DNA of 64,000 nt from Clostridiales bacterium (GTDB lineage Bacteria > Bacillota > Desulfotomaculia > Desulfotomaculales > VENG01). Under the pieces are notes generated by a model that had not been told where the DNA came from, made no database searches, and saw only the letters and a program-made list of their open reading frames with translations. The position numbers and the translations under genes are program-made. Of the stretch, positions 1 through 64,000 are shown in pieces; within the stretch, counting starts at the first letter, position 1; each line of letters begins with the position of its first letter. The DNA lies in contig JADQBQ010000021.1 of the NCBI GenBank assembly GCA_016278505.1, positions 1-64,000 of the forward strand. Direction: 5' to 3'.

Positions 1-86
1 AGTCTGTAGGCACCAGCGGTGAGGAGATAATGTCCTTCCTGGAGGAAAAAGGTCACCCGGCATTAACTATGGATCCCTTAATGTAA
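1..86 (+). CDS. acsB: Acetyl-CoA synthase beta subunit, C-terminal end (partial)
   Basis: An open frame enters from the left edge and stops at TAA (84-86), giving 27 residues that end in HPALTMDPLM. This resembles, from memory, the C-terminus of the CODH/ACS acetyl-CoA synthase subunit. The following genes (acsC, cooC, acsD, acsE) are its usual operon partners, which supports the call. Only the tail is visible, so the nickel A-cluster ligands cannot be checked. Confidence 0.7.
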   Translation, partial: SVGTSGEEIMSFLEEKGHPALTMDPLM

Positions 87-113
87 AAGAGTTAAACTAG
101 ATAAATAATGCCT

Positions 114-139
114 TACCGGAACCCAAATGGGTTCCGGTA
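114..139 (+). repeat. Perfect 12-bp-arm hairpin between acsB and acsC
   Basis: TACCGGAACCCA (114-125), AA, then the exact reverse complement TGGGTTCCGGTA (128-139). No T-run follows, so it is not a classical rho-independent terminator. It may be an mRNA-processing or stability hairpin in the acs transcript. Confidence 0.6.
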
Positions 140-187
140 GAGCATGCTCTTTGCTGCAATAATTGATTGAAGAAAGGAGTAGGGAGT

Positions 188-1516
188 ATGGGTTTGACAG
201 GTTTAGCAATTTTTAAGCAATTACCAAAGACAAACTGTAAAGAATGTGGTCATCCAACCTGCTTGGCTTTTGCAATGGCTTTGGCCAGTGGCAAGGCAAG
301 TTTGGACAGCTGCCCACACGTATCTGACGAAGCAAAGGAAGCCCTTGATTCCGCATCGGCTCCGCCCATTGCCAGCCTTAAAATTGGCACTGGTGATAAT
401 GAACTTACCGTCGGGGGAGAAACGGTATTGTTCCGTCATGAAAAGCGGTTTGAAAATATGACCGGCATTGCCATCTGCGTATCCGACAATGAAGACGTGG
501 CTGCCAAAGTTGATGATATTAATAAGTTATTCTTTGACCGCGTTGGTCAAACTCACAATGTAAACCTGGTAGCAGTTAAAAACGATTCCGCTGATGCAGG
601 CAAGTTTGCCGAAGCGGTTAAGGCTGCTCATGATAAGTCTAATTTCCCGCTTATATTAATCACAGAGGACCCGGCAGCTGCCGAAAAAGCACTGGAGGTT
701 TGTGCTTCCGGCAAGCCTTTGCTTTACGGGGCAACCAGTGATAACTATGAGGCCATGACAGAGCTGGCCAAGAAAAATGAAGTAGTGCTTGGCGTAAGAG
801 GTAATGACCTAAATAGCTTAGCTGACTTAGTGGAGAAGATTCAAGAGCTCGGCTATAAGCAGTTGGTTATTGACTCCGGCAGCCGTGAAGTGAATAAAGT
901 TCTGGCCGACCAAACCCAAATGCGCCGTCAGGCACTGCGCAAGTTCCGTCCTTTCGGCTACCCCACACTTACTGTAGTCGAAAATGATGATCCTATCCAG
1001 GCAGTAGCTGATGCAAGCGTATATATCAGTAAGTACTCCGGTATCGTTGTTTACCCTTCAGCGGATCCGGCTGAGATACTGCCTCTCGTTACTCTGCGTC
1101 TGAACATATACACGGACCCGCAGAAACCTATTGCCGTGGAGTCTAAAGTCCATGAAGTTGGTACTCCGGACGAGAATTCGCCTGTATTTATTACCACCAA
1201 CTTCTCTCTAAGTTACTTCTGCGTAGAAGGTGATGTAGAGGCAGGCAGAATATCCGGTTATATTCTGCCTGTGGATACTGATGGCATTTCTGTTCTGACC
1301 GGATGGGCAGCAGGAAAATTCACACCTGAAAAGATAACTGATATGTTAAAAGAGACCGGAATGGCAGATAAAGTTAACCATAACACCATCATTATCCCCG
1401 GTGGCGTTGCAGTTCTAAGCGGTAAGCTGGAAGAGTTAAGCGGCTGGAAAGTAATGGTGGGACCGCGCGAGTCCACAGGTATTCCCAGCTTTATGAAGCA
1501 GCGTTGGAATGCCTAA
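188..1516 (+). CDS. acsC: Corrinoid iron-sulfur protein large subunit (AcsC/CdhE)
   Basis: Large subunit of the corrinoid/Fe-S protein that carries the methyl group from methyl-THF to acetyl-CoA synthase. With ATG 188 as start (strong GAAAGGAG-type SD at 172-186) the product has 442 residues, normal for the family. The N-terminal Cys17, Cys20, Cys25 and Cys42 have the spacing of the 4Fe-4S motif (CKECGHPTC then CPH). The remainder fits the TIM-barrel plus C-terminal corrinoid-binding layout known for AcsC, although I did not identify individual corrinoid contacts. It lies 101 nt after acsB and before cooC, as in acs operons of acetogens and sulfate reducers that use this pathway. Confidence 0.92.
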   Translation: MGLTGLAIFKQLPKTNCKECGHPTCLAFAMALASGKASLDSCPHVSDEAKEALDSASAPPIASLKIGTGDNELTVGGETVLFRHEKRFENMTGIAICVSDNEDVAAKVDDINKLFFDRVGQTHNVNLVAVKNDSADAGKFAEAVKAAHDKSNFPLILITEDPAAAEKALEVCASGKPLLYGATSDNYEAMTELAKKNEVVLGVRGNDLNSLADLVEKIQELGYKQLVIDSGSREVNKVLADQTQMRRQALRKFRPFGYPTLTVVENDDPIQAVADASVYISKYSGIVVYPSADPAEILPLVTLRLNIYTDPQKPIAVESKVHEVGTPDENSPVFITTNFSLSYFCVEGDVEAGRISGYILPVDTDGISVLTGWAAGKFTPEKITDMLKETGMADKVNHNTIIIPGGVAVLSGKLEELSGWKVMVGPRESTGIPSFMKQRWNA

Positions 1517-1609
1517 CGGCATCAAGTAACGGTATCACAAGAATCTTATCGTACCCTGTTCCGATAAATACTAAAGTCAATGCAATATTCATAGGAAGGA
1601 AGTGGCCAT

Positions 1610-2368
1610 ATGGCATTTCATATCGCAATAGCCGGAAAAGGAGGTACGGGGAAAACTACCCTTGCTTCAATAATTATCAGGCAGCTGATTAAATATGGCA
1701 AAAAGCCTATTCTTGCCGTTGATGCAGATGCTAACGCTAATTTAAATGAGGCACTGGGTCTCGATATAGAGGATTCCATTTCAGAGCTCCTGGCAAGTTT
1801 ATATAATGCAACGGACTCTATTCCGGCCGGTATGACGAAAGATCAGTACATGCAGTACCGTATACACCAGTCTCTGTCGGAAGGGGATAATGTAGACCTC
1901 ATGGTTATGGGGGGGCCCGAGGGTGCCGGCTGTTACTGCTTTGCAAATAATTTGCTGCGCGGTTACATGGCGGAGCTCGCCGAAAATTATCCTTACCTGG
2001 TAATGGACAACGAGGCCGGACTCGAACATCTGAGCCGCCGTACCACACAAAATGTGGACTGCCTCTTTGTTACCAGCGACGCCAGCGCCCGGGGGATTAG
2101 GTCCGCCGGACGCGTAAAACAACTGGTGGATTCATTGAAGTTAGACATTAAGCAACTGTACTTGATAGTCACCAAGGTGGAAAAAGATACCCTCGATTCG
2201 CTAATGCCGGAAATTGACAAAACCGGATTGGAATTGGCAGGAACTATTCCCATGGACAGCGATGTTTACGAATACGACCTGCACAGTAAGCCGTTGTTTG
2301 ACTTGCCGGATGACTCAGCCGTAGTAAAGGCCGTTACACAGATCTTGCAACAGTCGGAAATAATATAA
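1610..2368 (+). CDS. cooC: CooC-type nickel-insertion ATPase
   Basis: MinD/ParA-like P-loop ATPase of 252 residues that assists nickel insertion into CODH or ACS. The deviant Walker A GKGGTGKTT is at residues 9-17. A Cys-x-Cys pair (Cys108, Cys110 in GAGCYC) corresponds to the metal-binding site of CooC dimers. The DNEAGLEHLSRR segment is the Walker B-like region typical of CooC. The ATG at 1610 follows AGGAAGG. It sits between acsC and acsD, the usual place for the ACS maturation ATPase (also called AcsF); I cannot tell which metalloenzyme it serves. Confidence 0.88.
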   Translation: MAFHIAIAGKGGTGKTTLASIIIRQLIKYGKKPILAVDADANANLNEALGLDIEDSISELLASLYNATDSIPAGMTKDQYMQYRIHQSLSEGDNVDLMVMGGPEGAGCYCFANNLLRGYMAELAENYPYLVMDNEAGLEHLSRRTTQNVDCLFVTSDASARGIRSAGRVKQLVDSLKLDIKQLYLIVTKVEKDTLDSLMPEIDKTGLELAGTIPMDSDVYEYDLHSKPLFDLPDDSAVVKAVTQILQQSEII

Positions 2369-2397
2369 GGAAGTGTGCTAAAAAACACCTTCCTTAA
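2367..2397 (+). other. Intercistronic hairpin cooC-acsD
   Basis: An AAGGAAG arm just at the cooC stop pairs with CTTCCTT near 2391-2397, with additional GTG/CAC pairing near the loop. No clear T-run follows. It may be a weak attenuator or processing hairpin inside the acs operon. Confidence 0.35.
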
Positions 2398-2451
2398 CTT
2401 GGTTTCCTTTGTTGCAAGAAGATTTACACCTGAACGAAAGGAGCGGAACAA

Positions 2452-3393
2452 ATGGCTGTTAATATAGTAAAGGAAAAATGGACCAGCAAAGTTGGCGAAG
2501 TGGTCCTTGGTACTGAGAATACCGTAACAATGGGCGGCGAAAGCACATTGCCATTTCTACACTTTGAAGGCGCAATTCCCCATCGGCCTGTTATGGCCCT
2601 TGAAGTATGGGATATGGAACCGGCTGAATGGCCTGAGCCTGTAAAAGAACCGTTTGCCGGTGTCATGTCGGACCCGGTTGCCTGGGCTAAGAAAAACGTT
2701 GAATACGGTGCAGACATTATTGCATTGCGCTTACAAAGTGCAAATCCGGATTTTGAAGATACCACCCCCGAAAAATGTGCCGAGACGGCCAAAGCAGTTG
2801 CAGAGGCAGTTAATGTACCTCTTATCATACTCGGATGCGGTGCAGAAGAGAAAGATGCAGAAATTCTTCCTGTAGTGGGCGAGGCCCTTTCCGGCAAAAA
2901 CTGTTTGATCGGCCCGGCTACTGAAAATAACTACAAAACACTTACTGCTACCTGCCTGGTTCACGGACACAGCATTATTGCTTCTAGCCCGCTGGACATT
3001 AACCTGGCTAAGCAGCTCAACATTTTGATCACTGAAATGAACTTGCCTGCCGACAAGATTGTCATTGACCCTCTGGTTGGCGCATTGGGATACGGTATTG
3101 AGTATTGTTATTCCATCATGGAGCGCTCCCGTCTGGGTGCTTTGATGGGTGATAAGATGCTGTCCATGCCCATTTTCTGTAACGTTGGCCAGGAAGCATG
3201 GAAAGCCAAAGAGGCCAAGGCAGAGGATATGCCTGAATGGGGCGAGCAGAAAAAACGTGCCGTCCTGTGGGAAGTAATTACATCTTCCGCCATGGCACAG
3301 TCAGGCGGCAGCCTATTCATACTCAGGCACCCTGAATCAGTAAAACAGCTCAAAGTCCACTTCGATAAGCTTATGCAAAGCAACGAATATTAG
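2452..3393 (+). CDS. acsD: Corrinoid iron-sulfur protein small subunit (AcsD/CdhD)
   Basis: Small subunit (313 residues, usual family length) of the corrinoid/Fe-S protein, a TIM-barrel partner of AcsC that helps bind the cobamide. The segment VIDPLVGALGYGIEYCYSIM is typical of the CdhD family. The start ATG 2452 follows AAAGGAG. The operon position between cooC and acsE matches acs loci of Moorella-type and Desulfotomaculum-type organisms. Nothing is unusual in length or frame. Confidence 0.92.
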   Translation: MAVNIVKEKWTSKVGEVVLGTENTVTMGGESTLPFLHFEGAIPHRPVMALEVWDMEPAEWPEPVKEPFAGVMSDPVAWAKKNVEYGADIIALRLQSANPDFEDTTPEKCAETAKAVAEAVNVPLIILGCGAEEKDAEILPVVGEALSGKNCLIGPATENNYKTLTATCLVHGHSIIASSPLDINLAKQLNILITEMNLPADKIVIDPLVGALGYGIEYCYSIMERSRLGALMGDKMLSMPIFCNVGQEAWKAKEAKAEDMPEWGEQKKRAVLWEVITSSAMAQSGGSLFILRHPESVKQLKVHFDKLMQSNEY

Positions 3394-3413
3394 AAATAAG
3401 GGGAGGTTAAAAT

Positions 3414-4208
3414 ATGATCCTTATTGGTGAGCGTATTAACGGCATGTTTACGGATATTCGGGATGCCATCCTGAGTAAAGATCCCGGGCCAATAAAAATG
3501 CATGCTCAAAAACAATACGAAGCAGGGGCACGTTACCTTGATGTAAACACCGGTCCTACCGTGGACCCCAAGGAACAGCCTGAAGTAATGGAATGGCTGG
3601 TTAAAGTTACCCAAGAGGATTGCCCTCTGCCGTGTTGCATTGACTCCACCAACCCTAAGGCCATTGAGGCCGGTCTGGCGGTTCATAAAGGGAAAGCCAT
3701 GATCAATTCCACTACCGCCGACCAGTTCAAAATGGACCTGTACATTCCGTTGGCTGCTAAGTACAATGCTGCAATAATAGGGCTGACCATGAATGATAAG
3801 GGTGTTCCTAAGAGTGCCGCTGACCGTGTCGCACTGGCCATGGAAATTGTTGTTAATTGCGACATGAACGGTGTTCCCACTGATGACCTCTTCTTAGACC
3901 CGCTGATGCTGCCTTGTAATGTGGCCCAGGAGCACGGCGTAGAGGTACTGGAAACCTTACGCCAGGTAAAAACTCTGGCCGACCCGGCGCCAAAAACAAC
4001 CATGGGACTGAGCAACTCTTCCCAGGGGTGTGCTAACCGTCATTTAATTAACAGGACATTCCTCATTATGAGCATGGCTTGTGGACTTGATTCCGCCATT
4101 GCTGATGTTTACGATACTCAAATGGTGGAAGAAGTGGCAGCAGCCCGCGTTCTGATGAACCAGGATATTTACTGTGACTCTTTCGTCAAAACGTACCTGC
4201 AAAGATAA
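3414..4208 (+). CDS. acsE: 5-methyltetrahydrofolate:corrinoid/Fe-S protein methyltransferase
   Basis: MeTr transfers the methyl group from methyl-THF to the cobalt of AcsCD. The 264-residue pterin-binding TIM barrel shows DVNTGP, CIDSTNP, LDPLMLP and GLSNSSQG; the Asp/Asn residues in these motifs are the known pterin-contacting positions of the family. Start ATG 3414 follows GGGGAGG. It is the last gene of the acs operon and is followed by a strong terminator. Confidence 0.93.
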   Translation: MILIGERINGMFTDIRDAILSKDPGPIKMHAQKQYEAGARYLDVNTGPTVDPKEQPEVMEWLVKVTQEDCPLPCCIDSTNPKAIEAGLAVHKGKAMINSTTADQFKMDLYIPLAAKYNAAIIGLTMNDKGVPKSAADRVALAMEIVVNCDMNGVPTDDLFLDPLMLPCNVAQEHGVEVLETLRQVKTLADPAPKTTMGLSNSSQGCANRHLINRTFLIMSMACGLDSAIADVYDTQMVEEVAAARVLMNQDIYCDSFVKTYLQR

Positions 4209-4218
4209 TTTTTTTTCT

Positions 4219-4258
4219 AAAGGGCAGAATTCCTAAAAGGAGTTCTTGCCCTTTTTTT
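4219..4258 (+). terminator. Terminator of the acs operon
   Basis: AAAGGGCA and AGAATTCC arms pair with GGAGTTCT and TGCCCTTT, followed by seven T. It lies 11 nt after the acsE stop. Confidence 0.85.
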
Positions 4259-4328
4259 ACATAATCTTAACGATTTTATCAAATCATTACTAACCTTTTT
4301 CACCATTTTTCACGGGTGTTCAGAGGAA

Positions 4329-4357
4329 TTGACAGCCTCATAGAGAAATATTATACT
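4329..4357 (+). promoter_or_regulatory. Sigma-A type promoter for the hdrA1 operon
   Basis: TTGACA (4329-4334), a 17-nt spacer, then TATACT (4352-4357). This is nearly perfect consensus and predicts a start near 4364, leaving a leader of about 335 nt before hdrA1. Confidence 0.75.
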
Positions 4358-4363
4358 AGGAAC

Positions 4364-4698
4364 AAGATGTGGGTATCCCGGCTCAATTTGAAACCATGCA
4401 GTATCTAGCAAAATTTCTTAAGTTTATAAAGGCGCCATTAATAAGGTTAACCTAAGACTGGTAGCGTTTCTTAATGACCACAGGACAGTTCATCGGTTAA
4501 AAATAACCGAAAGTTTAATTTTTTTCTAATTGTTTTATATGTACCACCTTTCACATCAGTTTGTTAAATATTTAAGTCGGGATTCCATTGAGTTATCGTT
4601 GACCAGTTAGCTAAACGGTTACCTTCTTGGCCGGGGGTTTTATAACCAATTTATATCCCCCCAATAGCCAAATCTAGGAGGACGGATGTGATGCTTAA
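4364..4698 (+). other. Long 5' leader of hdrA1
   Basis: About 335 nt without a convincing gene. It contains a small CGGTTA/TAACCG hairpin near 4493-4508 followed by a T-rich stretch (possible attenuator), and an AGGAGG (4676-4681). A three-codon mini-ORF ATG-CTT-AAA-TGA (4691-4702) overlaps the hdrA1 start as ATGA. I did not recognise a known riboswitch class. Confidence 0.4.
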
Positions 4699-7600
4699 AT
4701 GAGTACCACTAAACCTGACAAAATCGGTGCTGTTCTGGTAGTTGGTGCTGGTATTGCCGGCATACAGGCATCCCTCGACCTGGCCGACTCAGGTTACTAT
4801 GTATACCTGGTTGATAAATCACCGGCCATCGGCGGAACCATGCCTATGCTCGACAAAACTTTCCCCACCAACGACTGTTCCATGTGTATTTTGTCTCCCA
4901 AATTGGTGGAGTGTGGCCGTCACTTGAATGTTGAGACTCTCAACTGTGCCGAATTGTTAGACCTTGACGGAGAGCCCGGTAACTTCAAGGCTACCATCAA
5001 AAAGAACGCCCGGTTGGTTGATCCGGACAAATGTACCGGCTGTGGTTCCTGTGCAGAAGAGTGTCCTGTTAAAGTGGACGACGAATTTGATCAAAAGCTG
5101 GGTAAGCGCAAAGCCATTTATAAGCTTTATGCCCAGGCATATCCTAACGCGTATGCAATTGACAAATCAAGGTGCCTTAAGGTTAAAAAGCCCAAAGCCT
5201 GTGGTAAATGTTTAGAAGTCTGCCAGGCAAACGCTATTAACCACGACATGCAGGATGAAACCATTGAAGTAGAAGTGGGTTCTGTTATTTTGAGCCCGGG
5301 TTTTGAAAAGTTTGATGCCAGTAAGTTGGATTATTATGGCTATGGCAAAGTTCCTAATGTACTTACCAGTCTAGAATTTGAGCGCATCCTAAGTGCCTCC
5401 GGCCCCTTTGGAGGACACCTACAGCGGCCTTCCGACGGCAAAGAGCCGAAGAAGGTTGCCTGGCTACAATGTGTAGGTTCCCGTAACTGCCGTGAAGACC
5501 ACGGGTATTGTTCGTCTGTATGCTGCATGTATGCCATCAAAGAAGCTGTGATTGCCATGGAGCACTGCGAATATCCCTTAGATACATCCATCTTCTACAT
5601 GGACATGCGCACCTACGGCAAAGACTTTGAAAAGTACTACGAAAAGGCCAAAAATGAGCAAGGCGTAAATTTTGTAAGGTCCCGCATATTTGATGTTAAA
5701 CCGAAACAGGATGACAGCGGAGACCTCATTATTCGCTACGCAGCAGAAGACGGTAACGTCAAAACGGAAGAGTTTGACATGGTAGTTCTTTCTGTAGGCT
5801 TAGAGCCACCAAAAGAATTTACTGAAATGGCTGGAAAGCTCGGCCTGGAATTAAATAACTTTAACTTCTGCGAGCCAGAGCAGCTCACCGGTGTAGGAAC
5901 CAGTAGGCCCGGTGTATACGTTGCAGGCGCTTTTAGCGGGCCCAGAGATATTCCTGAAACTGTTATGCAGGCCAGTGCTGCTGCTGCCAATTCCGGTGCT
6001 ATCCTGGCGGATGCCCGCGGGACAAGAACTAAGGAAAAACAGTTCCCACCGGAGAAAGATGTTGCAGGTGAAGTTATCCGCACCGGCGTGTTTATCTGTC
6101 ACTGCGGAATCAATATCGGTAGCGTAGTCAATGTTCCCGGTGTTGTTGAATACGCCAAGACACTGCCTGGTGTTGCTTACGCCGATGAAAAATTGTATGC
6201 ATGCTCACAAGACACATCGGCTCAAATTACCGAAGCCATTAAAGAATACAACCTTAACCGCGTTGTTGTAGCTTCCTGTAGTCCCAGGACACACGAGCCT
6301 ATGTTCCAGGAAACACTGCGGGAGGCCGGCATAAACCCCAACTTATTTGAAATGGCAAACATTCGGGACCAGTGTTCATGGGTACACATGAATGAGCCTG
6401 AGAAGGCTACAGAAAAGGCCAAGGATCTTGTAAAAATGGCGGTCAGCAAAGCCGGATTGTTGGAGCCTATCCAAGGTTCTGAACTGGAAATGAACCACGA
6501 TGTACTGGTAATCGGTGGCGGCGTTTCCGGTATGACTAACGCCATAAACCTGGCTGAACAGGGGTACAAGGTAAGCCTAGTTGAAAAAGAAGATAAGCTT
6601 GGCGGTACCGCTAACCGCATTCGTTACGGTATGAGGGGTGAAGATGTACAGGCCTTTGTAGGGGATTTAGTTCAGCAGGTAAGCGATAACCCTTCAATTA
6701 CCGTATTCACCGGTGCTGGTATTGAGAGTGCAGCCGGCTTTGTGGGCAACTTCACTACCCAATTAACTAACGGTCAGGAAATTCAGCACGGTGTTACCGT
6801 TATCGCTACCGGAGCAGACGAATATAAGCCCAGCGAATACCTTTACGGTCAAAATGATAGGGTGATGACCCTGCTGGAGCTGGAAGGTGCCTTTGACGAC
6901 GGAGACGCCAAAGTTGCCGAGGCTAAAAACTTTGCCTTTATCCAATGTGTAGGCTCCCGTGATAGTAAGCGTCCTTACTGCAGCCGCATTTGCTGCACTA
7001 AATCCATTAAGCTAGCCTTAAAAGTAAAAGACAAGCATCCCGATGCCAACGTATATATCCTTTATCGTGATATCAGAACTTACAGCTTCTTTGAAGAAAT
7101 GTACCGTGAAGCCCGCAACAAGGGTGTAATCTTTATCCGGTACTCTGAAGATAACAAGCCGTTAGTTGAACCGGGTGATAACACCGTTAAGGTAACAGCA
7201 ACCGATCACGTTCTGGGTGTACCGGTAGTTATCGAAGCTGACGTACTCGGCCTCGCTGCTGCCATAGTTGCTCCTGCAGAAAGCAACAGCAAGCTGAGCC
7301 AGTTCTATAAGGTACCACTTAACCAAGAAGGTTTCTTCCTGGAAGCACACCTTAAATTACGTCCGGTTGATTTCGGTACTGATGGAGTATTCATGGCCGG
7401 TTTAGCCCACGGACCTAAAAACCTGGAAGAGAATATTTCCCAGGCCAAGGCTGCTGCCGGCAGGGCATGCACCGTACTGGCTAACGAAACCATTTCTGTT
7501 GAAGGTAAATGTGCATCGGTTAACAAACGTTTGTGCGCAGGTTGCGGTGCATGTGAGTCTGTGTGTCCGGCACAAGCAATCTCTATTGATGAAGAAGAAA

Positions 7601-7728
7601 AAGTGGCTGTAGTCAATGAAGCTCTGTGCAAAGGCTGCGGTGCATGTGCATCTTCTTGTCGGCCTGGAGCGCTGAACGTCAAGGGTTGCACCAACGAACA
7701 AATCGTAGCCATGATAAATGCGCTGTAG
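4699..7728 (+). CDS. hdrA: HdrA-like flavin-based electron-bifurcation subunit, duplicated-domain form (paralog 1)
   Basis: A 1009-residue HdrA-like iron-sulfur flavoprotein. The N-terminal half has GAGIAG (16-21) for FAD, the HdrA signature NDCSMCILSPKL, a ferredoxin-like region with CTGCGSCAEECP and CGKCLEVC (about 110-180), and QCVGSRNC...YCSSVCC (about 255-280). A second Rossmann motif (VIGGGVSG, about residue 605) and a second QCVGSR...YCSRICC motif (about 750) suggest an internal HdrA duplication. The C-terminus carries two 4Fe-4S motifs (CAGCGACESVCP, CKGCGACASSC). Methanogen HdrA is about 650 residues, so this is the long bacterial form. An in-frame TAA just upstream forces ATG 4699, which is 17 nt from AGGAGG, so translation may be coupled to the overlapping mini-ORF. 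In characterised systems HdrA splits electron pairs between ferredoxin and a second acceptor. Its partners here are MvhD1 and FlxB/C/A-like proteins. Confidence 0.9.
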   Translation: MSTTKPDKIGAVLVVGAGIAGIQASLDLADSGYYVYLVDKSPAIGGTMPMLDKTFPTNDCSMCILSPKLVECGRHLNVETLNCAELLDLDGEPGNFKATIKKNARLVDPDKCTGCGSCAEECPVKVDDEFDQKLGKRKAIYKLYAQAYPNAYAIDKSRCLKVKKPKACGKCLEVCQANAINHDMQDETIEVEVGSVILSPGFEKFDASKLDYYGYGKVPNVLTSLEFERILSASGPFGGHLQRPSDGKEPKKVAWLQCVGSRNCREDHGYCSSVCCMYAIKEAVIAMEHCEYPLDTSIFYMDMRTYGKDFEKYYEKAKNEQGVNFVRSRIFDVKPKQDDSGDLIIRYAAEDGNVKTEEFDMVVLSVGLEPPKEFTEMAGKLGLELNNFNFCEPEQLTGVGTSRPGVYVAGAFSGPRDIPETVMQASAAAANSGAILADARGTRTKEKQFPPEKDVAGEVIRTGVFICHCGINIGSVVNVPGVVEYAKTLPGVAYADEKLYACSQDTSAQITEAIKEYNLNRVVVASCSPRTHEPMFQETLREAGINPNLFEMANIRDQCSWVHMNEPEKATEKAKDLVKMAVSKAGLLEPIQGSELEMNHDVLVIGGGVSGMTNAINLAEQGYKVSLVEKEDKLGGTANRIRYGMRGEDVQAFVGDLVQQVSDNPSITVFTGAGIESAAGFVGNFTTQLTNGQEIQHGVTVIATGADEYKPSEYLYGQNDRVMTLLELEGAFDDGDAKVAEAKNFAFIQCVGSRDSKRPYCSRICCTKSIKLALKVKDKHPDANVYILYRDIRTYSFFEEMYREARNKGVIFIRYSEDNKPLVEPGDNTVKVTATDHVLGVPVVIEADVLGLAAAIVAPAESNSKLSQFYKVPLNQEGFFLEAHLKLRPVDFGTDGVFMAGLAHGPKNLEENISQAKAAAGRACTVLANETISVEGKCASVNKRLCAGCGACESVCPAQAISIDEEEKVAVVNEALCKGCGACASSCRPGALNVKGCTNEQIVAMINAL

Positions 7729-7750
7729 CAACTGGGGAGGGAAATGAATA

Positions 7751-8191
7751 ATGGAAAGGGACCCGAAGATTGTAGCGTTCCTATGCAACTGGTGTAGTTA
7801 TGCCGGCGCTGACCTGGCGGGTGTGGGAAGGATGCAATATCCCACTAACGTAAGGGTTGTCCGTGTACCGTGCTCCGGCAGAATTAACCCTTTATTTATA
7901 ATTAATGCTTTACGTAACGGCGTTGATGGCATTCTTACCTCCGGGTGACACCCCGGCGACTGCCACTATGTTAGTGGCAACCTGGTAGCCCGAAGGAAAT
8001 TTGTCATGCTTAAGAGCCTCTTAGAATATATGGGGGTTGACGAAGGCCGTGTTAACTTCTCTTGGGTTTCGGCTTCTGAAGGCGGCCGTTTCGCTGAGTT
8101 GGTTGGTGAAGTAACAGAAAAAGTGAAGCAGTTGGGGCCCAATGAGGGCTTAATTGACAAGAAAGCGGGGTGTTGCGGATGTCAGGAATAG
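7751..8191 (+). CDS. mvhD: MvhD-like [2Fe-2S] electron-transfer subunit, selenoprotein (paralog 1)
   Basis: The gene reads through one in-frame TGA (7946-7948), giving 146 residues with selenocysteine at position 66. The motif is TSG-U-HPGDCHY, where MvhD/FlxD proteins normally have GCHPGDCHY. Similarity continues on both sides of the TGA ([10 protein letters not shown] before; [12 protein letters not shown] and AEGGRF-like segment after), so this is not two genes. A perfect hairpin at 7961-7979 is placed as expected for a bacterial SECIS. MvhD passes electrons to HdrA. The start ATG 7751 follows GGGAGGG, 22 nt after hdrA1. The C-terminus ends in a small Cys cluster (CCGCQE). The 3' end overlaps the next gene by 13 nt, implying coupling. 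Confidence 0.9.
7961..7979 (+). promoter_or_regulatory. Bacterial SECIS-type hairpin of mvhD1
   Basis: TGCCACTA, loop TGT, TAGTGGCA: an 8-bp perfect stem starting 12 nt after the TGA at 7946-7948. The apical loop begins 20 nt after the TGA and has G as its second base. This fits the published bSECIS description (loop 16-37 nt downstream, G in the first two loop bases). Confidence 0.8.
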
Positions 8192-9132
8192 AAAATGCGG
8201 TTCAAGATGCGGCAAAGAAACTATTGGCAGAAAACAAAGTCGATGTAGTAATTGGCTTTGCTCAAGGCAGCCAGCCTCTCCGCAGTACTCCTGCCTTCAT
8301 CCGCAAGCCGGAAGAAGCAGAGAAATTAACGTGGAATTGTACCTGTGAAAACAACCTGGCTAACTACCTGCGTAAAAAAGAACAAAAAATAGGGGTAGTT
8401 GTAAAGGGATGTGACTCCAGGTCAATCTTAGCTTTAATGAAAGAAAACCAGATTAACAGGGATAACCTTTATATCATCGGTGTTCCCTGCAGTGGTATGA
8501 TAGATAGAAAACAGGTTGCTGACCTGTGTGAAGGCAAAGAAATCATTGCAGCAGAGTGTACAGATGACGCTTTAGTACTCAAGGGGCATGATTTTGAGAA
8601 AACCGTTAATATCGTTGATGTTCTCCACCGTTCATGTGCTGCTTGCACTCATAAGAACCCGGTGATATATGACGAGATGGTAGCTGAAGCTGTTACCGAG
8701 CAAAAAGAAGACTTTGCCGACATCGAAGCATTTGAAGCAAAATCCACCGCCGAAAGGCGCGCATATCTATCACAAGAGCTCAGCAAGTGCATTCGCTGCT
8801 ATGCTTGTAGAAATGCCTGCCCCATGTGTTACTGCGAACAGTGTTTTGTGGACTGCTCCACTCCTGAATGGGTAGGTAAGAGTGCTTCTGACATTCAAGA
8901 TAACATGTTATTCCAGGCTGTTCGGGTATTTCACGGTGCCGGCCGCTGCACTGACTGTGGTGCTTGCGAGCGTGCCTGTCCCATGGGTATTGACCTGCGC
9001 ATCTTGACCCGCAAGCTGGTCAAAGACGCTAAGGAACTATTTGATGCCGAGGCAGGCGTTAAAATGGAAGATAAGCCGGCTCTCTCCACCTTTGAGTCCG
9101 ACGACCCACAACCTTTTTTGGTGAAGGAATGA
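8179..9132 (+). CDS. FlxB-like iron-sulfur protein (FrhB-type N-terminus plus two 4Fe-4S clusters)
   Basis: About 317 residues. The N-terminal half resembles the FrhB/FdhB family (VVKGCDSRS, GVPCSGM). The middle holds SCAACTHKNP. The C-terminal half is a two-cluster ferredoxin domain with CIRCYACRNACPMCYCEQC and CTDCGACERACPMG. This arrangement matches FlxB of FlxABCD-HdrABC complexes, which relay electrons from an NADH-oxidising FlxA to HdrA. ATG 8179 is chosen because it overlaps the mvhD1 3' end, typical for coupled subunits. It could also be called a HdrA-associated FrhB-like protein; substrate specificity is inferred. Confidence 0.8.
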   Translation: MSGIENAVQDAAKKLLAENKVDVVIGFAQGSQPLRSTPAFIRKPEEAEKLTWNCTCENNLANYLRKKEQKIGVVVKGCDSRSILALMKENQINRDNLYIIGVPCSGMIDRKQVADLCEGKEIIAAECTDDALVLKGHDFEKTVNIVDVLHRSCAACTHKNPVIYDEMVAEAVTEQKEDFADIEAFEAKSTAERRAYLSQELSKCIRCYACRNACPMCYCEQCFVDCSTPEWVGKSASDIQDNMLFQAVRVFHGAGRCTDCGACERACPMGIDLRILTRKLVKDAKELFDAEAGVKMEDKPALSTFESDDPQPFLVKE

Positions 9133-9142
9133 GGTGAAATAT

Positions 9143-10162
9143 ATGATAATTACTAAGCAAGATATTCCGAACTTCCTGGATAGCCTGAAGAACAATTACC
9201 AAGTATTTGCACCGGTTAAGCAAGATAATTATACGATGTTCAAAGCTATCACTTCCGGTTCAGATGCAATACTTGATTATAGTAATTCTAAGATTCCCCC
9301 TAAAGGGATTCTGTTCCCGCAAACAGAAGAACTGTTTTCTTACAAGGTGGACAAACAAGGTGCACACCTAGAGGAAAAAATAGACAGCGAGCAAAAGGTT
9401 ATCTTCGGTATCCGCCCGTGTGATGCCAAGAGCATTGCCCTTTTGGATAACGTTTTTAACAATGATAAGTACGAGGACCCCTATTACCTCACCCGGCGGG
9501 AGAATACCGTACTAGTTGGGATAGGATGTAACCAGCCGCAAAGCACTTGCTTCTGTACATCTGTTGAGGGCGGTCCCTTTGATACCACTAACTTAGACCT
9601 GCTTTTAGTAGACATCGGAGATAAATACGTGGTAGAAGTCCTTACCGACAAAGGTAAAAAGGTTTTGACCTCGGCAGCATGCTCCGATGCCTCTGAGGCT
9701 GACAAACAAGCAGCAGCTAAAACCAAGGAAAGTGCAACAGTTGTATCCAAAGTTAACCTTGACGGCTTAAAGCAAAAGCTGGACAGCAATTTCTACGACG
9801 AAATTTGGGATTCTATTTCTGAGAAATGCATAGGGTGTGCTGCATGCACTTACTCCTGCCCCACGTGTCATTGTTTTGACATTGTAGATGAAGCAAAAGA
9901 TTGCGACGGATGCCGCGTACGTAATTGGGATTCCTGCATGTTCCCGGAGTTTACAATACATGGTTCCGGTCACAACCCGCGGCCCAGCGGTAAAGAGCGT
10001 TTCCGCAACCGCGTTATGCATAAATTCAAGTATTTCATAGATGTAAATAACGCCACGGCTTGTGTAGGTTGTGGCAGATGCATTCAAAACTGCCCTGTAA
10101 ATCTGGACATCCGGGAAGTATTGGCGGATATTCAGGGTTCGGAAGCGAGGTCGGTTAGCTAA
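9143..10162 (+). CDS. FlxC-like iron-sulfur subunit (sulfhydrogenase beta/AsrA family)
   Basis: 339 residues from ATG 9143, with GAGGTGA just upstream (the in-frame GTG at 9134 is an alternative). IRPCDAKSI and GCNQPQSTCFC are signatures of the HydB/AsrA family. The C-terminal ferredoxin-like part shows CIGCAACTYSCPTCHC and CVGCGRCIQNCP. This family pairs with the flavin/NAD(P) subunit encoded next (TAATG overlap at 10160-10164). In Flx complexes FlxA, FlxB and FlxC form the NADH dehydrogenase arm. Confidence 0.82.
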   Translation: MIITKQDIPNFLDSLKNNYQVFAPVKQDNYTMFKAITSGSDAILDYSNSKIPPKGILFPQTEELFSYKVDKQGAHLEEKIDSEQKVIFGIRPCDAKSIALLDNVFNNDKYEDPYYLTRRENTVLVGIGCNQPQSTCFCTSVEGGPFDTTNLDLLLVDIGDKYVVEVLTDKGKKVLTSAACSDASEADKQAAAKTKESATVVSKVNLDGLKQKLDSNFYDEIWDSISEKCIGCAACTYSCPTCHCFDIVDEAKDCDGCRVRNWDSCMFPEFTIHGSGHNPRPSGKERFRNRVMHKFKYFIDVNNATACVGCGRCIQNCPVNLDIREVLADIQGSEARSVS

Positions 10163-11001
10163 TGAATAATCCTTATCTGCCGCTACCAATGAAGTTGGTT
10201 AAGAACTTTACAGAGACCGAGGATAAATTAATTCATACCTTTACACTGGAGTTTCAAAGCGAAGAAGACGAAAAAAGTTTTGCCTATACACCCGGACAAT
10301 TTGCAGAGCTTTGCGTCTTTGGTAAAGGTGAGGCTCCTTTCGGTATTGCTTCGTCCCCAACTGAAAAAGGCCAACTGAAGTTTTCCGTAGCCAAGGTGGG
10401 GGTAGTATCTACTGCACTGCATCTTATGGAAGAGGGCGCTACCGTAGGAGTCCGCGGTCCTCTGGGAAATAGTTTCCCGATGGAAGATTTGAAAGGCAAG
10501 AATCTGGTGGTTATCGGCGGTGGTTTTGCTTTCACCACACTTCGTGCACTGTCAACTTACATCTTGCACCCTGATAACCGTGCAGATTTTGGTGACTTGA
10601 CCGTAATCTACGGTGCCAGGAACCCCGGCCTGCTGCTATATAAAGAAGAGCTTGCCGAGTGGGAAGGCCGTTCCGACATTAACCTTGTCCAAACCATTGA
10701 CAGGCCTGCAGATGGCTGGGACGGTAGAGTGGGCTTTATTCCTGCAGTGGTTGAAGAGGTTGCCCCCAGCGCTGAAAACACCGTTGCCATCATTTGTGGA
10801 CCTCCGGTGATGATTAAATTCACTATGCCCGTACTGGAAAAACTGGGCTTCAAGCCTGAGCAGACCATTATGTCTTTGGAAAACAGGATGAAGTGCGGTA
10901 TCGGTATGTGTGGTAGATGTAACGTTGGAAGCCAGTATGTTTGTAAAGATGGTCCTGTATTTACCAGGTCGCAACTTTTAGAGCTTCCCAACGAATATTA
11001 A
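10162..11001 (+). CDS. FlxA-like FAD/NAD(P)H oxidoreductase (sulfhydrogenase gamma family)
   Basis: 279 residues of the ferredoxin-NADP reductase fold. An FAD-binding barrel comes first (YTPGQFAEL, then PFGIASSP), then the NAD(P)-binding lobe (VVIGGGFAFTTLR, ICGPPVMIKF), then a C-terminal [2Fe-2S] site (MKCGIGMCGRCNVG...C). This is the HydG/AsrB/FlxA layout. It would feed NAD(P)H electrons through the neighbouring Fe-S proteins to MvhD1-HdrA1. NADH rather than NADPH is inferred from the Flx homologs. ATG overlaps the previous stop, and it is the last gene before the 400-nt gap. Confidence 0.85.
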   Translation: MNNPYLPLPMKLVKNFTETEDKLIHTFTLEFQSEEDEKSFAYTPGQFAELCVFGKGEAPFGIASSPTEKGQLKFSVAKVGVVSTALHLMEEGATVGVRGPLGNSFPMEDLKGKNLVVIGGGFAFTTLRALSTYILHPDNRADFGDLTVIYGARNPGLLLYKEELAEWEGRSDINLVQTIDRPADGWDGRVGFIPAVVEEVAPSAENTVAIICGPPVMIKFTMPVLEKLGFKPEQTIMSLENRMKCGIGMCGRCNVGSQYVCKDGPVFTRSQLLELPNEY

Positions 11002-11034
11002 TTGAATGAGTTAATGCAAATGGTTAAATTTTAA

Positions 11035-11070
11035 CCTTAAATGGCCGGAACCAGTTCCGGCCATTTAAGG
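11035..11070 (+). repeat. Perfect 17-bp-arm hairpin after flxA
   Basis: The arms (11035-11051 and 11054-11070) are exact reverse complements separated by CA. The core is GGCCGGAAC/GTTCCGGCC. No T-run follows, so termination is uncertain. It shares CCGGAAC/GTTCCGG with the hairpin between acsB and acsC. Confidence 0.6.
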
Positions 11071-11401
11071 AATGACAATTTCCGCAATAGTCTGACACAT
11101 ATACCATTTCTTTATCATCAGACAGCGCGGAAGGTACCCATAACGAATAAACATATCGTCATTCCCGGGGAATGACCCGTGAAATAAAGTTTAAATTTTC
11201 TGGTTTTGGTCACTTATTCCGGGAAACACACCTGAGACTGTTATTATTTATTCAGTCAATTCGTCATCAAGCAATGATTTGGGTACCGAAGTAGTTTTTT
11301 AGTAACACAGTGGAGAGTGGAGAGGGTATCGATTTTTAACACAAGTTTACACATCGACACCGTCCCAAGGCGGTGTACTCCAAAAGGATGGATGTGATGC
11401 C
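11071..11401 (+). other. Structured leader of hdrA2
   Basis: No gene is seen. There is an imperfect long pairing (TTCCGC...GTCTGA with TCAGAC...GCGGAA, about 11079-11132), a GTCATTCC/GGAATGAC hairpin (11158-11176) and an ACACCG/CGGTGT hairpin (11357-11376) just before the SD. A mini-ORF ATG-CCA-TGA (11397-11405) overlaps the hdrA2 start. I saw no clear sigma-A promoter, so hdrA2 may be read through from hdrA1. Confidence 0.4.
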
Positions 11402-14400
11402 ATGAGTTCTGGTAAAGTCGGGGCTGTGATGGTTGTAGGAGCGGGGATTGCCGGTATACAGGCGTCCCTGGACCTGGCCGAATCCGGCTACTACGTGTAT
11501 CTTGTGGAGCAATCACCAGCTATAGGCGGCGCTATGCCCATGCTGGACAAAACATTTCCAACCAATGATTGTTCCATGTGTATTCTATCTCCCAAACTAG
11601 TTCAATGCGGGAGACACCTGAACATTGAAACACTAACTAATTCAGTAGTGAGTGAAGTTGAAGGGGAGCCGGGAAATTTTAAAGTTAGTATTCAGCAAAA
11701 AGCCCGGTATGTTGATCCTGATAAATGTACCGGCTGTGGCTCTTGCGCCGAAGAATGTCCTGTTAAGGTAGATGATGAGTTTAACCAGGGACTGGGTAAG
11801 CGTAAGGCCATTTACAAATCTTATGCCCAAGCATATCCAAATGCCTATGCTATTGACCCAAGTAAGTGCTTAAAGATGAAGAAGGCTAAGGCATGTGGCA
11901 AATGTCTGGAAGTATGTCAGGCAGACGCCATTGATCACGAAATGCAGGATGAAACCATTGATATTGAAGTTGGTTCCGTCATTCTTTGTCCTGGCTTTGA
12001 AAAGTTCGATCCCACTGATCTGGAGTACTACGGCTATGGTAAATTCCCCAATGTTGTTACCAGCCTGGAATTCGAACGTATTCTGAGTGCATCTGGACCG
12101 TATGGGGGTCACTTGCAGCGGCCTTACGACGGTAAAGAGCCTCTTAAAGTCGCCTGGATACAGTGTGTGGGTTCCCGCAACTGCAAGATAGAAAATGGCT
12201 ACTGTTCATCTGTTTGCTGCATGTACGCCATAAAAGAGGCCGTGATTGCCAAAGAACACAGCAAAAATGACCTTGACACTTCTATTTTCTTCATGGATAT
12301 GCGTACGTATGGTAAGGACTTTGAAAAGTATTATGACCGGGCTCGTGAGGAGCAGGGCGTAAACTTTATACGCTCACGGATCTTTAAGATTTCTGAAGTG
12401 GATGAAGAAAGTAAAGACCTAACCATCAGGTATGCAGATGAAAAAGGCCAATTACACAATGAAGAATTTGATATGGTAGTGCTTTCCGTTGGTCTCGAGC
12501 CGGCTCCCAGTGTTATTGAGCTGGGCAAGAAGCTGGGGTTAGAGCTTAACCAGTTTGGTTTCGCTGAGACAGAGCCTATGACCGGGGTCAATAGCTCTAA
12601 GGAAGGCATATACGTTGCCGGTGCTTTCGGCGGTCCCAAGGATATTCCGGAAACAGTTTTATCAGCCAGTGCTGCGGCAGGAGCATCTGCGAGCCTCCTG
12701 GGTGATGTGCGCGGTACCATGATCAAGGAAGTAGAGTTCCCACCTGAAAAGGATGTCAGCGAAGAAGATCCACGTATCGGCGTATTTGTCTGCCATTGCG
12801 GTGTGAATATCGGAAGCACTGTGAATGTCCCCGGAGTGGTAGAAACCGCTAAAGACCTGCCTAACGTTGCGTACGCAGGCGAGTACCTTTATGTCTGCTC
12901 TCAGGATAGCCAGGCATCGATCAGAGAAGCGATAGAAGAACACAGGCTGAATCGGGTGGTTGTTGCTTCGTGCAGTCCCCGTACCCATAAACCCCTGTTC
13001 CAGGAAACCATGCGGGAGGCAGGCCTTAACCCCTACCTCTTTGAAATGGCTAATATACGTGACCAGTGTTCCTGGGTGCACATGAATGAACCGGAAAAGG
13101 CTACAGAGAAAGCTAAGGACCTAGTTAAGATGGTTGTAGCTAAAGCTGCCCTTTTAGAGCCGGTAAAACAGATGTCTGTACAGGTAACTCCCAAGGTTCT
13201 GGTAATCGGTGGCGGCGTAACCGGCATGAGCAATGCCATCAGCCTGGCAGAGCAGGGTTATAGCGTTCACATTATCGAAAAATCAGATCAGCTGGGTGGC
13301 AATGCCCTGCGCATTAAGCAAGGTTTTAAGGGTGAAGATGTGCAAGCATTTGTGGCAGACTTAATTAATAAGGTTGAGTCCAGCGACAATATAGAAGTAT
13401 CTACAGGTACCGGGGTTTCTGAAGCGTCCGGCTATGTAGGGAACTTTAAAACCACTCTGACCAACGGTGATATTGTAGAGCATGGCGTTACCGTGGTAGC
13501 CATTGGCGGTCAAGAATACAAGCCTACAGAATACCTGTATAACGAACACGACGCCGTATTCACCCAGCTGGAGCTGGAAGAAGCAATAGCTGCTAATGAC
13601 CCCAAGGTAACACAGGCGAAAAATATTGTCTTAATACAGTGTGTAGGTTCCAGAGATGCTGAGCGGCCATACTGCAGTCGTGTATGCTGCAACAAGTCTG
13701 TAAAACTGGCTCTGCACTTGAAGGAAATTAACCCGGACGTTAATGTATTTGTTCTTTACCGCGATGTCCGGACGTACGGCTTTTACGAAGAAAACTATCG
13801 CCAGGCCCGGCAAAAGGGAGTTATCTTTGTTCGTTACAATGCCGAGGATAAACCCAGAGTGGAGGCCGCCGGCAACAGCCTACAAGTGACAGTTACTGAC
13901 CATGTTCTTGGTGAGCCAATTGTTATTGAAACCGACGCCGTTGGACTGGCAGCCGCTATACTGGCACCTGAAGACAACGAACAAATGAACCGTATGTTTA
14001 AAGTCCCCCTTAACGCTGACGGCTTCTTCCTTGAAGCTCACATGAAGCTTCGTCCCGTGGATACGGCAGCAGATGGTGTGTTCATTGCCGGTCTCGCGCA
14101 TGGGCCCAAGTCCATGGAAGAGAATGTTGCCCAGGCTAAGGCTGCAGCAGGTAGGGCTCTCACCATATTAAGTAAGGATTCCTTGGAATCCTCTGGTGTG
14201 GTAGCCGTTGTTCAACCGGACAAATGTGCGGCTTGCCTGACTTGTGTGCGTCTGTGTCCCTTTAGCGCACCGCGTATTAATAACTACGCGGCCGAGATCG
14301 AAGCAGTACTCTGTCAAGGTTGCGGCAGCTGCGCAGGTGAATGTCCCAATAAAGCCATCACCTTACAAAGTTATAAAGATGTTATGCTCATGAACATGGT

Positions 14401-14428
14401 AGATTCGCTATATAAGGAGGTGCGTTAA
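11402..14428 (+). CDS. hdrA: HdrA-like flavin-based electron-bifurcation subunit, duplicated-domain form (paralog 2)
   Basis: 1008 residues, colinear with the first HdrA and clearly its paralog. It has the same GAGIAG, NDCSMCILSPKL, CTGCGSCAEECP, CGKCLEVC and duplicated QCVGSR...YCS motifs. The C-terminal ferredoxin differs (CAACLTCVRLCPF and CQGCGSCAGECP). The start ATG is 13 nt from AAAGGA and overlaps a mini-ORF, as in paralog 1. It is followed at once by mvhD2, metV and metF, so it is likely the core of a methylene-THF reductase complex like that of Moorella (MetVF-HdrABC-MvhD). HdrB and HdrC are absent here. Oxidant and reductant are inferred. Confidence 0.9.
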   Translation: MSSGKVGAVMVVGAGIAGIQASLDLAESGYYVYLVEQSPAIGGAMPMLDKTFPTNDCSMCILSPKLVQCGRHLNIETLTNSVVSEVEGEPGNFKVSIQQKARYVDPDKCTGCGSCAEECPVKVDDEFNQGLGKRKAIYKSYAQAYPNAYAIDPSKCLKMKKAKACGKCLEVCQADAIDHEMQDETIDIEVGSVILCPGFEKFDPTDLEYYGYGKFPNVVTSLEFERILSASGPYGGHLQRPYDGKEPLKVAWIQCVGSRNCKIENGYCSSVCCMYAIKEAVIAKEHSKNDLDTSIFFMDMRTYGKDFEKYYDRAREEQGVNFIRSRIFKISEVDEESKDLTIRYADEKGQLHNEEFDMVVLSVGLEPAPSVIELGKKLGLELNQFGFAETEPMTGVNSSKEGIYVAGAFGGPKDIPETVLSASAAAGASASLLGDVRGTMIKEVEFPPEKDVSEEDPRIGVFVCHCGVNIGSTVNVPGVVETAKDLPNVAYAGEYLYVCSQDSQASIREAIEEHRLNRVVVASCSPRTHKPLFQETMREAGLNPYLFEMANIRDQCSWVHMNEPEKATEKAKDLVKMVVAKAALLEPVKQMSVQVTPKVLVIGGGVTGMSNAISLAEQGYSVHIIEKSDQLGGNALRIKQGFKGEDVQAFVADLINKVESSDNIEVSTGTGVSEASGYVGNFKTTLTNGDIVEHGVTVVAIGGQEYKPTEYLYNEHDAVFTQLELEEAIAANDPKVTQAKNIVLIQCVGSRDAERPYCSRVCCNKSVKLALHLKEINPDVNVFVLYRDVRTYGFYEENYRQARQKGVIFVRYNAEDKPRVEAAGNSLQVTVTDHVLGEPIVIETDAVGLAAAILAPEDNEQMNRMFKVPLNADGFFLEAHMKLRPVDTAADGVFIAGLAHGPKSMEENVAQAKAAAGRALTILSKDSLESSGVVAVVQPDKCAACLTCVRLCPFSAPRINNYAAEIEAVLCQGCGSCAGECPNKAITLQSYKDVMLMNMVDSLYKEVR

Positions 14429-14429
14429 G

Positions 14430-14858
14430 GTGGCTGAATTTGAACCTAAAATTGTAGCATTCTGCTGTCACTACTGAGCATACTCAGCTGCGGACCTGGC
14501 AGGTTCCATGAGACTTCAGTATGCTTCAACGGTAAGAATTATCGAAATGCCATGCACTGGTACCATTGACCACCGCGTACTTCTTAAAACCTTTGAGGAT
14601 GGTGCTGACGGTGTATTTGTCGCAGGATGTATGGAAGGCGACTGCCACTTCCTTAAGGGAAATATACGCGCTAAAAAACGCGTCAATATGGTTAAAAATA
14701 TATTGGAGGAAATTGGTTTTGGTGGAGACCGCCTGGATTTCTTCAACCTTTCGGCTGCACAGGGACAGCGGTTTGCTGAAATTGTAACCGAAATGACCGA
14801 TCGCATTCGTGAACTTGGTCCCACTCCCCTGAATCAGAAAGAAGGTGACACAGCATGA
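14430..14858 (+). CDS. mvhD: MvhD-like [2Fe-2S] electron-transfer subunit, selenoprotein (paralog 2)
   Basis: Starts at GTG 14430 behind AAGGAGG, 1 nt after the hdrA2 stop, and reads through TGA (14475-14477) as selenocysteine 16 in CCHY-U-AYSAAD. The aligned residue in MvhD1 is Cys15 ([10 protein letters not shown]). The position that is Sec in MvhD1 is an ordinary Cys67 here (AGCMEGDCHF). Total length is 142 residues, standard for MvhD. Starting at the first ATG after the TGA (14508) would lose the conserved N-terminal Cys motif. A hairpin at 14492-14507 serves as SECIS candidate. The 3' end overlaps metV by 4 nt. Role: electron carrier of the HdrA2-MetVF complex (inference). Confidence 0.9.
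14492..14507 (+). promoter_or_regulatory. Bacterial SECIS-type hairpin of mvhD2
   Basis: GGACCT, loop GGC, AGGTTCC: a stem with one bulged T on the 3' side. The loop starts 20 nt after the TGA (14475-14477), the same distance as in mvhD1, and begins with G. Confidence 0.65.
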
Positions 14859-15526
14859 TAATAGCCCAACAAAAATCTATTCAGGATATTGCCTCGATGA
14901 TCGAAGACTGTAATAAAGTGTTGTTGGTGGGCTGTGCAGGATGCGTCACTGTCTGCCTTGCAGGCGGAGAGAAGGAAACAGAGGTGTTAGCTGCTTCTCT
15001 TCGCATCAAGCGGAGGTTAGAAAATAAGCCTCTGGAAACAGTTACTTTCGTAGCCACCCGCCAATGTGACCCTGAGTATATTGAAACCCTGGAAAGCTAC
15101 GTAAAAGATGTTGATGCAGTTATATCTCTAGCCTGTGGCGTAGGGGTGCAGTACGTGGCCGAGCGCTTTTCCGATAAATGGGTAGTACCGGCTCTGAATA
15201 CCAACTTTATCGGCGGCTCGCTAAACCATGGCGAGTGGGAGGAGCGGTGCGGTCTCTGCGGCGACTGTGTTTTACACCGTACAGGTGGCATATGTCCCAT
15301 TATTCGATGCTCCAAGAGTATCTTGAACGGGCCTTGCGGCGGTTCTCAGTATGGCAAGTGTGAAATCAGCAAAGATATGGACTGTGCCTGGCAACTTATC
15401 TACGACCGCATGAAAGCCCTGGGTAAGCTCGACAAATTGATGGAGTACCAGCCTCCCAAGGATTGGTCCAAATCTCGTGATGGCGGCCCACGCAGGGCTG
15501 TCAGGGAGGATGTGATGATAGATTGA
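14855..15526 (+). CDS. metV: MetV, methylene-THF reductase C-terminal-type Fe-S/zinc protein
   Basis: 223 residues of the methylene-tetrahydrofolate reductase C-terminal family (MetV). It is cysteine-rich: GCAGCVTVC near the start, then CGLCGDCVL, GICPIIRCSKS and NGPCGGSQYGKCE in the second half, which known MetV structures use for an Fe-S cluster and zinc. MetV links MetF to its electron donor. ATG overlaps mvhD2 (ATGA) and the stop overlaps metF (TTGA), so the four genes form one tightly coupled unit. Confidence 0.88.
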   Translation: MIIAQQKSIQDIASMIEDCNKVLLVGCAGCVTVCLAGGEKETEVLAASLRIKRRLENKPLETVTFVATRQCDPEYIETLESYVKDVDAVISLACGVGVQYVAERFSDKWVVPALNTNFIGGSLNHGEWEERCGLCGDCVLHRTGGICPIIRCSKSILNGPCGGSQYGKCEISKDMDCAWQLIYDRMKALGKLDKLMEYQPPKDWSKSRDGGPRRAVREDVMID

Positions 15527-16449
15527 AAACCGAGAGCAAACTCGAAAAGGTCTTAAACAGCGGTAAATTTGCTGTCACAGCGGAAATAGGGCCACCAAAA
15601 CACGCATCCGGCGACGGGATGAAGCACCATGCCGATATGCTGGTAGACTACGTTGACGCAGCAAACATTACTGACAGCCAAACTGCCATCGTGCGCATAT
15701 CCAGTATCGCCGGTGGTGTGCATATCAAGGAAAAAGGTGTAGAGCCCATCGTACAAATGACCTGTCGTGATCGCAACCGTATTGCCATGCAGGCTGATAT
15801 ACTTGGTGCTTATAGCTTGGGCATGAGAAATCTTCTCTGCCTATCGGGTGACCACCAGAAATTCGGCAACCACCCCACCAGTAAAAACGTATATGATGTG
15901 GACTCTATGCAGCTTATCCATCTGGTGCGTAGAATGCGTGATGAAAAACTATTCTTCTCAGGTGAAGAAATTAAAGAGAATGAACCACGCTTTTTTGTGG
16001 GAGCAGTAGCCAACCCATTTGCCGACCCCTTTGAATTCCGGGTAGACCGCCTGGAGAAAAAAGTGGAGGCCGGGGCTGAATTTATACAAACCCAGTGTAT
16101 CTTTGATATGGAGCGCTTTGAACGCTTCATGGAAATGGTACGCGAGCGTGGCATTGACGAGCGAGTACACATTTTAGCCGGGATAACTCCCATGAAAAGC
16201 TGGCGTGCTGCCAAATACATCGGAAACAATGTTAGTGGCATGATTGTACCTGATGCACTGGTACAGCGCCTGAAAAACGCCGAGGACCCCAAACGTGAGG
16301 GTATAGAAATGGCTATTGAGCAAATTAACTATATCAAAGAAAATGTGAAAGGCGTGCACGGCTTCCACGTTATGGCCATTGCATGGGAGGAAGTTGTACC
16401 GGAAATTGTTGAGCGGTGCGGGCTTTATCCCAGGCCGAATGTCGACTAG
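15523..16449 (+). CDS. metF: 5,10-methylenetetrahydrofolate reductase
   Basis: 308-residue FAD TIM-barrel enzyme that reduces methylene-THF to methyl-THF, the substrate of AcsE encoded upstream. It shows AEIGPPKH near the start, LCLSGDHQ and FIQTQCIFD, all MetF-type motifs. TTG 15523 overlaps the metV stop (TTGA). The association with metV, hdrA and mvhD marks it as a MetVF (type III) reductase rather than a stand-alone NAD(P)H enzyme. It can run in either direction depending on whether the organism makes or oxidises acetate. Confidence 0.92.
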   Translation: MKTESKLEKVLNSGKFAVTAEIGPPKHASGDGMKHHADMLVDYVDAANITDSQTAIVRISSIAGGVHIKEKGVEPIVQMTCRDRNRIAMQADILGAYSLGMRNLLCLSGDHQKFGNHPTSKNVYDVDSMQLIHLVRRMRDEKLFFSGEEIKENEPRFFVGAVANPFADPFEFRVDRLEKKVEAGAEFIQTQCIFDMERFERFMEMVRERGIDERVHILAGITPMKSWRAAKYIGNNVSGMIVPDALVQRLKNAEDPKREGIEMAIEQINYIKENVKGVHGFHVMAIAWEEVVPEIVERCGLYPRPNVD

Positions 16450-16484
16450 TTAAGTTGTTTAACTTTGGTAAAAGTAAAGACTCG

Positions 16485-16523
16485 TAAAGAAGAGAGGAGC
16501 GTGCGCTCCTCTCTTCTTTATCT
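16485..16523 (+). terminator. Terminator after metF
   Basis: TAAAGAAGAGAGGAGC (16485-16500) pairs exactly with GCTCCTCTCTTCTTTA (16505-16520) across GTGC. The 3' side is T-rich. Confidence 0.85.
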
Positions 16524-16563
16524 TTAATATTTAAAACAAAACTTTATATTACTATAAAATTAC

Positions 16564-16592
16564 TTGACACTTGTAAAGTAAAAAACTATAAT
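16564..16592 (+). promoter_or_regulatory. Perfect consensus sigma-A promoter of the sensory hydrogenase operon
   Basis: TTGACA (16564-16569), exactly 17 nt, TATAAT (16587-16592), in an AT-rich context about 95 nt before the first gene. Confidence 0.85.
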
Positions 16593-16685
16593 TACTAATT
16601 AATAAGACAATTAGCAATTACATGAATAAAATGGTATGTCTGTATAACACAGCGGTCTCGCACAGTAAATACGAGGAGGAGCATC

Positions 16686-17054
16686 ATGAGACAAAACGGA
16701 ATCAACGGATTGGCAAAACCTTCAAAACAAGAAAGCCAACCACCGCATCAAAATGTAACCCAAATGAATAGTACAGAGGATACAAAAACTGTTGATGTCT
16801 ACGTCTGTATGGGGACCGGATGCTATCTGCGCGGTTCTTATCATGTTCTTAATAAATTCATAGAAATGGCCAGACATCTTAACCTGGAGCAATATATAAA
16901 TGTAAAAGGCACCTTTTGCTTGGAACATTGTGACAGTGGGGTATCTATAAAAGCAAACGATGAAATAGTCACAGGAGTTAATGATGCTAACGCCGAGCAA
17001 ATTTTCAAGACCCACGTAGCAATGAAAGTTGATCCACCATGGGCATCACGTTAA
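16686..17054 (+). CDS. NuoE-like [2Fe-2S] thioredoxin-fold ferredoxin
   Basis: 122 residues. The part after an approximately 35-residue polar N-terminus is a thioredoxin-like ferredoxin: VCMGTGCYLRGS gives the first two cysteines and GTFCLEHCDSGV the second pair, as in NuoE/HydC-type subunits. It probably passes electrons to or from the hydrogenase-like protein encoded 42 nt downstream. ATG follows GAGGAGGAG. Confidence 0.85.
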   Translation: MRQNGINGLAKPSKQESQPPHQNVTQMNSTEDTKTVDVYVCMGTGCYLRGSYHVLNKFIEMARHLNLEQYINVKGTFCLEHCDSGVSIKANDEIVTGVNDANAEQIFKTHVAMKVDPPWASR

Positions 17055-17096
17055 AATAACACCGTCAGGTGTTTTCTTTAATTTTACGGAAGGGAA

Positions 17097-18866
17097 ATGG
17101 TTATGGGACGGATAGTAACTAATCAAGCAAAGTGTCGCGACTGCTACCGTTGTATTCGCACGTGCCCGGTAAAGGCCATACGCATAAAAACGGGCAATAA
17201 GGAAGAGGTACATGCCCAGGTCCTGGATGATTTTTGCTTAATGGACGGTGCATGCGTATTATCATGTCCTCAAAAAGCAAAGCAGGTTGAATCCGACATT
17301 CCTCAAGTAAAGTACTTGTTAAAGCAAGCTGTCCCTCTGGCAGCAAGTGTTGCCCCGTCCTTTGCAGCCTCTTTGCCCCTGAATAATCCCGAAATATTTC
17401 CAGGTTTGCTGAGGAAAATGGGCTTTAAGTTGGTTCAAGAAACAGCGCTTGGGGCAGAGCTTATTACCAGTGATCACAGGACAAGCAAATCTAATCAGCC
17501 GGAAATAGACAGCGCCTGCCCGGTGATTGTAAACCTGGTGGAAAAACACTTTCCTAACCTAATACCCATGTTATCTGATTCGGTTTCTCCCATGATAGCT
17601 CATGGCCGCTATATTAAGGCAAATAATAATAATTTACCTGTAGTTTTTATAGGACCTTGTATCGCAAAAAAGGGCGAGTCCTTAAATAATGGGATTAAAG
17701 ACGCTGTAGACTTTGTGCTGGGATTTGATGAAATTTGGGAGTGGATTGAAGAAAGTGGCATCGACATAAACTCAAACGGACAGGCCTATTTTGATGAGCC
17801 CATTCCTAATTTGGCCCGTCTCTTTCCGGTGGAAGGCGGCATGTTACGCACCACTTTCCCGGAGGCAGATAAATTTGATGTAGATGTCTCGTCCATCACT
17901 GGTCTGGAAAACTGCATCAGTTTTTTGGAGCATATATCCAATGAAGGAAAGTCTGACCTACCCCAATTAATGGAATTACTGGCATGCAGCGGAGGATGCA
18001 TCGGGGGACCGCGTACCGCTACCGAAACTGATGTTTTCATAAAAAGGCAAAAAATAATTAAGTACTTTAATTCCAACAAGCAGCATCTAAACAAGGACAG
18101 TAAGAAACAACTTAAAGAGATCTTCCTACCACCGTCCATGTTACACCGTAAATACTTAAACAAGCGCCTGGAACGTCTAAACCCCAGTCAAGAAGAAATT
18201 AAAGAAATTTTAGCCAAGACAGGAAAGTACCAACCCGAAGACGAATTGAACTGTGGAGCTTGTGGTTATGACACCTGCAGAGACAAAGCAGTGGCAGTAT
18301 ATCAAGGAATAGCTGAGGTGCAGATGTGCATTCCTTATATGCGCAAACGGGCAGAATCCCTGTCCAATGTTGTTTTAAATTCCATGCCCAATGGAATTTT
18401 GATCGTAGACAATAAGCTTAATATATTAGAAATTAACCCCCGAGCCAAGGAAATGTTTCAATGCACCGGTCAAGAAGTAACCGGCAGACATTTAGATTGC
18501 CTCATTGACCCTGTCCATTTTCAAAAAGCTCGCCAAGAACAACAATTGTTGAATGTACTTTCAAATTATACCCAGTACGGGTTAACTACTCGCGAAATTA
18601 TATTTCCTTTAAAAAGTGAACAATTAGTGGTGGGTATATTTGTAGATATAACCTCAGATCAGCGTCATAAGGAACAGTTAGACCAAATGAAAGGCCAGAC
18701 AATTGAGCGGGCACAGGAAGTAATAGAAAAACAAATGAAAGTTGCCCAGGAAATCGCAGGCCTGCTGGGAGAAACAACAGCCGAAACCAAAGTGCTCCTG
18801 ACCAAGCTCATTCAATTAATGAAGGAACCGCCGGCACCGGACGAAAGGGGACCGGAAGATAGATGA
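17097..18866 (+). CDS. Sensory [FeFe]-hydrogenase (HydS-like) with PAS domain
   Basis: 589 residues. Order: a two-cluster ferredoxin domain (Cys13, 16, 19, 23 and a second CLMDGACVLSC motif), an H-cluster domain, a 4Fe-4S domain (NCGACGYDTCRDKA, about residue 385), a PAS domain (about 405-510) and a helical tail. H-cluster ligands are present: Cys141 in SACP, Cys188 in GPCIAKKGE, Cys297 and Cys301 in ACSGGC. The proton-relay Cys of the usual TSCCP is replaced by Ala140, and the usual Met of MPC is Gly. Those changes are known from putative sensory hydrogenases such as Thermotoga HydS, so H2 sensing rather than turnover is likely. It overlaps the phosphatase gene by 4 nt. Confidence 0.88.
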   Translation: MVMGRIVTNQAKCRDCYRCIRTCPVKAIRIKTGNKEEVHAQVLDDFCLMDGACVLSCPQKAKQVESDIPQVKYLLKQAVPLAASVAPSFAASLPLNNPEIFPGLLRKMGFKLVQETALGAELITSDHRTSKSNQPEIDSACPVIVNLVEKHFPNLIPMLSDSVSPMIAHGRYIKANNNNLPVVFIGPCIAKKGESLNNGIKDAVDFVLGFDEIWEWIEESGIDINSNGQAYFDEPIPNLARLFPVEGGMLRTTFPEADKFDVDVSSITGLENCISFLEHISNEGKSDLPQLMELLACSGGCIGGPRTATETDVFIKRQKIIKYFNSNKQHLNKDSKKQLKEIFLPPSMLHRKYLNKRLERLNPSQEEIKEILAKTGKYQPEDELNCGACGYDTCRDKAVAVYQGIAEVQMCIPYMRKRAESLSNVVLNSMPNGILIVDNKLNILEINPRAKEMFQCTGQEVTGRHLDCLIDPVHFQKARQEQQLLNVLSNYTQYGLTTREIIFPLKSEQLVVGIFVDITSDQRHKEQLDQMKGQTIERAQEVIEKQMKVAQEIAGLLGETTAETKVLLTKLIQLMKEPPAPDERGPEDR

Positions 18867-20014
18867 CCATCCACTTGGATATCGGCATATCCCAACTAAA
18901 AAAGTCCGGCGAGGAATTATGCGGTGACACTGTTGAGATACAGCAGACTAAAGACTCAAATATTATTGTCCTTTCTGATGGTCTGGGCAGCGGGGTAAAG
19001 GCAAATATCCTTTCCCAAATAACAGCTAAAACGGCAAGTACAATGCTAAAAAAAAGAAGTAAGATAGAAGAAGTAATCGAAACCCTGGCCCACACTTTAC
19101 CCATGTGTCAGGCAAGACAGCTAGCTTACAGTACCTTTACCATTGCCCAGGTGTTTTCAGATGGTCAAGTATACCTGGCGGAATATGATAACCCCCAGGC
19201 ATTTTGGGGACACCAAGGAAAAGTTATTCCCATCCCCAAACGAGAACGAGTAATTGGTGGAAAAATAATTAAGGAATCATATTTTACCGCTGTTGACGGA
19301 GACTGGGTAGTTATTGGCAGTGACGGTATTTTACATGCCGGAATAGGGTCCATCTGGAATCTCGGCTGGGGTTGGGATAGGGTCAGTAAGCACCTGGAAA
19401 ACACAGCATCCAAAGAAAAGGCGGCGGCTGACTGGGCTGGCGATATAACCAGGCTTTGCAGCCATTTGTACGGGGGAAAACCCGGGGATGATGCCAGTGT
19501 TGTGGTCTTAAAAATACGTAATCCTCGCCGTCTTACCGTTCTTATCGGTCCCCCCGCCCAGGAGGAAGATGACGACAAAGTGGTAAAGAAGTTAATCGAA
19601 TCTCCAGGTGAAAAAATAGTCTGTGGAGGAAGCACGGGAAATATTGTGGGACGGTGTATGGGGTTTGAAGTCAAAGTAGACCTGAAATCAAATGATGAGA
19701 GGGTTCCTCCTACTGGAATAATACCCGGCATCGATCTGGTTACCGAAGGCACTTTAACACTGGTCTACGCCGTGGAACTTCTAACGTCTGACCCCGAACC
19801 AACGCTTTTAACAAATAAAAAGGACGGGGCAAGTAGGTTGGCTGCCAAACTTTTAGAGGCAGACTCCATTCACTTTATCGTTGGCACCGCGTCAAACCCG
19901 GCACAAAAAAACCCTAGTTATCCTTCAATTTTTATTTATAAGCAGCAAATAATAAAAGATTTAATTCAATTACTAGAAAAGAGACAACGAAAAGTAACTG
20001 TTGAATATTATTAA
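18863..20014 (+). CDS. SpoIIE-type PP2C serine phosphatase
   Basis: 383 residues. The N-terminal ~215 residues form a SpoIIE/RsbU-like phosphatase: GDTVEI, SDGLGSG, VVIGSDGI and GDDASVVVLK supply the acidic metal-binding motifs of PP2C enzymes. The remaining ~165 residues are an extra domain I cannot name. ATG overlaps the stop of the hydrogenase gene (ATGA), so it is likely the output module: redox state of the H-cluster protein would alter dephosphorylation of an unknown (for example anti-sigma-antagonist) partner. Confidence 0.82.
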   Translation: MTIHLDIGISQLKKSGEELCGDTVEIQQTKDSNIIVLSDGLGSGVKANILSQITAKTASTMLKKRSKIEEVIETLAHTLPMCQARQLAYSTFTIAQVFSDGQVYLAEYDNPQAFWGHQGKVIPIPKRERVIGGKIIKESYFTAVDGDWVVIGSDGILHAGIGSIWNLGWGWDRVSKHLENTASKEKAAADWAGDITRLCSHLYGGKPGDDASVVVLKIRNPRRLTVLIGPPAQEEDDDKVVKKLIESPGEKIVCGGSTGNIVGRCMGFEVKVDLKSNDERVPPTGIIPGIDLVTEGTLTLVYAVELLTSDPEPTLLTNKKDGASRLAAKLLEADSIHFIVGTASNPAQKNPSYPSIFIYKQQIIKDLIQLLEKRQRKVTVEYY

Positions 20015-20088
20015 TAACAGTGCGTGTGGGCACTAAAAAAGATGGAAAAGATATTAGTAACAACCTTGTTTAACGGAGGTAAGCTAAC

Positions 20089-20928
20089 TTGCTTGTAGAT
20101 TACCACATCCATCCTGATTACTCCATTGATGCCAAGCCGCACGGCATCAACGCATACTGCAGGCGGGCAGTAGCACTTGGCCTGCAAGAAATATGTTTTA
20201 CTCCTCACTTTGAAGTAGACCCCAGCCGCAGGCATCTGGATTGGTTCGTAAGGGTAGAGGGCAGAATCACGCCCATGGATAACCTGTACTGGCTAAATCA
20301 TTACTTTGAGGACATTGCAAAGGCAAAACATAAATATAGCCCTATGCTTAAAATAAAGGCCGGCTTGGAAGTAGGCTACGAACCGGGGCAGGAGGAAGTA
20401 ATTAAAAACATTATAAATGCTTTCCCGTTTGATTTTGTATTGGGCTCCATACACTGCCTGGAGCATATAGCTATTTCCTCGCAAAAGGAGTGCCAACAAT
20501 ACTTCCAGGGCAAAGACGCATTAGAAGTGTGTGATGCTTATTACTCCCAGCTGGACAAAGCTGTGGAAAAAGGGCTTTTTGACGGTATTGCCCATTTAGA
20601 CCTCTACAGGCGTTACGGGCAAATGCTTTTAGGTAATGATATTAAAAAATGCCATACAAAGTTTGCAGAGCCGGTACTTGAAAAAATGGCGGAAAAAAAT
20701 ATGGCCCTGGAAATCAATACGTCATCAAGGCGCAGAGGTTTAAAACAGTTTCATCCGTCTGAGTCACTCTTTCAAATGGCCGTCAAAATAGGGATAAAAC
20801 AATTTACAATCGGCTCAGACGCCCATGAATTATTAGATTTAGGCGATGGTATTACTGAGGCGAAAAATTTTCTAAAAGGCTACGATTTTAAGCCCACAAC
20901 GTATAAGTTGAGACGTGCGGTGGAATAA
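20089..20928 (+). CDS. PHP-family phosphoesterase (HisJ-like histidinol phosphatase)
   Basis: 279 residues of the PHP superfamily: DYHIHPDYS at the start, FTPHFE, GLEVGYEPG, LGSIHCLEH, IAHLDLYRR, LEINTSSRR and IGSDAHE supply the His/Asp/Glu residues of the trinuclear metal site. This is the HisJ-type layout, so histidinol-phosphatase is the best guess, but no his genes are nearby. TTG 20089 follows GGAGG. Confidence 0.75.
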   Translation: MLVDYHIHPDYSIDAKPHGINAYCRRAVALGLQEICFTPHFEVDPSRRHLDWFVRVEGRITPMDNLYWLNHYFEDIAKAKHKYSPMLKIKAGLEVGYEPGQEEVIKNIINAFPFDFVLGSIHCLEHIAISSQKECQQYFQGKDALEVCDAYYSQLDKAVEKGLFDGIAHLDLYRRYGQMLLGNDIKKCHTKFAEPVLEKMAEKNMALEINTSSRRRGLKQFHPSESLFQMAVKIGIKQFTIGSDAHELLDLGDGITEAKNFLKGYDFKPTTYKLRRAVE

Positions 20929-21019
20929 ACGCCAGCACACTGCCGGGGAAAAGATTGGACAACCTACCCGTAATTGCCATAGAATAGTGACATCACCGAG
21001 CTGGAAGGGGCGATGCACT

Positions 21020-21826
21020 ATGAACTTGGGTAGCTTCAATAAAACAGTGAAGCAATATCGCCAGGGAAATATGACAGCAGCTTTTGGAACGGAATTGATT
21101 ACTTTGGGATCAACTTCCATACCTAATTTAATGCTGAAATTTTATAAACAAATAGGTATTTCAGATGAAGAAATGATGTTGTTAATTCAATTGTTTAGAA
21201 TCAGAACAGAAGAAAAGAAACTAAATCCTACACCGGAATATTTATCAGGCTATTTAACCAACTCAGTAGAGAAAATCAAAGAGTTACTTAATAGATTATT
21301 AAACGATGAGATTATTACATCAACCCAATATTACCATAACGATGCTGATGAGGTTTTTACCGGGTATGACTTGGAACCCCTGATGGAAAAACTTTCAGAA
21401 ATATGGGCCTGCGCGAAAGTGCAGGAAATTGAGCAAACGCAATTTTTATTGGAGTCTCACAACAAAAAAAATCAACCGCCTGCCTACGAAGGAAACCTAT
21501 ACCACACCTTTGAAAAAGAATTTGGCAGACCTTTATCCCCGATGGAAATCGCCCAAATCCAAAGATGGACAGAGGACTTCAGTAACGATGATTTTATATT
21601 GGAGGCACTCAGGCGGGCAGTTCTGATGGGCAAATTAAACTTTAAGTATATAGATAGCATCCTCTTGGAATGGAAGAAGAATAATTTGCGCACCCAGCGC
21701 GATATTGAAAATTATGATGATGAATTTAAGCACAAAAGAGCCAGGGTCCCTGCCAAGCAAAAGAAAAGATACGCAAGGGAAGCCGATGAGCAAAAAGAGT
21801 TTTTCAAAACATTATATATGGGTTAG
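21020..21826 (+). CDS. dnaD: DnaD-domain primosomal protein
   Basis: About 268 residues. An N-terminal winged-helix region (ISDEEMMLLIQLFRIR) is followed by a DnaD/DnaB2 helical domain with the signature YEGNLYHTFEKEFGRPLSP and a YIDSILLEWKKNNL motif, then a basic tail. It belongs to the replication-restart/initiation helicase-loading system of Firmicutes. The start at ATG 21020 (SD GGAAGGGG) is preferred over the upstream 20915. The DnaI-like loader follows 11 nt later. Confidence 0.85.
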   Translation: MNLGSFNKTVKQYRQGNMTAAFGTELITLGSTSIPNLMLKFYKQIGISDEEMMLLIQLFRIRTEEKKLNPTPEYLSGYLTNSVEKIKELLNRLLNDEIITSTQYYHNDADEVFTGYDLEPLMEKLSEIWACAKVQEIEQTQFLLESHNKKNQPPAYEGNLYHTFEKEFGRPLSPMEIAQIQRWTEDFSNDDFILEALRRAVLMGKLNFKYIDSILLEWKKNNLRTQRDIENYDDEFKHKRARVPAKQKKRYAREADEQKEFFKTLYMG

Positions 21827-21837
21827 GAAGGTTGTTT

Positions 21838-22584
21838 ATGGGCTTTTTTTGTAACCGCTGTGAAGACAGAGGAATCATCTTAAAAGGGGATACTGCCATC
21901 CCCTGCAGCTGCTCTGAACAAAGAGCTATTTTTAAACGCTTTAAGGATTCCCGCTTACCTTTAGCCATGCAAGATGACACCTTTGATAATTTTTCTTTTA
22001 TATACTACTCCAAGCATAAAATGGATCCCATTAAAAATATTTCGTACTATCAACTGGCTGAAATGGCCTACGGGGCGGCAGAAAAGTTCGTAACCGACTT
22101 CGAAAGCAATCCCCACATAGAGGGACTTCTTTTCACAGGTCCGGTAGGAAGCGGCAAAACTTATTTAGCCTGCTCTGTGGTAAATTCACTTTTAAAAAGA
22201 GGCCAAGCCGCACTTTTCATGGTAGTCCCCGACTTGTTAGACATGCTAAAGGCAACTTATAATGTAGACAGGAATGACATTTCATACACAGAACAAGAAT
22301 TATTGGAAACAGCCCGTGAAGTATCATTATTGGTTTTAGATGACCTTGGAGCTCATAATTACACAGAATGGACCAAAAACAAACTGTACTCCATAATAAA
22401 CTACAGGTTAAATCACAGGCTGGCCACTATTATAACCACTAACATTAGCCCGGAAGATTTGGGAGAGTATTTGGGAATTCGGACAAGATCCCGTATATTC
22501 CAAATGTGCTGTCCATACAAGTTACTTGTGGACAAGGATATCCGGGGTTTGAAACGAAGAAACAGTTTTCATAGCAGATCTTAA
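21838..22584 (+). CDS. DnaC/DnaI-like helicase-loader ATPase
   Basis: About 248 residues. An N-terminal zinc-like Cys cluster (CNRCEDRG and CSCSEQ) precedes an AAA+ domain with Walker A GPVGSGKT and Walker B LLVLDDLGAH, plus a sensor region with TTNISPEDL. It loads the replicative helicase and probably works with the DnaD protein before it. ATG 21838 fits the AGGAAGG; a TTG at 21832 is possible. Confidence 0.85.
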   Translation: MGFFCNRCEDRGIILKGDTAIPCSCSEQRAIFKRFKDSRLPLAMQDDTFDNFSFIYYSKHKMDPIKNISYYQLAEMAYGAAEKFVTDFESNPHIEGLLFTGPVGSGKTYLACSVVNSLLKRGQAALFMVVPDLLDMLKATYNVDRNDISYTEQELLETAREVSLLVLDDLGAHNYTEWTKNKLYSIINYRLNHRLATIITTNISPEDLGEYLGIRTRSRIFQMCCPYKLLVDKDIRGLKRRNSFHSRS

Positions 22585-22588
22585 AGCA

Positions 22589-22632
22589 AAGCATCAAAAA
22601 CCCTCTTTGTAGAGGGTTTTTTTGATGCTTTT
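22589..22632 (+). terminator. Terminator after dnaI-like gene
   Basis: AAAACCCTCT, loop TTGT, AGAGGGTTTT with seven T, extended by AGCATCAA/TTGATGCTT outer pairing. Confidence 0.85.
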
Positions 22633-22730
22633 GAACATAAGAATGTAATTTTCGTTAATTTGTTATCATTTTCATGTATAAAATGGCTATGTTTATGTGC
22701 AAAATACTTTTTGTGAGAAAGGAGGAGGTT

Positions 22731-23390
22731 ATGTTTAAAAGAATTAGTCTCCTTTTATGCCTTATTTTAGCTTTAATAACTGTACAGTTGAGAACACCTG
22801 ATATAAAAGCTTGGTCTCAGGAAGTACCTGTCCAAAGCCCTGTTGTTTGTTATACAGTTCAACCGGGGGATACACTTTCTGAAATTGCAGAGGTATTTAA
22901 TGTGTCTCTTAATAAGTTAGTGGAGGCAAATAACCTGCGAAGCAGTACAATACGGCCCAATGAAATTCTGGTCATTCCAGATAAACTGAAAACATCGTCC
23001 CTTTCCAGGGGAAACATTCTGCGTGATGAATTGATACTACTGGCAAGAGCCATACACGCAGAAGCGAGAGGTGAATCTTTCACCGGAAAAGTTGCTGTGG
23101 GGGCAGTAATACTAAATAGAGTCTCCAGCCCCAAATTCCCAGGCACAATTGGGGAGGTAATTTTACAAAGGGACAAGCACACTGTTCAGTTCTCGCCAGT
23201 AGCTGATGGGACGATTAATCTAACCCCGGATGAGGTTGCAATAAAAGCAGCTCTGGAAGCTTTAAGGGGTACAGACCCTACCGGTGGGGCACTGTTTTTC
23301 TACAATCCTCAAATTGCTTCCGACCAGTGGATAAAAACGCTTCCAGTGGTAACAAGAATAGGTAACCACGTTTTTGCCACAAAAGCTTAG
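22731..23390 (+). CDS. LysM plus SleB-type cell-wall hydrolase
   Basis: 219 residues from ATG 22731 (SD AAAGGAGGAGG). A signal peptide (about 1-28) precedes a LysM domain (YTVQPGDTLSEIAEVFNV, binding peptidoglycan) and a SleB/CwlJ-type hydrolase domain (LLARAIHAEARGE, VAVGAVILNRV, GGALFFYNP). Proteins of this type act in spore cortex lysis or wall turnover. It stands alone between terminators. Confidence 0.88.
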   Translation: MFKRISLLLCLILALITVQLRTPDIKAWSQEVPVQSPVVCYTVQPGDTLSEIAEVFNVSLNKLVEANNLRSSTIRPNEILVIPDKLKTSSLSRGNILRDELILLARAIHAEARGESFTGKVAVGAVILNRVSSPKFPGTIGEVILQRDKHTVQFSPVADGTINLTPDEVAIKAALEALRGTDPTGGALFFYNPQIASDQWIKTLPVVTRIGNHVFATKA

Positions 23391-23396
23391 AACAAT

Positions 23397-23427
23397 TAAA
23401 GGGGTGGACAAAGTCCCACCCCTTTTT
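23397..23427. terminator. Bidirectional terminator between convergent genes
   Basis: AAAGGGGTGG and CCACCCCTTT arms with T-run on the plus strand and A/T-rich flank on the minus strand. It lies between the SleB-type gene and the minus-strand P-loop gene. Confidence 0.8.
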
Positions 23428-24266
23428 CAATTCTTACTCATAGCTTTTTTAAATTCGTGTATGCTAATCACAGAGATATTGACAGCCTTTACAATTAGGC
23501 TTGTCATATTCTCCATCTGCCTCTTTACTGCCTCTTGGATATCTCTGCTTACAATATCTAATCTGCTACCCATAAATAACCCCAATTCCAAGCCCAGTGT
23601 AATTCCATCTTCATCGCGGTGTAAATGTATACCTTTAACAGCTTCAACCCCTTTTATCTGTTCAGCTGATATTTTAGCAATATACATAAGAGCACTCTGG
23701 GAGATGGAGAGCTTGCCATAATAAGTGAATGTTGGGCGAACCACTGATTGTTCAAGCCAATCCTTGCTGCCGGTTTTGCCCTTGCGCCGCAAAAATACTT
23801 GTAGCGGATCTATAATGGTTTCTGATATAGTCTTCCTTACCTCCACAGTAGGTGCTGGAACTACGTGTCTACTGTATTGACTGCGCATCATTCGTGCCTT
23901 GCGGATTTCCTTGACCGAAGCTACATCCCCAATGCGCAAAATTTTATCAACAGGTGGCAGCCCCAACCTTATTGCTATTTTTTCCACCATATTATCAGAA
24001 GTACCTAGAATTAATATCTTGGATGCATTTAACAATAAAATCGCTTCTTTTACACTTTTTGCATGTTGGTCATCCATAAACAACGCTGTTTTAATGGCAC
24101 CTATTCGAGTGGGTTGGCATTTTGATGATATGCCGGCAATGATTCTATTATCTTTGATTAGAAGACCATCATCAATTACCGCGTCTGCCACTATATTATG
24201 GGCCACTATATTAGCTCTGTGACTCTTTCCTGTTCCACTGGGACCCACCAAGGCATAAACTTCCAA
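23427..24266 (-). CDS. P-loop NTPase with C-terminal Asp23/Gls24-like domain
   Basis: About 279 residues. Walker A GPSGTGKSHRAN lies at the extreme N-terminus, like a stripped kinase-type NTPase; DDGLLIKDNRIIAG follows. The last ~110 residues (YYGKLSISQSALMYIAKISA, then VEAVKGIHLH) resemble the Asp23/Gls24 alkaline-shock family. I know similar unnamed proteins in Clostridia but no function. TTG 24266 has better spacing to AGGGAGAG than GTG 24275. It is monocistronic. Confidence 0.7.
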   Translation of the reverse strand: MEVYALVGPSGTGKSHRANIVAHNIVADAVIDDGLLIKDNRIIAGISSKCQPTRIGAIKTALFMDDQHAKSVKEAILLLNASKILILGTSDNMVEKIAIRLGLPPVDKILRIGDVASVKEIRKARMMRSQYSRHVVPAPTVEVRKTISETIIDPLQVFLRRKGKTGSKDWLEQSVVRPTFTYYGKLSISQSALMYIAKISAEQIKGVEAVKGIHLHRDEDGITLGLELGLFMGSRLDIVSRDIQEAVKRQMENMTSLIVKAVNISVISIHEFKKAMSKN

Positions 24267-24451
24267 AAACACCACTCTCCCTCATGGTTAGGGGATTCTT
24301 CATGACTACCTTGATTACCTTTAACTCTTACTATTCTATGTATGGAAGTTTTTCCAAGTACCAATATTTTAAACTTTCCCTTGGGCAGGAACACCCGTCT
24401 TGACCCAAGAATAATAAATACTCATCCGTGTAAATGAGGAGGGTGCCAGTT

Positions 24452-24874
24452 TTGCAAAACGAGGTAATATTACTTTTAGAAAAACGATTTACCTTAACGG
24501 GCGAGGACAAGAAAATACTTGAGCAAAAAACCAGGAGCTTAAACCGTTCAGACCGGCACTATTATTTTAAGGAGTTAAAGCCCCGGGAAAGGGAATTCAA
24601 ACAATACTTTAAAGAAATTGTACACGACACAGACGCCCAGGAGCTAAAAGACATGGTGGTTACAAATCTGTTGGAGCGGGGGGGGGACCCAAGCATAGCC
24701 GACGGATTATTGATGGATGTCCTTGGCAGAATAGAAGTTTACCACCAGCTCAGAAAAAACGCTGAACAAAAGGGTATCAGGCTAAAAGCATTAAACAACT
24801 TCGGGGGAATTGGCTTACTAATAGGACTAGTAGGATTAATAAGTGCAGTATACTTGTATTTTCTGAACAGGTAA
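24452..24874 (+). CDS. Conserved hypothetical protein with C-terminal membrane anchor
   Basis: About 140 residues, not recognised. The body is charged and helical; the last 25 residues form one membrane segment (GIGLLIGLVGLISAVYLYF), suggesting a tail-anchored cytoplasmic protein. TTG 24452 follows AGGAGGG at ideal spacing; the ATG at 24434 overlaps that SD and is less likely. Confidence 0.6.
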   Translation: MQNEVILLLEKRFTLTGEDKKILEQKTRSLNRSDRHYYFKELKPREREFKQYFKEIVHDTDAQELKDMVVTNLLERGGDPSIADGLLMDVLGRIEVYHQLRKNAEQKGIRLKALNNFGGIGLLIGLVGLISAVYLYFLNR

Positions 24875-24896
24875 TGATTGATTATAAAGAATGGTT

Positions 24897-24918
24897 CAGT
24901 GGGGGAAGACCCCCACTG
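24897..24918. terminator. Hairpin between convergent genes
   Basis: CAGTGGGGG, AAGA, CCCCCACTG: perfect 9-bp stem. There is no good T-run on either side, so termination is only likely from position between two 3' ends. Confidence 0.4.
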
Positions 24919-24922
24919 TCGG

Positions 24923-25243
24923 TTATGAAATCCTGTATATCCAATTCATGCCGCTATTATTATCCCAATTTTCTATGTTGTCCTTGAAGCAAAAATTTAA
25001 CTGTCGGTCTTGCATTTGTACGGTTTTTTCCCATCCCGCACCTGTTTGTTCCATAGGAACGTCCAGGACAGAATTCCAATCATCAATATTACCAAAACCC
25101 GCATGCATCCAAACCTGGGCTGCTCCTGACTCTCTTAATAAGCCGTTATATCTTATTCTTACGTTTGTCCCGTCTTCGGACATGGGTTTCACCTGGACAC
25201 CCTGAATTGGCGAAGAATAGTTGTAGGGCTGCAATGTGTCCAT
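24923..25243 (-). CDS. Stand-alone carbohydrate-binding module (CBM25-like)
   Basis: 106 residues forming a single starch-binding-type beta-sandwich. Motifs VWMHAGFGNIDDW, GWEKTV and LNFCFKDNIENWDNNSG are characteristic of CBM25-type domains. No signal peptide and no catalytic domain are present, so it probably acts in the cytoplasm, perhaps on glycogen. ATG 25243 follows AGGAGGTG. The window also holds a maltodextrin/trehalose operon (54.9-64 kb), a plausible functional partner. Confidence 0.75.
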   Translation of the reverse strand: MDTLQPYNYSSPIQGVQVKPMSEDGTNVRIRYNGLLRESGAAQVWMHAGFGNIDDWNSVLDVPMEQTGAGWEKTVQMQDRQLNFCFKDNIENWDNNSGMNWIYRIS

Positions 25244-25402
25244 TTCTCAACACCTCCTGAATCATTTATTCTAGCATTCCTATTTTGAACAGATTGTTGC
25301 TTAAAATTGCTTGCCAAAATTATGAAATATTGCACACCACTATTACCACTGCATTCCTCTTGACTTTTGGCCAATTTTGTAGCATAATAGTCTTTGCGGC
25401 AA

Positions 25403-25481
25403 CGGGATGTAGCTCAGCTTGGCTAGAGCGCTCGGTTCGGGACCGAGAGGCCCGCAGGTTCGAATCCTGTCATCCCGACCA
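25403..25481 (+). tRNA. tRNA-Pro (anticodon CGG)
   Basis: Full cloverleaf: acceptor CGGGATG/CATCCCG, D arm GCTC/GAGC, anticodon stem CTCGG/CCGAG with loop TTCGGGA (anticodon CGG, reads CCG), T arm GCAGG-TTCGAAT-CCTGT, and an encoded ACCA end. The C1-G72 pair is typical of bacterial tRNA-Pro. Confidence 0.95.
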
Positions 25482-25498
25482 ATTTACTTATCAAAAAA

Positions 25499-25537
25499 AC
25501 CCGTAAGGCTTTGATACTAAAGGGCTTGCGGGTTTTT
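25499..25537 (+). terminator. Terminator after tRNA-Pro
   Basis: ACCCGTAAGGCTTT pairs with AAAGGGCTTGCGGGT with minor mismatches, followed by TTTT. Confidence 0.75.
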
Positions 25538-25641
25538 AATATTTTTTGGGGACTGGGCTAATGTTACCGTAAGTACAGACAACGCAGACGATCCTAAAAC
25601 TGCGAAAATAAAAGAGGTTGCGGTCACTGGGCGTATCAAAA

Positions 25642-26208
25642 TCATTTTGTTTCCTTTAGGAGATGTTCGGCAAAGGCAACAAGATCCTTGGAAACAGGAC
25701 ACCTTAAATATTTTACATCAAGGTCATTTATTCTCACCCTGTCCAAACCATCGCTATCTTTAAATAGCTTTAGTAAATAAATTGCCCTTTCCCGGTCAGC
25801 TATATGATATTTATCCAAGCTTTCCGCCCTGTCATCAGGCAAACAATGATTTTCTACAACATACCTCAAAATCTCGTTTTCCTCATTTCTTTCCCCGTCA
25901 ATTAGGCCCAGTGCTAATGCTTTATGCATGCTGTTGATCCCGTGTTCATAGCATAATCCATCATGGGTTCTGCCGATATCGTGGTAAAAAGAGGCTTTAA
26001 CCAATAGGCCGGTGTCAGCTTCGTTTAAATCCTGCAGGTAACTTAGCGCCATGCTCAGGATTAAGACACGTTTGGCGTGCAGAACACCATGTATACTATG
26101 TGGTCTATTAAAATAGGTAGAGAATTTATCGTTAAAGGCCTGGTTGTAATAGGTTTGCATATAGCCCTTGCTCTGCAAGGCATCTAACAATTCTTTAATA
26201 TTTAGCAT
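25642..26208 (-). CDS. HD-domain hydrolase
   Basis: 188 residues from ATG 26208 (SD GGAGGTC). Metal-binding motifs HGVLHAKRV, SFYHDIGRTHDG and VENHCLPDD fit an HD-superfamily phosphohydrolase. Substrate unknown. The gene is convergent with the tRNA region and transcribed alone. Confidence 0.75.
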   Translation of the reverse strand: MLNIKELLDALQSKGYMQTYYNQAFNDKFSTYFNRPHSIHGVLHAKRVLILSMALSYLQDLNEADTGLLVKASFYHDIGRTHDGLCYEHGINSMHKALALGLIDGERNEENEILRYVVENHCLPDDRAESLDKYHIADRERAIYLLKLFKDSDGLDRVRINDLDVKYLRCPVSKDLVAFAEHLLKETK

Positions 26209-26345
26209 TTTGACCTCCACATTTTTATAACGATACTATTGGTGCCATAACTGTTTTCTTATTGGGGTAAAGTATGGTAGGGGACATTTGACACCTATGG
26301 TCTATTTCACGCCGACTAAAAGGTTAAAAAGAGAGGAGATAAACA

Positions 26346-26945
26346 ATGGAAAGTAAGATAGTTTATTTTGAAAGCATAAAAGTGGATAATACTGCAGATA
26401 CATTTAGCTTAGTAAAGGAAAGAATGGATAACCTGGATGTGAAAAAAATAGTGCTTGCCTCAACTACCGGTAAAACAGCCCGAAATGCGATGGACTTTTT
26501 TAAAGATAGCGGAGCTCAATTAATTGTGGTACCCCACCAGTTTGATTTTATTAGAAAGGAAAACCCGTTTCCTCAGGAGTTGGTTCAAACCTTGCGGGAT
26601 GCCGGCCACGAAGTACATTTTGGCACCATGCTTTTCCATACCGACAGCATGTACGGGTCTACTACTCCAACTGTTATGGCTAATCTGCTGCGCTGCTTTA
26701 GTCAGGGGGTTAAGGTCTGCTTTGAAATAGTGCTCATGGCTACTGATGCGGGATATTTAAAAAGAGGCGAAAAGCTAATCGCCATAGCCGGCACAGGACT
26801 GGGTTCTGATACCGCTCTGGTAATGCAGGCAGCCTCTTCACAAAATATCAATAAGCTTCGGGTCAACGAGATGATATGCAAACCCCTTAACCCGTGGAAT
26901 ATAGATGAATTAAAGGAAAAACTATCAAAAGAAAAAGCGGATTGA
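26346..26945 (+). CDS. Pyruvate kinase alpha/beta-domain-like protein
   Basis: 199 residues corresponding to the isolated C-terminal (PK_C-like) fold of pyruvate kinase: IVLASTTGKTARNAM near the start and AIAGTGLGSDTALVMQAA near the end. No catalytic barrel is present, so it is not a pyruvate kinase; the family is uncharacterised, possibly a small-molecule sensor. ATG 26346 follows GAGAGGAG. Confidence 0.75.
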   Translation: MESKIVYFESIKVDNTADTFSLVKERMDNLDVKKIVLASTTGKTARNAMDFFKDSGAQLIVVPHQFDFIRKENPFPQELVQTLRDAGHEVHFGTMLFHTDSMYGSTTPTVMANLLRCFSQGVKVCFEIVLMATDAGYLKRGEKLIAIAGTGLGSDTALVMQAASSQNINKLRVNEMICKPLNPWNIDELKEKLSKEKAD

Positions 26946-26950
26946 ACTCT

Positions 26951-26992
26951 AAAAAGAGCTCATCACCTAACATCGGTGGTGGGCTTTTTCTT
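26951..26992. terminator. Terminator after pyruvate-kinase-C-like gene
   Basis: AAAAAGAGCTCATCACC pairs with GGTGGTGGGCTTTTT with a mismatch, then CTTTT. It can also serve the convergent minus-strand gene. Confidence 0.75.
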
Positions 26993-27021
26993 TTAGTAGT
27001 GGCCACACTAACTATATACTA

Positions 27022-27261
27022 CTACACCAAATAAAAAACGATTAGAGTATTTACCAATATATAAAAAAACAACACAATAATAGTTGACTTTATAACTCGC
27101 TTTCCTTGATTGTCGGTTTTTAGCCACTGGAAAAAAGATAATTTAACTTTGCCACTTTGCCTACGGTAAACTTCATAGATAAACCAAGCAATGAAAAAAA
27201 GAGGCGCAAATGTCCCCAGCGCCGTGGAAATAGCATTTGTTAAAGCAGCAATCGAATTCAT
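27022..27261 (-). CDS. Small two-pass membrane protein
   Basis: 79 residues with two membrane segments (ALGTFAPLFFIAWFIYEVY and STIIVLFFYILVNTLIVF) flanking a basic cytoplasmic loop. Not recognised. AAGGAG lies about 13 nt before the ATG, further than usual. Confidence 0.55.
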   Translation of the reverse strand: MNSIAALTNAISTALGTFAPLFFIAWFIYEVYRRQSGKVKLSFFQWLKTDNQGKRVIKSTIIVLFFYILVNTLIVFYLV

Positions 27262-27431
27262 AAGAAAGAAGTATCTCCTTTGGTTGGTTTACTATTGGAT
27301 TAATTAAATGAGATAAGAATAGTTCCACCGCTAATCCAACTACCACCCATTTGCTTCCCTCCTAATTATAAAATAATACTCCTAACCGTGTCACTTGTTA
27401 TTGGGTGAGTGGTGATCCGAACCTTCACCGG

Positions 27432-27887
27432 TTACCGAGGAAAAAAATAATTCCTAAGCCTTAATCTACCTTGTGCCAGCACCTCTGCCATCTTATTTTT
27501 GTCCAGTCCGCTTAAACCTGCAATTTCCCAATACGAAAGCTGCCACATCTCCCTCAAGACTATAACCAGCCTGTCAGTTAGTTCTAAATAAAGAAGTGCC
27601 TGTTGTATCTGCTCAGGACTGACTTCCAGGTAAGGGTTGTTTCTCTGGGAGTCAAAATTCTTGAGCTGTACCGGGCCGGGATTATTTAGGAATAAGGTAC
27701 ATAAACTTTTTAGGGCTGGTTGTAGAGTTAGAGTTTCTTTGTTGTTAATCACTGTGTTTATCGCTTTGCTAGTAAGGGCCTCAGCGCTACGGCGTTTCCC
27801 GGTCAACCTAAAAGCAGTAGCATAAATCCGGTTAACTATTTGTTAAACTGACTCGACTTTATCTAATGCCCCGCCCGGTTTGGACAC
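27432..27887 (-). pseudogene. Sigma-70-family-like protein interrupted by an in-frame TAA
   Basis: A GTG (27887-27885) with AGGAGGG at ideal distance opens a frame of 14 codons that hits TAA at 27843-27845. The same frame continues without further stops for 137 codons to 27432. Right after the TAA comes VNRIYATAFRLTGKRRSAEA, which resembles sigma region 2 (RxYxxAxRLTGNxxDAED). The C-terminus LTDRLVIVLREMWQLSYWEI resembles sigma region 4. The gene therefore appears inactivated by a single nonsense codon, or is expressed from a weak internal TTG (27806) as a truncated protein. A divergent ECF sigma gene lies about 500 nt away. Confidence 0.6.
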
Positions 27888-28087
27888 GGCACTCCCTCCT
27901 CTGCTTTTCCTATATAAATAAAAGAAACACCGGAAATCAAACCGGTGATAAACTTTTTAAAAACCTCTATATATATGAGTGTCCTAAACGGGAAAAATGT
28001 TACACATGCTTTAAAAAAATATTTAAGTATTTTTTAAGCACTGAAAAATTTCCATTTTTCTTCAAAAAAATAAAGGAGAGTGGATAT

Positions 28088-28120
28088 ATGTCAAGAACAT
28101 GGGGATATTTAGGTGATTAA
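28088..28120 (+). CDS. Candidate 10-codon leader peptide
   Basis: ATG 28088 behind AAAGGAG (good spacing) opens MSRTWGYLGD and stops at TAA. Too short to judge by composition; supported only by the ribosome binding site. Confidence 0.25.
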   Translation: MSRTWGYLGD

Positions 28121-28122
28121 AT

Positions 28123-28269
28123 TTGGAATTTACAACTTGGGAAGAATTATTAAGTATCATTGAATAATACAAACGTCGCAGGCTATACGAGACAGACCAG
28201 GATGAATTACAAATCCTCCATTGCTTGTATACGCCATCTTCACCAAGGCCACTGAGGGCAAAAAAATGA
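28123..28269 (+). pseudogene. Candidate small gene with in-frame TAA
   Basis: TTG 28123 behind AGGTGAT begins MEFTTWEELLSIIE, meets TAA (28165-28167), and the frame continues with protein-like sequence (YKRRRLYETDQDELQIL) to TGA at 28267-28269. It may be a broken small regulatory gene or a chance frame. Confidence 0.25.
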
Positions 28270-28398
28270 AAGATCTTATTTCCCAAATTGCCTGCCTAAA
28301 GACCCCCGGCAGCTTTTTTTATTATTAGCCGATAAAATTTTAAAAAGACTGTAACATTCCTTATCTTTTGGACACTGGAATAAGTAGGACGTGTTAAG

Positions 28399-28911
28399 AT
28401 GACCAAGAATACTGTAGATAAATTATACCGTCGGCACAGGGCATCAATATTCAGGTATTTTTATCGGATGGGTGGAAATTATCACCTGGCGGAAGAGCTC
28501 ACCCAGGAAACCTTTTACCAGGCTGCCGTCTCGCTGGACGGTTTCCGGGGGGAATCTGCCCTTTCCACCTGGTTATTCCGCATCGCTTTTTACGTTTATA
28601 CAGGACACTTGCGCCGTAATCGTGAAGTACGGTCCCTGGACCGGGATATTCCCGATAACAATAGGGCGAGGGACCCGGCCCGGGCTGCTGAAAACGCGGA
28701 GACTATGCGCCTGGCCGGAAATGCTCTGCAAAAGCTGCCGGTTAGATACCGGGCGGCAATAGTGCTGCGGGAAATAGAGGGACTGACTTTCGAGGAACTG
28801 GGCGCCGTGCTGGACGTGTCCCCCTCTACGGCACGGGTAATCCTTTTTCGCGCCAAGGAAAGGTTTCGCAGTCTTTTTAATCAACTAACTGAGGGTGATA
28901 GCAGTGACTGA
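28399..28911 (+). CDS. ECF-type RNA polymerase sigma factor
   Basis: 170 residues. Region 2 (YRRHRASIFRYFYRMGGNYHLAEELTQETF) and region 4 (LPVRYRAAIVLREIEGLTFEELGAVLDVS) define an ECF (SigW/RpoE-like) sigma factor. It is followed, with an 8-nt overlap, by its likely membrane anti-sigma factor. The pair probably responds to envelope stress; target promoters are unknown. Confidence 0.88.
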   Translation: MTKNTVDKLYRRHRASIFRYFYRMGGNYHLAEELTQETFYQAAVSLDGFRGESALSTWLFRIAFYVYTGHLRRNREVRSLDRDIPDNNRARDPARAAENAETMRLAGNALQKLPVRYRAAIVLREIEGLTFEELGAVLDVSPSTARVILFRAKERFRSLFNQLTEGDSSD

Positions 28912-30370
28912 TAGAGAATGCCAAATAATTCGCGACCTTCTGCCTATATATAATGATGGGGAGGCCGGAGGAGCCACCGGAGAGTTTGTGGAGCAGCACC
29001 TGGAGAAGTGCGCCGGCTGCCGGGAATTGCTTGCAACATACCGGCAGCCTGTTTTTCCTGGTGTATCCGATGCTACATATTCTACTCCAAAAAAGACCGG
29101 CTTTGCCGGCAGGTTCCGCCGGGTGGCAGCGCTGGCAATGGTAATCCTCCTTTTCACTGCCACCGCCATCGCCTGGGCCTCTTATAACGCGGGTAAAAAC
29201 CTGGCCTTAAGGGACCCTTCCTTTCAGCAGGCCGAAAAAATGGACCTTTTTACCGAGGTGAACAAGAGCAAAAAATTGGGCCCGTACGTTGTTACGGTTA
29301 ACCGGGTTTTGCTGGATACCGCCCGTACCACGGTATTCTACCAGGTGGAGCCGGCAATGGAAGGTGGGGACTTTTTAGAAGTGAGCATGACCGACGACAA
29401 AGGAGTAAACTACCAGCCCCGGAGTGGCCGGGGCCTACACAGCAAAAATTTTGTGTACGACCTGGAGCCGGTAAACCTGGATGCTGAAAAGATTACCCTT
29501 ACCTTTAATTCTGACAGCATACCGGTGGAAGCACGTTTCACGATACCAGTGGATCCCACACTGGTGGCACAGAATACTCGGGAGCTGTACCCGAATCTTA
29601 CAGCACAGACAGGGCCGGTGGAGCTGAGCATAGACAGAGCCGTGCTGGGCCTTTCGGAAAGCATTTTCTTTTTCCGTGCCCGCTGGCCACTGGAGCCTGG
29701 GATTGCAGGAGTTGGTGTCGAGACAGCGCCTCCCATGTATACGGAAATGGGGCCCAACGGGCCTACCATCGCTGAAACCCGCATAAGCCGACCGCTTCCT
29801 GCCCCGGGGATCAAGGGAGCTAACACCGGTCTGCCGGGGCCGTGGGCACGAATGGTGGATTTAACCAACGGGAAAAAGGTAAAGCTCAGGGAGACCCGCA
29901 CCTCAACCGACACCATAACCGGCGGCATAGACGGGGCCTTTCACTTTAATGCGGTGGATCCGTCGGCCCGTGAACTAGAACTCACATCACCGGTCCTTTA
30001 CCTGTACCGCTTCCCGGAACAAGAACAAGTCCTGGAAATGGAAATACCCCGGGAAGGAGAAAAGACGGTTAACAAGATATTCAAATGGGGACCCCTTTCC
30101 TACACACTGGAAAAGGTTGCTCTAGAGGATGAAAAATTAGCTTTTTATCTTGAATACAGCGGTGCCGGTGATAAACCTTCAGATTACTACCGGCCGGACT
30201 TTAGATTAAAGGCTGGCAAAATCTGGAGAAAGGGCCCGGTATTGGAGCCCCAGGACGGGTCCCGGGTAAAGGTTACATTTCACTTTTTGCCTGACACCGA
30301 AGAAACAGCTCTGAAGCTGCGCAGTGTGGGTGAAAAACTGGAGCGGGTAGAGTTTAAAATATTGTTATAA
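28904..30370 (+). CDS. Membrane anti-sigma factor with zinc-finger N-terminus
   Basis: About 488 residues. The N-terminus is a zf-HC2 anti-sigma domain (EQHLEKCAGCREL, the HxxxCxxC signature). One membrane segment (about 70-90, ALAMVILLFTATAIAWAS) is followed by a large extracytoplasmic region of beta-rich domains resembling the DUF4179/DUF5643 type. It should hold the preceding sigma factor inactive until a signal is sensed outside. GTG 28904 has the best SD spacing; GTG 28895 is an alternative. Confidence 0.8.
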   Translation: MTDRECQIIRDLLPIYNDGEAGGATGEFVEQHLEKCAGCRELLATYRQPVFPGVSDATYSTPKKTGFAGRFRRVAALAMVILLFTATAIAWASYNAGKNLALRDPSFQQAEKMDLFTEVNKSKKLGPYVVTVNRVLLDTARTTVFYQVEPAMEGGDFLEVSMTDDKGVNYQPRSGRGLHSKNFVYDLEPVNLDAEKITLTFNSDSIPVEARFTIPVDPTLVAQNTRELYPNLTAQTGPVELSIDRAVLGLSESIFFFRARWPLEPGIAGVGVETAPPMYTEMGPNGPTIAETRISRPLPAPGIKGANTGLPGPWARMVDLTNGKKVKLRETRTSTDTITGGIDGAFHFNAVDPSARELELTSPVLYLYRFPEQEQVLEMEIPREGEKTVNKIFKWGPLSYTLEKVALEDEKLAFYLEYSGAGDKPSDYYRPDFRLKAGKIWRKGPVLEPQDGSRVKVTFHFLPDTEETALKLRSVGEKLERVEFKILL

Positions 30371-30394
30371 AAATTTTGAGATTAGGTGATATCT

Positions 30395-30511
30395 ATGGAT
30401 TTAAATGCTACATCCATTGCCCAGATAGTTAATTTTATTATCCTCATCCTGTTATCTTGTTTGGTGTTGAATTTAATTACGTGCAGCCCACGATTGTATG
30501 TTGCCAGGTAA
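30395..30511 (+). CDS. Small single-pass membrane peptide, AtpF-N-terminus-like
   Basis: 38 codons from ATG 30395 behind AGGTGAT. NATSIAQIVNFIILILLSC looks like the start of an F0F1 ATP synthase b subunit, but the frame ends after the membrane segment. Either a small membrane protein or a remnant. Confidence 0.4.
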   Translation: MDLNATSIAQIVNFIILILLSCLVLNLITCSPRLYVAR

Positions 30512-30542
30512 TTATACTTGGAACCAGCATCGGGAGGATAAA

Positions 30543-30992
30543 ATGTTTGAAGTATTCAAGTTAGCGCCTCTGGACAGGAGGGCAAAATTAACAGCCGTTA
30601 TTGCATTTATTGGGGCCGGCATTATTACCCTGGGCTTTATTTACCTTTTGCCGTTCCTCTTTGCCCCGCGCAAATATTTATTGTTACCCAGAGGGATCGA
30701 AATCCGCTCGCTGATTGCGACTGATCTCATTGAAAGAAACAATATTAATTCCCTTGAGATTTTAAGGCCAATAAAGCACGGGGCCGGGATAAATACCTGT
30801 ACGAGTGATTTTTTCGGCTATTCCGGGGAGTATGCTTTGGCCGATGGCAGCATGGCCAGGGTTTACGCCACCAGTTGGGAGCGCATGGTAAAAATAACTA
30901 CCTGCAAAGGCGGCCCCTACCTTTTATCGCCTTTAGAACCTGAATCATTCGTGCAGGCGGTAAAGCAATACTACCTTAATAGCGGTGAATAG
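30543..30992 (+). CDS. PH-domain-like membrane protein
   Basis: 149 residues from ATG 30543 (SD GGGAGG). One N-terminal membrane segment (AVIAFIGAGIITLGFIYLLPF) precedes a soluble domain whose pattern (YLLLPRGIEIRS...VYATSWERMVKI) resembles bacterial PH-like domains. Function unknown. It lies in the ECF/anti-sigma neighbourhood. Confidence 0.5.
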   Translation: MFEVFKLAPLDRRAKLTAVIAFIGAGIITLGFIYLLPFLFAPRKYLLLPRGIEIRSLIATDLIERNNINSLEILRPIKHGAGINTCTSDFFGYSGEYALADGSMARVYATSWERMVKITTCKGGPYLLSPLEPESFVQAVKQYYLNSGE

Positions 30993-31003
30993 GGTGAGTT
31001 TAA

Positions 31004-31916
31004 ATGAAAAAGTGGACTGCCGCAATTCCTGTTTTGGTTATTATTTTCGCATTCTCTATAATACTGCAAGAAGCAGGGCATACTATCACGGTAAAAGATA
31101 TATGGGCGGTAATTCAACCATCTGATAATGTATTGTACGTTATCGCTATGCTGCTGGGGCTGGTGGTGCTATCATATATACAAGACTACCTTTTTTAAAT
31201 TACTGGCTGCATCCTTGACCCTGCATGTTTTTCTCTGGCTGTCCAAGATGTTTGTGAATCGAGCATTAATGGAATCCTTTGCAAATGGAAAAATGACGCT
31301 GCAGCCAATGCAACTGGTTAGCTGGCTTAATTCTAGCCTGCAGCAAGCAGGAGGACTGGTTTTTGTATTTCTAATTGTTCTGGCCTTTGCCAATTATGGC
31401 TACCAGGTGAAGTTTAGCTCCTGTTTCAAAACGCGCTGGATAATTCTTGCTACTTCTATTTACATTTTTGCAGTGGTAATAAGTTCTCCGTCAATAAAAC
31501 CTTTGTTAATGAATTTTAATCTGCGTTTTTTTACAGCTCAAATGATATTAAGCGGGATTTCCATTGCCGTTTATATATACGGAGTAATTATATTGCGGCA
31601 CAGGCGGAGGGCCGGTGATAATTCTCTGCTTAAAGGGCTTTTAATTTTTTCCTTAATAAACGCTTCTTATCAAACAGTAATATTAATTAACAATTTTTTT
31701 ACAATATCTTTTTATTTGGCCGGTAAACAGTTGCCGACGCCTCATTTCCTTTTCGTTTTCTACTCTATAATCAATATTGTAATGCCCGCTATTCTTGTGA
31801 TAGTGCTGTTTAGGCAAAGTGGGATTGGAAAATGGATAACAGGCAAAATACGACATTGTTTTTTCTTAGGGTGGTACAGTCGGCTTTGGCTCAACTACTC
31901 TTTTGGCCTGCGGTGA
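31004..31916 (+). pseudogene. Polytopic membrane protein with a frameshift in a T6 run
   Basis: The first frame (31004-31198) encodes two membrane segments and ends QDYLF at TAA directly after six T (31191-31196). The second frame continues KLLAASLTLHVFLW and several more membrane segments to 31916. Removing one T joins them into one protein of roughly 300 residues. This is a frameshift mutation, a sequencing error or, less likely, programmed slippage. Family not recognised. Confidence 0.55.
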
Positions 31917-32257
31917 TAGCCGCAATTTGTCTGTCGATAATAGGGATAGTTAAGCGTTGGCCAGTTTTATTGATCTTAGGTGCGGTGTTGATCTTGTTTT
32001 TTTCCTGGTTCCTTAGCTGCACACCTCTTTTTAGGTTAATTGGTCCAGTGTTTCCTTTTCTTCAGATTGGGGCGGCATTAGCGGTATGGAGAGGATACCC
32101 CTGGGCAGCATGGGCGCTAATGGCACCTTTATTTCTTATCTCTGGTTATTTAGGAATTGCTGTTTTCCTCGAAAATTTTGGTATTCACCTTGGGGAAATT
32201 ATCTTTGGTATGAGGGAGACTATCAGGAATATCGTGATGAATTCAGCTATAATATAA
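31832..32257 (+). CDS. Hypothetical membrane protein
   Basis: 141 residues with about four hydrophobic segments (LLFWPAVIAAICLSIIGIV, VLLILGAVLILFFSWFL and others). It overlaps the preceding frame by 85 nt, which suggests the real start may be further in, or that the preceding frame is degraded at its 3' end. No family recognised. Confidence 0.4.
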   Translation: MDNRQNTTLFFLRVVQSALAQLLFWPAVIAAICLSIIGIVKRWPVLLILGAVLILFFSWFLSCTPLFRLIGPVFPFLQIGAALAVWRGYPWAAWALMAPLFLISGYLGIAVFLENFGIHLGEIIFGMRETIRNIVMNSAII

Positions 32258-32334
32258 CCTTTCGTGTTCCTGATGTCGGTTCCTTGAACAATAACCCACG
32301 TTCGATGCAATGTACATTTTAGGTGGTGGTTAGT

Positions 32335-33039
32335 TTGCCCGGAGAAATCTACCTAATTTTTATTATTGGGCTCATCCTTTTTACATTGGTGCAGATAGCA
32401 ATTGACAGGTCTAAAAAAAAGAAAAGAAAGCATAAAGTGCTTTCCAAATTGAATAGAGGTACCTACAACCCTCATTTAGCATTTACGATAATATGGTTTG
32501 CCATATTTTTCATGTCAGCTTTCTCACTTGTTAACGAAGTTAAAGAGTTATACCAGTTATTAGGGAAAGAGTATATAAGCAGTGTTGGGCAATCATTGAG
32601 TGTTCATTATCTAGAAAACTTAAGGGAATATTTTTATGAAAATTCTATGTTGATTAAATTTCATGAGGTAACTCACTATCAAAGACAATTGCCATCCATG
32701 TTAACCTGGGCTATTGGTTCATTTTGTGTCTCTGTATGGAATCTATATCAATTATGGCAGGATAGTGAAATCCTAGAAGATGGATTATTCTTTTCAGGGC
32801 AACATATAGGCTGGGACGAAATTATTAAGTATAAATGGAACAAGAAAAAAAGGCCTATGAGTAAAGAGTCTAAATACTACAGTTTGCTAATTGAATATAA
32901 AAAGTCAAAAGCCGGCCGTATAGCCAATTTATTTAGATCAAATGTCAATAATGAGGTCACCTTTAAGGTTGAATGTCTCGCCAAGGACTATGTTGATAGC
33001 CTATTAGAAAAATATGGGCTCGAATCTCCAAAACAGTAG
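32335..33039 (+). CDS. DUF5673-like membrane protein
   Basis: About 234 residues from TTG 32335 behind AGGTGGTGG (GTG 32323 also in frame). Three hydrophobic segments are present (start, about 50-70, about 130-150) and the C-terminal soluble part (EDGLFFSGQHIGWDEIIKYK) has the look of a PH-like domain of the DUF5673 kind. Function unknown. Confidence 0.5.
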   Translation: MPGEIYLIFIIGLILFTLVQIAIDRSKKKKRKHKVLSKLNRGTYNPHLAFTIIWFAIFFMSAFSLVNEVKELYQLLGKEYISSVGQSLSVHYLENLREYFYENSMLIKFHEVTHYQRQLPSMLTWAIGSFCVSVWNLYQLWQDSEILEDGLFFSGQHIGWDEIIKYKWNKKKRPMSKESKYYSLLIEYKKSKAGRIANLFRSNVNNEVTFKVECLAKDYVDSLLEKYGLESPKQ

Positions 33040-33154
33040 CAGACATTCCTTAAAAGTAGAAGGTGATTATCTATATCCCTTGATTGCATAAATATTATAA
33101 AAAAGGCCTAACAAATTTCATGACGCATGTAAGCTCCTTATAGATGGAGGGTAT

Positions 33155-34053
33155 ATGAGGATAATCAAGTTTATAATCGCTATAGGCTTGCTAATGGTGA
33201 TTCTGTTCGCAGCCCTTATTCTAAAAGATTTATGGATTATGGATGACAAATACGACCTTACCAGGGAAAACCGCCCCTGGTGGCACGAAAAGATAAATTT
33301 CTCAAAGAATATACAGGCAGAAGATATTGAGCAACACGTTGTGGTGGCAATAGTTGATACCGGGGTGGATAAAGAGGACTTTCCTTATCCCAACATTGTT
33401 CAGGGCTATAATACTGTTGACGGCAGTGTGGATACCAGTGATAAGCACGGGCACGGAAAGGTGCTTGCCCACCTTGCAGCTTCTCCAAAAATTGGCGTAA
33501 ATCCCTATGCCACTATATTACCGGTAAAAGTTCAAATAGTATGATAGACAAGCCGGAGACTGTGTCGAAGGGAATTGTGTGGGCAGTTGATCACGGTGCC
33601 GACATTATTAATTTAAGCCTTGGAAGGGCACCAGCCGAGAATAAAGTACAACCAGGTTACCGCGAAGGAGTGGAGTATGCATTAGAAAAAGGTAAACTAG
33701 TAATTGCCTCGGCCGGAACCAGTGGGAAAGAACTCTTTTATCCCGGTGCAATTGAAGGGGTAATTTCCGTGGGAGGATTAGACGAAAATCTCAATTATAG
33801 ATCCAACATTGACGTACAAGACATAGATATTTTCACTGTTGATCCCAAAAATCCGGCTAACTCAAGTTTCCCTACTGCCATAGTGTCAGGTGCCGCATCT
33901 CTCATCACCGCCCTGGATGAAACTATATCTTCAAAAGAGGCCATGAACATCATTTTGGAACAGGCAGATGTAATAGATATTAATGGTCAAAACGCTAAAC
34001 TACTTAATATGGATAGAGCCATCGAGTTTTTAGACCGGACTGATCCACGTTAA
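33155..34053 (+). pseudogene. Split and degenerate subtilisin-like protease
   Basis: Two frames overlap as ATGA at 33541-33544. The first (129 residues) has a signal/anchor, the catalytic Asp motif VAIVDTGVD, and a distorted His motif (KHGHGKVLAHLAA instead of HGTHVAG). The second (170 residues) has INLSLG, SAGTSG where SAGNxG is normal (oxyanion Asn replaced by Thr), and NSSFPTAIVSGAA aligned with GTSMAAPHVSG, keeping the Ser. The ATGA could allow coupled translation of two halves, but the altered motifs argue for a decaying or non-proteolytic protein. Confidence 0.6.
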
Positions 34054-34060
34054 GTTCGGC

Positions 34061-34255
34061 CGGGGGGGGGCAAGGGTAATTGCAAGGCTGTCCGGTAACA
34101 GTAAAATAGAATCCCGAGTGCATAAAATTAATCACGTGGTGAATACTGCCACCCGAACAGCCGTGGTGGAGATTGATTTACCCGGTGCTGCAGATAATAA
34201 GTATGAGCTGCTACCGGGGATGAGCGCAGATGTTTCCGTTGTTTTGGAACCATAA
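34061..34255 (+). pseudogene. Remnant of an HlyD-type membrane fusion protein
   Basis: After nine G (34062-34070) an open frame without start encodes ARVIARLSGNSKIESRV, then VNTATRTAVVEIDLPG and LLPGMSADVSVVLEP to TAA 34253-34255. This is the C-terminal beta-barrel of RND/HlyD efflux adaptors. The rest of the gene is missing; the subtilase frame ends 8 nt before. Confidence 0.65.
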
Positions 34256-34301
34256 AAATGAAACCCTGCTTGTACCGGCAGGGACGGTTGCCTGGTTGGG
34301 T

Positions 34302-35192
34302 TCAGGAAGCCCCGTGCTTTGTATCAACATATTTTACGGCATTAAGGGCAGCCACTTGTCCTTCACCGACTGCCTTGCTCAGTTGATAAGGCTGGCCTGT
34401 GCAATCCCCGGCGGCAAAGATTCCCTCAATATTGGTAGCCAGGTCACGGTTTACTTTGATCCCGTCCGGTGCTACTTCCAAACCAGAAACAAGCTGGTCC
34501 GGCAAAATAGCGTCTCGAATCACGAAAATTCCGTCTACCTCCAATTGCTGCTTTTCTAAGGCCACCCCGGTAGCCCAATTTTCTCCCGTAATGGCTTTGG
34601 GAACATCCTCAATAACTTTAATCTTTGGGTTCTGGATTACCTCATTGGTTTCGTTTTCTTCTTTCAGCAGAGGAATCACCGTGACCTCCGCAGCTATTTC
34701 AGACAGAAAGTTGGCCTCGTCCAGAGCCTCCTGGTTATAAGCCAGAACCGCTACCCGTTTACCTTCAAAAAGGGGCCCGTCACAGGTGGCACAGTAACTG
34801 ACTCCCCGGCCCAAAAGTTCAATTTCATTGTCGATTGGCTTCACAGTACTTACCCCGGTGGCCAGGACTACTGTCCGGGCACGATAACTAACGTCTTGAG
34901 ACTGCAAAGTAAAACCGCTTTCACCGGGATAAATCCCGGTAACTCTAGCTCTATTTATGCTTAAACCAACACTTTCAATGTGTTTTAGAAACTTTTGTCT
35001 TAATTCTTCCCCTGTAATATCCCCAAAGCCAAGATAATTATCAACTTTAGGAGAACTATGGAGCTTGGGGCTGCAAAACTCCGAACCCAGGATGATCACT
35101 TTTTTTCTGCGAATCTGCCCATTTAGGGCTGCAGATAAACCAGCCGGACCGCACCCAACAACAGCAATATCATAAATTTGTTCTTCAGGCAA
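34302..35192 (-). CDS. Thioredoxin-reductase-like flavoprotein without NADPH motif
   Basis: 296 residues. FAD motif GCGPAG at 13-18, redox-active CATC (Cys134, Cys137), and C-terminal IFAAGDCTGQPYQ. The segment that normally reads GGGDSA (NADPH binding) is VAVLAYNQEA here (147-156) and lacks the glycines and the HRR motif. This pattern is known for pyridine-nucleotide-independent ferredoxin-linked thioredoxin reductases (FFTR/DDOR types). Electron donor and partner are therefore inferred to differ from the canonical TrxB at 39.4 kb. Start is TTG 35192 with a weak SD. Confidence 0.75.
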   Translation of the reverse strand: MPEEQIYDIAVVGCGPAGLSAALNGQIRRKKVIILGSEFCSPKLHSSPKVDNYLGFGDITGEELRQKFLKHIESVGLSINRARVTGIYPGESGFTLQSQDVSYRARTVVLATGVSTVKPIDNEIELLGRGVSYCATCDGPLFEGKRVAVLAYNQEALDEANFLSEIAAEVTVIPLLKEENETNEVIQNPKIKVIEDVPKAITGENWATGVALEKQQLEVDGIFVIRDAILPDQLVSGLEVAPDGIKVNRDLATNIEGIFAAGDCTGQPYQLSKAVGEGQVAALNAVKYVDTKHGAS

Positions 35193-35285
35193 TTTAAAAA
35201 CACCCCATAAGTTTATGTCCTAAATACGGCTTTTTTTATTTTAGTTCCTGTTCTAAAAGGAGCACAATAGACACGAGAAGTGCAA

Positions 35286-35349
35286 GGCGGCAAAGGCTTT
35301 GAGGCGCGGAGCGTATTGAAATACGTGAGCGCCGCAGAAGCCAAGCCAA
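35286..35349. repeat. Imperfect palindromic GC-rich element
   Basis: GGCTT...GGCGC...GCGTATT pairs with AATACG...GCGCC...AAGCC around a short GAA-type loop. It resembles palindromic units I recall scattered in Clostridia genomes, but that cannot be verified here. Confidence 0.4.
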
Positions 35350-35400
35350 CGCAGAAGGAAAGGCGAGCTGTAATCAGTTCCCTCAGTGCGAGCGTTTCCA

Positions 35401-35448
35401 TACTTTATTATATTCTTGCCATATATATGGCAAGAATATAATAAAGTA
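35401..35448. repeat. Perfect 48-bp palindrome
   Basis: Two 24-bp arms (35401-35424 and 35425-35448) are exact reverse complements with no spacer, centred on CCATATATATGG. AT-rich except for the central TTGCC/GGCAA. No flanking gene explains it. Confidence 0.8.
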
Positions 35449-35590
35449 AAGTGCAATTCGAAGTGGATCTTGGGCGGACTTTTCGAACAACCTCTTTAAG
35501 GTAAGGAGAACCATTAATATCTCCTTGAGATTCGCAATAACACAGGTATTTCAGCCGTTCTATTTTAAAATTTGAATTCGCCAGCATTTC

Positions 35591-35764
35591 CGGGGTCAGG
35601 CTTGAATAATTCACTAATTTGAGTCAAAATTGTCCAGGTGATAAACAATGGTGATGGAAGCAGGATCCATTATCCAGGAGCTTAACGATATCCAGAAACG
35701 GATTATGTCAAGGAAATTATCCGAAGTTTAAAGTGAATAAGTAAATAATTCAAGCCTGACCCCG
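35591..35764. mobile_element. Small element bounded by inverted repeats (MITE/REP-like)
   Basis: CGGGGTCAGGCTTGAAT (from 35591) is repeated in inverted form at 35741-35764 (24-bp arms with two mismatches). The 174-bp unit encloses an SD-led 27-codon frame (35648-35731). The GGGGTCAGGCTTG motif is reminiscent of repeats near REP-associated tyrosine transposases; no transposase is present. Confidence 0.5.
35648..35731 (+). CDS. 27-residue ORF inside the inverted-repeat element
   Basis: ATG 35648 behind AGGTGA encodes MVMEAGSIIQELNDIQKRIM and seven more residues, a helical peptide. It may be the remnant of a larger gene carried by the element. Real expression is uncertain. Confidence 0.3.
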   Translation: MVMEAGSIIQELNDIQKRIMSRKLSEV

Positions 35765-35793
35765 ATGGTTAATCCAACTTGTTTGATAGCGAA

Positions 35794-36057
35794 ATGTCAA
35801 CCTCTAAAGATTTTAATCGTAACCTTTGGCAAATAGACGAATCTTACATGCAAGAAATAACTGCAATGAAAATGAAAAAATTTGATAATGGGTTTCAAAC
35901 CGGGTTAAAGAAATCGTTTAACGAATTGTTTACCATTTTCTTGACGGAAAAAACGTTAAAAATGCACTCTAATTATTCGGATGCAGAGAATAGGTTTGAA
36001 CGATTTAAAAAGTATGCTGCAAATGATTTTGAATATGAAAAAGGTTTGTTTGAATAA
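35794..36057 (+). CDS. Hypothetical protein
   Basis: About 87 residues from ATG 35794 (frame open from TTG 35779). Charged and helical (KKSFNELFTIFLTEKTLK, ENRFERFKKYAAN), no recognised domain and no clear SD. It lies next to repeats, so it may be a truncated gene. Confidence 0.35.
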   Translation: MSTSKDFNRNLWQIDESYMQEITAMKMKKFDNGFQTGLKKSFNELFTIFLTEKTLKMHSNYSDAENRFERFKKYAANDFEYEKGLFE

Positions 36058-36259
36058 TAAAAATTAAGCCATCATACAATCCCCTTCAGAAACTCTTTCA
36101 CCTTTGATATCCGGACGCAATAGTTCTGATTATCGAATTCTGGTATTCCCCGTGTATAGCACCATCAGCCATCTTCAGGGGGGTGAGGTTATTAATAAGA
36201 AGTTACAAAAAGGTAATTTTAGGAACTGGCATTTAACATGATCATAACTGGTAAAGATA

Positions 36260-36288
36260 TTTCATATAAGTACCATTTATGCTATAAT
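36260..36288 (+). promoter_or_regulatory. Candidate promoter of adk
   Basis: TATAAT at 36283-36288 with TTTCAT 17 nt upstream; the -10 is perfect, the -35 weak. The preceding 36058-36259 shows no gene. Confidence 0.45.
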
Positions 36289-36340
36289 GGGTACAAACTA
36301 ACAGGGCTTGTTAGATTTTTAACAAACGGGAGGGGTATTG

Positions 36341-36985
36341 GTGAATTTACTTATTATGGGACCACCGGGAGCCGGTAAAGGAACCCAGGCTGAAAGACTA
36401 GTTAAAGAAGTGGATATTACTCACATTTCTACAGGCGATATGTTCCGTGCTGCTATAAAAGAAGGCACAGATATGGGCAAAAAGGCCAAGGAATTTATGG
36501 ACCAGGGTGCTCTGGTTCCAGATGAAGTTGTTGTAGGAATGGTTAAAGAGCGTCTTTCCAAGCCTGACTGCGAAAAAGGCTTTTTGCTTGACGGTTTTCC
36601 CAGGACACTTGAACAAGCGAAGTCATTGGACGAGACCTTAAAAGACCTGAACATAAAGATCGACGGTGTAATTAACATTGCCGTACCCAGGGAAAGATTA
36701 ATGGCCAGATTAACCGGGCGTAGGATTTGTAAGGATTGCGGTGCCAGTTTCCATGTAATGTTTAATAAGCCTAAAGAAGAGGGAAAATGTGATGCGTGCG
36801 GGGGAGAGCTTTACCAGCGCAGCGACGACAACGAAGAGGCTGTGGGCAAGCGCCTGGACGTATACGAGCAGCAAACACAACCTTTGATTGATTACTACAC
36901 CAATCAAGGCCTCCTACTGGAAATCAACGGAGACCAGGACATCAACAAAGTTTTGGACGATGTGCTTGCAGCAGTAAAGAAGTAA
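36341..36985 (+). CDS. adk: Adenylate kinase (zinc-containing long form)
   Basis: 214 residues. P-loop [11 protein letters not shown] at the N-terminus, [15 protein letters not shown] and a LID domain with CKDCG...CDACG, the four-cysteine zinc site of Gram-positive Adk. Converts AMP+ATP to 2 ADP. GTG 36341 follows GGGAGGGG. It stands outside the secY-adk-map ribosomal context usual in Firmicutes, so it may be an additional copy. Confidence 0.93.
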
Positions 36986-36993
36986 ACCGATTT

Positions 36994-37022
36994 AAACCCC
37001 CGGTCTATCCGGGGGTTTTTTA
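36994..37022 (+). terminator. Terminator after adk
   Basis: AACCCCCGG, loop TCTAT, CCGGGGGTT plus T-run, 9 nt after the stop. Confidence 0.85.
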
Positions 37023-37065
37023 TTTAACGCAAAGCTTATGCTAGTTAAACAAGGGGGATTTTTGT

Positions 37066-37803
37066 ATGAATCAGTACGCTGGGTTAGCAGGGGTTTACGA
37101 TTACCTGGTGCAGGGGGTAGATTTTGAGGGGTGGATAGATTATGTGGAGCAATTATTGAAAAAATTTAATGCTTCGGCAGTTTCCGTTGCCGACCTGGCC
37201 TGCGGAACCGGAAATACTAGCATTCCCTTTGCCCGGCGGGGATACCTTACCACCGGAATTGATATAGCACCGGAAATGATTACCCTGGCCAGAGAAAAGG
37301 CCCACGCGCAAGGTATTGATATCCAGTTTGCCGAGCAGGATATGAGATTGCTTCACTTGCCCCGTAAGTTTGACCTCATTACATGCTTTCACGACGGGCT
37401 TAATTATTTACTTTCCCAGAAAGACTTAAGAAAGGCATTCCAAGGTGTACATAGGAACCTGGTTCCCGGAGGAATGTTTATATTTGATTTGAATGCGGTT
37501 AAATGGCTTTCAGGCAGTAAAAGAGAAACTACCTGCATTGATGAACCTGAACTTACCATAGTTTGGGAAAGTTTTTATGACCACTCCCAATCCATCTGGC
37601 AAATCGATGTAATAGGCTTTATGAAACAAGGAAGTCATTATAAAAAGTTTAAAGAAAGCCATCAAGAAAAGGCATATTCTCCTGCAGAAATAATACCCCT
37701 TTTGGAACAATCAGGATTAAAATTTTTAGATGTGTACGATGCCTTTACTTTTAATCCGCCGGGCGATAACAGCCTCCGACATTTTTACATAGCATCCAGC
37801 TAA
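37066..37803 (+). CDS. Class I SAM-dependent methyltransferase
   Basis: 245 residues with motif I VADLACGTGNTSIPFARRGY, motif II-like FAEQDMR and the LDLITCFHDGLNYL region, typical of small-molecule methyltransferases of the UbiE/Methyltransf_25 kind. Substrate unknown. ATG follows AAGGGGGA. Next gene on the same strand after 48 nt. Confidence 0.8.
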   Translation: MNQYAGLAGVYDYLVQGVDFEGWIDYVEQLLKKFNASAVSVADLACGTGNTSIPFARRGYLTTGIDIAPEMITLAREKAHAQGIDIQFAEQDMRLLHLPRKFDLITCFHDGLNYLLSQKDLRKAFQGVHRNLVPGGMFIFDLNAVKWLSGSKRETTCIDEPELTIVWESFYDHSQSIWQIDVIGFMKQGSHYKKFKESHQEKAYSPAEIIPLLEQSGLKFLDVYDAFTFNPPGDNSLRHFYIASS

Positions 37804-37851
37804 AGTTCTTAAGAGTGGAATTTGATTAAATTAAATACTGAGGTGAAGTAA

Positions 37852-38685
37852 ATGAGTAAAGATTTAATTCCTGCTTCTAATTTTGCTATCATAGGCGGTT
37901 CCAGTACCTTTTCGCTTAACTTTCCTGAAGATTTAAGTAACGACTATGCTAATTTAGAAATTAAGGATAGTGACATGTTTTTTTCTACTCCTTACGGTGA
38001 AACCCCTCCTTTTAAGTTTTTTACAATAGGTGGGAAAAACGTTTTAACTGTGAAAATGCATGGCTGGCGCCATGGGGTTTCCAGGGGACAAGCATCACAG
38101 CAGGTGTTCTGGGTTCTGCAACAGGCCGGTGTCCACCAGATCATAGTGGAGGGCGGCGTGGGTGCTATCAATCACCTGCTAAGACCTAAAGACCTGCTGG
38201 TGACCTCAGATTATTTAGATTTTACCATGCGTAAAGATGTAGGCCTTGGAGGTCAACACCTGCTTATCATGCGCGACCCAGTCTGCTCAAAAATAAAAAC
38301 ATCTTTACTTCAGGCCATAGAGGAGAATAAACCTGTTTATGCCCGTGTTTTTGACCGCGGCATCTATGCAGTGACCGACGGCAGGCACTTTGAGAGCAGG
38401 GCAGAGATTGCCATGCTCAAAAACATGGGAGCAGACATTGTAGGGCAGAGCATGTGCCCTGAAGTATACTTGGCCAGGGAAATAGGGGCATGTTATGCCA
38501 GGTTGGACATGGTGGTCAATTATGCCGAGGGGATAGTGGAAGATTGGAAGCACGACGAACTAAAAGAAATATATTACGGGGAGGCAATGCAAATAGGTAA
38601 GATTCTCTTGGATGCCGTTTCCTTAACAGAGCCCCGAAAAAGATGTGAATGTGTTGAGCTAAGAAAAGAGACTATCTTAAAATAA
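37852..38685 (+). CDS. MTAP/PNP-family purine nucleoside phosphorylase
   Basis: 277 residues. AIIGGSSTF at the start, HGWRHGVSR, EGGVGAINHLLRPKDL and GQSMCPEVYLAREIGACYA match the methylthioadenosine/inosine phosphorylase family, including the phosphate- and purine-binding segments. Whether it acts on methylthioadenosine or inosine/guanosine cannot be decided here. It may be co-transcribed with the methyltransferase, where it could recycle a nucleoside by-product (inference). Confidence 0.8.
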   Translation: MSKDLIPASNFAIIGGSSTFSLNFPEDLSNDYANLEIKDSDMFFSTPYGETPPFKFFTIGGKNVLTVKMHGWRHGVSRGQASQQVFWVLQQAGVHQIIVEGGVGAINHLLRPKDLLVTSDYLDFTMRKDVGLGGQHLLIMRDPVCSKIKTSLLQAIEENKPVYARVFDRGIYAVTDGRHFESRAEIAMLKNMGADIVGQSMCPEVYLAREIGACYARLDMVVNYAEGIVEDWKHDELKEIYYGEAMQIGKILLDAVSLTEPRKRCECVELRKETILK

Positions 38686-38854
38686 TAGATATAAAATTCC
38701 AGTAATAAATAGCGGTATCTCCTGCATAATATTTGTTAGAAAAAGAAAAGAGGTGGTGGCCTAAAGAAGCCAATAATTGTTTAAAATAGTAAGTGTAATT
38801 AGTGAAAAGGGAAATTATAGAGTAGCGTCTTTGAGATCAGATAAAGGAAGAAAA

Positions 38855-38890
38855 AGAGGATGGCGGGCTGATGTCTCGCCATCCTCTTTC
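38855..38890 (-). terminator. Terminator of the xre gene
   Basis: AGAGGATGGCG and CGCCATCCTCT pair; on the minus strand the stem is followed by TTTTTCTT. Located just after the minus-strand stop. Confidence 0.8.
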
Positions 38891-38897
38891 AATCAAA

Positions 38898-39302
38898 TTA
38901 ATCTTTTTGCTTACTGGCATAGTATTCTAATTTTCCCATGTAATCTTTGATTTGACTGATCAGTAAAATATATAGTTTCAGCTCACTTGCAGAACACTCC
39001 CGCACTAACAACAACAACTCTTGAGTTAACAAATCCCGAGAGGAAATGTTACTTTGGCTTTCATTTTCACTTTCTCCTATTAAATTCTCTACTTTTAAAT
39101 TTAACGCCCTGGAAATTTTACTTAAGGTCTTAAGAGAAGGAATCTTGTTACCCCTTTCCACCTGGCCTACATAACTGTAATGTAAATTTGCCCTCGCAGC
39201 CAGGCGCTCTTGGGTAAGGCCCAGTTTAAGCCTTGCATCCTTTATACGACGCCCAATCAATCCATCCTTCAGCCCGGGCAAATCAATCGCCTCCAAATTC
39301 AA
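38898..39302 (-). CDS. XRE-family transcriptional regulator
   Basis: 134 residues. An HTH_3 domain near the N-terminus (RIKDARLKLGLTQERLAARA then YVGQVERGNKIPSLKTLSKI) plus a helical C-terminus of unknown role. It is divergent from trxB with about 100 nt between starts, so it may control trxB and itself. Confidence 0.82.
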   Translation of the reverse strand: MNLEAIDLPGLKDGLIGRRIKDARLKLGLTQERLAARANLHYSYVGQVERGNKIPSLKTLSKISRALNLKVENLIGESENESQSNISSRDLLTQELLLLVRECSASELKLYILLISQIKDYMGKLEYYASKQKD

Positions 39303-39398
39303 AATCTTAAATCGACTTTTCCTTTCACGTATTGACGGTTATACTCTGAACAAGTTAAAATATACTGATAATTGTTGCTATTGAAAGGAGTGTATTTA

Positions 39399-40328
39399 TT
39401 GGAAAAGCAAGACATTGTAATCATCGGTGGTGGCCCGGCCGGCCTTGCAGCAGGCATATATGCGTCAAGGGCAGCCCTTAAGGTTACACTATTGGAAAAG
39501 GGAATGCCCGGTGGATTGATGGCAAATACCGAGATTATAGAAAACTATCCTGGCTTTGCCGAGGGTATTGGCGGACCGGAATTAACAATGCGGATGCAGG
39601 AACAGGCAGTTCGTTTTGGATTACAAATTGACAACACCGGTGTGGAGTTAATCAAATCCACAGGCAATGAATTTAAAATCAAAACTGACGAAGATACTAT
39701 ATCTTCAAAAGCCGTTATCCTTGCTTCCGGTGCATCTCCCCGGTGGCTGGGTGTAAAAGGTGAAAAAGAATTTCACGGCAAAGGAGTTTCTTACTGCGCC
39801 ACCTGCGACGGTGCATTTTTTAAGGATAAAACTGTTGCCGTGGTTGGAGGCGGAGATGCTGCCGTTGAGGAAGCACTCTTCTTAACTAAATTTGCCGAAA
39901 AAGTGTACATAATTCACCGCCGGGATGAATTGCGCGCTACTAAAGTGATCCAGTCAAAAGCTTTGCAAAATTCGAAAATAAACATAGAGTGGAATAGTGT
40001 GGTAGATGAAATCAGAGGCTCCGCTACCGTAGAAAACATTACGCTGCGTGATACCCAGGACAATTCCACTCGAGAATTAAACGTTGACGGTATTTTTATT
40101 TATGTAGGTACCCAGCCCAGTTCCGAACTTGTGGCTGACATGGCTGAGCTGGATCCCAGGGGTTATGTTATAACAGATGATGAAATGAAAACTTCACAAC
40201 CGGGCCTTTTCGCTGCCGGAGACGTGAGACAAAAGCTTCTCAGGCAAGTGGCAACCGCGGTTGCCGACGGTGCAATTGCAGCCTTCGCAGCAGAAAAGTA
40301 CTTGGACGATAATGCCGCAAAAAAGTAG
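39399..40328 (+). CDS. trxB: Thioredoxin reductase (NADPH type)
   Basis: 309 residues from TTG 39399 (AAAGGAG at 39384-39390). FAD motif GGGPAG, redox-active CATCDG, NADPH motif VVGGGDAAVEEA with IHRRDE, and LFAAGDVRQ. It is a complete canonical TrxB that reduces thioredoxin, in contrast to the GGG-less paralog at 34.3-35.2 kb. Confidence 0.92.
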   Translation: MEKQDIVIIGGGPAGLAAGIYASRAALKVTLLEKGMPGGLMANTEIIENYPGFAEGIGGPELTMRMQEQAVRFGLQIDNTGVELIKSTGNEFKIKTDEDTISSKAVILASGASPRWLGVKGEKEFHGKGVSYCATCDGAFFKDKTVAVVGGGDAAVEEALFLTKFAEKVYIIHRRDELRATKVIQSKALQNSKINIEWNSVVDEIRGSATVENITLRDTQDNSTRELNVDGIFIYVGTQPSSELVADMAELDPRGYVITDDEMKTSQPGLFAAGDVRQKLLRQVATAVADGAIAAFAAEKYLDDNAAKK

Positions 40329-40347
40329 CTGTATCTATTGATACAGC
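40328..40347 (+). other. Short hairpin at the trxB stop
   Basis: GCTGTATC, TATT, GATACAGC; no T-run. Possibly an RNA-stability element. Confidence 0.35.
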
Positions 40348-40488
40348 AGAGAAAGGGAGAGGAGATTAGGTTTTTTACTTTTATTATTGATATCTTATAA
40401 CCTTTACCACTATTAAGGAATGCTTAATTGCTTAACGGCCATATTTACTATACAAGTGGGCATATGCATCGGGTTACAGGGAAAGTTT

Positions 40489-40516
40489 AAGGCCTACCTT
40501 ACAGGTAGGCCTTTTA
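40489..40516 (+). terminator. Hairpin upstream of meaB
   Basis: AAGGCCTACC (40489-40498) and GGTAGGCCTT (40504-40513) followed by TT. It is a terminator for read-through from trxB or an attenuator in the meaB leader. The rest of 40348-40615 shows no gene. Confidence 0.55.
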
Positions 40517-40615
40517 AATGTAAAAACGACCACTTACCAACAGGATTTTTACCGCTGACAGCGAAGTTTGTATTAAATATTCTAATTGTTTAAACATCAT
40601 CTGGAGGTGAATGAC

Positions 40616-41596
40616 TTGCAAGACCTAATCGATAGGTTTAAGTCAGGTGAGCAGCGGGCACTGGCCCGTCTTATCTCAAAACTGGAAAATGAAGCCCCCG
40701 ACCGGGAAGAAATTTTAAAGAAACTATTTCATTTGACCGGGAGGGCTAAGATATTAGGAGTTACAGGTTCCCCCGGTGCAGGCAAGAGTTCATTAGTTGA
40801 CCAATTGGCAAAGCTAATCAGACAAAGAGGAGAAACCGTCGGTATTGTAGCAGTAGATCCAAGTAGTCCTTTTTCAGGAGGGGCACTTCTGGGAGACAGG
40901 ATCCGCATGGGTGAACTGTCCATGGACAAGGGAGTATTTATTCGCAGTATGGGTACTCGCGGCAGTCTAGGGGGATTAGCCAAGACCTCAAAAGAGGCTG
41001 TTAAGGCCATGGATGCCTTTGGCATGGACTGGGTAATTGTTGAAACAGTTGGAGTAGGCCAGGCTGAACTGGACATTATGCACGTAGCCAATACAGTTAT
41101 GGTTGTACTCACTCCGGGAGCAGGAGACGCCATTCAAACCTTGAAGGCCGGTATTATGGAGATTGCCGATGTTTTTGCCGTTCATAAGTGCGACCTGCCT
41201 GGGGCAAATAGAATAGCAACCGATGTTGATATTATGTTGGACCAACAGGGTAACCAAAAGGATTGGAGACCACCGGTGATTCAGGCTTCCTCGGCAAAGA
41301 ACATCGGGTTAAGCGAATTATTGGACAAAGTTATTGAACATTACCAGTACCTTAAGGATAATGGCTTGTTAGAAGCCCAGCGCCGCGAAAGGGCAAAGTC
41401 AGAGACATTGGAAGTTGTAGATTACCGCTGGCACCAGCTGGTTAGAGAGCATACAAATTACCCCGGCAAGGTTAGTGAAATGCTGGAAAAGGTTGCGAAC
41501 ATGGATATGGATCCTTACGAAGCAGCAAGTTCAATTCTGGAATTTGTCACCACTAATTTCGATTGGAATGAACTTACAAACCCTGGTTTAAAATAG
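40616..41596 (+). CDS. meaB: MeaB/ArgK-family GTPase (B12-enzyme chaperone)
   Basis: 326 residues from TTG 40616 (GGAGGTGA). Walker A GSPGAGKSSL, VDPSSPFSGGALLGDRIRM, ETVGVGQ and HKCDLP are MeaB signatures. MeaB protects and reloads adenosylcobalamin mutases, normally methylmalonyl-CoA mutase or a relative, but no mutase gene lies in this window. The next small gene follows after 36 nt. Confidence 0.9.
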   Translation: MQDLIDRFKSGEQRALARLISKLENEAPDREEILKKLFHLTGRAKILGVTGSPGAGKSSLVDQLAKLIRQRGETVGIVAVDPSSPFSGGALLGDRIRMGELSMDKGVFIRSMGTRGSLGGLAKTSKEAVKAMDAFGMDWVIVETVGVGQAELDIMHVANTVMVVLTPGAGDAIQTLKAGIMEIADVFAVHKCDLPGANRIATDVDIMLDQQGNQKDWRPPVIQASSAKNIGLSELLDKVIEHYQYLKDNGLLEAQRRERAKSETLEVVDYRWHQLVREHTNYPGKVSEMLEKVANMDMDPYEAASSILEFVTTNFDWNELTNPGLK

Positions 41597-41632
41597 GTCC
41601 GTAAATCAAAGTAAGTAGGAAGGTGAAATAAA

Positions 41633-41881
41633 TTGGGTAAGGACAATGAACTGGCAGAGAGAGCTGCTTACTTAGTGGATTACGTGGACCTGGCCCTGGA
41701 AAAGATAAAGAATCTACCTGAAAACGATGCTGCAGAATACAAATCTTTTATGCATGGACAGGTATATGGCATAGGAATGGCGCTTCGAATTTTATTCCCT
41801 GGTGAAGAGAACTGGGGAGAAAAGGCGGCGCTAAAAATAAGACCGGTTCTTACGGAGCACAAGTGCGAATGCGAGGATTAA
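41633..41881 (+). CDS. Small conserved hypothetical protein downstream of meaB
   Basis: 82 residues, acidic and helical, ending in a Cys pair (KCECED). TTG follows AGGAAGGTGA at good spacing, so translation is likely. Likely co-transcribed with meaB. No domain recognised. Confidence 0.6.
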   Translation: MGKDNELAERAAYLVDYVDLALEKIKNLPENDAAEYKSFMHGQVYGIGMALRILFPGEENWGEKAALKIRPVLTEHKCECED

Positions 41882-41959
41882 TAATACTGTCTAGTAAAGG
41901 CCTCAGAGGGAATGCGTTGAAATTAATGCAGCATTCCTTTGGGGTTTATTTTTTTTGCC

Positions 41960-42404
41960 AGAATTACAGGATTGCTTAGATTCTTAAAAGACTAACGGCA
42001 AGGCTGAGTGAGCGAGAAACATTCTTCAGCCGGAATGAAGATAACCGGGGTAAAAGGCTTTGGGGAAAACATTTGGGGTATTCCTTTAGGGTCGTTTTCT
42101 GACAGGATTAACAGGATTTGCAGGATTGTTTTTGAGCAGGATCATTACTTAAGAGCGTAGATACATCATGTTTCTAAAAGAGCACTATTAATTGAAAACA
42201 ATGAAAAAACAATGATTTAGTATTTATTAATAATTCGAAAGTCTTTATCACCTAAACAGAGCTTATGGACCAGTCCAAAATATTAAAACAACTAATTCAA
42301 AAATGTTTTTTAAGACCCCAAAGCACTACCCCAAAGCATCCTGCAAATCCTGTAATCCTGTCAAAGAATACCCCAAAGGAATACCAAAATCTCTTAGTCT
42401 TTAA
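41960..42404. repeat. Long imperfect inverted repeat region
   Basis: About 53-55-nt arms at 42072-42126 and 42338-42390 share, in opposite orientation, GACAGGATTA-CAGGATTTGCAGGAT and GGTATTCCTTT. Outer segments TTAAAAGACTAA (about 41986-41997) and TTAGTCTTTAA (about 42394-42404) extend the symmetry. The rest of 41882-42422 holds no gene. It resembles a non-autonomous mobile or structured element. Confidence 0.55.
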
Positions 42405-42422
42405 ATCCCATACCTTTTAAGA

Positions 42423-43214
42423 CTACCTTCTTATCGTATCCGGTAAATAAATCTCTGGTTCTTCAATCCCACCCCGGAGAGGTAGGGATTTTTCCAGTAG
42501 ATAATACCCTTTGCTATCACGGCTGATAACCGTTGTAGTGCAAACAATGTTGCCAGCAGCACCACGCACCGGCTTTTTCTCATAAGAACGGGTCTTGGCC
42601 TCAAGAATCTCATCCGGGGATTCCCCAGCTTTCACTATGTAATCAAAATAATAAAAAGCCGGCCACTCCCCATTATCATCCCCAACAGCATCCAAAGCTT
42701 TTTCTTCATCAACGGGCCGGGTAAACTTACAGGTTTTAACTGATCCCTGTTTGGTTAGGTTAAAATCACCTATATTTTCAGCCAAAGAAATATGATGCCC
42801 CAATCGTACAAAACCTGACGCTATATATATTTCATAAGCCACCCGAGCACAAATGGAAGCATCTTTCAAGGATGCCAGCAGCCGGTCAAAGCCGGCAATG
42901 TGTTCAAGAATCTTTATGTCATTAACCAGCCTAACCAACAACAACGCCTCAGCAGAAGGTGTCAGTTGTCCGGTAAGTTGGTAAAGGGCCGTCTGCTCGC
43001 GGCAAACATACCACATGATGGCCACTGGAGAGACCCCTGACTGCCGAAAATCCACGTATCTCCCCGAGGTGGTCCTTTCCGGGTCAAAATCTTTCATTTG
43101 GTCTACACTATCTTTCAGCCAACCTGACCCCAAAGTGTGCTCCACAAAATCTAAAGCTTCCTCAAGCTGTGCCGGTTCCAAATTGAGTCCCCCTTCAATC
43201 ACAAATCCCGTCAT
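42423..43214 (-). CDS. Hypothetical protein
   Basis: 263 residues (or 252 if TTG 43181 with AAGGGGGA is the start, which has the better SD). Soluble, mixed composition, with segments such as VDFRQSGVSPVAIMWYVCRE and WPAFYYFDYIVKAGESPDE. I do not recognise a family. Divergent from the helicase gene. Confidence 0.6.
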   Translation of the reverse strand: MTGFVIEGGLNLEPAQLEEALDFVEHTLGSGWLKDSVDQMKDFDPERTTSGRYVDFRQSGVSPVAIMWYVCREQTALYQLTGQLTPSAEALLLVRLVNDIKILEHIAGFDRLLASLKDASICARVAYEIYIASGFVRLGHHISLAENIGDFNLTKQGSVKTCKFTRPVDEEKALDAVGDDNGEWPAFYYFDYIVKAGESPDEILEAKTRSYEKKPVRGAAGNIVCTTTVISRDSKGYYLLEKSLPLRGGIEEPEIYLPDTIRR

Positions 43215-43291
43215 TGGAAGGAATTATTTTTATTAAGGCGAATTATATCATATAATTTTAACATAGGCATACCAGCCAAAGGCGTGATTAT

Positions 43292-46144
43292 ATGCAAGAT
43301 TATTGTGTTTGTGACCTGGAAACTACCGGGCTGGAACCTCGCCAGGACCAAATAATTGAAATAGGGTTAGTTAAGGTGCAGCAAGGTGAGATAAAAGAAA
43401 CCTTTGAATCTCTGGTTAATCCGGGGACTCTGTTACCTGTAAAAGTGAAAAGGCTTACCGGCCTGCAGGATGATATATTTAAAGAAAGCCCGTTTTTAAG
43501 TGATATTGCCCCCGACATCATTGAATTCATTGGAGATCTTCCCCTTGTGGGGCACAATGTTTCTTTTGATGCTTCTTTTCTTGCATGGCATCTGGGCATA
43601 GAAATCCCAAAACAATTTGATACATTGGAGCTGGCTAGAATAATTTGCCCCGATTCCCCCCGGCACCGCCTGCATGATCTTTGTGTTTCTTTAAACATAG
43701 AGCTGTCCCACCGGCACAGAGCCCTTTCCGATGCCCGGGCCACCGCCCAGCTGTCCTTTGCTCTAATGCATAAAGTGCAAAATTTAAGTCTGGCCTACCT
43801 GGCACGTGTAAACAACTTTCTCAAGCAGGCAGATTCAGCCTGGATTGCTTATACTGCTTCTATTATTAAAGATAAAATGCGTACGCTAACGGGCGAAGGC
43901 CTTAAAATTAGTTACCCATTACCGGATACAGTCAAAAAGAGAAAACCGAGACCTTCCCAAATTACAGAAATTATACCGGTAAACAAGGAATATATAAAAA
44001 GTTTATTTTCCGCTACCGGCCCTCTTAAAGATCAATTAAGCTACTTTGAAGTACGGCCTCAACAAGCACAAATGGCCGGCGCGGTTACAGACTCACTTAA
44101 CGAAAATAAGTGCCTCTTAATGGAGGCTGGTACTGGAACAGGAAAATCGCTTGCCTATTTAATTCCTTCTTTAGAGTGGGCCCTTGCCAACCGCCAGCGG
44201 ACCCTTATTGCAACTCAAACTATAAACCTGCAAGAGCAACTTTGGACCAAGGACATTCCTATTCTAAAAAGCACCCTGGAGAATGATTTCTGTGCCGCAC
44301 TGGTCAAAGGACGGAGTAATTACCTTTGCTTGCGGCGTTGGGAAACTGTCCTGGACAGAGAACTGCAACTAAAGGAGGAGGAAGCGCATTTTTTTGCCCG
44401 CATACTGGTTTGGTTGGGGAAAACCGAAACAGGGGATAAAGGTGAGTTAAACCTTAGTAAAAAAGAGCAGGAATATTGGCTGCAAATATGCTCTGACCCC
44501 GAAATTTGCCAGAGTTCCTATTGCCGGTGGTTTCACCGCCACTGTTTTGTAGGCAGGGCAAGAATGAAGGCAGAAAATGCAGATATTATTATTACAAACC
44601 ACTCTCTTCTATTCTCAGACTTACGTTCCGAGCATAAGATACTACCCTCATTCGGTCCATTAATTATAGATGAGGCTCACCATTTGGAAGATGCGGCAAC
44701 GTCACACCTGGGCAAACAAGTATCGCGTGTAGTGGTGCGACAGTGGTTGCAATCAATTTATAAAACCGCCGGCAAGCTAACCGCATTAATACCTCCCAGT
44801 GAAGACAGACAGTGGCAGGAAGACTTAAATAACATCAGAAAAGAGAGGCAAAACGCTGGGCAGCAAGTTACCCAATTTGCCCAGTCTATAGGCATGTCTC
44901 TTAAACCTTTAGGCAACGAAAGCTTTTTTAAGACTGCTATTCGCCTGAGGCCAAATGAAGACATACACCAGTTCCTTAAATCTGAAGGGGCAAACTTAAT
45001 TACAACACTTAAATCGGTAATGCAAAGCTTGAAGGAATTACTTATCTTACTGGAAATGTTTGGTGAAAGCGATGAATTGTGGTTGGAACATGCCTGGAAC
45101 ATAAAAGAACTGATTATATCGGGCGATAACATAACCAGTGACTTGGAATTTATAATTGGCGTTAAGGATGAAAACCATGTGTATTGGGTTGAAATTAATG
45201 GGGATAGTGATTTCAACCTGGTGGCAGCCCCGGTAAGGGTAGGTGAATTGCTGTTTAAAAGCCTCTTTAAACATGAGAGGGGTCTGGTACTTACATCAGC
45301 AACTTTAACCGCAAATGAAAGCTTTCAGTATTTTATAGAGCGCACCGGTATTAACCTGTTGCCGGCTGAAAAAGTCTTAACTAAAGTTGTCCCTTCTCCC
45401 TTTAATTATGATCAGCAATGCATCCTTTGTGTAGATAACAACATAGATATTCCCGGGTCTGTACCTGAGGAGACGTATTTCAACCAGCTGGCCGAAAGTA
45501 TTGCGGAATACATACTGGCTATGGATGGCAGGACATTGATATTATTCACATCACACAATGCCCTCAGAGAAACCTATAACCGCCTCAAAGGCCCCATGGA
45601 GCAAGTCGATATTTGCCTCTTGGGTCATAACTTGGACGGCGGTCGTACTCATTTAATAGAACAATTCCGGGAGAGTCCTCGTTCTGTACTGCTGGGTGCT
45701 TCAAGCTTTTGGGAAGGAGTGGATATTCCGGGTTCTGCTTTATGTAACGTTATAATCGTAAAACTGCCCTTTTGGCCTCCCAATATGCCGGTAGTAGAAG
45801 CCCGATTGGAAGAACTTGACAGCAGCGGACTCAATGGTTTCAGCCATTTCACCCTGCCGCAGGCTGTCATACGCTTAAAACAAGGTTTTGGGCGGTTAAT
45901 AAGGACAGGGCGAGATAAGGGCTCTGTAATCATTATGGACAGAAGAGTCATAACCAAAAGATACGGAAAAGTATTTTTAAACTCATTACCGATAAAGACT
46001 CATATCCGTGGGGATACCGGAATAATTAAAAAGAGAATAGCAAACTGGCTTCAAAACCCGGAACCACCCCCCCGCTGGACTTCAATAAAAGATACAAATG
46101 ACATCAAGAGAAACCTGGAAATGTGGAGGAAGAGACACATTTAA
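43292..46144 (+). CDS. dinG: DinG-family helicase fused to DEDDh exonuclease
   Basis: 950 residues. N-terminal epsilon-type exonuclease (CDLETTGL, VGHNVSFDASF, HRALSDARATAQL; about 1-170) followed by an XPD/DinG helicase with Walker A EAGTGTGKS, DEAH box (IIDEAHHLEDA), four cysteines likely ligating a 4Fe-4S cluster (CLRRWE ... ICSDPEICQSSYCRWF) and motif VI-like QGFGRLIRTGRD. This is the Firmicutes exonuclease/helicase fusion, a DNA repair enzyme. SD is weak. Confidence 0.9.
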   Translation: MQDYCVCDLETTGLEPRQDQIIEIGLVKVQQGEIKETFESLVNPGTLLPVKVKRLTGLQDDIFKESPFLSDIAPDIIEFIGDLPLVGHNVSFDASFLAWHLGIEIPKQFDTLELARIICPDSPRHRLHDLCVSLNIELSHRHRALSDARATAQLSFALMHKVQNLSLAYLARVNNFLKQADSAWIAYTASIIKDKMRTLTGEGLKISYPLPDTVKKRKPRPSQITEIIPVNKEYIKSLFSATGPLKDQLSYFEVRPQQAQMAGAVTDSLNENKCLLMEAGTGTGKSLAYLIPSLEWALANRQRTLIATQTINLQEQLWTKDIPILKSTLENDFCAALVKGRSNYLCLRRWETVLDRELQLKEEEAHFFARILVWLGKTETGDKGELNLSKKEQEYWLQICSDPEICQSSYCRWFHRHCFVGRARMKAENADIIITNHSLLFSDLRSEHKILPSFGPLIIDEAHHLEDAATSHLGKQVSRVVVRQWLQSIYKTAGKLTALIPPSEDRQWQEDLNNIRKERQNAGQQVTQFAQSIGMSLKPLGNESFFKTAIRLRPNEDIHQFLKSEGANLITTLKSVMQSLKELLILLEMFGESDELWLEHAWNIKELIISGDNITSDLEFIIGVKDENHVYWVEINGDSDFNLVAAPVRVGELLFKSLFKHERGLVLTSATLTANESFQYFIERTGINLLPAEKVLTKVVPSPFNYDQQCILCVDNNIDIPGSVPEETYFNQLAESIAEYILAMDGRTLILFTSHNALRETYNRLKGPMEQVDICLLGHNLDGGRTHLIEQFRESPRSVLLGASSFWEGVDIPGSALCNVIIVKLPFWPPNMPVVEARLEELDSSGLNGFSHFTLPQAVIRLKQGFGRLIRTGRDKGSVIIMDRRVITKRYGKVFLNSLPIKTHIRGDTGIIKKRIANWLQNPEPPPRWTSIKDTNDIKRNLEMWRKRHI

Positions 46145-46198
46145 CAGTAACCTTAAATAATATATAGGGTAAAGGCAAATAAAAGGGGTGATTGTATT

Positions 46199-46264
46199 TT
46201 GCGTGTGTATTTTGTCCGGCTCCCGTCTTTCTTGAGAAACATTTTATTGAAGGTATGGAAGTAA
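46199..46264 (+). CDS. SpoVM-like amphipathic peptide
   Basis: 21 codons from TTG 46199, with AAAAGGGGTGA 7 nt upstream. MRVYFVRLPSFLRNILLK aligns with B. subtilis SpoVM (MKFYTIKLPKFLGGIVRA) at M, Y, L, P, F, L and with conservative K/R and I/V changes. SpoVM is a membrane-curvature-sensing peptide needed for spore coat attachment. A terminator follows at once, so this is a compact independent unit. The usual rpmB neighbourhood is absent, so it may be a paralog. Confidence 0.55.
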   Translation: MRVYFVRLPSFLRNILLKVWK

Positions 46265-46270
46265 TTACAA

Positions 46271-46296
46271 GAGACAGGTCGTTTAGGCCTGTCTTT
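46271..46296 (+). terminator. Terminator after spoVM-like gene
   Basis: AGACAGG and CCTGTCT arms with TTT following. Confidence 0.7.
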
Positions 46297-46342
46297 AACT
46301 AATGCATATTAGGACAAGCAGCAGTGCGACCCCCTTTGCAAA

Positions 46343-46385
46343 AAAAGACTCACCCATGTATTTTTAACACCGGGGTAAGTCTTTT
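46343..46385. terminator. Bidirectional terminator
   Basis: AAAAGACTCACCC pairs with GGGGTAAGTCTTTT with small mismatches; flanked by A- and T-runs. It serves the minus-strand TIGR04086-like gene. Confidence 0.6.
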
Positions 46386-46426
46386 AGTCTTTTATCTTTT
46401 AGTTTGTTAATTGGCGACAACATAGC

Positions 46427-46828
46427 TTAAGATTTTAGACCTACGCCCAAAACACCTCCGATTCCACCGGCTATACAGGTCACCACCAGCTTTTGTAAAA
46501 TTTCAAAGAAGGCCGTACTACCGGGGAAAAACAACGCAACTAAAAACCAGGATACAGCAAAAAAACCAATACCAACTGCCAACCCGTGGTAAATGCCACT
46601 GGTTCCTGCTCTTTTAGCGGCGTAAGTTCCTCCGGCAAAAACACTAATAAATAAGATACCCATAGCACCAAAAGGCATGACCTGTTCCGAGAAACTAGAA
46701 AAATAAAAGATCAAACCCAAAACTGCAGCTCCTAATATAGAAATAACCAGGGCTACCACAGTGCCCCTTATCACAGAATAAGCACTAAACGACAAATTAC
46801 CGGAAGGGCCTTTATTAAAAGCCGTCAC
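46427..46828 (-). CDS. TIGR04086-like (YrzE-type) membrane protein
   Basis: 133 residues with four membrane segments and glycine-rich turns (FAGGTYAAKRAG, CIAGGIGGVLGVGL), the pattern of the TIGR04086 family found in spore-formers. Function unknown. ATG 46828 follows GGGGAGGTG-type sequence. Confidence 0.7.
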   Translation of the reverse strand: MTAFNKGPSGNLSFSAYSVIRGTVVALVISILGAAVLGLIFYFSSFSEQVMPFGAMGILFISVFAGGTYAAKRAGTSGIYHGLAVGIGFFAVSWFLVALFFPGSTAFFEILQKLVVTCIAGGIGGVLGVGLKS

Positions 46829-46911
46829 CTCTACACCTCCCCAAAACCGTTTTCAGTATTTATACGTCAACAATTACCAATTAAGACCTATTTTTTTTTA
46901 CCTCTAATTAT

Positions 46912-46938
46912 AAAATGGCCGCATAAAAGCGGCCATTT
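46912..46938 (-). terminator. Terminator of the 54-residue gene
   Basis: AAATGGCCGC, ATAAAA, GCGGCCATTT, placed just beyond the minus-strand stop, with TTTATAATT following on the minus strand. Confidence 0.7.
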
Positions 46939-46941
46939 CCC

Positions 46942-47106
46942 TTAGCTATTTTTATCCTGCTTATTCTTTTCCCCTGGTTCTTCGTCATCTACAAAATTGT
47001 GTTCCCATTGACCGTCAACGTTAATTTGGGTAGCCGAGCCTGTATTTTCTTTAATCCAGGCATCACCCGTGTCAAATTTTTCGTATTTGCCTGATTTACG
47101 GCGCAC
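46942..47106 (-). CDS. Small hydrophilic protein
   Basis: 54 residues from GTG 47106 behind AGAGGAGGG. Basic start (MRRKSGKYEKF), then GDAWIKENTG and a strongly acidic/lysine tail (DDEEPGEKNKQDKNS). Not recognised. An upstream ATG at 47154 is in frame but lacks an SD. Confidence 0.6.
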   Translation of the reverse strand: MRRKSGKYEKFDTGDAWIKENTGSATQINVDGQWEHNFVDDEEPGEKNKQDKNS

Positions 47107-47378
47107 ATAAGCCCTCCTCTGTAAAATAAAATTTAAATACTGAAAACAACACAATCTTATTTTTCACCCTTTACCGCCAAATAATAAGATCACAGAGGTG
47201 CAATGTTTGCCTTTACAGGAAATATAAACAGACAGCTGCGTAATTAGTCATGATTCAGCATTTTATGCTGTCAAAAGGGTAAAGTATTTGTTGGACGATT
47301 CATGACAAAGTTGGCAGGAAACGGTATCTTCAGGAAAGAATTACCTCTTATATCGCAACTGCGAAGGGGGTGTACGCA

Positions 47379-48473
47379 GTGTGGAAAAATGATAAAGTTG
47401 CAAGCAACTCAAAATTTAGCCTTCTGCGCCTCTCCGCCAAACTCCTGGAGTCCGTAGGTGCTCACACTCAAGCCCTGGGTATTGTTGACCGGGTAATAAA
47501 AAACAATGTCCCCACAGCCAATCTGCACCTGCAGGCCAGCAGGCTATGTTTAAAAGAAGGTCAAATAGATCGTGCTGTAATGCACTGGAAAAAAGCGGCC
47601 GGCGCCGAGAATATAGGAAACTTTTTATACTGGCTAAACAAAATTTACAGGCCAGCCGAAAAAACCGTATGCAAAGTACAGGCTCAGCAAGTGCAATTCC
47701 AGGACTGGGAATTACAGCAGCTAAAAGGTGCAGATACCTCCACGCGAAATCCCAGGAATGAAGAGGGAGCCTTAAACGATGTCGGCGTAAACCTTCTGCA
47801 ATCTCAAAAACCTGCTGACGCTCTTTCCATTTTTAATGCCTTAATTAATAACGGATGCTCTGACCCCGGCACCTTCTTTAATGCAGGGCTGTCTTTGAGC
47901 AAATTATCCAGGCACGAAGACGCTGTTGAACATTACACAAAGGCTCAGGCGCTGGGATTAAATTCCATTGAATTATTAAATAATAAGGGCTACAGCCTTT
48001 TTCATTGTGGCCAATATGATGAAGCGCTATCTTGCTACGAAGTTGCTCGTGGAATGGCCCCGGGGGATACCATTGTATTAAGTAATCTGGCCTCATGTTA
48101 CCAGTACTGCGGGGACAACAAGAAAGCCATGGCTTGCTTTAATTCAGCACTTTCAGTGCATCCGGGCGATGACACACTAGAGAACAACCTTGGCATTTGT
48201 CTGGAAAATGGCGGTGACCCCAAAGCAGCATTGGAACATTATAATCGTAGTCTACTGCTTAACCCCAATAATACATCTGCAAAAATAAACAAAGCAGGAT
48301 GCCTGGCAAAACTTTCTAAACCCACAAAGGCTTTAGAAATATACGAAGACTTACTGCAAAGCCACCCGGCAAACCATCACATTTGGGGCCTCAAAGCCGA
48401 ACTGCTATTGGAGATGGGACAAGCCAGTGAGGCAAGGGAAAGTTTCAAACGCGCTTTAGGTCTTACAAGTTAA
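47379..48473 (+). CDS. TPR-repeat protein
   Basis: About 364 residues, almost entirely tetratricopeptide repeats (for example HEDAVEHYTKAQALGLN, YDEALSCYEVARGMAPGD, KKAMACFNSALSVHPGD, PKAALEHYNRSLLLNPN). A scaffold for protein interaction; partners unknown. GTG 47379 is 8 nt from GAAGGGGG; GTG 47370 overlaps the SD. Confidence 0.8.
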   Translation: MWKNDKVASNSKFSLLRLSAKLLESVGAHTQALGIVDRVIKNNVPTANLHLQASRLCLKEGQIDRAVMHWKKAAGAENIGNFLYWLNKIYRPAEKTVCKVQAQQVQFQDWELQQLKGADTSTRNPRNEEGALNDVGVNLLQSQKPADALSIFNALINNGCSDPGTFFNAGLSLSKLSRHEDAVEHYTKAQALGLNSIELLNNKGYSLFHCGQYDEALSCYEVARGMAPGDTIVLSNLASCYQYCGDNKKAMACFNSALSVHPGDDTLENNLGICLENGGDPKAALEHYNRSLLLNPNNTSAKINKAGCLAKLSKPTKALEIYEDLLQSHPANHHIWGLKAELLLEMGQASEARESFKRALGLTS

Positions 48474-48507
48474 AGAAGAACAGGGATTCCCCGTTCTTCT
48501 TTTTTTG
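48473..48507 (+). terminator. Terminator after TPR gene
   Basis: AAGAAGAACAGGG, ATTC-type loop, CCCGTTCTTCTTTTTTT, directly after the stop. Confidence 0.85.
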
Positions 48508-48616
48508 TTGATGAACTTAATTTCAAATATCAAGAAGGACAGTCCACCTTTAATGACGAAATATTTAAAATAATTAGTATGAGTTATAATAAATTGGCGT
48601 ATTTGATTAAAGGATT

Positions 48617-48659
48617 TCCCGGCTTGGTGCAGAACAAACAAAAGACCATGAGAACCGGG
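48617..48659 (+). other. Leader hairpin upstream of folE
   Basis: CCCGG (48618-48622) pairs with CCGGG (48655-48659) and inner TGGT with ACCA (48645-48648). A structured leader with no recognised riboswitch class. Confidence 0.3.
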
Positions 48660-48694
48660 CTAATTTTGAGTTACAGTGGGAGGGATAATGCTAA

Positions 48695-49258
48695 ATGATT
48701 GATACTCCAAAAATAGAAGAAGCTATTAAAATAATTCTTGAGGCTATTGGGGAAGATCCTGACCGTGAGGGACTACAGGAAACGCCAGCCAGAGTAGCCA
48801 GGATGTATAAAGAAATTTTTTCCGGTCTCTGGGAGGAGCCGGAAGCACACTTGGAAAAAGTATTTGCAGAGGAACATGAAGAGATGGTCCTGGTTAAGGA
48901 TATTCCCATTTACTCCATGTGTGAACACCACCTGCTACCTTTTTACGGACAAGCACATGTTGCATACATACCACGCAATGGGACCATTACTGGCTTATCC
49001 AAGTTAGCCCGGGTTGTAGAAGGTTACGCTAAAAGACCACAATTGCAAGAACGTCTCACCGGACAAATCGCAGATAGTATTATGAAGCGACTAAATCCCC
49101 AGGGGGTGCTGGTTGTAATTGAGGCAGAGCATATGTGTATGACTCTGCGAGGAGTAAAAAAGCCAGGCTCAAAAACCGTTACATCGGCGGTAAGAGGCCT
49201 GTTGGGAAAAAGTCACGCCACAAGGGCAGAAGCTTTTTCATTGATTTATAATCGATAG
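48695..49258 (+). CDS. folE: GTP cyclohydrolase I
   Basis: 187 residues, family length. [10 protein letters not shown] (zinc-binding Cys and His), [20 protein letters not shown] and CMTLRG are the defining FolE motifs. It makes dihydroneopterin triphosphate, the first step to folate, fitting a cell that relies on THF chemistry. ATG follows GGGAGGG. The next gene starts 11 nt after the stop. Confidence 0.93.
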
Positions 49259-49269
49259 GAGGAATATAG

Positions 49270-49446
49270 TTGGGCCAGGAGTCAGAAAATAAGTTGCAAC
49301 AGATAGCCTTTAAAGAATTCAGCTCTTATTCCGATATGTATAAGGTAGTAGATTTTTTAAACAAAAACCTAAAAGATAAAAGCCTGTTATTTGGATTATC
49401 AAAAGTGGAAAACGGAAACATGTTAATATCTATTTATGAAACGTAA
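49270..49446 (+). CDS. YpmA-like (DUF4264) small protein
   Basis: 58 residues from TTG 49270 behind TAGGAGGAA. FSSYSDMYKVVDFLNKNLKD and LLFGLSKVENGNMLISIYET match the small YpmA/DUF4264 family of Firmicutes, function unknown. It lies between folE and surE, apparently in one transcript. Confidence 0.7.
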   Translation: MGQESENKLQQIAFKEFSSYSDMYKVVDFLNKNLKDKSLLFGLSKVENGNMLISIYET

Positions 49447-49464
49447 TAAAAACCGGAGGTCTTT

Positions 49465-50244
49465 ATGCGCATAATCCTTAGCAATGACGACGGAATTCAC
49501 GCCGATGGTTTAAGGGCTTTGAAAGAAGCACTGTCACCACTGGGGGAAATATATGTTGTAGCCCCTGACAGGGAGCGCAGTGCCTGCGGACACGGTATCA
49601 CTGTTCATTCCCCTTTAAGGCCCCAGGAAGTAGCCATGGAAGATGTGGAGCAAGCGTGGTCAGTAGACGGAACCCCGGCTGATTGTGTTAAACTCGGAAT
49701 CGAAGCCCTTATCCCAGCTCCCCCGGACATTTTAGTGGCAGGGATTAACTTGGGCGCTAATTTAGGTACTGACGTCCTATATTCGGGGACGGTATCAGCA
49801 GCTATAGAGGGTTTAATTAATGGCATTCCTTCAGTGGCAGTATCCTTGGCCACCCGTAAAGACCCGGATTACTACCAGGCGCAGGAATTCATCAAAGACG
49901 TAATCAAAAAAATATCTGACACCGGATTACCCCAAGACTGTCTATGTAATATTAATATCCCGAACCAAAAACCTAAAGGGGTACTTGCGACCTCCCTGGG
50001 ACGTAGAAAATACGAAAACATATTCCATAAACGCAGTGACCCTAAAGGACAACCGTATTACTGGATGGGAGGTCAGCCACGGGACGAGAAAGCCCCAAGC
50101 CGCTGTAAAGACTTCATAACCGATACAGAAGCAATCAAAGAGGGGTATATTTCCGTCACGCCTGTTCATTTCGATCTGACTGATTATAATTCTTTGCAGC
50201 ATTTTTGCCAGTGGTTTAATAATCAAGAGATGGCTAATCACTAA
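49465..50244 (+). CDS. surE: 5'/3'-nucleotidase SurE
   Basis: 259 residues. SNDDGIHADG (metal-binding), VDGTPADCVKLG and GINLGANLGTDVLYSGTV are SurE motifs. It dephosphorylates nucleoside monophosphates. ATG follows CCGGAGG. Its stop lies inside the terminator hairpin. Confidence 0.93.
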   Translation: MRIILSNDDGIHADGLRALKEALSPLGEIYVVAPDRERSACGHGITVHSPLRPQEVAMEDVEQAWSVDGTPADCVKLGIEALIPAPPDILVAGINLGANLGTDVLYSGTVSAAIEGLINGIPSVAVSLATRKDPDYYQAQEFIKDVIKKISDTGLPQDCLCNINIPNQKPKGVLATSLGRRKYENIFHKRSDPKGQPYYWMGGQPRDEKAPSRCKDFITDTEAIKEGYISVTPVHFDLTDYNSLQHFCQWFNNQEMANH

Positions 50245-50259
50245 AGCCATCTCTTTATT
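50225..50259. terminator. Bidirectional terminator at the surE end
   Basis: AAGAGATGGCT (50225-50235) and AGCCATCTCTT (50245-50255) pair perfectly and are followed by TATTTT. It separates surE from the convergent flippase gene. Confidence 0.75.
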
Positions 50260-51805
50260 TTATCCTGAAAGCACCTTTAAATCTTGCCACATCTTGACTT
50301 TTAATACCGCCTATGAGGGACATGATAATAATGTAAACGGGTACACCTATTAATAATGATAGTATGGTGCGCATCTTTTCCGCTTCGATCCAACTTATTA
50401 ATAATGAATTAAAATTAACTATGACCAGCATCATTACGACAGAGGCAATCACCGGTTTTACGAACCATTGTAAAATTTCTAACCTGACCCCACTCAGGAG
50501 TTGTAAATCTCGATAGTTAAGCCAAGCAGCAACGGCGTAAGAGAAAGATAAGGCATAAGCCGTACCGATAATTCCCAATGCTGGTATAGCAGTAAAATAA
50601 TAAACACCTGTCACTTTTATAACCGACCCTACTATCAGGTTTTTTAAAGGCTTGTCTGCCCTTCCCATACCCTGCAATACCCCTGTCGTTGTCTGCACAA
50701 TAAATAAGAAGGGTCCCCCCATTGCAACTGCTCGCAAGACATTCCCGGCCTGAGGGTAGTCAAAAAACAAAAGGCATAACTGTTCCGGCATGGTCAAAAG
50801 TACAATTGTCGCCGGCATACCGACAAGCATAGTAATCCGCATTGATTCACTCACTCTGCTGCGAACCAGTGATAAATTATTTAACGCCACGGCATCTGAA
50901 ACGGCGGGCACCAAGGCCGTGGCTAACGCAAAAGTGATAATCCCGGGGGTAAGCGTGAGTGTCATGGCGATACCTATCAATTCCCCGTAGGCCGCCGTAG
51001 CCTCTGACATAGTTAAACCTGATGCATGTAACCGATAAGGTATAAGGATGGCATCCACTGACATAACCCCGGTTGTAACCAGTCGTGTTAAAGTTACCGG
51101 AATGGCCAGGCCAAAGATGCGAACGGTTGACGCAAGAAAAGGAATATTGGGAACAGGTGCCAGTGCAATGCGGGGGCGATGGTAAAAATAAATACCCAAC
51201 ATTACTAAAAAGCCGGTTAATTCACCTAGGATAACTCCCAGGGAAAGACCTATTGCCGCGTACTCAATTCCTCGTGGAAGCAAAAAGTAAGCTATACTCA
51301 AGCCCGCCACTACCCTGATTAATTGTTCTGTCATCTGGGTAACGGCGGTAGGAGTCATTTGCTGCAAACCTTGAAAATACCCACGGAAAGCCGAACATAA
51401 TGACACTATTATAATTCCTGGAACCAGGCTAAGAAAGCAATAATACACCTTTGGATTAGGAAATACATGTTCTTTTAAATATGGTGCACCTGCTAGTGCG
51501 ACCACCGTAAAGAAGACACTTAAGCAGAGAATGAGCAAAAACGAAACCTTAAAAATTCTAAAAGCTCCGGCAAAGTTATTCTTAGCCGTTTCCTCTGCAA
51601 CTAATTTCGCGATGGCCAGAGGGATCCCCATAGTGGCGGCAACTAAAACCAGAACGTAGATGGGATATACCATATTAAAGAGCCCCACACCCTCGGGGCC
51701 TATTAACCGTATCATTAGTATTTGGTAAATAAACCCTACGATACGGTTGATAAAATTTGCAAATAGCAATATCATAGCTCCATAAATAAATGATTGCTGA
51801 ACCAT
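50255..51805 (-). CDS. SpoVB/MurJ-like polysaccharide flippase
   Basis: 516 residues with about 14 membrane segments of the MVF/MATE-like polysaccharide-transport superfamily (NRIVGFIYQILMIRLIGPEG, LVPGIIIVSLCSAFRGYFQG, QTTTGVLQGMGRADKPLKN). In spore-formers this branch includes SpoVB and YkvU, lipid-linked precursor flippases. Which one cannot be told here. The 286-nt gap to the divergent EF-G-like gene shows no other gene. Confidence 0.82.
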   Translation of the reverse strand: MVQQSFIYGAMILLFANFINRIVGFIYQILMIRLIGPEGVGLFNMVYPIYVLVLVAATMGIPLAIAKLVAEETAKNNFAGAFRIFKVSFLLILCLSVFFTVVALAGAPYLKEHVFPNPKVYYCFLSLVPGIIIVSLCSAFRGYFQGLQQMTPTAVTQMTEQLIRVVAGLSIAYFLLPRGIEYAAIGLSLGVILGELTGFLVMLGIYFYHRPRIALAPVPNIPFLASTVRIFGLAIPVTLTRLVTTGVMSVDAILIPYRLHASGLTMSEATAAYGELIGIAMTLTLTPGIITFALATALVPAVSDAVALNNLSLVRSRVSESMRITMLVGMPATIVLLTMPEQLCLLFFDYPQAGNVLRAVAMGGPFLFIVQTTTGVLQGMGRADKPLKNLIVGSVIKVTGVYYFTAIPALGIIGTAYALSFSYAVAAWLNYRDLQLLSGVRLEILQWFVKPVIASVVMMLVIVNFNSLLISWIEAEKMRTILSLLIGVPVYIIIMSLIGGIKSQDVARFKGAFRIK

Positions 51806-52091
51806 GGATAAAACCCCTCTTCCATGTTAAGAGACTACTAAAATTTGTATGTTCCTTATGGAGCTACTATGTGGTATTTTATGTAAAATAGTTTTATAAA
51901 AAATGCAAGGTAATATTTTTAATCACAAGGATTTACGGTTTTAATGTAGAATTAATAGAAGTTAAGCCCAGTGTACCTTTGGGGTTCCGTGGGTCTTTAT
52001 GTTTCTACCAAATTAGTCCAATTTTGTTGCTGTAAAGTATAGAACTGGGGCTTTTAGGGAATCCATTATTTACAAAAGGGGGTAAAAGAGT

Positions 52092-54110
52092 TTGAAAAAT
52101 TATCCGACCGATAAGCTCAGAAATGTGGCTGTTGTAGCCCACGGTGGGGCCGGAAAAACTTCGCTGGTTGAAACCATGCTTTTCGATACCGGAGAGATAA
52201 ACAGGATTGGTAGAGTAGAAGACGGCACTACTACTTCCGACTATCATCCGGAGGAAATTGATAAACAGATCACTATTCATACCAGTCTGGTTCCCTGCGA
52301 GTGGAACCAGGTCAAGATTAATTGCCTTGACACCCCGGGATATGCCGATTTTATCGGTGAGGTAAAAGGAGCACTAAGAGTAGTCGACACGGCTTTGTTT
52401 GTTATTTCCGCAGTAGACGGTGTGGAGGTACAAACTGAGGCTATTTGGAACTTTGTCCAAAAGGACAATCTGCCCAGGGCTATTTTCGTTAATAAAATGG
52501 ACCGGGAGAATGCTGACTATTTCGAGGTAATGAACCAAATTAAAGATAAGCTGGGAGCTAACCCGGCGCCCATGCAACTACCTATAGGTATGGCCCTTGA
52601 TTTTTCAGGCATTATAGACCTTTTGGAACAAAAGGCCTATAAATTTGACGAAAACGGCAAACCGCAAGAAATTCCCGTTCCAGATGAAATGAACAGTAAT
52701 ATCGCTGAATACCGAGAACAACTAATTGAGGCAGCGGCGGAATGTGATGATGAGCTGCTTATGAAATACCTGGAAGGCGAAGAGCTAACCCTGGATGAAA
52801 TCCAAGCAGGATTAAAAAAAGGTATAAAAGAGTCCAAAATTGCCCCGGTATTTTGTGGTTCAGCTGCTAAAAATATGGGCATAACTAGCTTAATGGACAA
52901 TATGGTTAATTATCTGCCCGCCCCGGAAGTTGATGAGAGCGAGCCACTTTCAGCCTTGGTATTTAAAACACTGGCAGACCCTTACGTGGGCCGGATGAAC
53001 TTCGTTCGCTTATTCTCAGGCAAGCTTACAAATAGTACAAACCTGTATAACAGCACTAAAGAAAAGAACGAAAAAATAGGTCAAATTCTTTACGTACGGG
53101 GTAAGAACAGTGTTCAGACCCAGGAGGTACCTCCCGGTGATATTGCTGTTTTGGTAAAATTGCAGGCAACCGGAACTGCCGATACGCTCTGCACCAAAGA
53201 TAATCCCCAAACCTTAGAAGGGATTGACTTCCCTGAGCCAACTTACACAGTAGCTATCCAGCCCAAAAGTAAGGGCGATGAAGATAAACTGGGGAATGGT
53301 ATGTCAAGGATCCTGGAAGAAGACCCTGTACTCCAAATGGAAAAGAGTGCTGAAACCAAGGAAACCCTCCTTACCGGTATGGGTGATGTTCACCTGGACA
53401 TAGTTGTAAATAAGCTGAAGAACCGTTACGGGGTGGATATTGAGGTTTCGACACCCAAAGTTCCCTACCGGGAAACCATTCGCACCGAAGTAAAGGTAGA
53501 GGGTAAACACAAGAAACAATCCGGTGGACACGGTCAATTCGGCCACGTATGGATCCGCTTCTACCCCACAGAGGGAGAGTTTACCTTCAGTCAGAAGATT
53601 TTTGGTGGCTCAGTGCCCAAAAACTATATACCGGCAGTAGAAAAAGGGTTGCAAGACGCTCTGCAAGAGGGTGTCCTGGCAGGCTATCCGGTTTCCGGGT
53701 TGGGTGCCGAGCTGTATGACGGCTCTTATCACCCTGTGGATTCATCAGAAATGGCCTTTAAGGTGGCTGCCTCCCTGGCCTTCAAAAAGGGCATGGAGAA
53801 GGCCAGTCCGACCCTGTTGGAACCAATTATGGAAGCAGCGGTAAAGGTGCCGGAGAGTTTCATGGGAGACATTATAAGTGACTTTAACAGCAAACGAGGA
53901 AAAATTTTAGGCATGGAGCCCGCAGGAAACGAGACTACAGTTAAAGCACTGGTTCCGCTGTCTGAAATGTATACCTATGCCATTGACTTAAAGGCTATGA
54001 CCCAGGGACGCGGTTCATTCTCCATGCAGTTCAACGGTTACGAAGAAGCACCGGAGCGCCTGGCACAGGAGATTATTAAGAAGGCGCAGGAAGAAAAAGA
54101 AGAAAAGTAA
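52092..54110 (+). CDS. Elongation factor G-like GTPase
   Basis: 672 residues, slightly shorter than canonical EF-G (about 690). G1 HGGAGKTSL (canonical HxDxGKTT), DTPGYADF, NKMD and the C-terminal domains IV-V (HGQFGHVWIRFYPTEG, EPIMEAAVKVPE) are present. The sequence belongs to the EF-G-like/EF-G II group common in Clostridia, so ribosome translocation may not be its main role. TTG 52092 follows AAAGGGGG. Confidence 0.88.
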   Translation: MKNYPTDKLRNVAVVAHGGAGKTSLVETMLFDTGEINRIGRVEDGTTTSDYHPEEIDKQITIHTSLVPCEWNQVKINCLDTPGYADFIGEVKGALRVVDTALFVISAVDGVEVQTEAIWNFVQKDNLPRAIFVNKMDRENADYFEVMNQIKDKLGANPAPMQLPIGMALDFSGIIDLLEQKAYKFDENGKPQEIPVPDEMNSNIAEYREQLIEAAAECDDELLMKYLEGEELTLDEIQAGLKKGIKESKIAPVFCGSAAKNMGITSLMDNMVNYLPAPEVDESEPLSALVFKTLADPYVGRMNFVRLFSGKLTNSTNLYNSTKEKNEKIGQILYVRGKNSVQTQEVPPGDIAVLVKLQATGTADTLCTKDNPQTLEGIDFPEPTYTVAIQPKSKGDEDKLGNGMSRILEEDPVLQMEKSAETKETLLTGMGDVHLDIVVNKLKNRYGVDIEVSTPKVPYRETIRTEVKVEGKHKKQSGGHGQFGHVWIRFYPTEGEFTFSQKIFGGSVPKNYIPAVEKGLQDALQEGVLAGYPVSGLGAELYDGSYHPVDSSEMAFKVAASLAFKKGMEKASPTLLEPIMEAAVKVPESFMGDIISDFNSKRGKILGMEPAGNETTVKALVPLSEMYTYAIDLKAMTQGRGSFSMQFNGYEEAPERLAQEIIKKAQEEKEEK

Positions 54111-54134
54111 GCTAGCCTTAATAGCTTAATAGCT

Positions 54135-54165
54135 AAAAGCCGGGATTTGAATCCCGGCTTTTTTT
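54135..54165 (+). terminator. Terminator after EF-G-like gene
   Basis: AAAAGCCGGGATT, TGA, AATCCCGGCTTTTTTT. Confidence 0.88.
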
Positions 54166-54292
54166 ATGCTTAAAAAGCATTAGGATATCCGATAAAGTAC
54201 CATGTTTACCCACCCCCAAATACCGATAAACCGATACTCATTGAAATCACAAATTAATATGTATTAGAAAAGGGAGTGGGGAGGGAGTAAAG

Positions 54293-54868
54293 ATTGAGAA
54301 AAAATTCATATTAAAAACAGGCATTATAATTATCATTATATTTATGGCAGCGTTCACTGGTAATAAGATTGTAGAACATGCCGGTACAGGCGGTTTCAAG
54401 AATTACAGTTTTGAGCAAATTTCGTTAAGAATGAGGTTGCCTCAAACCACAGTGGTAACAAAAGAGTACATAACCAGCCAGGAAATTTTGTTTAGTTCAT
54501 ATTTGAATGATAAAAAACTTGGGTTCTGGGGATTCGTCCAGCTTTGGAATATATCCAATGTCGATAGTTTCTTGAATAGAAGTAAATCACAAAGCGAATT
54601 CAACTTTATCAACTATGAAAATCGAAAAATCCAAAATAAATATGATAAAGGTTTTAGACTTACGTGGAGCGCTAAATTAAGAGATGCCCGGGTGCTGTTG
54701 GGTACAGAATATTTTCTTCCAGCCCCACATGATGATAGGGTTTTAAGAATATCTTTCTTTGCGGACAATAATTTTGGGCGAAAAAAATTAAACCGGTTCG
54801 CTGAACAAGCTATTGCCTCTCTGGAATGGCAGCTTGGACAGGATAATCCCGTAATATATCAACCTTAA
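54293..54868 (+). CDS. Hypothetical membrane-anchored protein, possible ATT start
   Basis: The frame encodes a hydrophobic anchor (KTGIIIIIIFMAAF) followed by a soluble domain of about 165 residues (QTTVVTKEYITSQEILFSS, ...). ATG 54344 would cut the anchor in half. The only in-frame position with a fitting SD (GGGGAGGGAG at about 54279-54288) is ATT 54293, giving IEKKFILKTG with a typical basic start. ATT starts are rare. The soluble domain is not recognised. Confidence 0.55.
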   Translation: MEKKFILKTGIIIIIIFMAAFTGNKIVEHAGTGGFKNYSFEQISLRMRLPQTTVVTKEYITSQEILFSSYLNDKKLGFWGFVQLWNISNVDSFLNRSKSQSEFNFINYENRKIQNKYDKGFRLTWSAKLRDARVLLGTEYFLPAPHDDRVLRISFFADNNFGRKKLNRFAEQAIASLEWQLGQDNPVIYQP

Positions 54869-54898
54869 CTAATAAAAACATGAGACAGCCTTTTATTT

Positions 54899-57715
54899 TT
54901 ACTCTCCCACCAGCAATGCAACCGGTAGATCTTGAAACACCCGGGAAAGTGATAATCCCCTTAAAGCATCATTATTTTCTGTGGTCAAAGGATCACCCGT
55001 AAAGATGTTGCGCCAACGCGCAGGGGCATGTTCAGGCACGATTAAATAATTGTCCGCCCAAGTTTCGCCCAGGGGAAGTTCTATGGCGAGGGAGTTTATT
55101 TCCCCCTTCTGCGCCTGTTTCACACTCATAAAACGTGCCATCAGTCGGGGAACAACTACCATAGCCCAATCATTATCAAAACGACGTGCAAAGGCGCAAA
55201 TATAACCTGAATACATTCCGTTTCCCTTAACCGGTATATATTCGCCGCGAGAAAAAAGATCCGGCCAATCACGGCGAAAATGCAGGGCTTTGTAAGTAAC
55301 AAACATTTTTACACTACCGTCGTCCCAGCAGTCCACAAGTTGTCCGGCTAACTCCCTGATGTTACCCTTCTCCTGCCTTTGCAATTCCTCCAGCATGACA
55401 GCCCGTGCTTTGAAATCAACCGGGCGCCTATTATCAGGATCAACTAGGCTGAGGTTCCAGAGTTCTGTTCCCTGGTAAAAGTCAGGAACCCCGGGTGACA
55501 TCGTTTTTAGTAGCACTTGGGCCAACGACCCCAGTGCGCCGTAGAAAGCAATGATACGTTGAAAATCTAAAAAATCCTGTAAAAATAGATTCTCTTCCGA
55601 CGGCTTCAAAATGCTCTTGGTGAATTCAATCAGGGCATCCTCATAATCGTTATTGGTATAAAGCCAGCTGGTATACACATTGGCTTCCCGAGCCGATTTT
55701 ATTAAATAATCCTCCAGCCTTTCTTTAAACTCAGGCAGTTCTTTCTTGTTCAAAGGCCAGGCACCCAGCAACGTCTGGTAAATTAGAAGTTCTGCATTTC
55801 CGCCGGGTACATGTTGGCCGTTCAAAACCATTTTCCGGGTTTTATTCCACCTACGCCATTTCTTTAGATGCTGTGACCAAGTAAATGGTATCTCGGACAG
55901 TACATTTATCCGTGCCCGCACATCTTCGCTACGCTTAGAATCGTGGGTTGAGGTTGCGTTAAGTGTATGAGGCCAGCGCTCCTGTCTTTTCAGGTTGCGG
56001 CGATGAAACTCCGGTACGGAAATTCCTGTGTCCCTGGGATCACCGCCCACCTCATTAAGGGATACAAGCTGGTTATAAACATACAGCGCCGTGTCTTCAA
56101 ATCCTTTGGCCATAATAGGACCGGTAAACTGCTGCCACCGCATTACAAACCGCAACCACTCTTTTTTTTGTTCCGGAGCCAGATATTCCGGGAAGTCAAG
56201 CAGCAATACACGCCGCAGCCAATCACAGGTCGGGCCAATATCGGGATATTCCCGTACAGCCTCTTCTATGGCTTGCTCTATTGATTTTCTTGCCTTTTCC
56301 GTGACTTTCAAACCGCGCGTATAGGTACGGTAAACGGGGAAGCAGGCTATTATCTCCCGTAGCCCATGTTCCAACTGGGTAAATGTAAAATCCCGGGCAT
56401 GACGTTCCTGCTCCGCTATAAGTTGCAGTTCACGGGTTAGATTTTCAATCTCCACGGTAAAGAGCTGTGCCATTACCCAACGCTTTTGCGCGTAAACAAT
56501 TTCGTCAAAGTCAGGATCAAAACCACAGGCCCGTTCGTAAATACGGTCCAGGGCGGTCGATTCGTGCCTATCCACGAAAAGCCTGTTTACGGTATTCATA
56601 AAATCGTATCCGGTAGTACCGTATACCGGCCAATCGGCCCGTAGTTCCTCGTCTTTACCTAAGATTTTTTCCACCACCACGTAAAAGCCCTCTTCTGAGG
56701 ATAAAGATACCTGAAGGCGCCTAAGGTATTCATACGGGTCATACAGGCCATCAATATGATCAATGCGCAGGCCTGTTACCTGTCCTGCCTTAGCAAGCTT
56801 TACTATCAAGGCATGGGTAGCCGAAAACACTGATTCTCTTTCTACACGAACTGAAACCTTATCATTTACGTTAAAAAACCTGCGGTAGTTTATTTGCTGG
56901 TTAGCAACCCGCCAGTAAGCAAGCCGGTAAGCCTGCCCCTCCATCAGCTGGTGCATAGAATTAAAACTGCAGGGATCTCCTTTAATTCCATTTATTTCCT
57001 GCATAACATTATCCATGTACGCTTTTACTTGCGTATTACTGTTATACAACTGCCAAAGCTCTTCTAAAGCACCTGCAAACCTGGTTTCAAAAGCCTGTTC
57101 TGTAATCAATTGCAAAAGTTGCCTCACAGCCGGGCCTTCTTTATCCAAAGCCTTAATGTGGCGGCCCAGGATCGGGCCATACGATTTAGGGCTAACCGGC
57201 CAGCTTTTTTCATAGTACGAAATCCAAAAACCATTTTGATCAAAAATCAAGGACAACTCCTGTTTTTCCAATACTTCTCCGTAAGGAGCACCCAAAACAG
57301 GCAGCAAAACCTTATTTTTTAACCCTGGTTGAGAAGTGGTCCAGTTAATGTCAAAATAACCGGCATAAGGTGATTCTATACCGTGACGAAGAACATCCAG
57401 CCACCATGGATTTTCTATACTGGCCGCCATATGATTAGGGACAATATCCATCAATAATCCCATTTCATAGAATTCTAGCGTTGCGGCAAAGTGGTCAAAT
57501 TCATCTTTGCCACCGAGTTCTGGATTCAGGCATTTGGGGTTGGTTACATCATACCCGTGGGTACTTCCCCGCTGAGCCTGAAAAAGGGGAGAAGAGTAGA
57601 CATCAGTAATTCCTAAGGCATTAAGGTAGGGTACCAATTTCCCGGCCTTGGAAAAGGGAAAGTCTTTATTAAACTGCAGCCTATAGGTAGCAACCGGAAT
57701 CCGCAAGCCAGTCAT
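54899..57715 (-). CDS. treY: Maltooligosyltrehalose synthase
   Basis: 938 residues, the usual size. GH13 motifs: MDIVPNHMA, GLRIDHIDGLYDP (catalytic Asp), VVEKILG (Glu), and STHDSKRSEDVRAR. The N-terminus (ATYRLQFNKDFPF) is typical of TreY. It isomerises the reducing end of a maltodextrin to a trehalosyl unit, which TreZ releases. Last gene of the operon, 1 nt after the GH57 gene. Confidence 0.93.
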   Translation of the reverse strand: MTGLRIPVATYRLQFNKDFPFSKAGKLVPYLNALGITDVYSSPLFQAQRGSTHGYDVTNPKCLNPELGGKDEFDHFAATLEFYEMGLLMDIVPNHMAASIENPWWLDVLRHGIESPYAGYFDINWTTSQPGLKNKVLLPVLGAPYGEVLEKQELSLIFDQNGFWISYYEKSWPVSPKSYGPILGRHIKALDKEGPAVRQLLQLITEQAFETRFAGALEELWQLYNSNTQVKAYMDNVMQEINGIKGDPCSFNSMHQLMEGQAYRLAYWRVANQQINYRRFFNVNDKVSVRVERESVFSATHALIVKLAKAGQVTGLRIDHIDGLYDPYEYLRRLQVSLSSEEGFYVVVEKILGKDEELRADWPVYGTTGYDFMNTVNRLFVDRHESTALDRIYERACGFDPDFDEIVYAQKRWVMAQLFTVEIENLTRELQLIAEQERHARDFTFTQLEHGLREIIACFPVYRTYTRGLKVTEKARKSIEQAIEEAVREYPDIGPTCDWLRRVLLLDFPEYLAPEQKKEWLRFVMRWQQFTGPIMAKGFEDTALYVYNQLVSLNEVGGDPRDTGISVPEFHRRNLKRQERWPHTLNATSTHDSKRSEDVRARINVLSEIPFTWSQHLKKWRRWNKTRKMVLNGQHVPGGNAELLIYQTLLGAWPLNKKELPEFKERLEDYLIKSAREANVYTSWLYTNNDYEDALIEFTKSILKPSEENLFLQDFLDFQRIIAFYGALGSLAQVLLKTMSPGVPDFYQGTELWNLSLVDPDNRRPVDFKARAVMLEELQRQEKGNIRELAGQLVDCWDDGSVKMFVTYKALHFRRDWPDLFSRGEYIPVKGNGMYSGYICAFARRFDNDWAMVVVPRLMARFMSVKQAQKGEINSLAIELPLGETWADNYLIVPEHAPARWRNIFTGDPLTTENNDALRGLSLSRVFQDLPVALLVGE

Positions 57716-57716
57716 A

Positions 57717-60149
57717 TTAGATTCCCCTCCGCATCTCCAGTTTATCTCCCAGGCTGGAGAAATAATGTGCCCACGCCCGGGAATCTTTATCTCCCTGCTG
57801 GGCCTCGTCAGTCACCTTTGGAAATTCTTCATGCAACAAACGGTAATATATATTTTGCACTTTCCACATGTCCACATCAAAAGGCAGAGATCGCACTAAA
57901 CTCATTATTCTATCCAAATTTTTTAGTAGAATAAGATCCCTTGGGCTTTCTTTTAACCTTTCGGCTATTTGTTCTACTGTGTGCTTAAGGGTATACCCCA
58001 ATTCTGTATCATCAAGGCCCACATCTAACCTGCGGACCTCATTTAAATAACACTTGATGCGTTCAAAATCAGGTTCTTCATTTTTAAATGCCTGGCGCAA
58101 CCCGTCATTAAGAACAAATTCAGCTGCAGTGTGCAGTGCTTTGGGCCGCGGAATATCCAAGTCCTTCAAAAAACGCATAAGTGGAGCATGGCGGTCATAA
58201 ATCTGTTTAAATTCCGCTGTAACATGATCTAATGTGGAGTTCAAGATAACTTCCATTATTGTCTGCTGCTGATCTCCGAAAAGTTGCCTTGCAGAATAAG
58301 TCATTCCTTTAAAATGTCGTTCTAAAAGGCGCATTACTTGAGTGAGGTCACCCCGTTCAAAAGCTTCGGCCACACCTTCCACCATTTCACGATAAGCTTG
58401 TTCATCCCTAAACTTCCGAACACCACCGTTAACATTATGGTAGCCGAAATATAGTACCCCGTAACTTAATGTCTTCCAGTTGCGGGTAATTTCGGAAGTC
58501 ACCCTAACTTTACCCACCGCCAGTTTTGTATTACCGGCCTCAAAATAGCGTTTATCCTCCTGCTCCACCAGGTAACAGTATATTTTAGAACGTTTACTGT
58601 AACCGGTAAATAAAGAACTAATAGCATAATGAGCACCTACCTTTTGCAGGTCCACCATGGCCGGTTTAACAAATTTTTTATAGATATGAGCACCGTTTCT
58701 ATGTTCAGGAATATTGCTTTTCGCCTGCTCCAGTGTTTTGAGAAAGCCAGACTCCAGAGAACCCCCAAACAGCTGCTCACCAAGTTGGATAACGCGTCCA
58801 GCATACTGAATAACCTGTACTGTTTCGATACCTGATATATCGTCAAAAAACCATCCACAGCTGGTGTACATCAACATGGCATGTCTTTGCATTTCTAACA
58901 TTTTCAATACCGTCACTTGCTCTTCATGGTTCAACTCACGTGCAGTATGGCTATTAAAAAACTCATTTATATTTTCCGGCGAACGGTCGAGTACCACAGA
59001 AATATAATCATCCCTTGCCACCCAGGGGTCTTTTAGTAAATTACCCGCTTTAGCCTCATATTGAGGGGAAAGTGTGTTTCGCAACCAATTCAAAGCTTTG
59101 CGCAGCGGAGTCCTCCATTCCTGTGACCATCCGGGGTTCATACCCGAATTGCAACCACAATTACTTTTCCAACGCTCAATCCCGTGAACACAACTCCAAG
59201 AACTGTCTTCAACAATTTCCACTTCATAGGTAGGTGGATAATTTTCCAGGTATTCTCCATAATTTGTGATTTGAGCCAAGTTGTTGGATTCAATATGATG
59301 CAAGGCATAGGACAGCGCCATATCGCCGTAACGATGATGGTGGCCGTAAGTTTCACCGTCAGTGGATATATTTACTAATTGGGCTCCGCTGCGGCGGTGG
59401 TCAAAGCCATCCAAGAGACGTCGTGCAAAACGCTCCCCATTGGAAAGTAGCTTTTCAAAGGCAACAGCCTGGGAAATAGGCCCATCGTAAAAAAACAAAG
59501 ACATAGTCCGGCCCGCATTGGGCAAGTGTATCTTATAGGGCATGGAGGGATCAATACCCTTAGGGCCTACATCATGCCAGCTATCTTCACCTATTTTACG
59601 AAAGCGCTTGGCCTGGTAGGGAGTAAGTATGGCAAAGCGAACACCTTCCCCGGCCATAATTTCCAAGCTCTCCAAGTCTACGGCCGTTTCAGGAAGCCAC
59701 ATCCCCTCCGGCTTGCGCCCAAAGCGGTGTCCAAAATCTCGTAGCCCCCAAATAATCTGCGTATATTTATCCCTGGCATTGGCAAGGGGCATAATCATAT
59801 GGTTATAACACTGGGCCAGTGCTGATCCGTGACCGGAAAAAAATTTATGACTTTCTCTGTCAGCTTCTATTATAGCCTGATAGACCTCAGGCTCATTATC
59901 CTCCATCCAGTCAAGAAGGGTAGGGCCAAAGTTAAAACTGATTTTAGAGTAATTGTTGACAATTTCTTTTATCCGCCCATCACCGGCTAAAATCCGTGAA
60001 GATGCGTTGGGGGCATAGCACTCATCTGTAATCCTTTCATTCCAATCGTGATAAGGATAAGCGGAATCTTGAATTTCAATATCTTCCAACCACGGGTTTT
60101 CACGCGGCGGCTGGTAGAAATGGCCGTGAATACAAACATAACGATCCAT
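57717..60149 (-). CDS. GH57-family glycoside hydrolase with DUF3536
   Basis: 810 residues. IHGHFYQPPRENPW at the start, GMWLPETAVDLE (nucleophile Glu) and STDGETYGHHH (acid Asp) are GH57 motifs; the C-terminal half is the DUF3536 type. Likely an alpha-amylase or branching-type enzyme acting on alpha-glucan. It sits between treZ and treY, 4 nt after treZ, so it may trim glycogen for the pathway. Confidence 0.85.
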   Translation of the reverse strand: MDRYVCIHGHFYQPPRENPWLEDIEIQDSAYPYHDWNERITDECYAPNASSRILAGDGRIKEIVNNYSKISFNFGPTLLDWMEDNEPEVYQAIIEADRESHKFFSGHGSALAQCYNHMIMPLANARDKYTQIIWGLRDFGHRFGRKPEGMWLPETAVDLESLEIMAGEGVRFAILTPYQAKRFRKIGEDSWHDVGPKGIDPSMPYKIHLPNAGRTMSLFFYDGPISQAVAFEKLLSNGERFARRLLDGFDHRRSGAQLVNISTDGETYGHHHRYGDMALSYALHHIESNNLAQITNYGEYLENYPPTYEVEIVEDSSWSCVHGIERWKSNCGCNSGMNPGWSQEWRTPLRKALNWLRNTLSPQYEAKAGNLLKDPWVARDDYISVVLDRSPENINEFFNSHTARELNHEEQVTVLKMLEMQRHAMLMYTSCGWFFDDISGIETVQVIQYAGRVIQLGEQLFGGSLESGFLKTLEQAKSNIPEHRNGAHIYKKFVKPAMVDLQKVGAHYAISSLFTGYSKRSKIYCYLVEQEDKRYFEAGNTKLAVGKVRVTSEITRNWKTLSYGVLYFGYHNVNGGVRKFRDEQAYREMVEGVAEAFERGDLTQVMRLLERHFKGMTYSARQLFGDQQQTIMEVILNSTLDHVTAEFKQIYDRHAPLMRFLKDLDIPRPKALHTAAEFVLNDGLRQAFKNEEPDFERIKCYLNEVRRLDVGLDDTELGYTLKHTVEQIAERLKESPRDLILLKNLDRIMSLVRSLPFDVDMWKVQNIYYRLLHEEFPKVTDEAQQGDKDSRAWAHYFSSLGDKLEMRRGI

Positions 60150-60153
60150 ATTC

Positions 60154-62004
60154 TTACTCCTCCTTTGCTTTGTGGAATAATATGCAGGACATTGGCTTCA
60201 ATGTAATTTTGGCATCTCCTACAGATTTTAATTCATTGGGCACGAGACTACCGCCGCCCATCCACTGCTCTTCCGCCGTATCTATCCTTTTATACCAGTT
60301 TCCTTGCCCCACGGGTAAATCCACGGTCACAGTATCATCATTAAAAGAGAAAACAAGACATAGCCGGTCTTCTTGATTCCGGTACTTAAGGAAAAGCACA
60401 CCCTCCCGGTGTCTTTCAATTACCTCCATATCATCTTTTTTTGCTTCCAACAGCGGTTTAAGTTCCCTGCGTTGCCGTAGTAGTTGCCGGTAGAGCTCCC
60501 TCAATACCTTATGATGCCCTTTCCGGCACAAATCATGGTTGAGGCGGGAACGCAAAAAAGTATTTTCATCTTGCGGATCAGGCACATCTCCCTGCCATTC
60601 AAATTCTGAAAAATCCTGCCGCCGTCCTTTGCGGACCGCATCCACCAGTTCCGGATCCGAGTGACTGGTAAAATATTGAAAAGGAGCTTCCTCACCATAT
60701 TCTTCACCCATAAACAGTAAAGGTACGAACGGAGATAAAAGCACCACGCAGGCAGCAAGCTTGCGGCCTGTAAAAGGTACCAACGTAGCAAGCCTGTTGC
60801 CCTGGGCACGGTTACCTACCTGGTCGTGATTTTGCGAGAACACTATAAACCTGTCCGGCGGGCATAGTTCAGGATAATCACCGTGCCGGCGGCGGCGAAA
60901 TTCCGAATACTGGCCTGTGTACACATAGCCGGTTTTTAAAGCCCTGGCCATGTGACCGATGCCGCCAAAATCACGGTAATATCCCTGCTGTTCTCCTGTA
61001 ATTAAGGCGTGCAGGGCATGGTGGAAATCATCACTCCACTGCCCGTCCAAACCATATCCACCTACAACCCGGGGACGGATAACCCGGGGACTGTTCAAGT
61101 CACTTTCAGCAATCACCTGAACCCGGCGGCCCAAACATTGTGCCTTTTGATGCACCGCTTCCCCCAATTCTTCTAAGAAATGAAGGGCAGATAAATCCAA
61201 AATGGCATGTATGGCATCCAGCCTGAGCCCATCAATATGAAATTCACTCACCCAGTACAAGGCGTTTTCGATAAAATAACGCCTGACATCACTACTGTAA
61301 CCGCCGTCAAAATTTATGGCCCTTCCCCAGGGGGTGTGATAATGATCAGTAAAATAAGGGCCAAAATCAGCTAGGTAATTCCCTTCCGGCCCCAGGTGGT
61401 TGTAAACCACGTCCACAAAAACGGCCATTCCGTGATTATGGCATGCATCTACCAAACGGCGCAGGCCTTCAGGCCCCCCGTAAGAGTTCTGTATCGCAAA
61501 GGGATACACACCGTCATAGCCCCAGTTACGACAACCTGGAAATTGGGCCAAAGGCATAAGCTCAATGGCCGTAACACCCAATTCTTTTAATTGGGGCAGA
61601 AAATGAATAATATCCTGGAAAGTACCACCATCAGTGAATGTTCCCACGTGAAGTTCGTAGAACACCAGATCCTTTTGATCGAGGCCAAACCAGTGGTGAT
61701 CACTCCACTGGAAACCATTTGAGTCCACCACCTGTGAAGGACCGTGTACCCCTTGTGGCTGGTAGCGTGAAGCAGGGTCGGGCCGTTCTTTTTCTCCGTC
61801 CAGAATATAATAATAAAGACTGCCGCACTCTACTCCCGTTACCACTGCATCATGGTAACCGTGCTTATCCTTTTCCAATACTACCGAACGTTCTTCCGGT
61901 TCCACTATGTGCACGCTGACGCTTAACGCATTCGGTGCCCATACACAAAACCGGCAGCGGTTCTTACCCAGGTATTTAGCGCCCAGAGTTACATCCCGAA
62001 TCAC
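60154..62004 (-). CDS. treZ: Maltooligosyltrehalose trehalohydrolase
   Basis: 616 residues. N-terminal Ig-like domain (CRFCVWAPNALSVSVHI), GH13 core with GLRLDAIHAI (catalytic Asp) and VIAESDLNSPRV (Glu), then FSQNHDQVGNRAQGNR, characteristic of TreZ. It releases trehalose from maltooligosyltrehalose. Starts within the last codons of malQ (4-nt overlap). Confidence 0.93.
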   Translation of the reverse strand: MIRDVTLGAKYLGKNRCRFCVWAPNALSVSVHIVEPEERSVVLEKDKHGYHDAVVTGVECGSLYYYILDGEKERPDPASRYQPQGVHGPSQVVDSNGFQWSDHHWFGLDQKDLVFYELHVGTFTDGGTFQDIIHFLPQLKELGVTAIELMPLAQFPGCRNWGYDGVYPFAIQNSYGGPEGLRRLVDACHNHGMAVFVDVVYNHLGPEGNYLADFGPYFTDHYHTPWGRAINFDGGYSSDVRRYFIENALYWVSEFHIDGLRLDAIHAILDLSALHFLEELGEAVHQKAQCLGRRVQVIAESDLNSPRVIRPRVVGGYGLDGQWSDDFHHALHALITGEQQGYYRDFGGIGHMARALKTGYVYTGQYSEFRRRRHGDYPELCPPDRFIVFSQNHDQVGNRAQGNRLATLVPFTGRKLAACVVLLSPFVPLLFMGEEYGEEAPFQYFTSHSDPELVDAVRKGRRQDFSEFEWQGDVPDPQDENTFLRSRLNHDLCRKGHHKVLRELYRQLLRQRRELKPLLEAKKDDMEVIERHREGVLFLKYRNQEDRLCLVFSFNDDTVTVDLPVGQGNWYKRIDTAEEQWMGGGSLVPNELKSVGDAKITLKPMSCILFHKAKEE

Positions 62005-63986
62005 AATTTCCCCCCCCCTGAAGATAGCACGTTGTCAACGCGTGTATTACCCCGCAAGCGCTCCAGCTCTTGTGTGATTTGCATCAAACGCGATATTAAA
62101 CTAAAATCATCTAAAGAACATCGTGCTTTCCGTCTCCAATTAGGGTGCTCATCAAGTGTCCCAGGCACATTCTGCGACGCCGTTTCCAACCACAAGTCTT
62201 CCATATTGACCATAAGAATACGACCGGAACTACTAGCCAGGAATTTAAGGCTTGCCTTTAAAATGTCCTCTGCTGCGAGACTGAAAGGCTCAAGCACTCC
62301 CATGTCATTTAAAAAGCAGGCTAGGCACTTGCGTTCGTCTGGACTCTGCCCTGCCCAAAAGGAATTAAAGGGAGGCATGTCATGCGTATTTAAACTAACC
62401 AGGGAGTCCCTGGGAACATGGTTAAGTCCTTGGTCTTGGCGTTGCTGAAACGGTAAAATGTACATTCTGTAAATATTGTGCTGTTCCATTTCGGTTCTTA
62501 CTTGATCGGGAACGGTACCCAGATCTTCACCTACCAACGCTGTTTTGTGACGGTGAGATTCCAATGCCAGTACTGCATAAAACTCTTCAGCCCGGTACCG
62601 AACATAAACCCCATTTTCTGCGCCATGACCTCTGGGGATCCAAAAAAGTCTGTGCAGCCCGGCAACATGGTCAAGGCGTAATATTCCTGCGTACTGCATG
62701 TGGTTTCGTAGACAATCTACATAATACCGGTAACCTCGTTTACGAATTTTTTGGGGATGGAGAGGAGGAAAGCCCCAATCCTGGCCACTGGTAAAAAAGG
62801 AATCTGGTGGCGCACCGGTACTGACATCCAGGGCAAATGATGCCTGCTCGCGCCATACATCATAACCACCGCCGTTTACACCCAGGGGCAAATCCAGATA
62901 CAGTCCGGAGCCCTGCCGCCCTGGTTGGGTAGAAACAGACCGCAGTTGTTCACGCGCCACCCACTGTATGTATAAGTGATACCGCTCCACTTCCGGGTCA
63001 TAGTCACTCTGGCGCAACATACCTTCTTGCATTCTTTGCGGCCATGCAGGCCAACCAGCCAACTGCTTTTCCGCAGCAGCCCGGAACCGCGCGTAATCCC
63101 GGGCCCCAGGATACTCTTCAGTCCAACGCCGGATAGCTTCCTGTCTTACGCCATCACCTGCAAAACAACAGCGCCCCAGTTCTTCTAAAACCTTCCTTTT
63201 TACTGCCATACCCCGGCGGTAATTAACCAGAGGATCGCTTCTTAGGACCTCAATTTCCTTTTGCAAAGCAGATGAATTTAACAGACTTTGTGCCTGTGGA
63301 CAACGCTCTAACTCCGGAACTGCGGCAGCATTAATATAAAATTCATTCCAAAAAAGCCTACTTACCGGTGAATATGGACTGGGATCAAAGGGCTTATCCA
63401 TATATGTGGCCAGTAGAGGGAGCGTACCTACTACACTACCTCCCCGGTCTTGCAACCAATTTAACAAAGCTTTCAGATCCAAAAAGTCTCCCGATCCCCA
63501 GTTATTACGGGATTGAATGGAATAAAGAGGAAGAAACCCTCCCCAGATTCTGTCTACCCCGTAGGCTTGGCTCGGTGCACAAATAATCAATGTATCCCAG
63601 CTATTCGGCCCTTGCAATAATCTAAAGCGGTGGTATCCCCAGGGCAGTACGTAGGGCAATTCCAGTTGCTTAACCACATAACCCGTTCCTTCCACCGGCG
63701 CTGCCTGCAAAACTGGAAGCAAAGACAAATCGCTTTTCCAGTTGTAAACTTCACCGTACTCCAATTTTAATTCACATTCGGCCAAACTATCGGCACGGTC
63801 CGCCGGCAAATTAAACTCCAAGCACGCGCATTCCCTATCCCAAACTACTACCACAGGCTCAGAACATCTTCGCCACTGCTCCTGTTGATGCTCCCTGAGG
63901 GCACTCTCAATATCATGCATATCATTAACCGGGGCCCCTAACGCCATAAGCACCGCTAAAAGTGAATCTTCAGAGGCCCGCCTCAA
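62001..63986 (-). CDS. malQ: 4-alpha-glucanotransferase (amylomaltase)
   Basis: 661 residues. GH77 motifs SPYSPVSRLFWNE, GILRLDHVAGLHRLFW (Asp), LVGEDLGTVP (Glu) and LNTHDMPPF. It rearranges maltodextrins, providing longer chains for TreY. Start TTG 63986 behind GGGAGGGG. The preceding gene, beyond the window edge, probably ends in TTGA overlapping this start. The N-terminal ~100 residues extend beyond a minimal MalQ, as in the long type. Confidence 0.9.
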   Translation of the reverse strand: MRRASEDSLLAVLMALGAPVNDMHDIESALREHQQEQWRRCSEPVVVVWDRECACLEFNLPADRADSLAECELKLEYGEVYNWKSDLSLLPVLQAAPVEGTGYVVKQLELPYVLPWGYHRFRLLQGPNSWDTLIICAPSQAYGVDRIWGGFLPLYSIQSRNNWGSGDFLDLKALLNWLQDRGGSVVGTLPLLATYMDKPFDPSPYSPVSRLFWNEFYINAAAVPELERCPQAQSLLNSSALQKEIEVLRSDPLVNYRRGMAVKRKVLEELGRCCFAGDGVRQEAIRRWTEEYPGARDYARFRAAAEKQLAGWPAWPQRMQEGMLRQSDYDPEVERYHLYIQWVAREQLRSVSTQPGRQGSGLYLDLPLGVNGGGYDVWREQASFALDVSTGAPPDSFFTSGQDWGFPPLHPQKIRKRGYRYYVDCLRNHMQYAGILRLDHVAGLHRLFWIPRGHGAENGVYVRYRAEEFYAVLALESHRHKTALVGEDLGTVPDQVRTEMEQHNIYRMYILPFQQRQDQGLNHVPRDSLVSLNTHDMPPFNSFWAGQSPDERKCLACFLNDMGVLEPFSLAAEDILKASLKFLASSSGRILMVNMEDLWLETASQNVPGTLDEHPNWRRKARCSLDDFSLISRLMQITQELERLRGNTRVDNVLSSGGGKL

Positions 63987-64000
63987 ACAGCCCCTCCCAT

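Follow-up and report, generated by a model that had tools for sequence, protein, structure and literature searches.

The mvhD2 gene in the window (i.e., the whole 64,000-nucleotide stretch of DNA that was analysed) is very probably a selenocysteine-containing mvhD, in which a candidate SECIS hairpin would direct selenocysteine (Sec) to an in-frame UGA via SelB. The RNA core of this hairpin is frozen at synonymous sites in the copies of the gene that carry TGA, and was found in only one of the homologues that carry a Cys codon instead.

The mvhD2 gene and its in-frame TGA

The mvhD2 gene (positions 14430–14858, forward strand), which encodes an iron–sulfur protein of an anaerobic bacterium, starts with GTG and, when TGA is read as Sec, has an open frame of 142 residues with Sec at codon 16; its normal stop is also a TGA (14856–14858). 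The in-frame TGA lies at positions 14475–14477 on the forward strand, where the first-pass annotation had placed it, and occupies the second Cys position in a CxxC motif, which thereby becomes C-H-Y-U, a CxxU motif. The protein was conserved on both sides of this TGA, and the TGA was aligned with a Cys codon of the homologues. The second Sec site, codon 67, is TGT in mvhD2, leaving a single predicted Sec. The product matched PF02662 (FlpD) with 168.3 bits (cut-off, 22.3), which places it in the FlpD/MvhD family, and it aligned end to end with the MvhD chains of solved structures. In one of these chains, 9sfi_K, an X, which does not necessarily stand for Sec, is printed at the positions of both the mvhD2 TGA and the TGA of the paralogue mvhD1. 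With the VhuD model NF045873, MvhD2 scored 165.9 bits, below the cut-off of 215, and it was not filed as VhuD.

The gene is flanked by an HdrA-type gene on one side and by metV and metF on the other. The upstream partner, hdrA (11402–14428, forward strand), encodes an HdrA-like flavoprotein with ferredoxin domains, which scored 1003 bits against the HdrA2 model NF040770, below its cut-off of 1100. Downstream, a metV-like gene (14855–15526, forward strand) encodes a methylene-THF reductase C-terminal domain (PF12225, 129 bits), and is followed by a gene for a metF-like methylenetetrahydrofolate reductase (15523–16449, forward strand; PF02219, 153.1 bits). Acetyl-CoA synthase-type genes were observed near the start of the window. 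Inspection of the other ORFs in the window that need TGA readthrough yielded no convincing further selenoprotein, and the TGAs of these ORFs fell outside recognised domain stretches.

Conservation of the hairpin core in TGA and Cys homologues

To compare TGA-bearing copies with their Cys homologues, we used 130 mvhD2-type loci gathered both within the order to which the window belongs and in named genomes (30, plus the top 80 among 373 confirmed loci, plus 20); because only the best 80 of the 373 were kept, distant relatives were under-sampled. The removal of 21 exact duplicates left 109 distinct homologues, in which the codon at the Sec site was TGA in 29, TGC or TGT in 79, and TCT in one (L046), which was counted in neither group. 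Three of the 79 Cys rows (L106, L110, and L123) carry TGA at the second site.

The 17-nt core GCGGACCTGGCAGGTTC (14490–14506, forward strand), which consists of codons 21–25 and two bases of codon 26, was identical in all 29 distinct TGA orthologues, which stem from many genera, whereas it was present in only one of the 79 distinct Cys homologues (L156). Among 79 degenerate codons whose amino acid is conserved, five were represented by a single codon in every TGA copy, and these were the consecutive codons 21–25, i.e., the hairpin itself; in the Cys homologues, the same codons each occurred as two to six synonyms. Five codons picked at random from the 79 would be consecutive about three times per million (75 runs in 22.5 million choices), when the relatedness of the genes is ignored. 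Similarly, at least 6 contiguous bp could form at the place of the hairpin in 29 of 29 TGA copies, but in only one of 79 Cys copies and in 0.8% of 200,000 random synonymous recodings. This comparison upholds the earlier proposal that a bacterial SECIS recodes the TGA, and from these alignments the predicted reading of the mvhD2 TGA as Sec is well supported. When the search was extended to 299 genomes from the phylum, further TGA-bearing relatives were matched; one row contained two TGAs, with a match extending to query residue 143, and the second of these may be the terminal stop.

Pairing of the hairpin and alternative readings

The candidate SECIS hairpin (14492–14506, forward strand) is composed of the stem GGACCT/AGGTTC, with 6 bp including one G-U pair, and the loop GGC. 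All the letters named in the first-pass annotation are present (GGACCT at 14492–14497, GGC at 14498–14500, and AGGTTCC at 14501–14507), and the geometry was as it had described, with the hairpin beginning 14 nt and the loop 20 nt past the TGA, and G as the first base of the loop. The conserved pairing is CGGACCU/AGGUUCG, with no bulge and one G-U pair. The unbulged pairs were kept in 29 of 29 TGA orthologues, and a seventh pair (14491–14507) forms in 25 of the 29, but is mismatched in the window, which is among the minority with C instead of G at 14507 and therefore has a stem of 6 bp instead of 7. With RNAfold, the 16-nt hairpin had a predicted minimum free energy of −5.3 kcal/mol, a 40-nt stretch reached −10.0, and 56 nt counted from the TGA reached −17.3; the z-scores of the folds against shuffled sequences were only −0.2 to −1.6. 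The core is invariant among the TGA orthologues, and thus offers no covariation as evidence for pairing.

It is improbable that SelB or the ribosome instead needs a longer stem that starts at the UGA (approximately 14476–14489 with 14511–14526). The window does fold in this way at −17.3 kcal/mol, and some of the outer pairs (e.g., A14482–T14520 and G14478–C14524) were found in 29 of 29 TGA orthologues. However, most of the pairs that were kept involve codon positions that the protein sequence dictates, whereas five outer pairs form in just 12, 13, 15, 16, and 9 of the 29, and a conserved outer stem was rejected on these counts.

The E. coli fdhF element has a bulged base, and the first-pass annotation had seen an analogue of it in a single bulged T of the mvhD2 hairpin. 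This register is compatible with the bases of the window itself, but a hairpin that works with such a bulge is very unlikely: RNAfold paired GGACCU with AGGUUC bulge-free, via the G-U pair, and the outer G14492–C14507 pair that the bulge requires is possible in only three of the 29 TGA orthologues, whereas the unbulged register gains its seventh pair in 25.

The equal spacing in the two paralogues had also been thought hard to explain by chance, and this argument did not hold. A loose SECIS-like hairpin followed 281 of the 1903 TGA triplets in the window, compared with 231–288 in 10 Markov windows, and the strict form (a 3-nt G-loop at exactly +20 and at least 6 bp) occurred twice in the window and zero to three times in the Markov windows. 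Because a hairpin at such spacing is common by chance, the spacing proves little; the hairpin in isolation does not exceed the chance level, and it is the conservation across species that does. Although the commonness of such hairpins and the presence of a 116-aa ORF from ATG 14508 could be taken to mean that translation simply stops at the TGA, or that this codon reflects a sequencing error or a pseudogene, with a functional protein that begins at this ATG and lacks the N-terminal CxxC, we give this explanation next to no credence, since the same TGA and the same downstream core recur in 29 distinct orthologues of many genera and the conserved protein extends upstream in frame into the CxxC, with Cys there in 79 homologues. 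A chance hairpin beside a real stop was likewise rejected by the comparison of TGA and Cys homologues and the conservation of the core.

Phylogenetic distribution of the predicted Sec codon and exceptional copies

On a phylogenetic tree of the 109 proteins, constructed with the Sec site masked, the TGA label needed six changes, suggesting that Sec and Cys were exchanged several times. Among well-supported (starred) branches, there were four independent pairs, in which the core and TGA occurred together in 3.8 on average and never in the opposite sense; with a median p of 0.125, four pairs were too few for significance.

The one Cys copy in which the 17-nt core is complete, L156 from genome G023 (codon TGC), was placed in a Cys clade inside the TGA-rich part of the tree, and a TGA copy (L033) lies approximately 7 kb away from it. 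Its core is probably what was left of the signal when Cys took the place of Sec. The nearest relative of the window's gene, in genome G112 (L046:1501–1914), has Ser at the site (FCCHYSAYS) and one codon deleted in the hairpin region, although this genome has SelB. The residue is therefore not indispensable everywhere, and the Ser would fit awkwardly with an essential cluster ligand.

Other unusual copies were observed. In L106, L110, and L123, which come from distant phyla, TGA occupies the second site and not the first, and a hairpin-like stretch containing CCTGG follows each. On a contig labelled Proteobacteria (L102), TGA was found together with the identical 17-nt core, in a gene whose protein is only approximately 65% identical, which may reflect transfer or mis-binning.

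Selenocysteine machinery

The genome encodes tRNA-Sec with anticodon TCA (UCA in the RNA; 67.4 bits, cut-off 47), SelB (381.6 bits) with an adjoining SelA (612.2 bits), and two SelDs (L128 and L129, on contigs C13 and C47), so that tRNA-Sec, SelA, SelB, and SelD are all present in the same genome. Each selD has one in-frame TGA, and in the hairpins that follow these, as counted by eye, the loop (TGA in one, GGC in the other) begins 17 nt past the in-frame TGA; 20 nt is therefore no fixed rule. SelB was matched in all 25 TGA-bearing relatives tested (24 above the cut-off and one fragmentary), and also in each of the 19 relatives tested that lack TGA at the mvhD2 site, so that its presence is a prerequisite but does not separate the two groups. 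A genome-wide reassignment of TGA was rejected: mvhD2 itself terminates at TGA, and of the three best matches to the tRNA-Sec model, only one, namely the tRNA-Sec, has a TCA anticodon according to ARAGORN.

The mvhD1 paralogue

In the paralogue mvhD1 (7751–8191, forward strand), the predicted Sec is residue 66, within GUHPGDCHY. The fold is shared with MvhD2 but the Cys site is another one, as the in-frame TGA (7946–7948, forward strand) aligns with Cys67 of MvhD2. When folded, the putative SECIS of mvhD1 (7961–7979, forward strand) was TGCCACTA-TGT-TAGTGGCA, with 8 bp and the loop TGT at 7969–7971. Twenty mvhD1 relatives were drawn from rows of the 30-locus set, mostly because TGA was visible in them, and the presence of TGA in 19 of these 20 is accordingly not a frequency. 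The codons GAC, CAC, TAT, AGT, and GGC of the mvhD1 element were identical in 19 of 19 TGA copies. Two further MvhD genes of the same genome (L173 and L174) also had TGA at the mvhD1 site, with the loop TGG, and none of the 150 loci examined had TGA at both Sec sites.

The first-pass annotation had stressed that the two paralogues of the window have equal spacing. This was true of the start of the loop, which lies 20 nt past the TGA in both, but the first G of the loop is the 22nd base in mvhD1 and the 21st in mvhD2, and the two TGAs are at different Cys codons of the fold. Because of these different positions, the shared spacing does not go back to a single ancestral element; the two predicted elements would thus resemble each other in working distance and not by descent. 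We consider it possible, although doubtful, that bacterial paralogues in one neighbourhood use the MvhD Sec sites singly (codon 16 in mvhD2, and codon 66, GUxPGDC, in mvhD1), each with its own SECIS and with repeated Sec/Cys swaps. If so, Sec at either site would tune the same iron–sulfur cluster for different HdrA partners. Such a split between neighbouring bacterial paralogues was not met in the portions of the literature that were consulted here.

Proposed recoding and its implications

We propose that, when the ribosome reaches the UGA at 14475–14477, SelB with Sec-tRNA(UCA) would bind the hairpin GGACCU-GGC-AGGUUC just 3′ of it and deliver Sec instead of termination. Translation would then continue to the second UGA (14856–14858), which no conserved core follows and which would end the protein. 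The MvhD2 product would carry Sec in place of the second Cys of the N-terminal CxxC, where it may ligate the cluster. Its most likely electron acceptor would be the product of the upstream hdrA gene, with which it would form a complex that includes the methylene-THF reductase MetV/MetF.

The predicted recoding corrects the annotation, in which the mvhD2 product would otherwise be cut at codon 15 or begun at ATG 14508. The 29 Sec and 79 Cys homologues also constitute a clean comparative test case for a SECIS, in which the RNA signal comes and goes with the codon, whereas general knowledge of Sec is unchanged by mvhD2.

Comparison with known systems

In the part of the bSECIS description in PMC13188914 that we used, the model has a loop of 3–9 nt, an upper stem of 4–16 bp, G in one of the first two loop positions, and 16–37 nt between the UGA and the loop. 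The mvhD2 element is alike in these respects, with a 3-nt loop (GGC) that begins with G, 6 contiguous bp, and 20 nt, and its UGGCA fits the pattern N1-G-[G|U]-N-N2. The model also sets an energy limit of −7.5 kcal/mol, and the text used does not specify the stretch to be folded; the upper stem alone, at −5.3, does not reach this limit, whereas the longer stretches of 40 and 56 nt, at −10.0 and −17.3, lie below it. The GGC loop is the same as that of selD L129 in the same genome (as judged by eye) and differs from the UGU and UGG found in mvhD1-like genes.

The HdrABC-MvhD-MetVF cluster of Moorella thermoacetica (PMC5736913, in the portion consulted) resembles the window in that hdrA, mvhD, metV, and metF are clustered. 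In contrast to mvhD2, the Sec position is encoded as Cys in the Moorella homologues that we found (L063, L065, L070, L075, and L099). In the sulfate reducer Desulfobacterium autotrophicum, four Sec-containing MvhDs are described in the relevant portion of PMC2702500, with mvhD genes located beside hdrA/hdrL.

MvhD/VhuD (PF02662, motif CxxU) is included among the verified selenoproteins in PMC13188914, where the representative contains two Sec. The same text attributes multiple Sec to some archaeal MvhD/VhuD members, and two Sec are therefore a variable and not a required feature. MvhD2 shares the Pfam family and the CxxU motif with this Sec-MvhD, but has one predicted Sec where the representative has two, its second site being Cys. 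As the family is delimited in these sections of PMC13188914 (PF02662, CxxU), the mvhD2 Sec gene and its candidate SECIS are a further instance of the published Sec-MvhD family.
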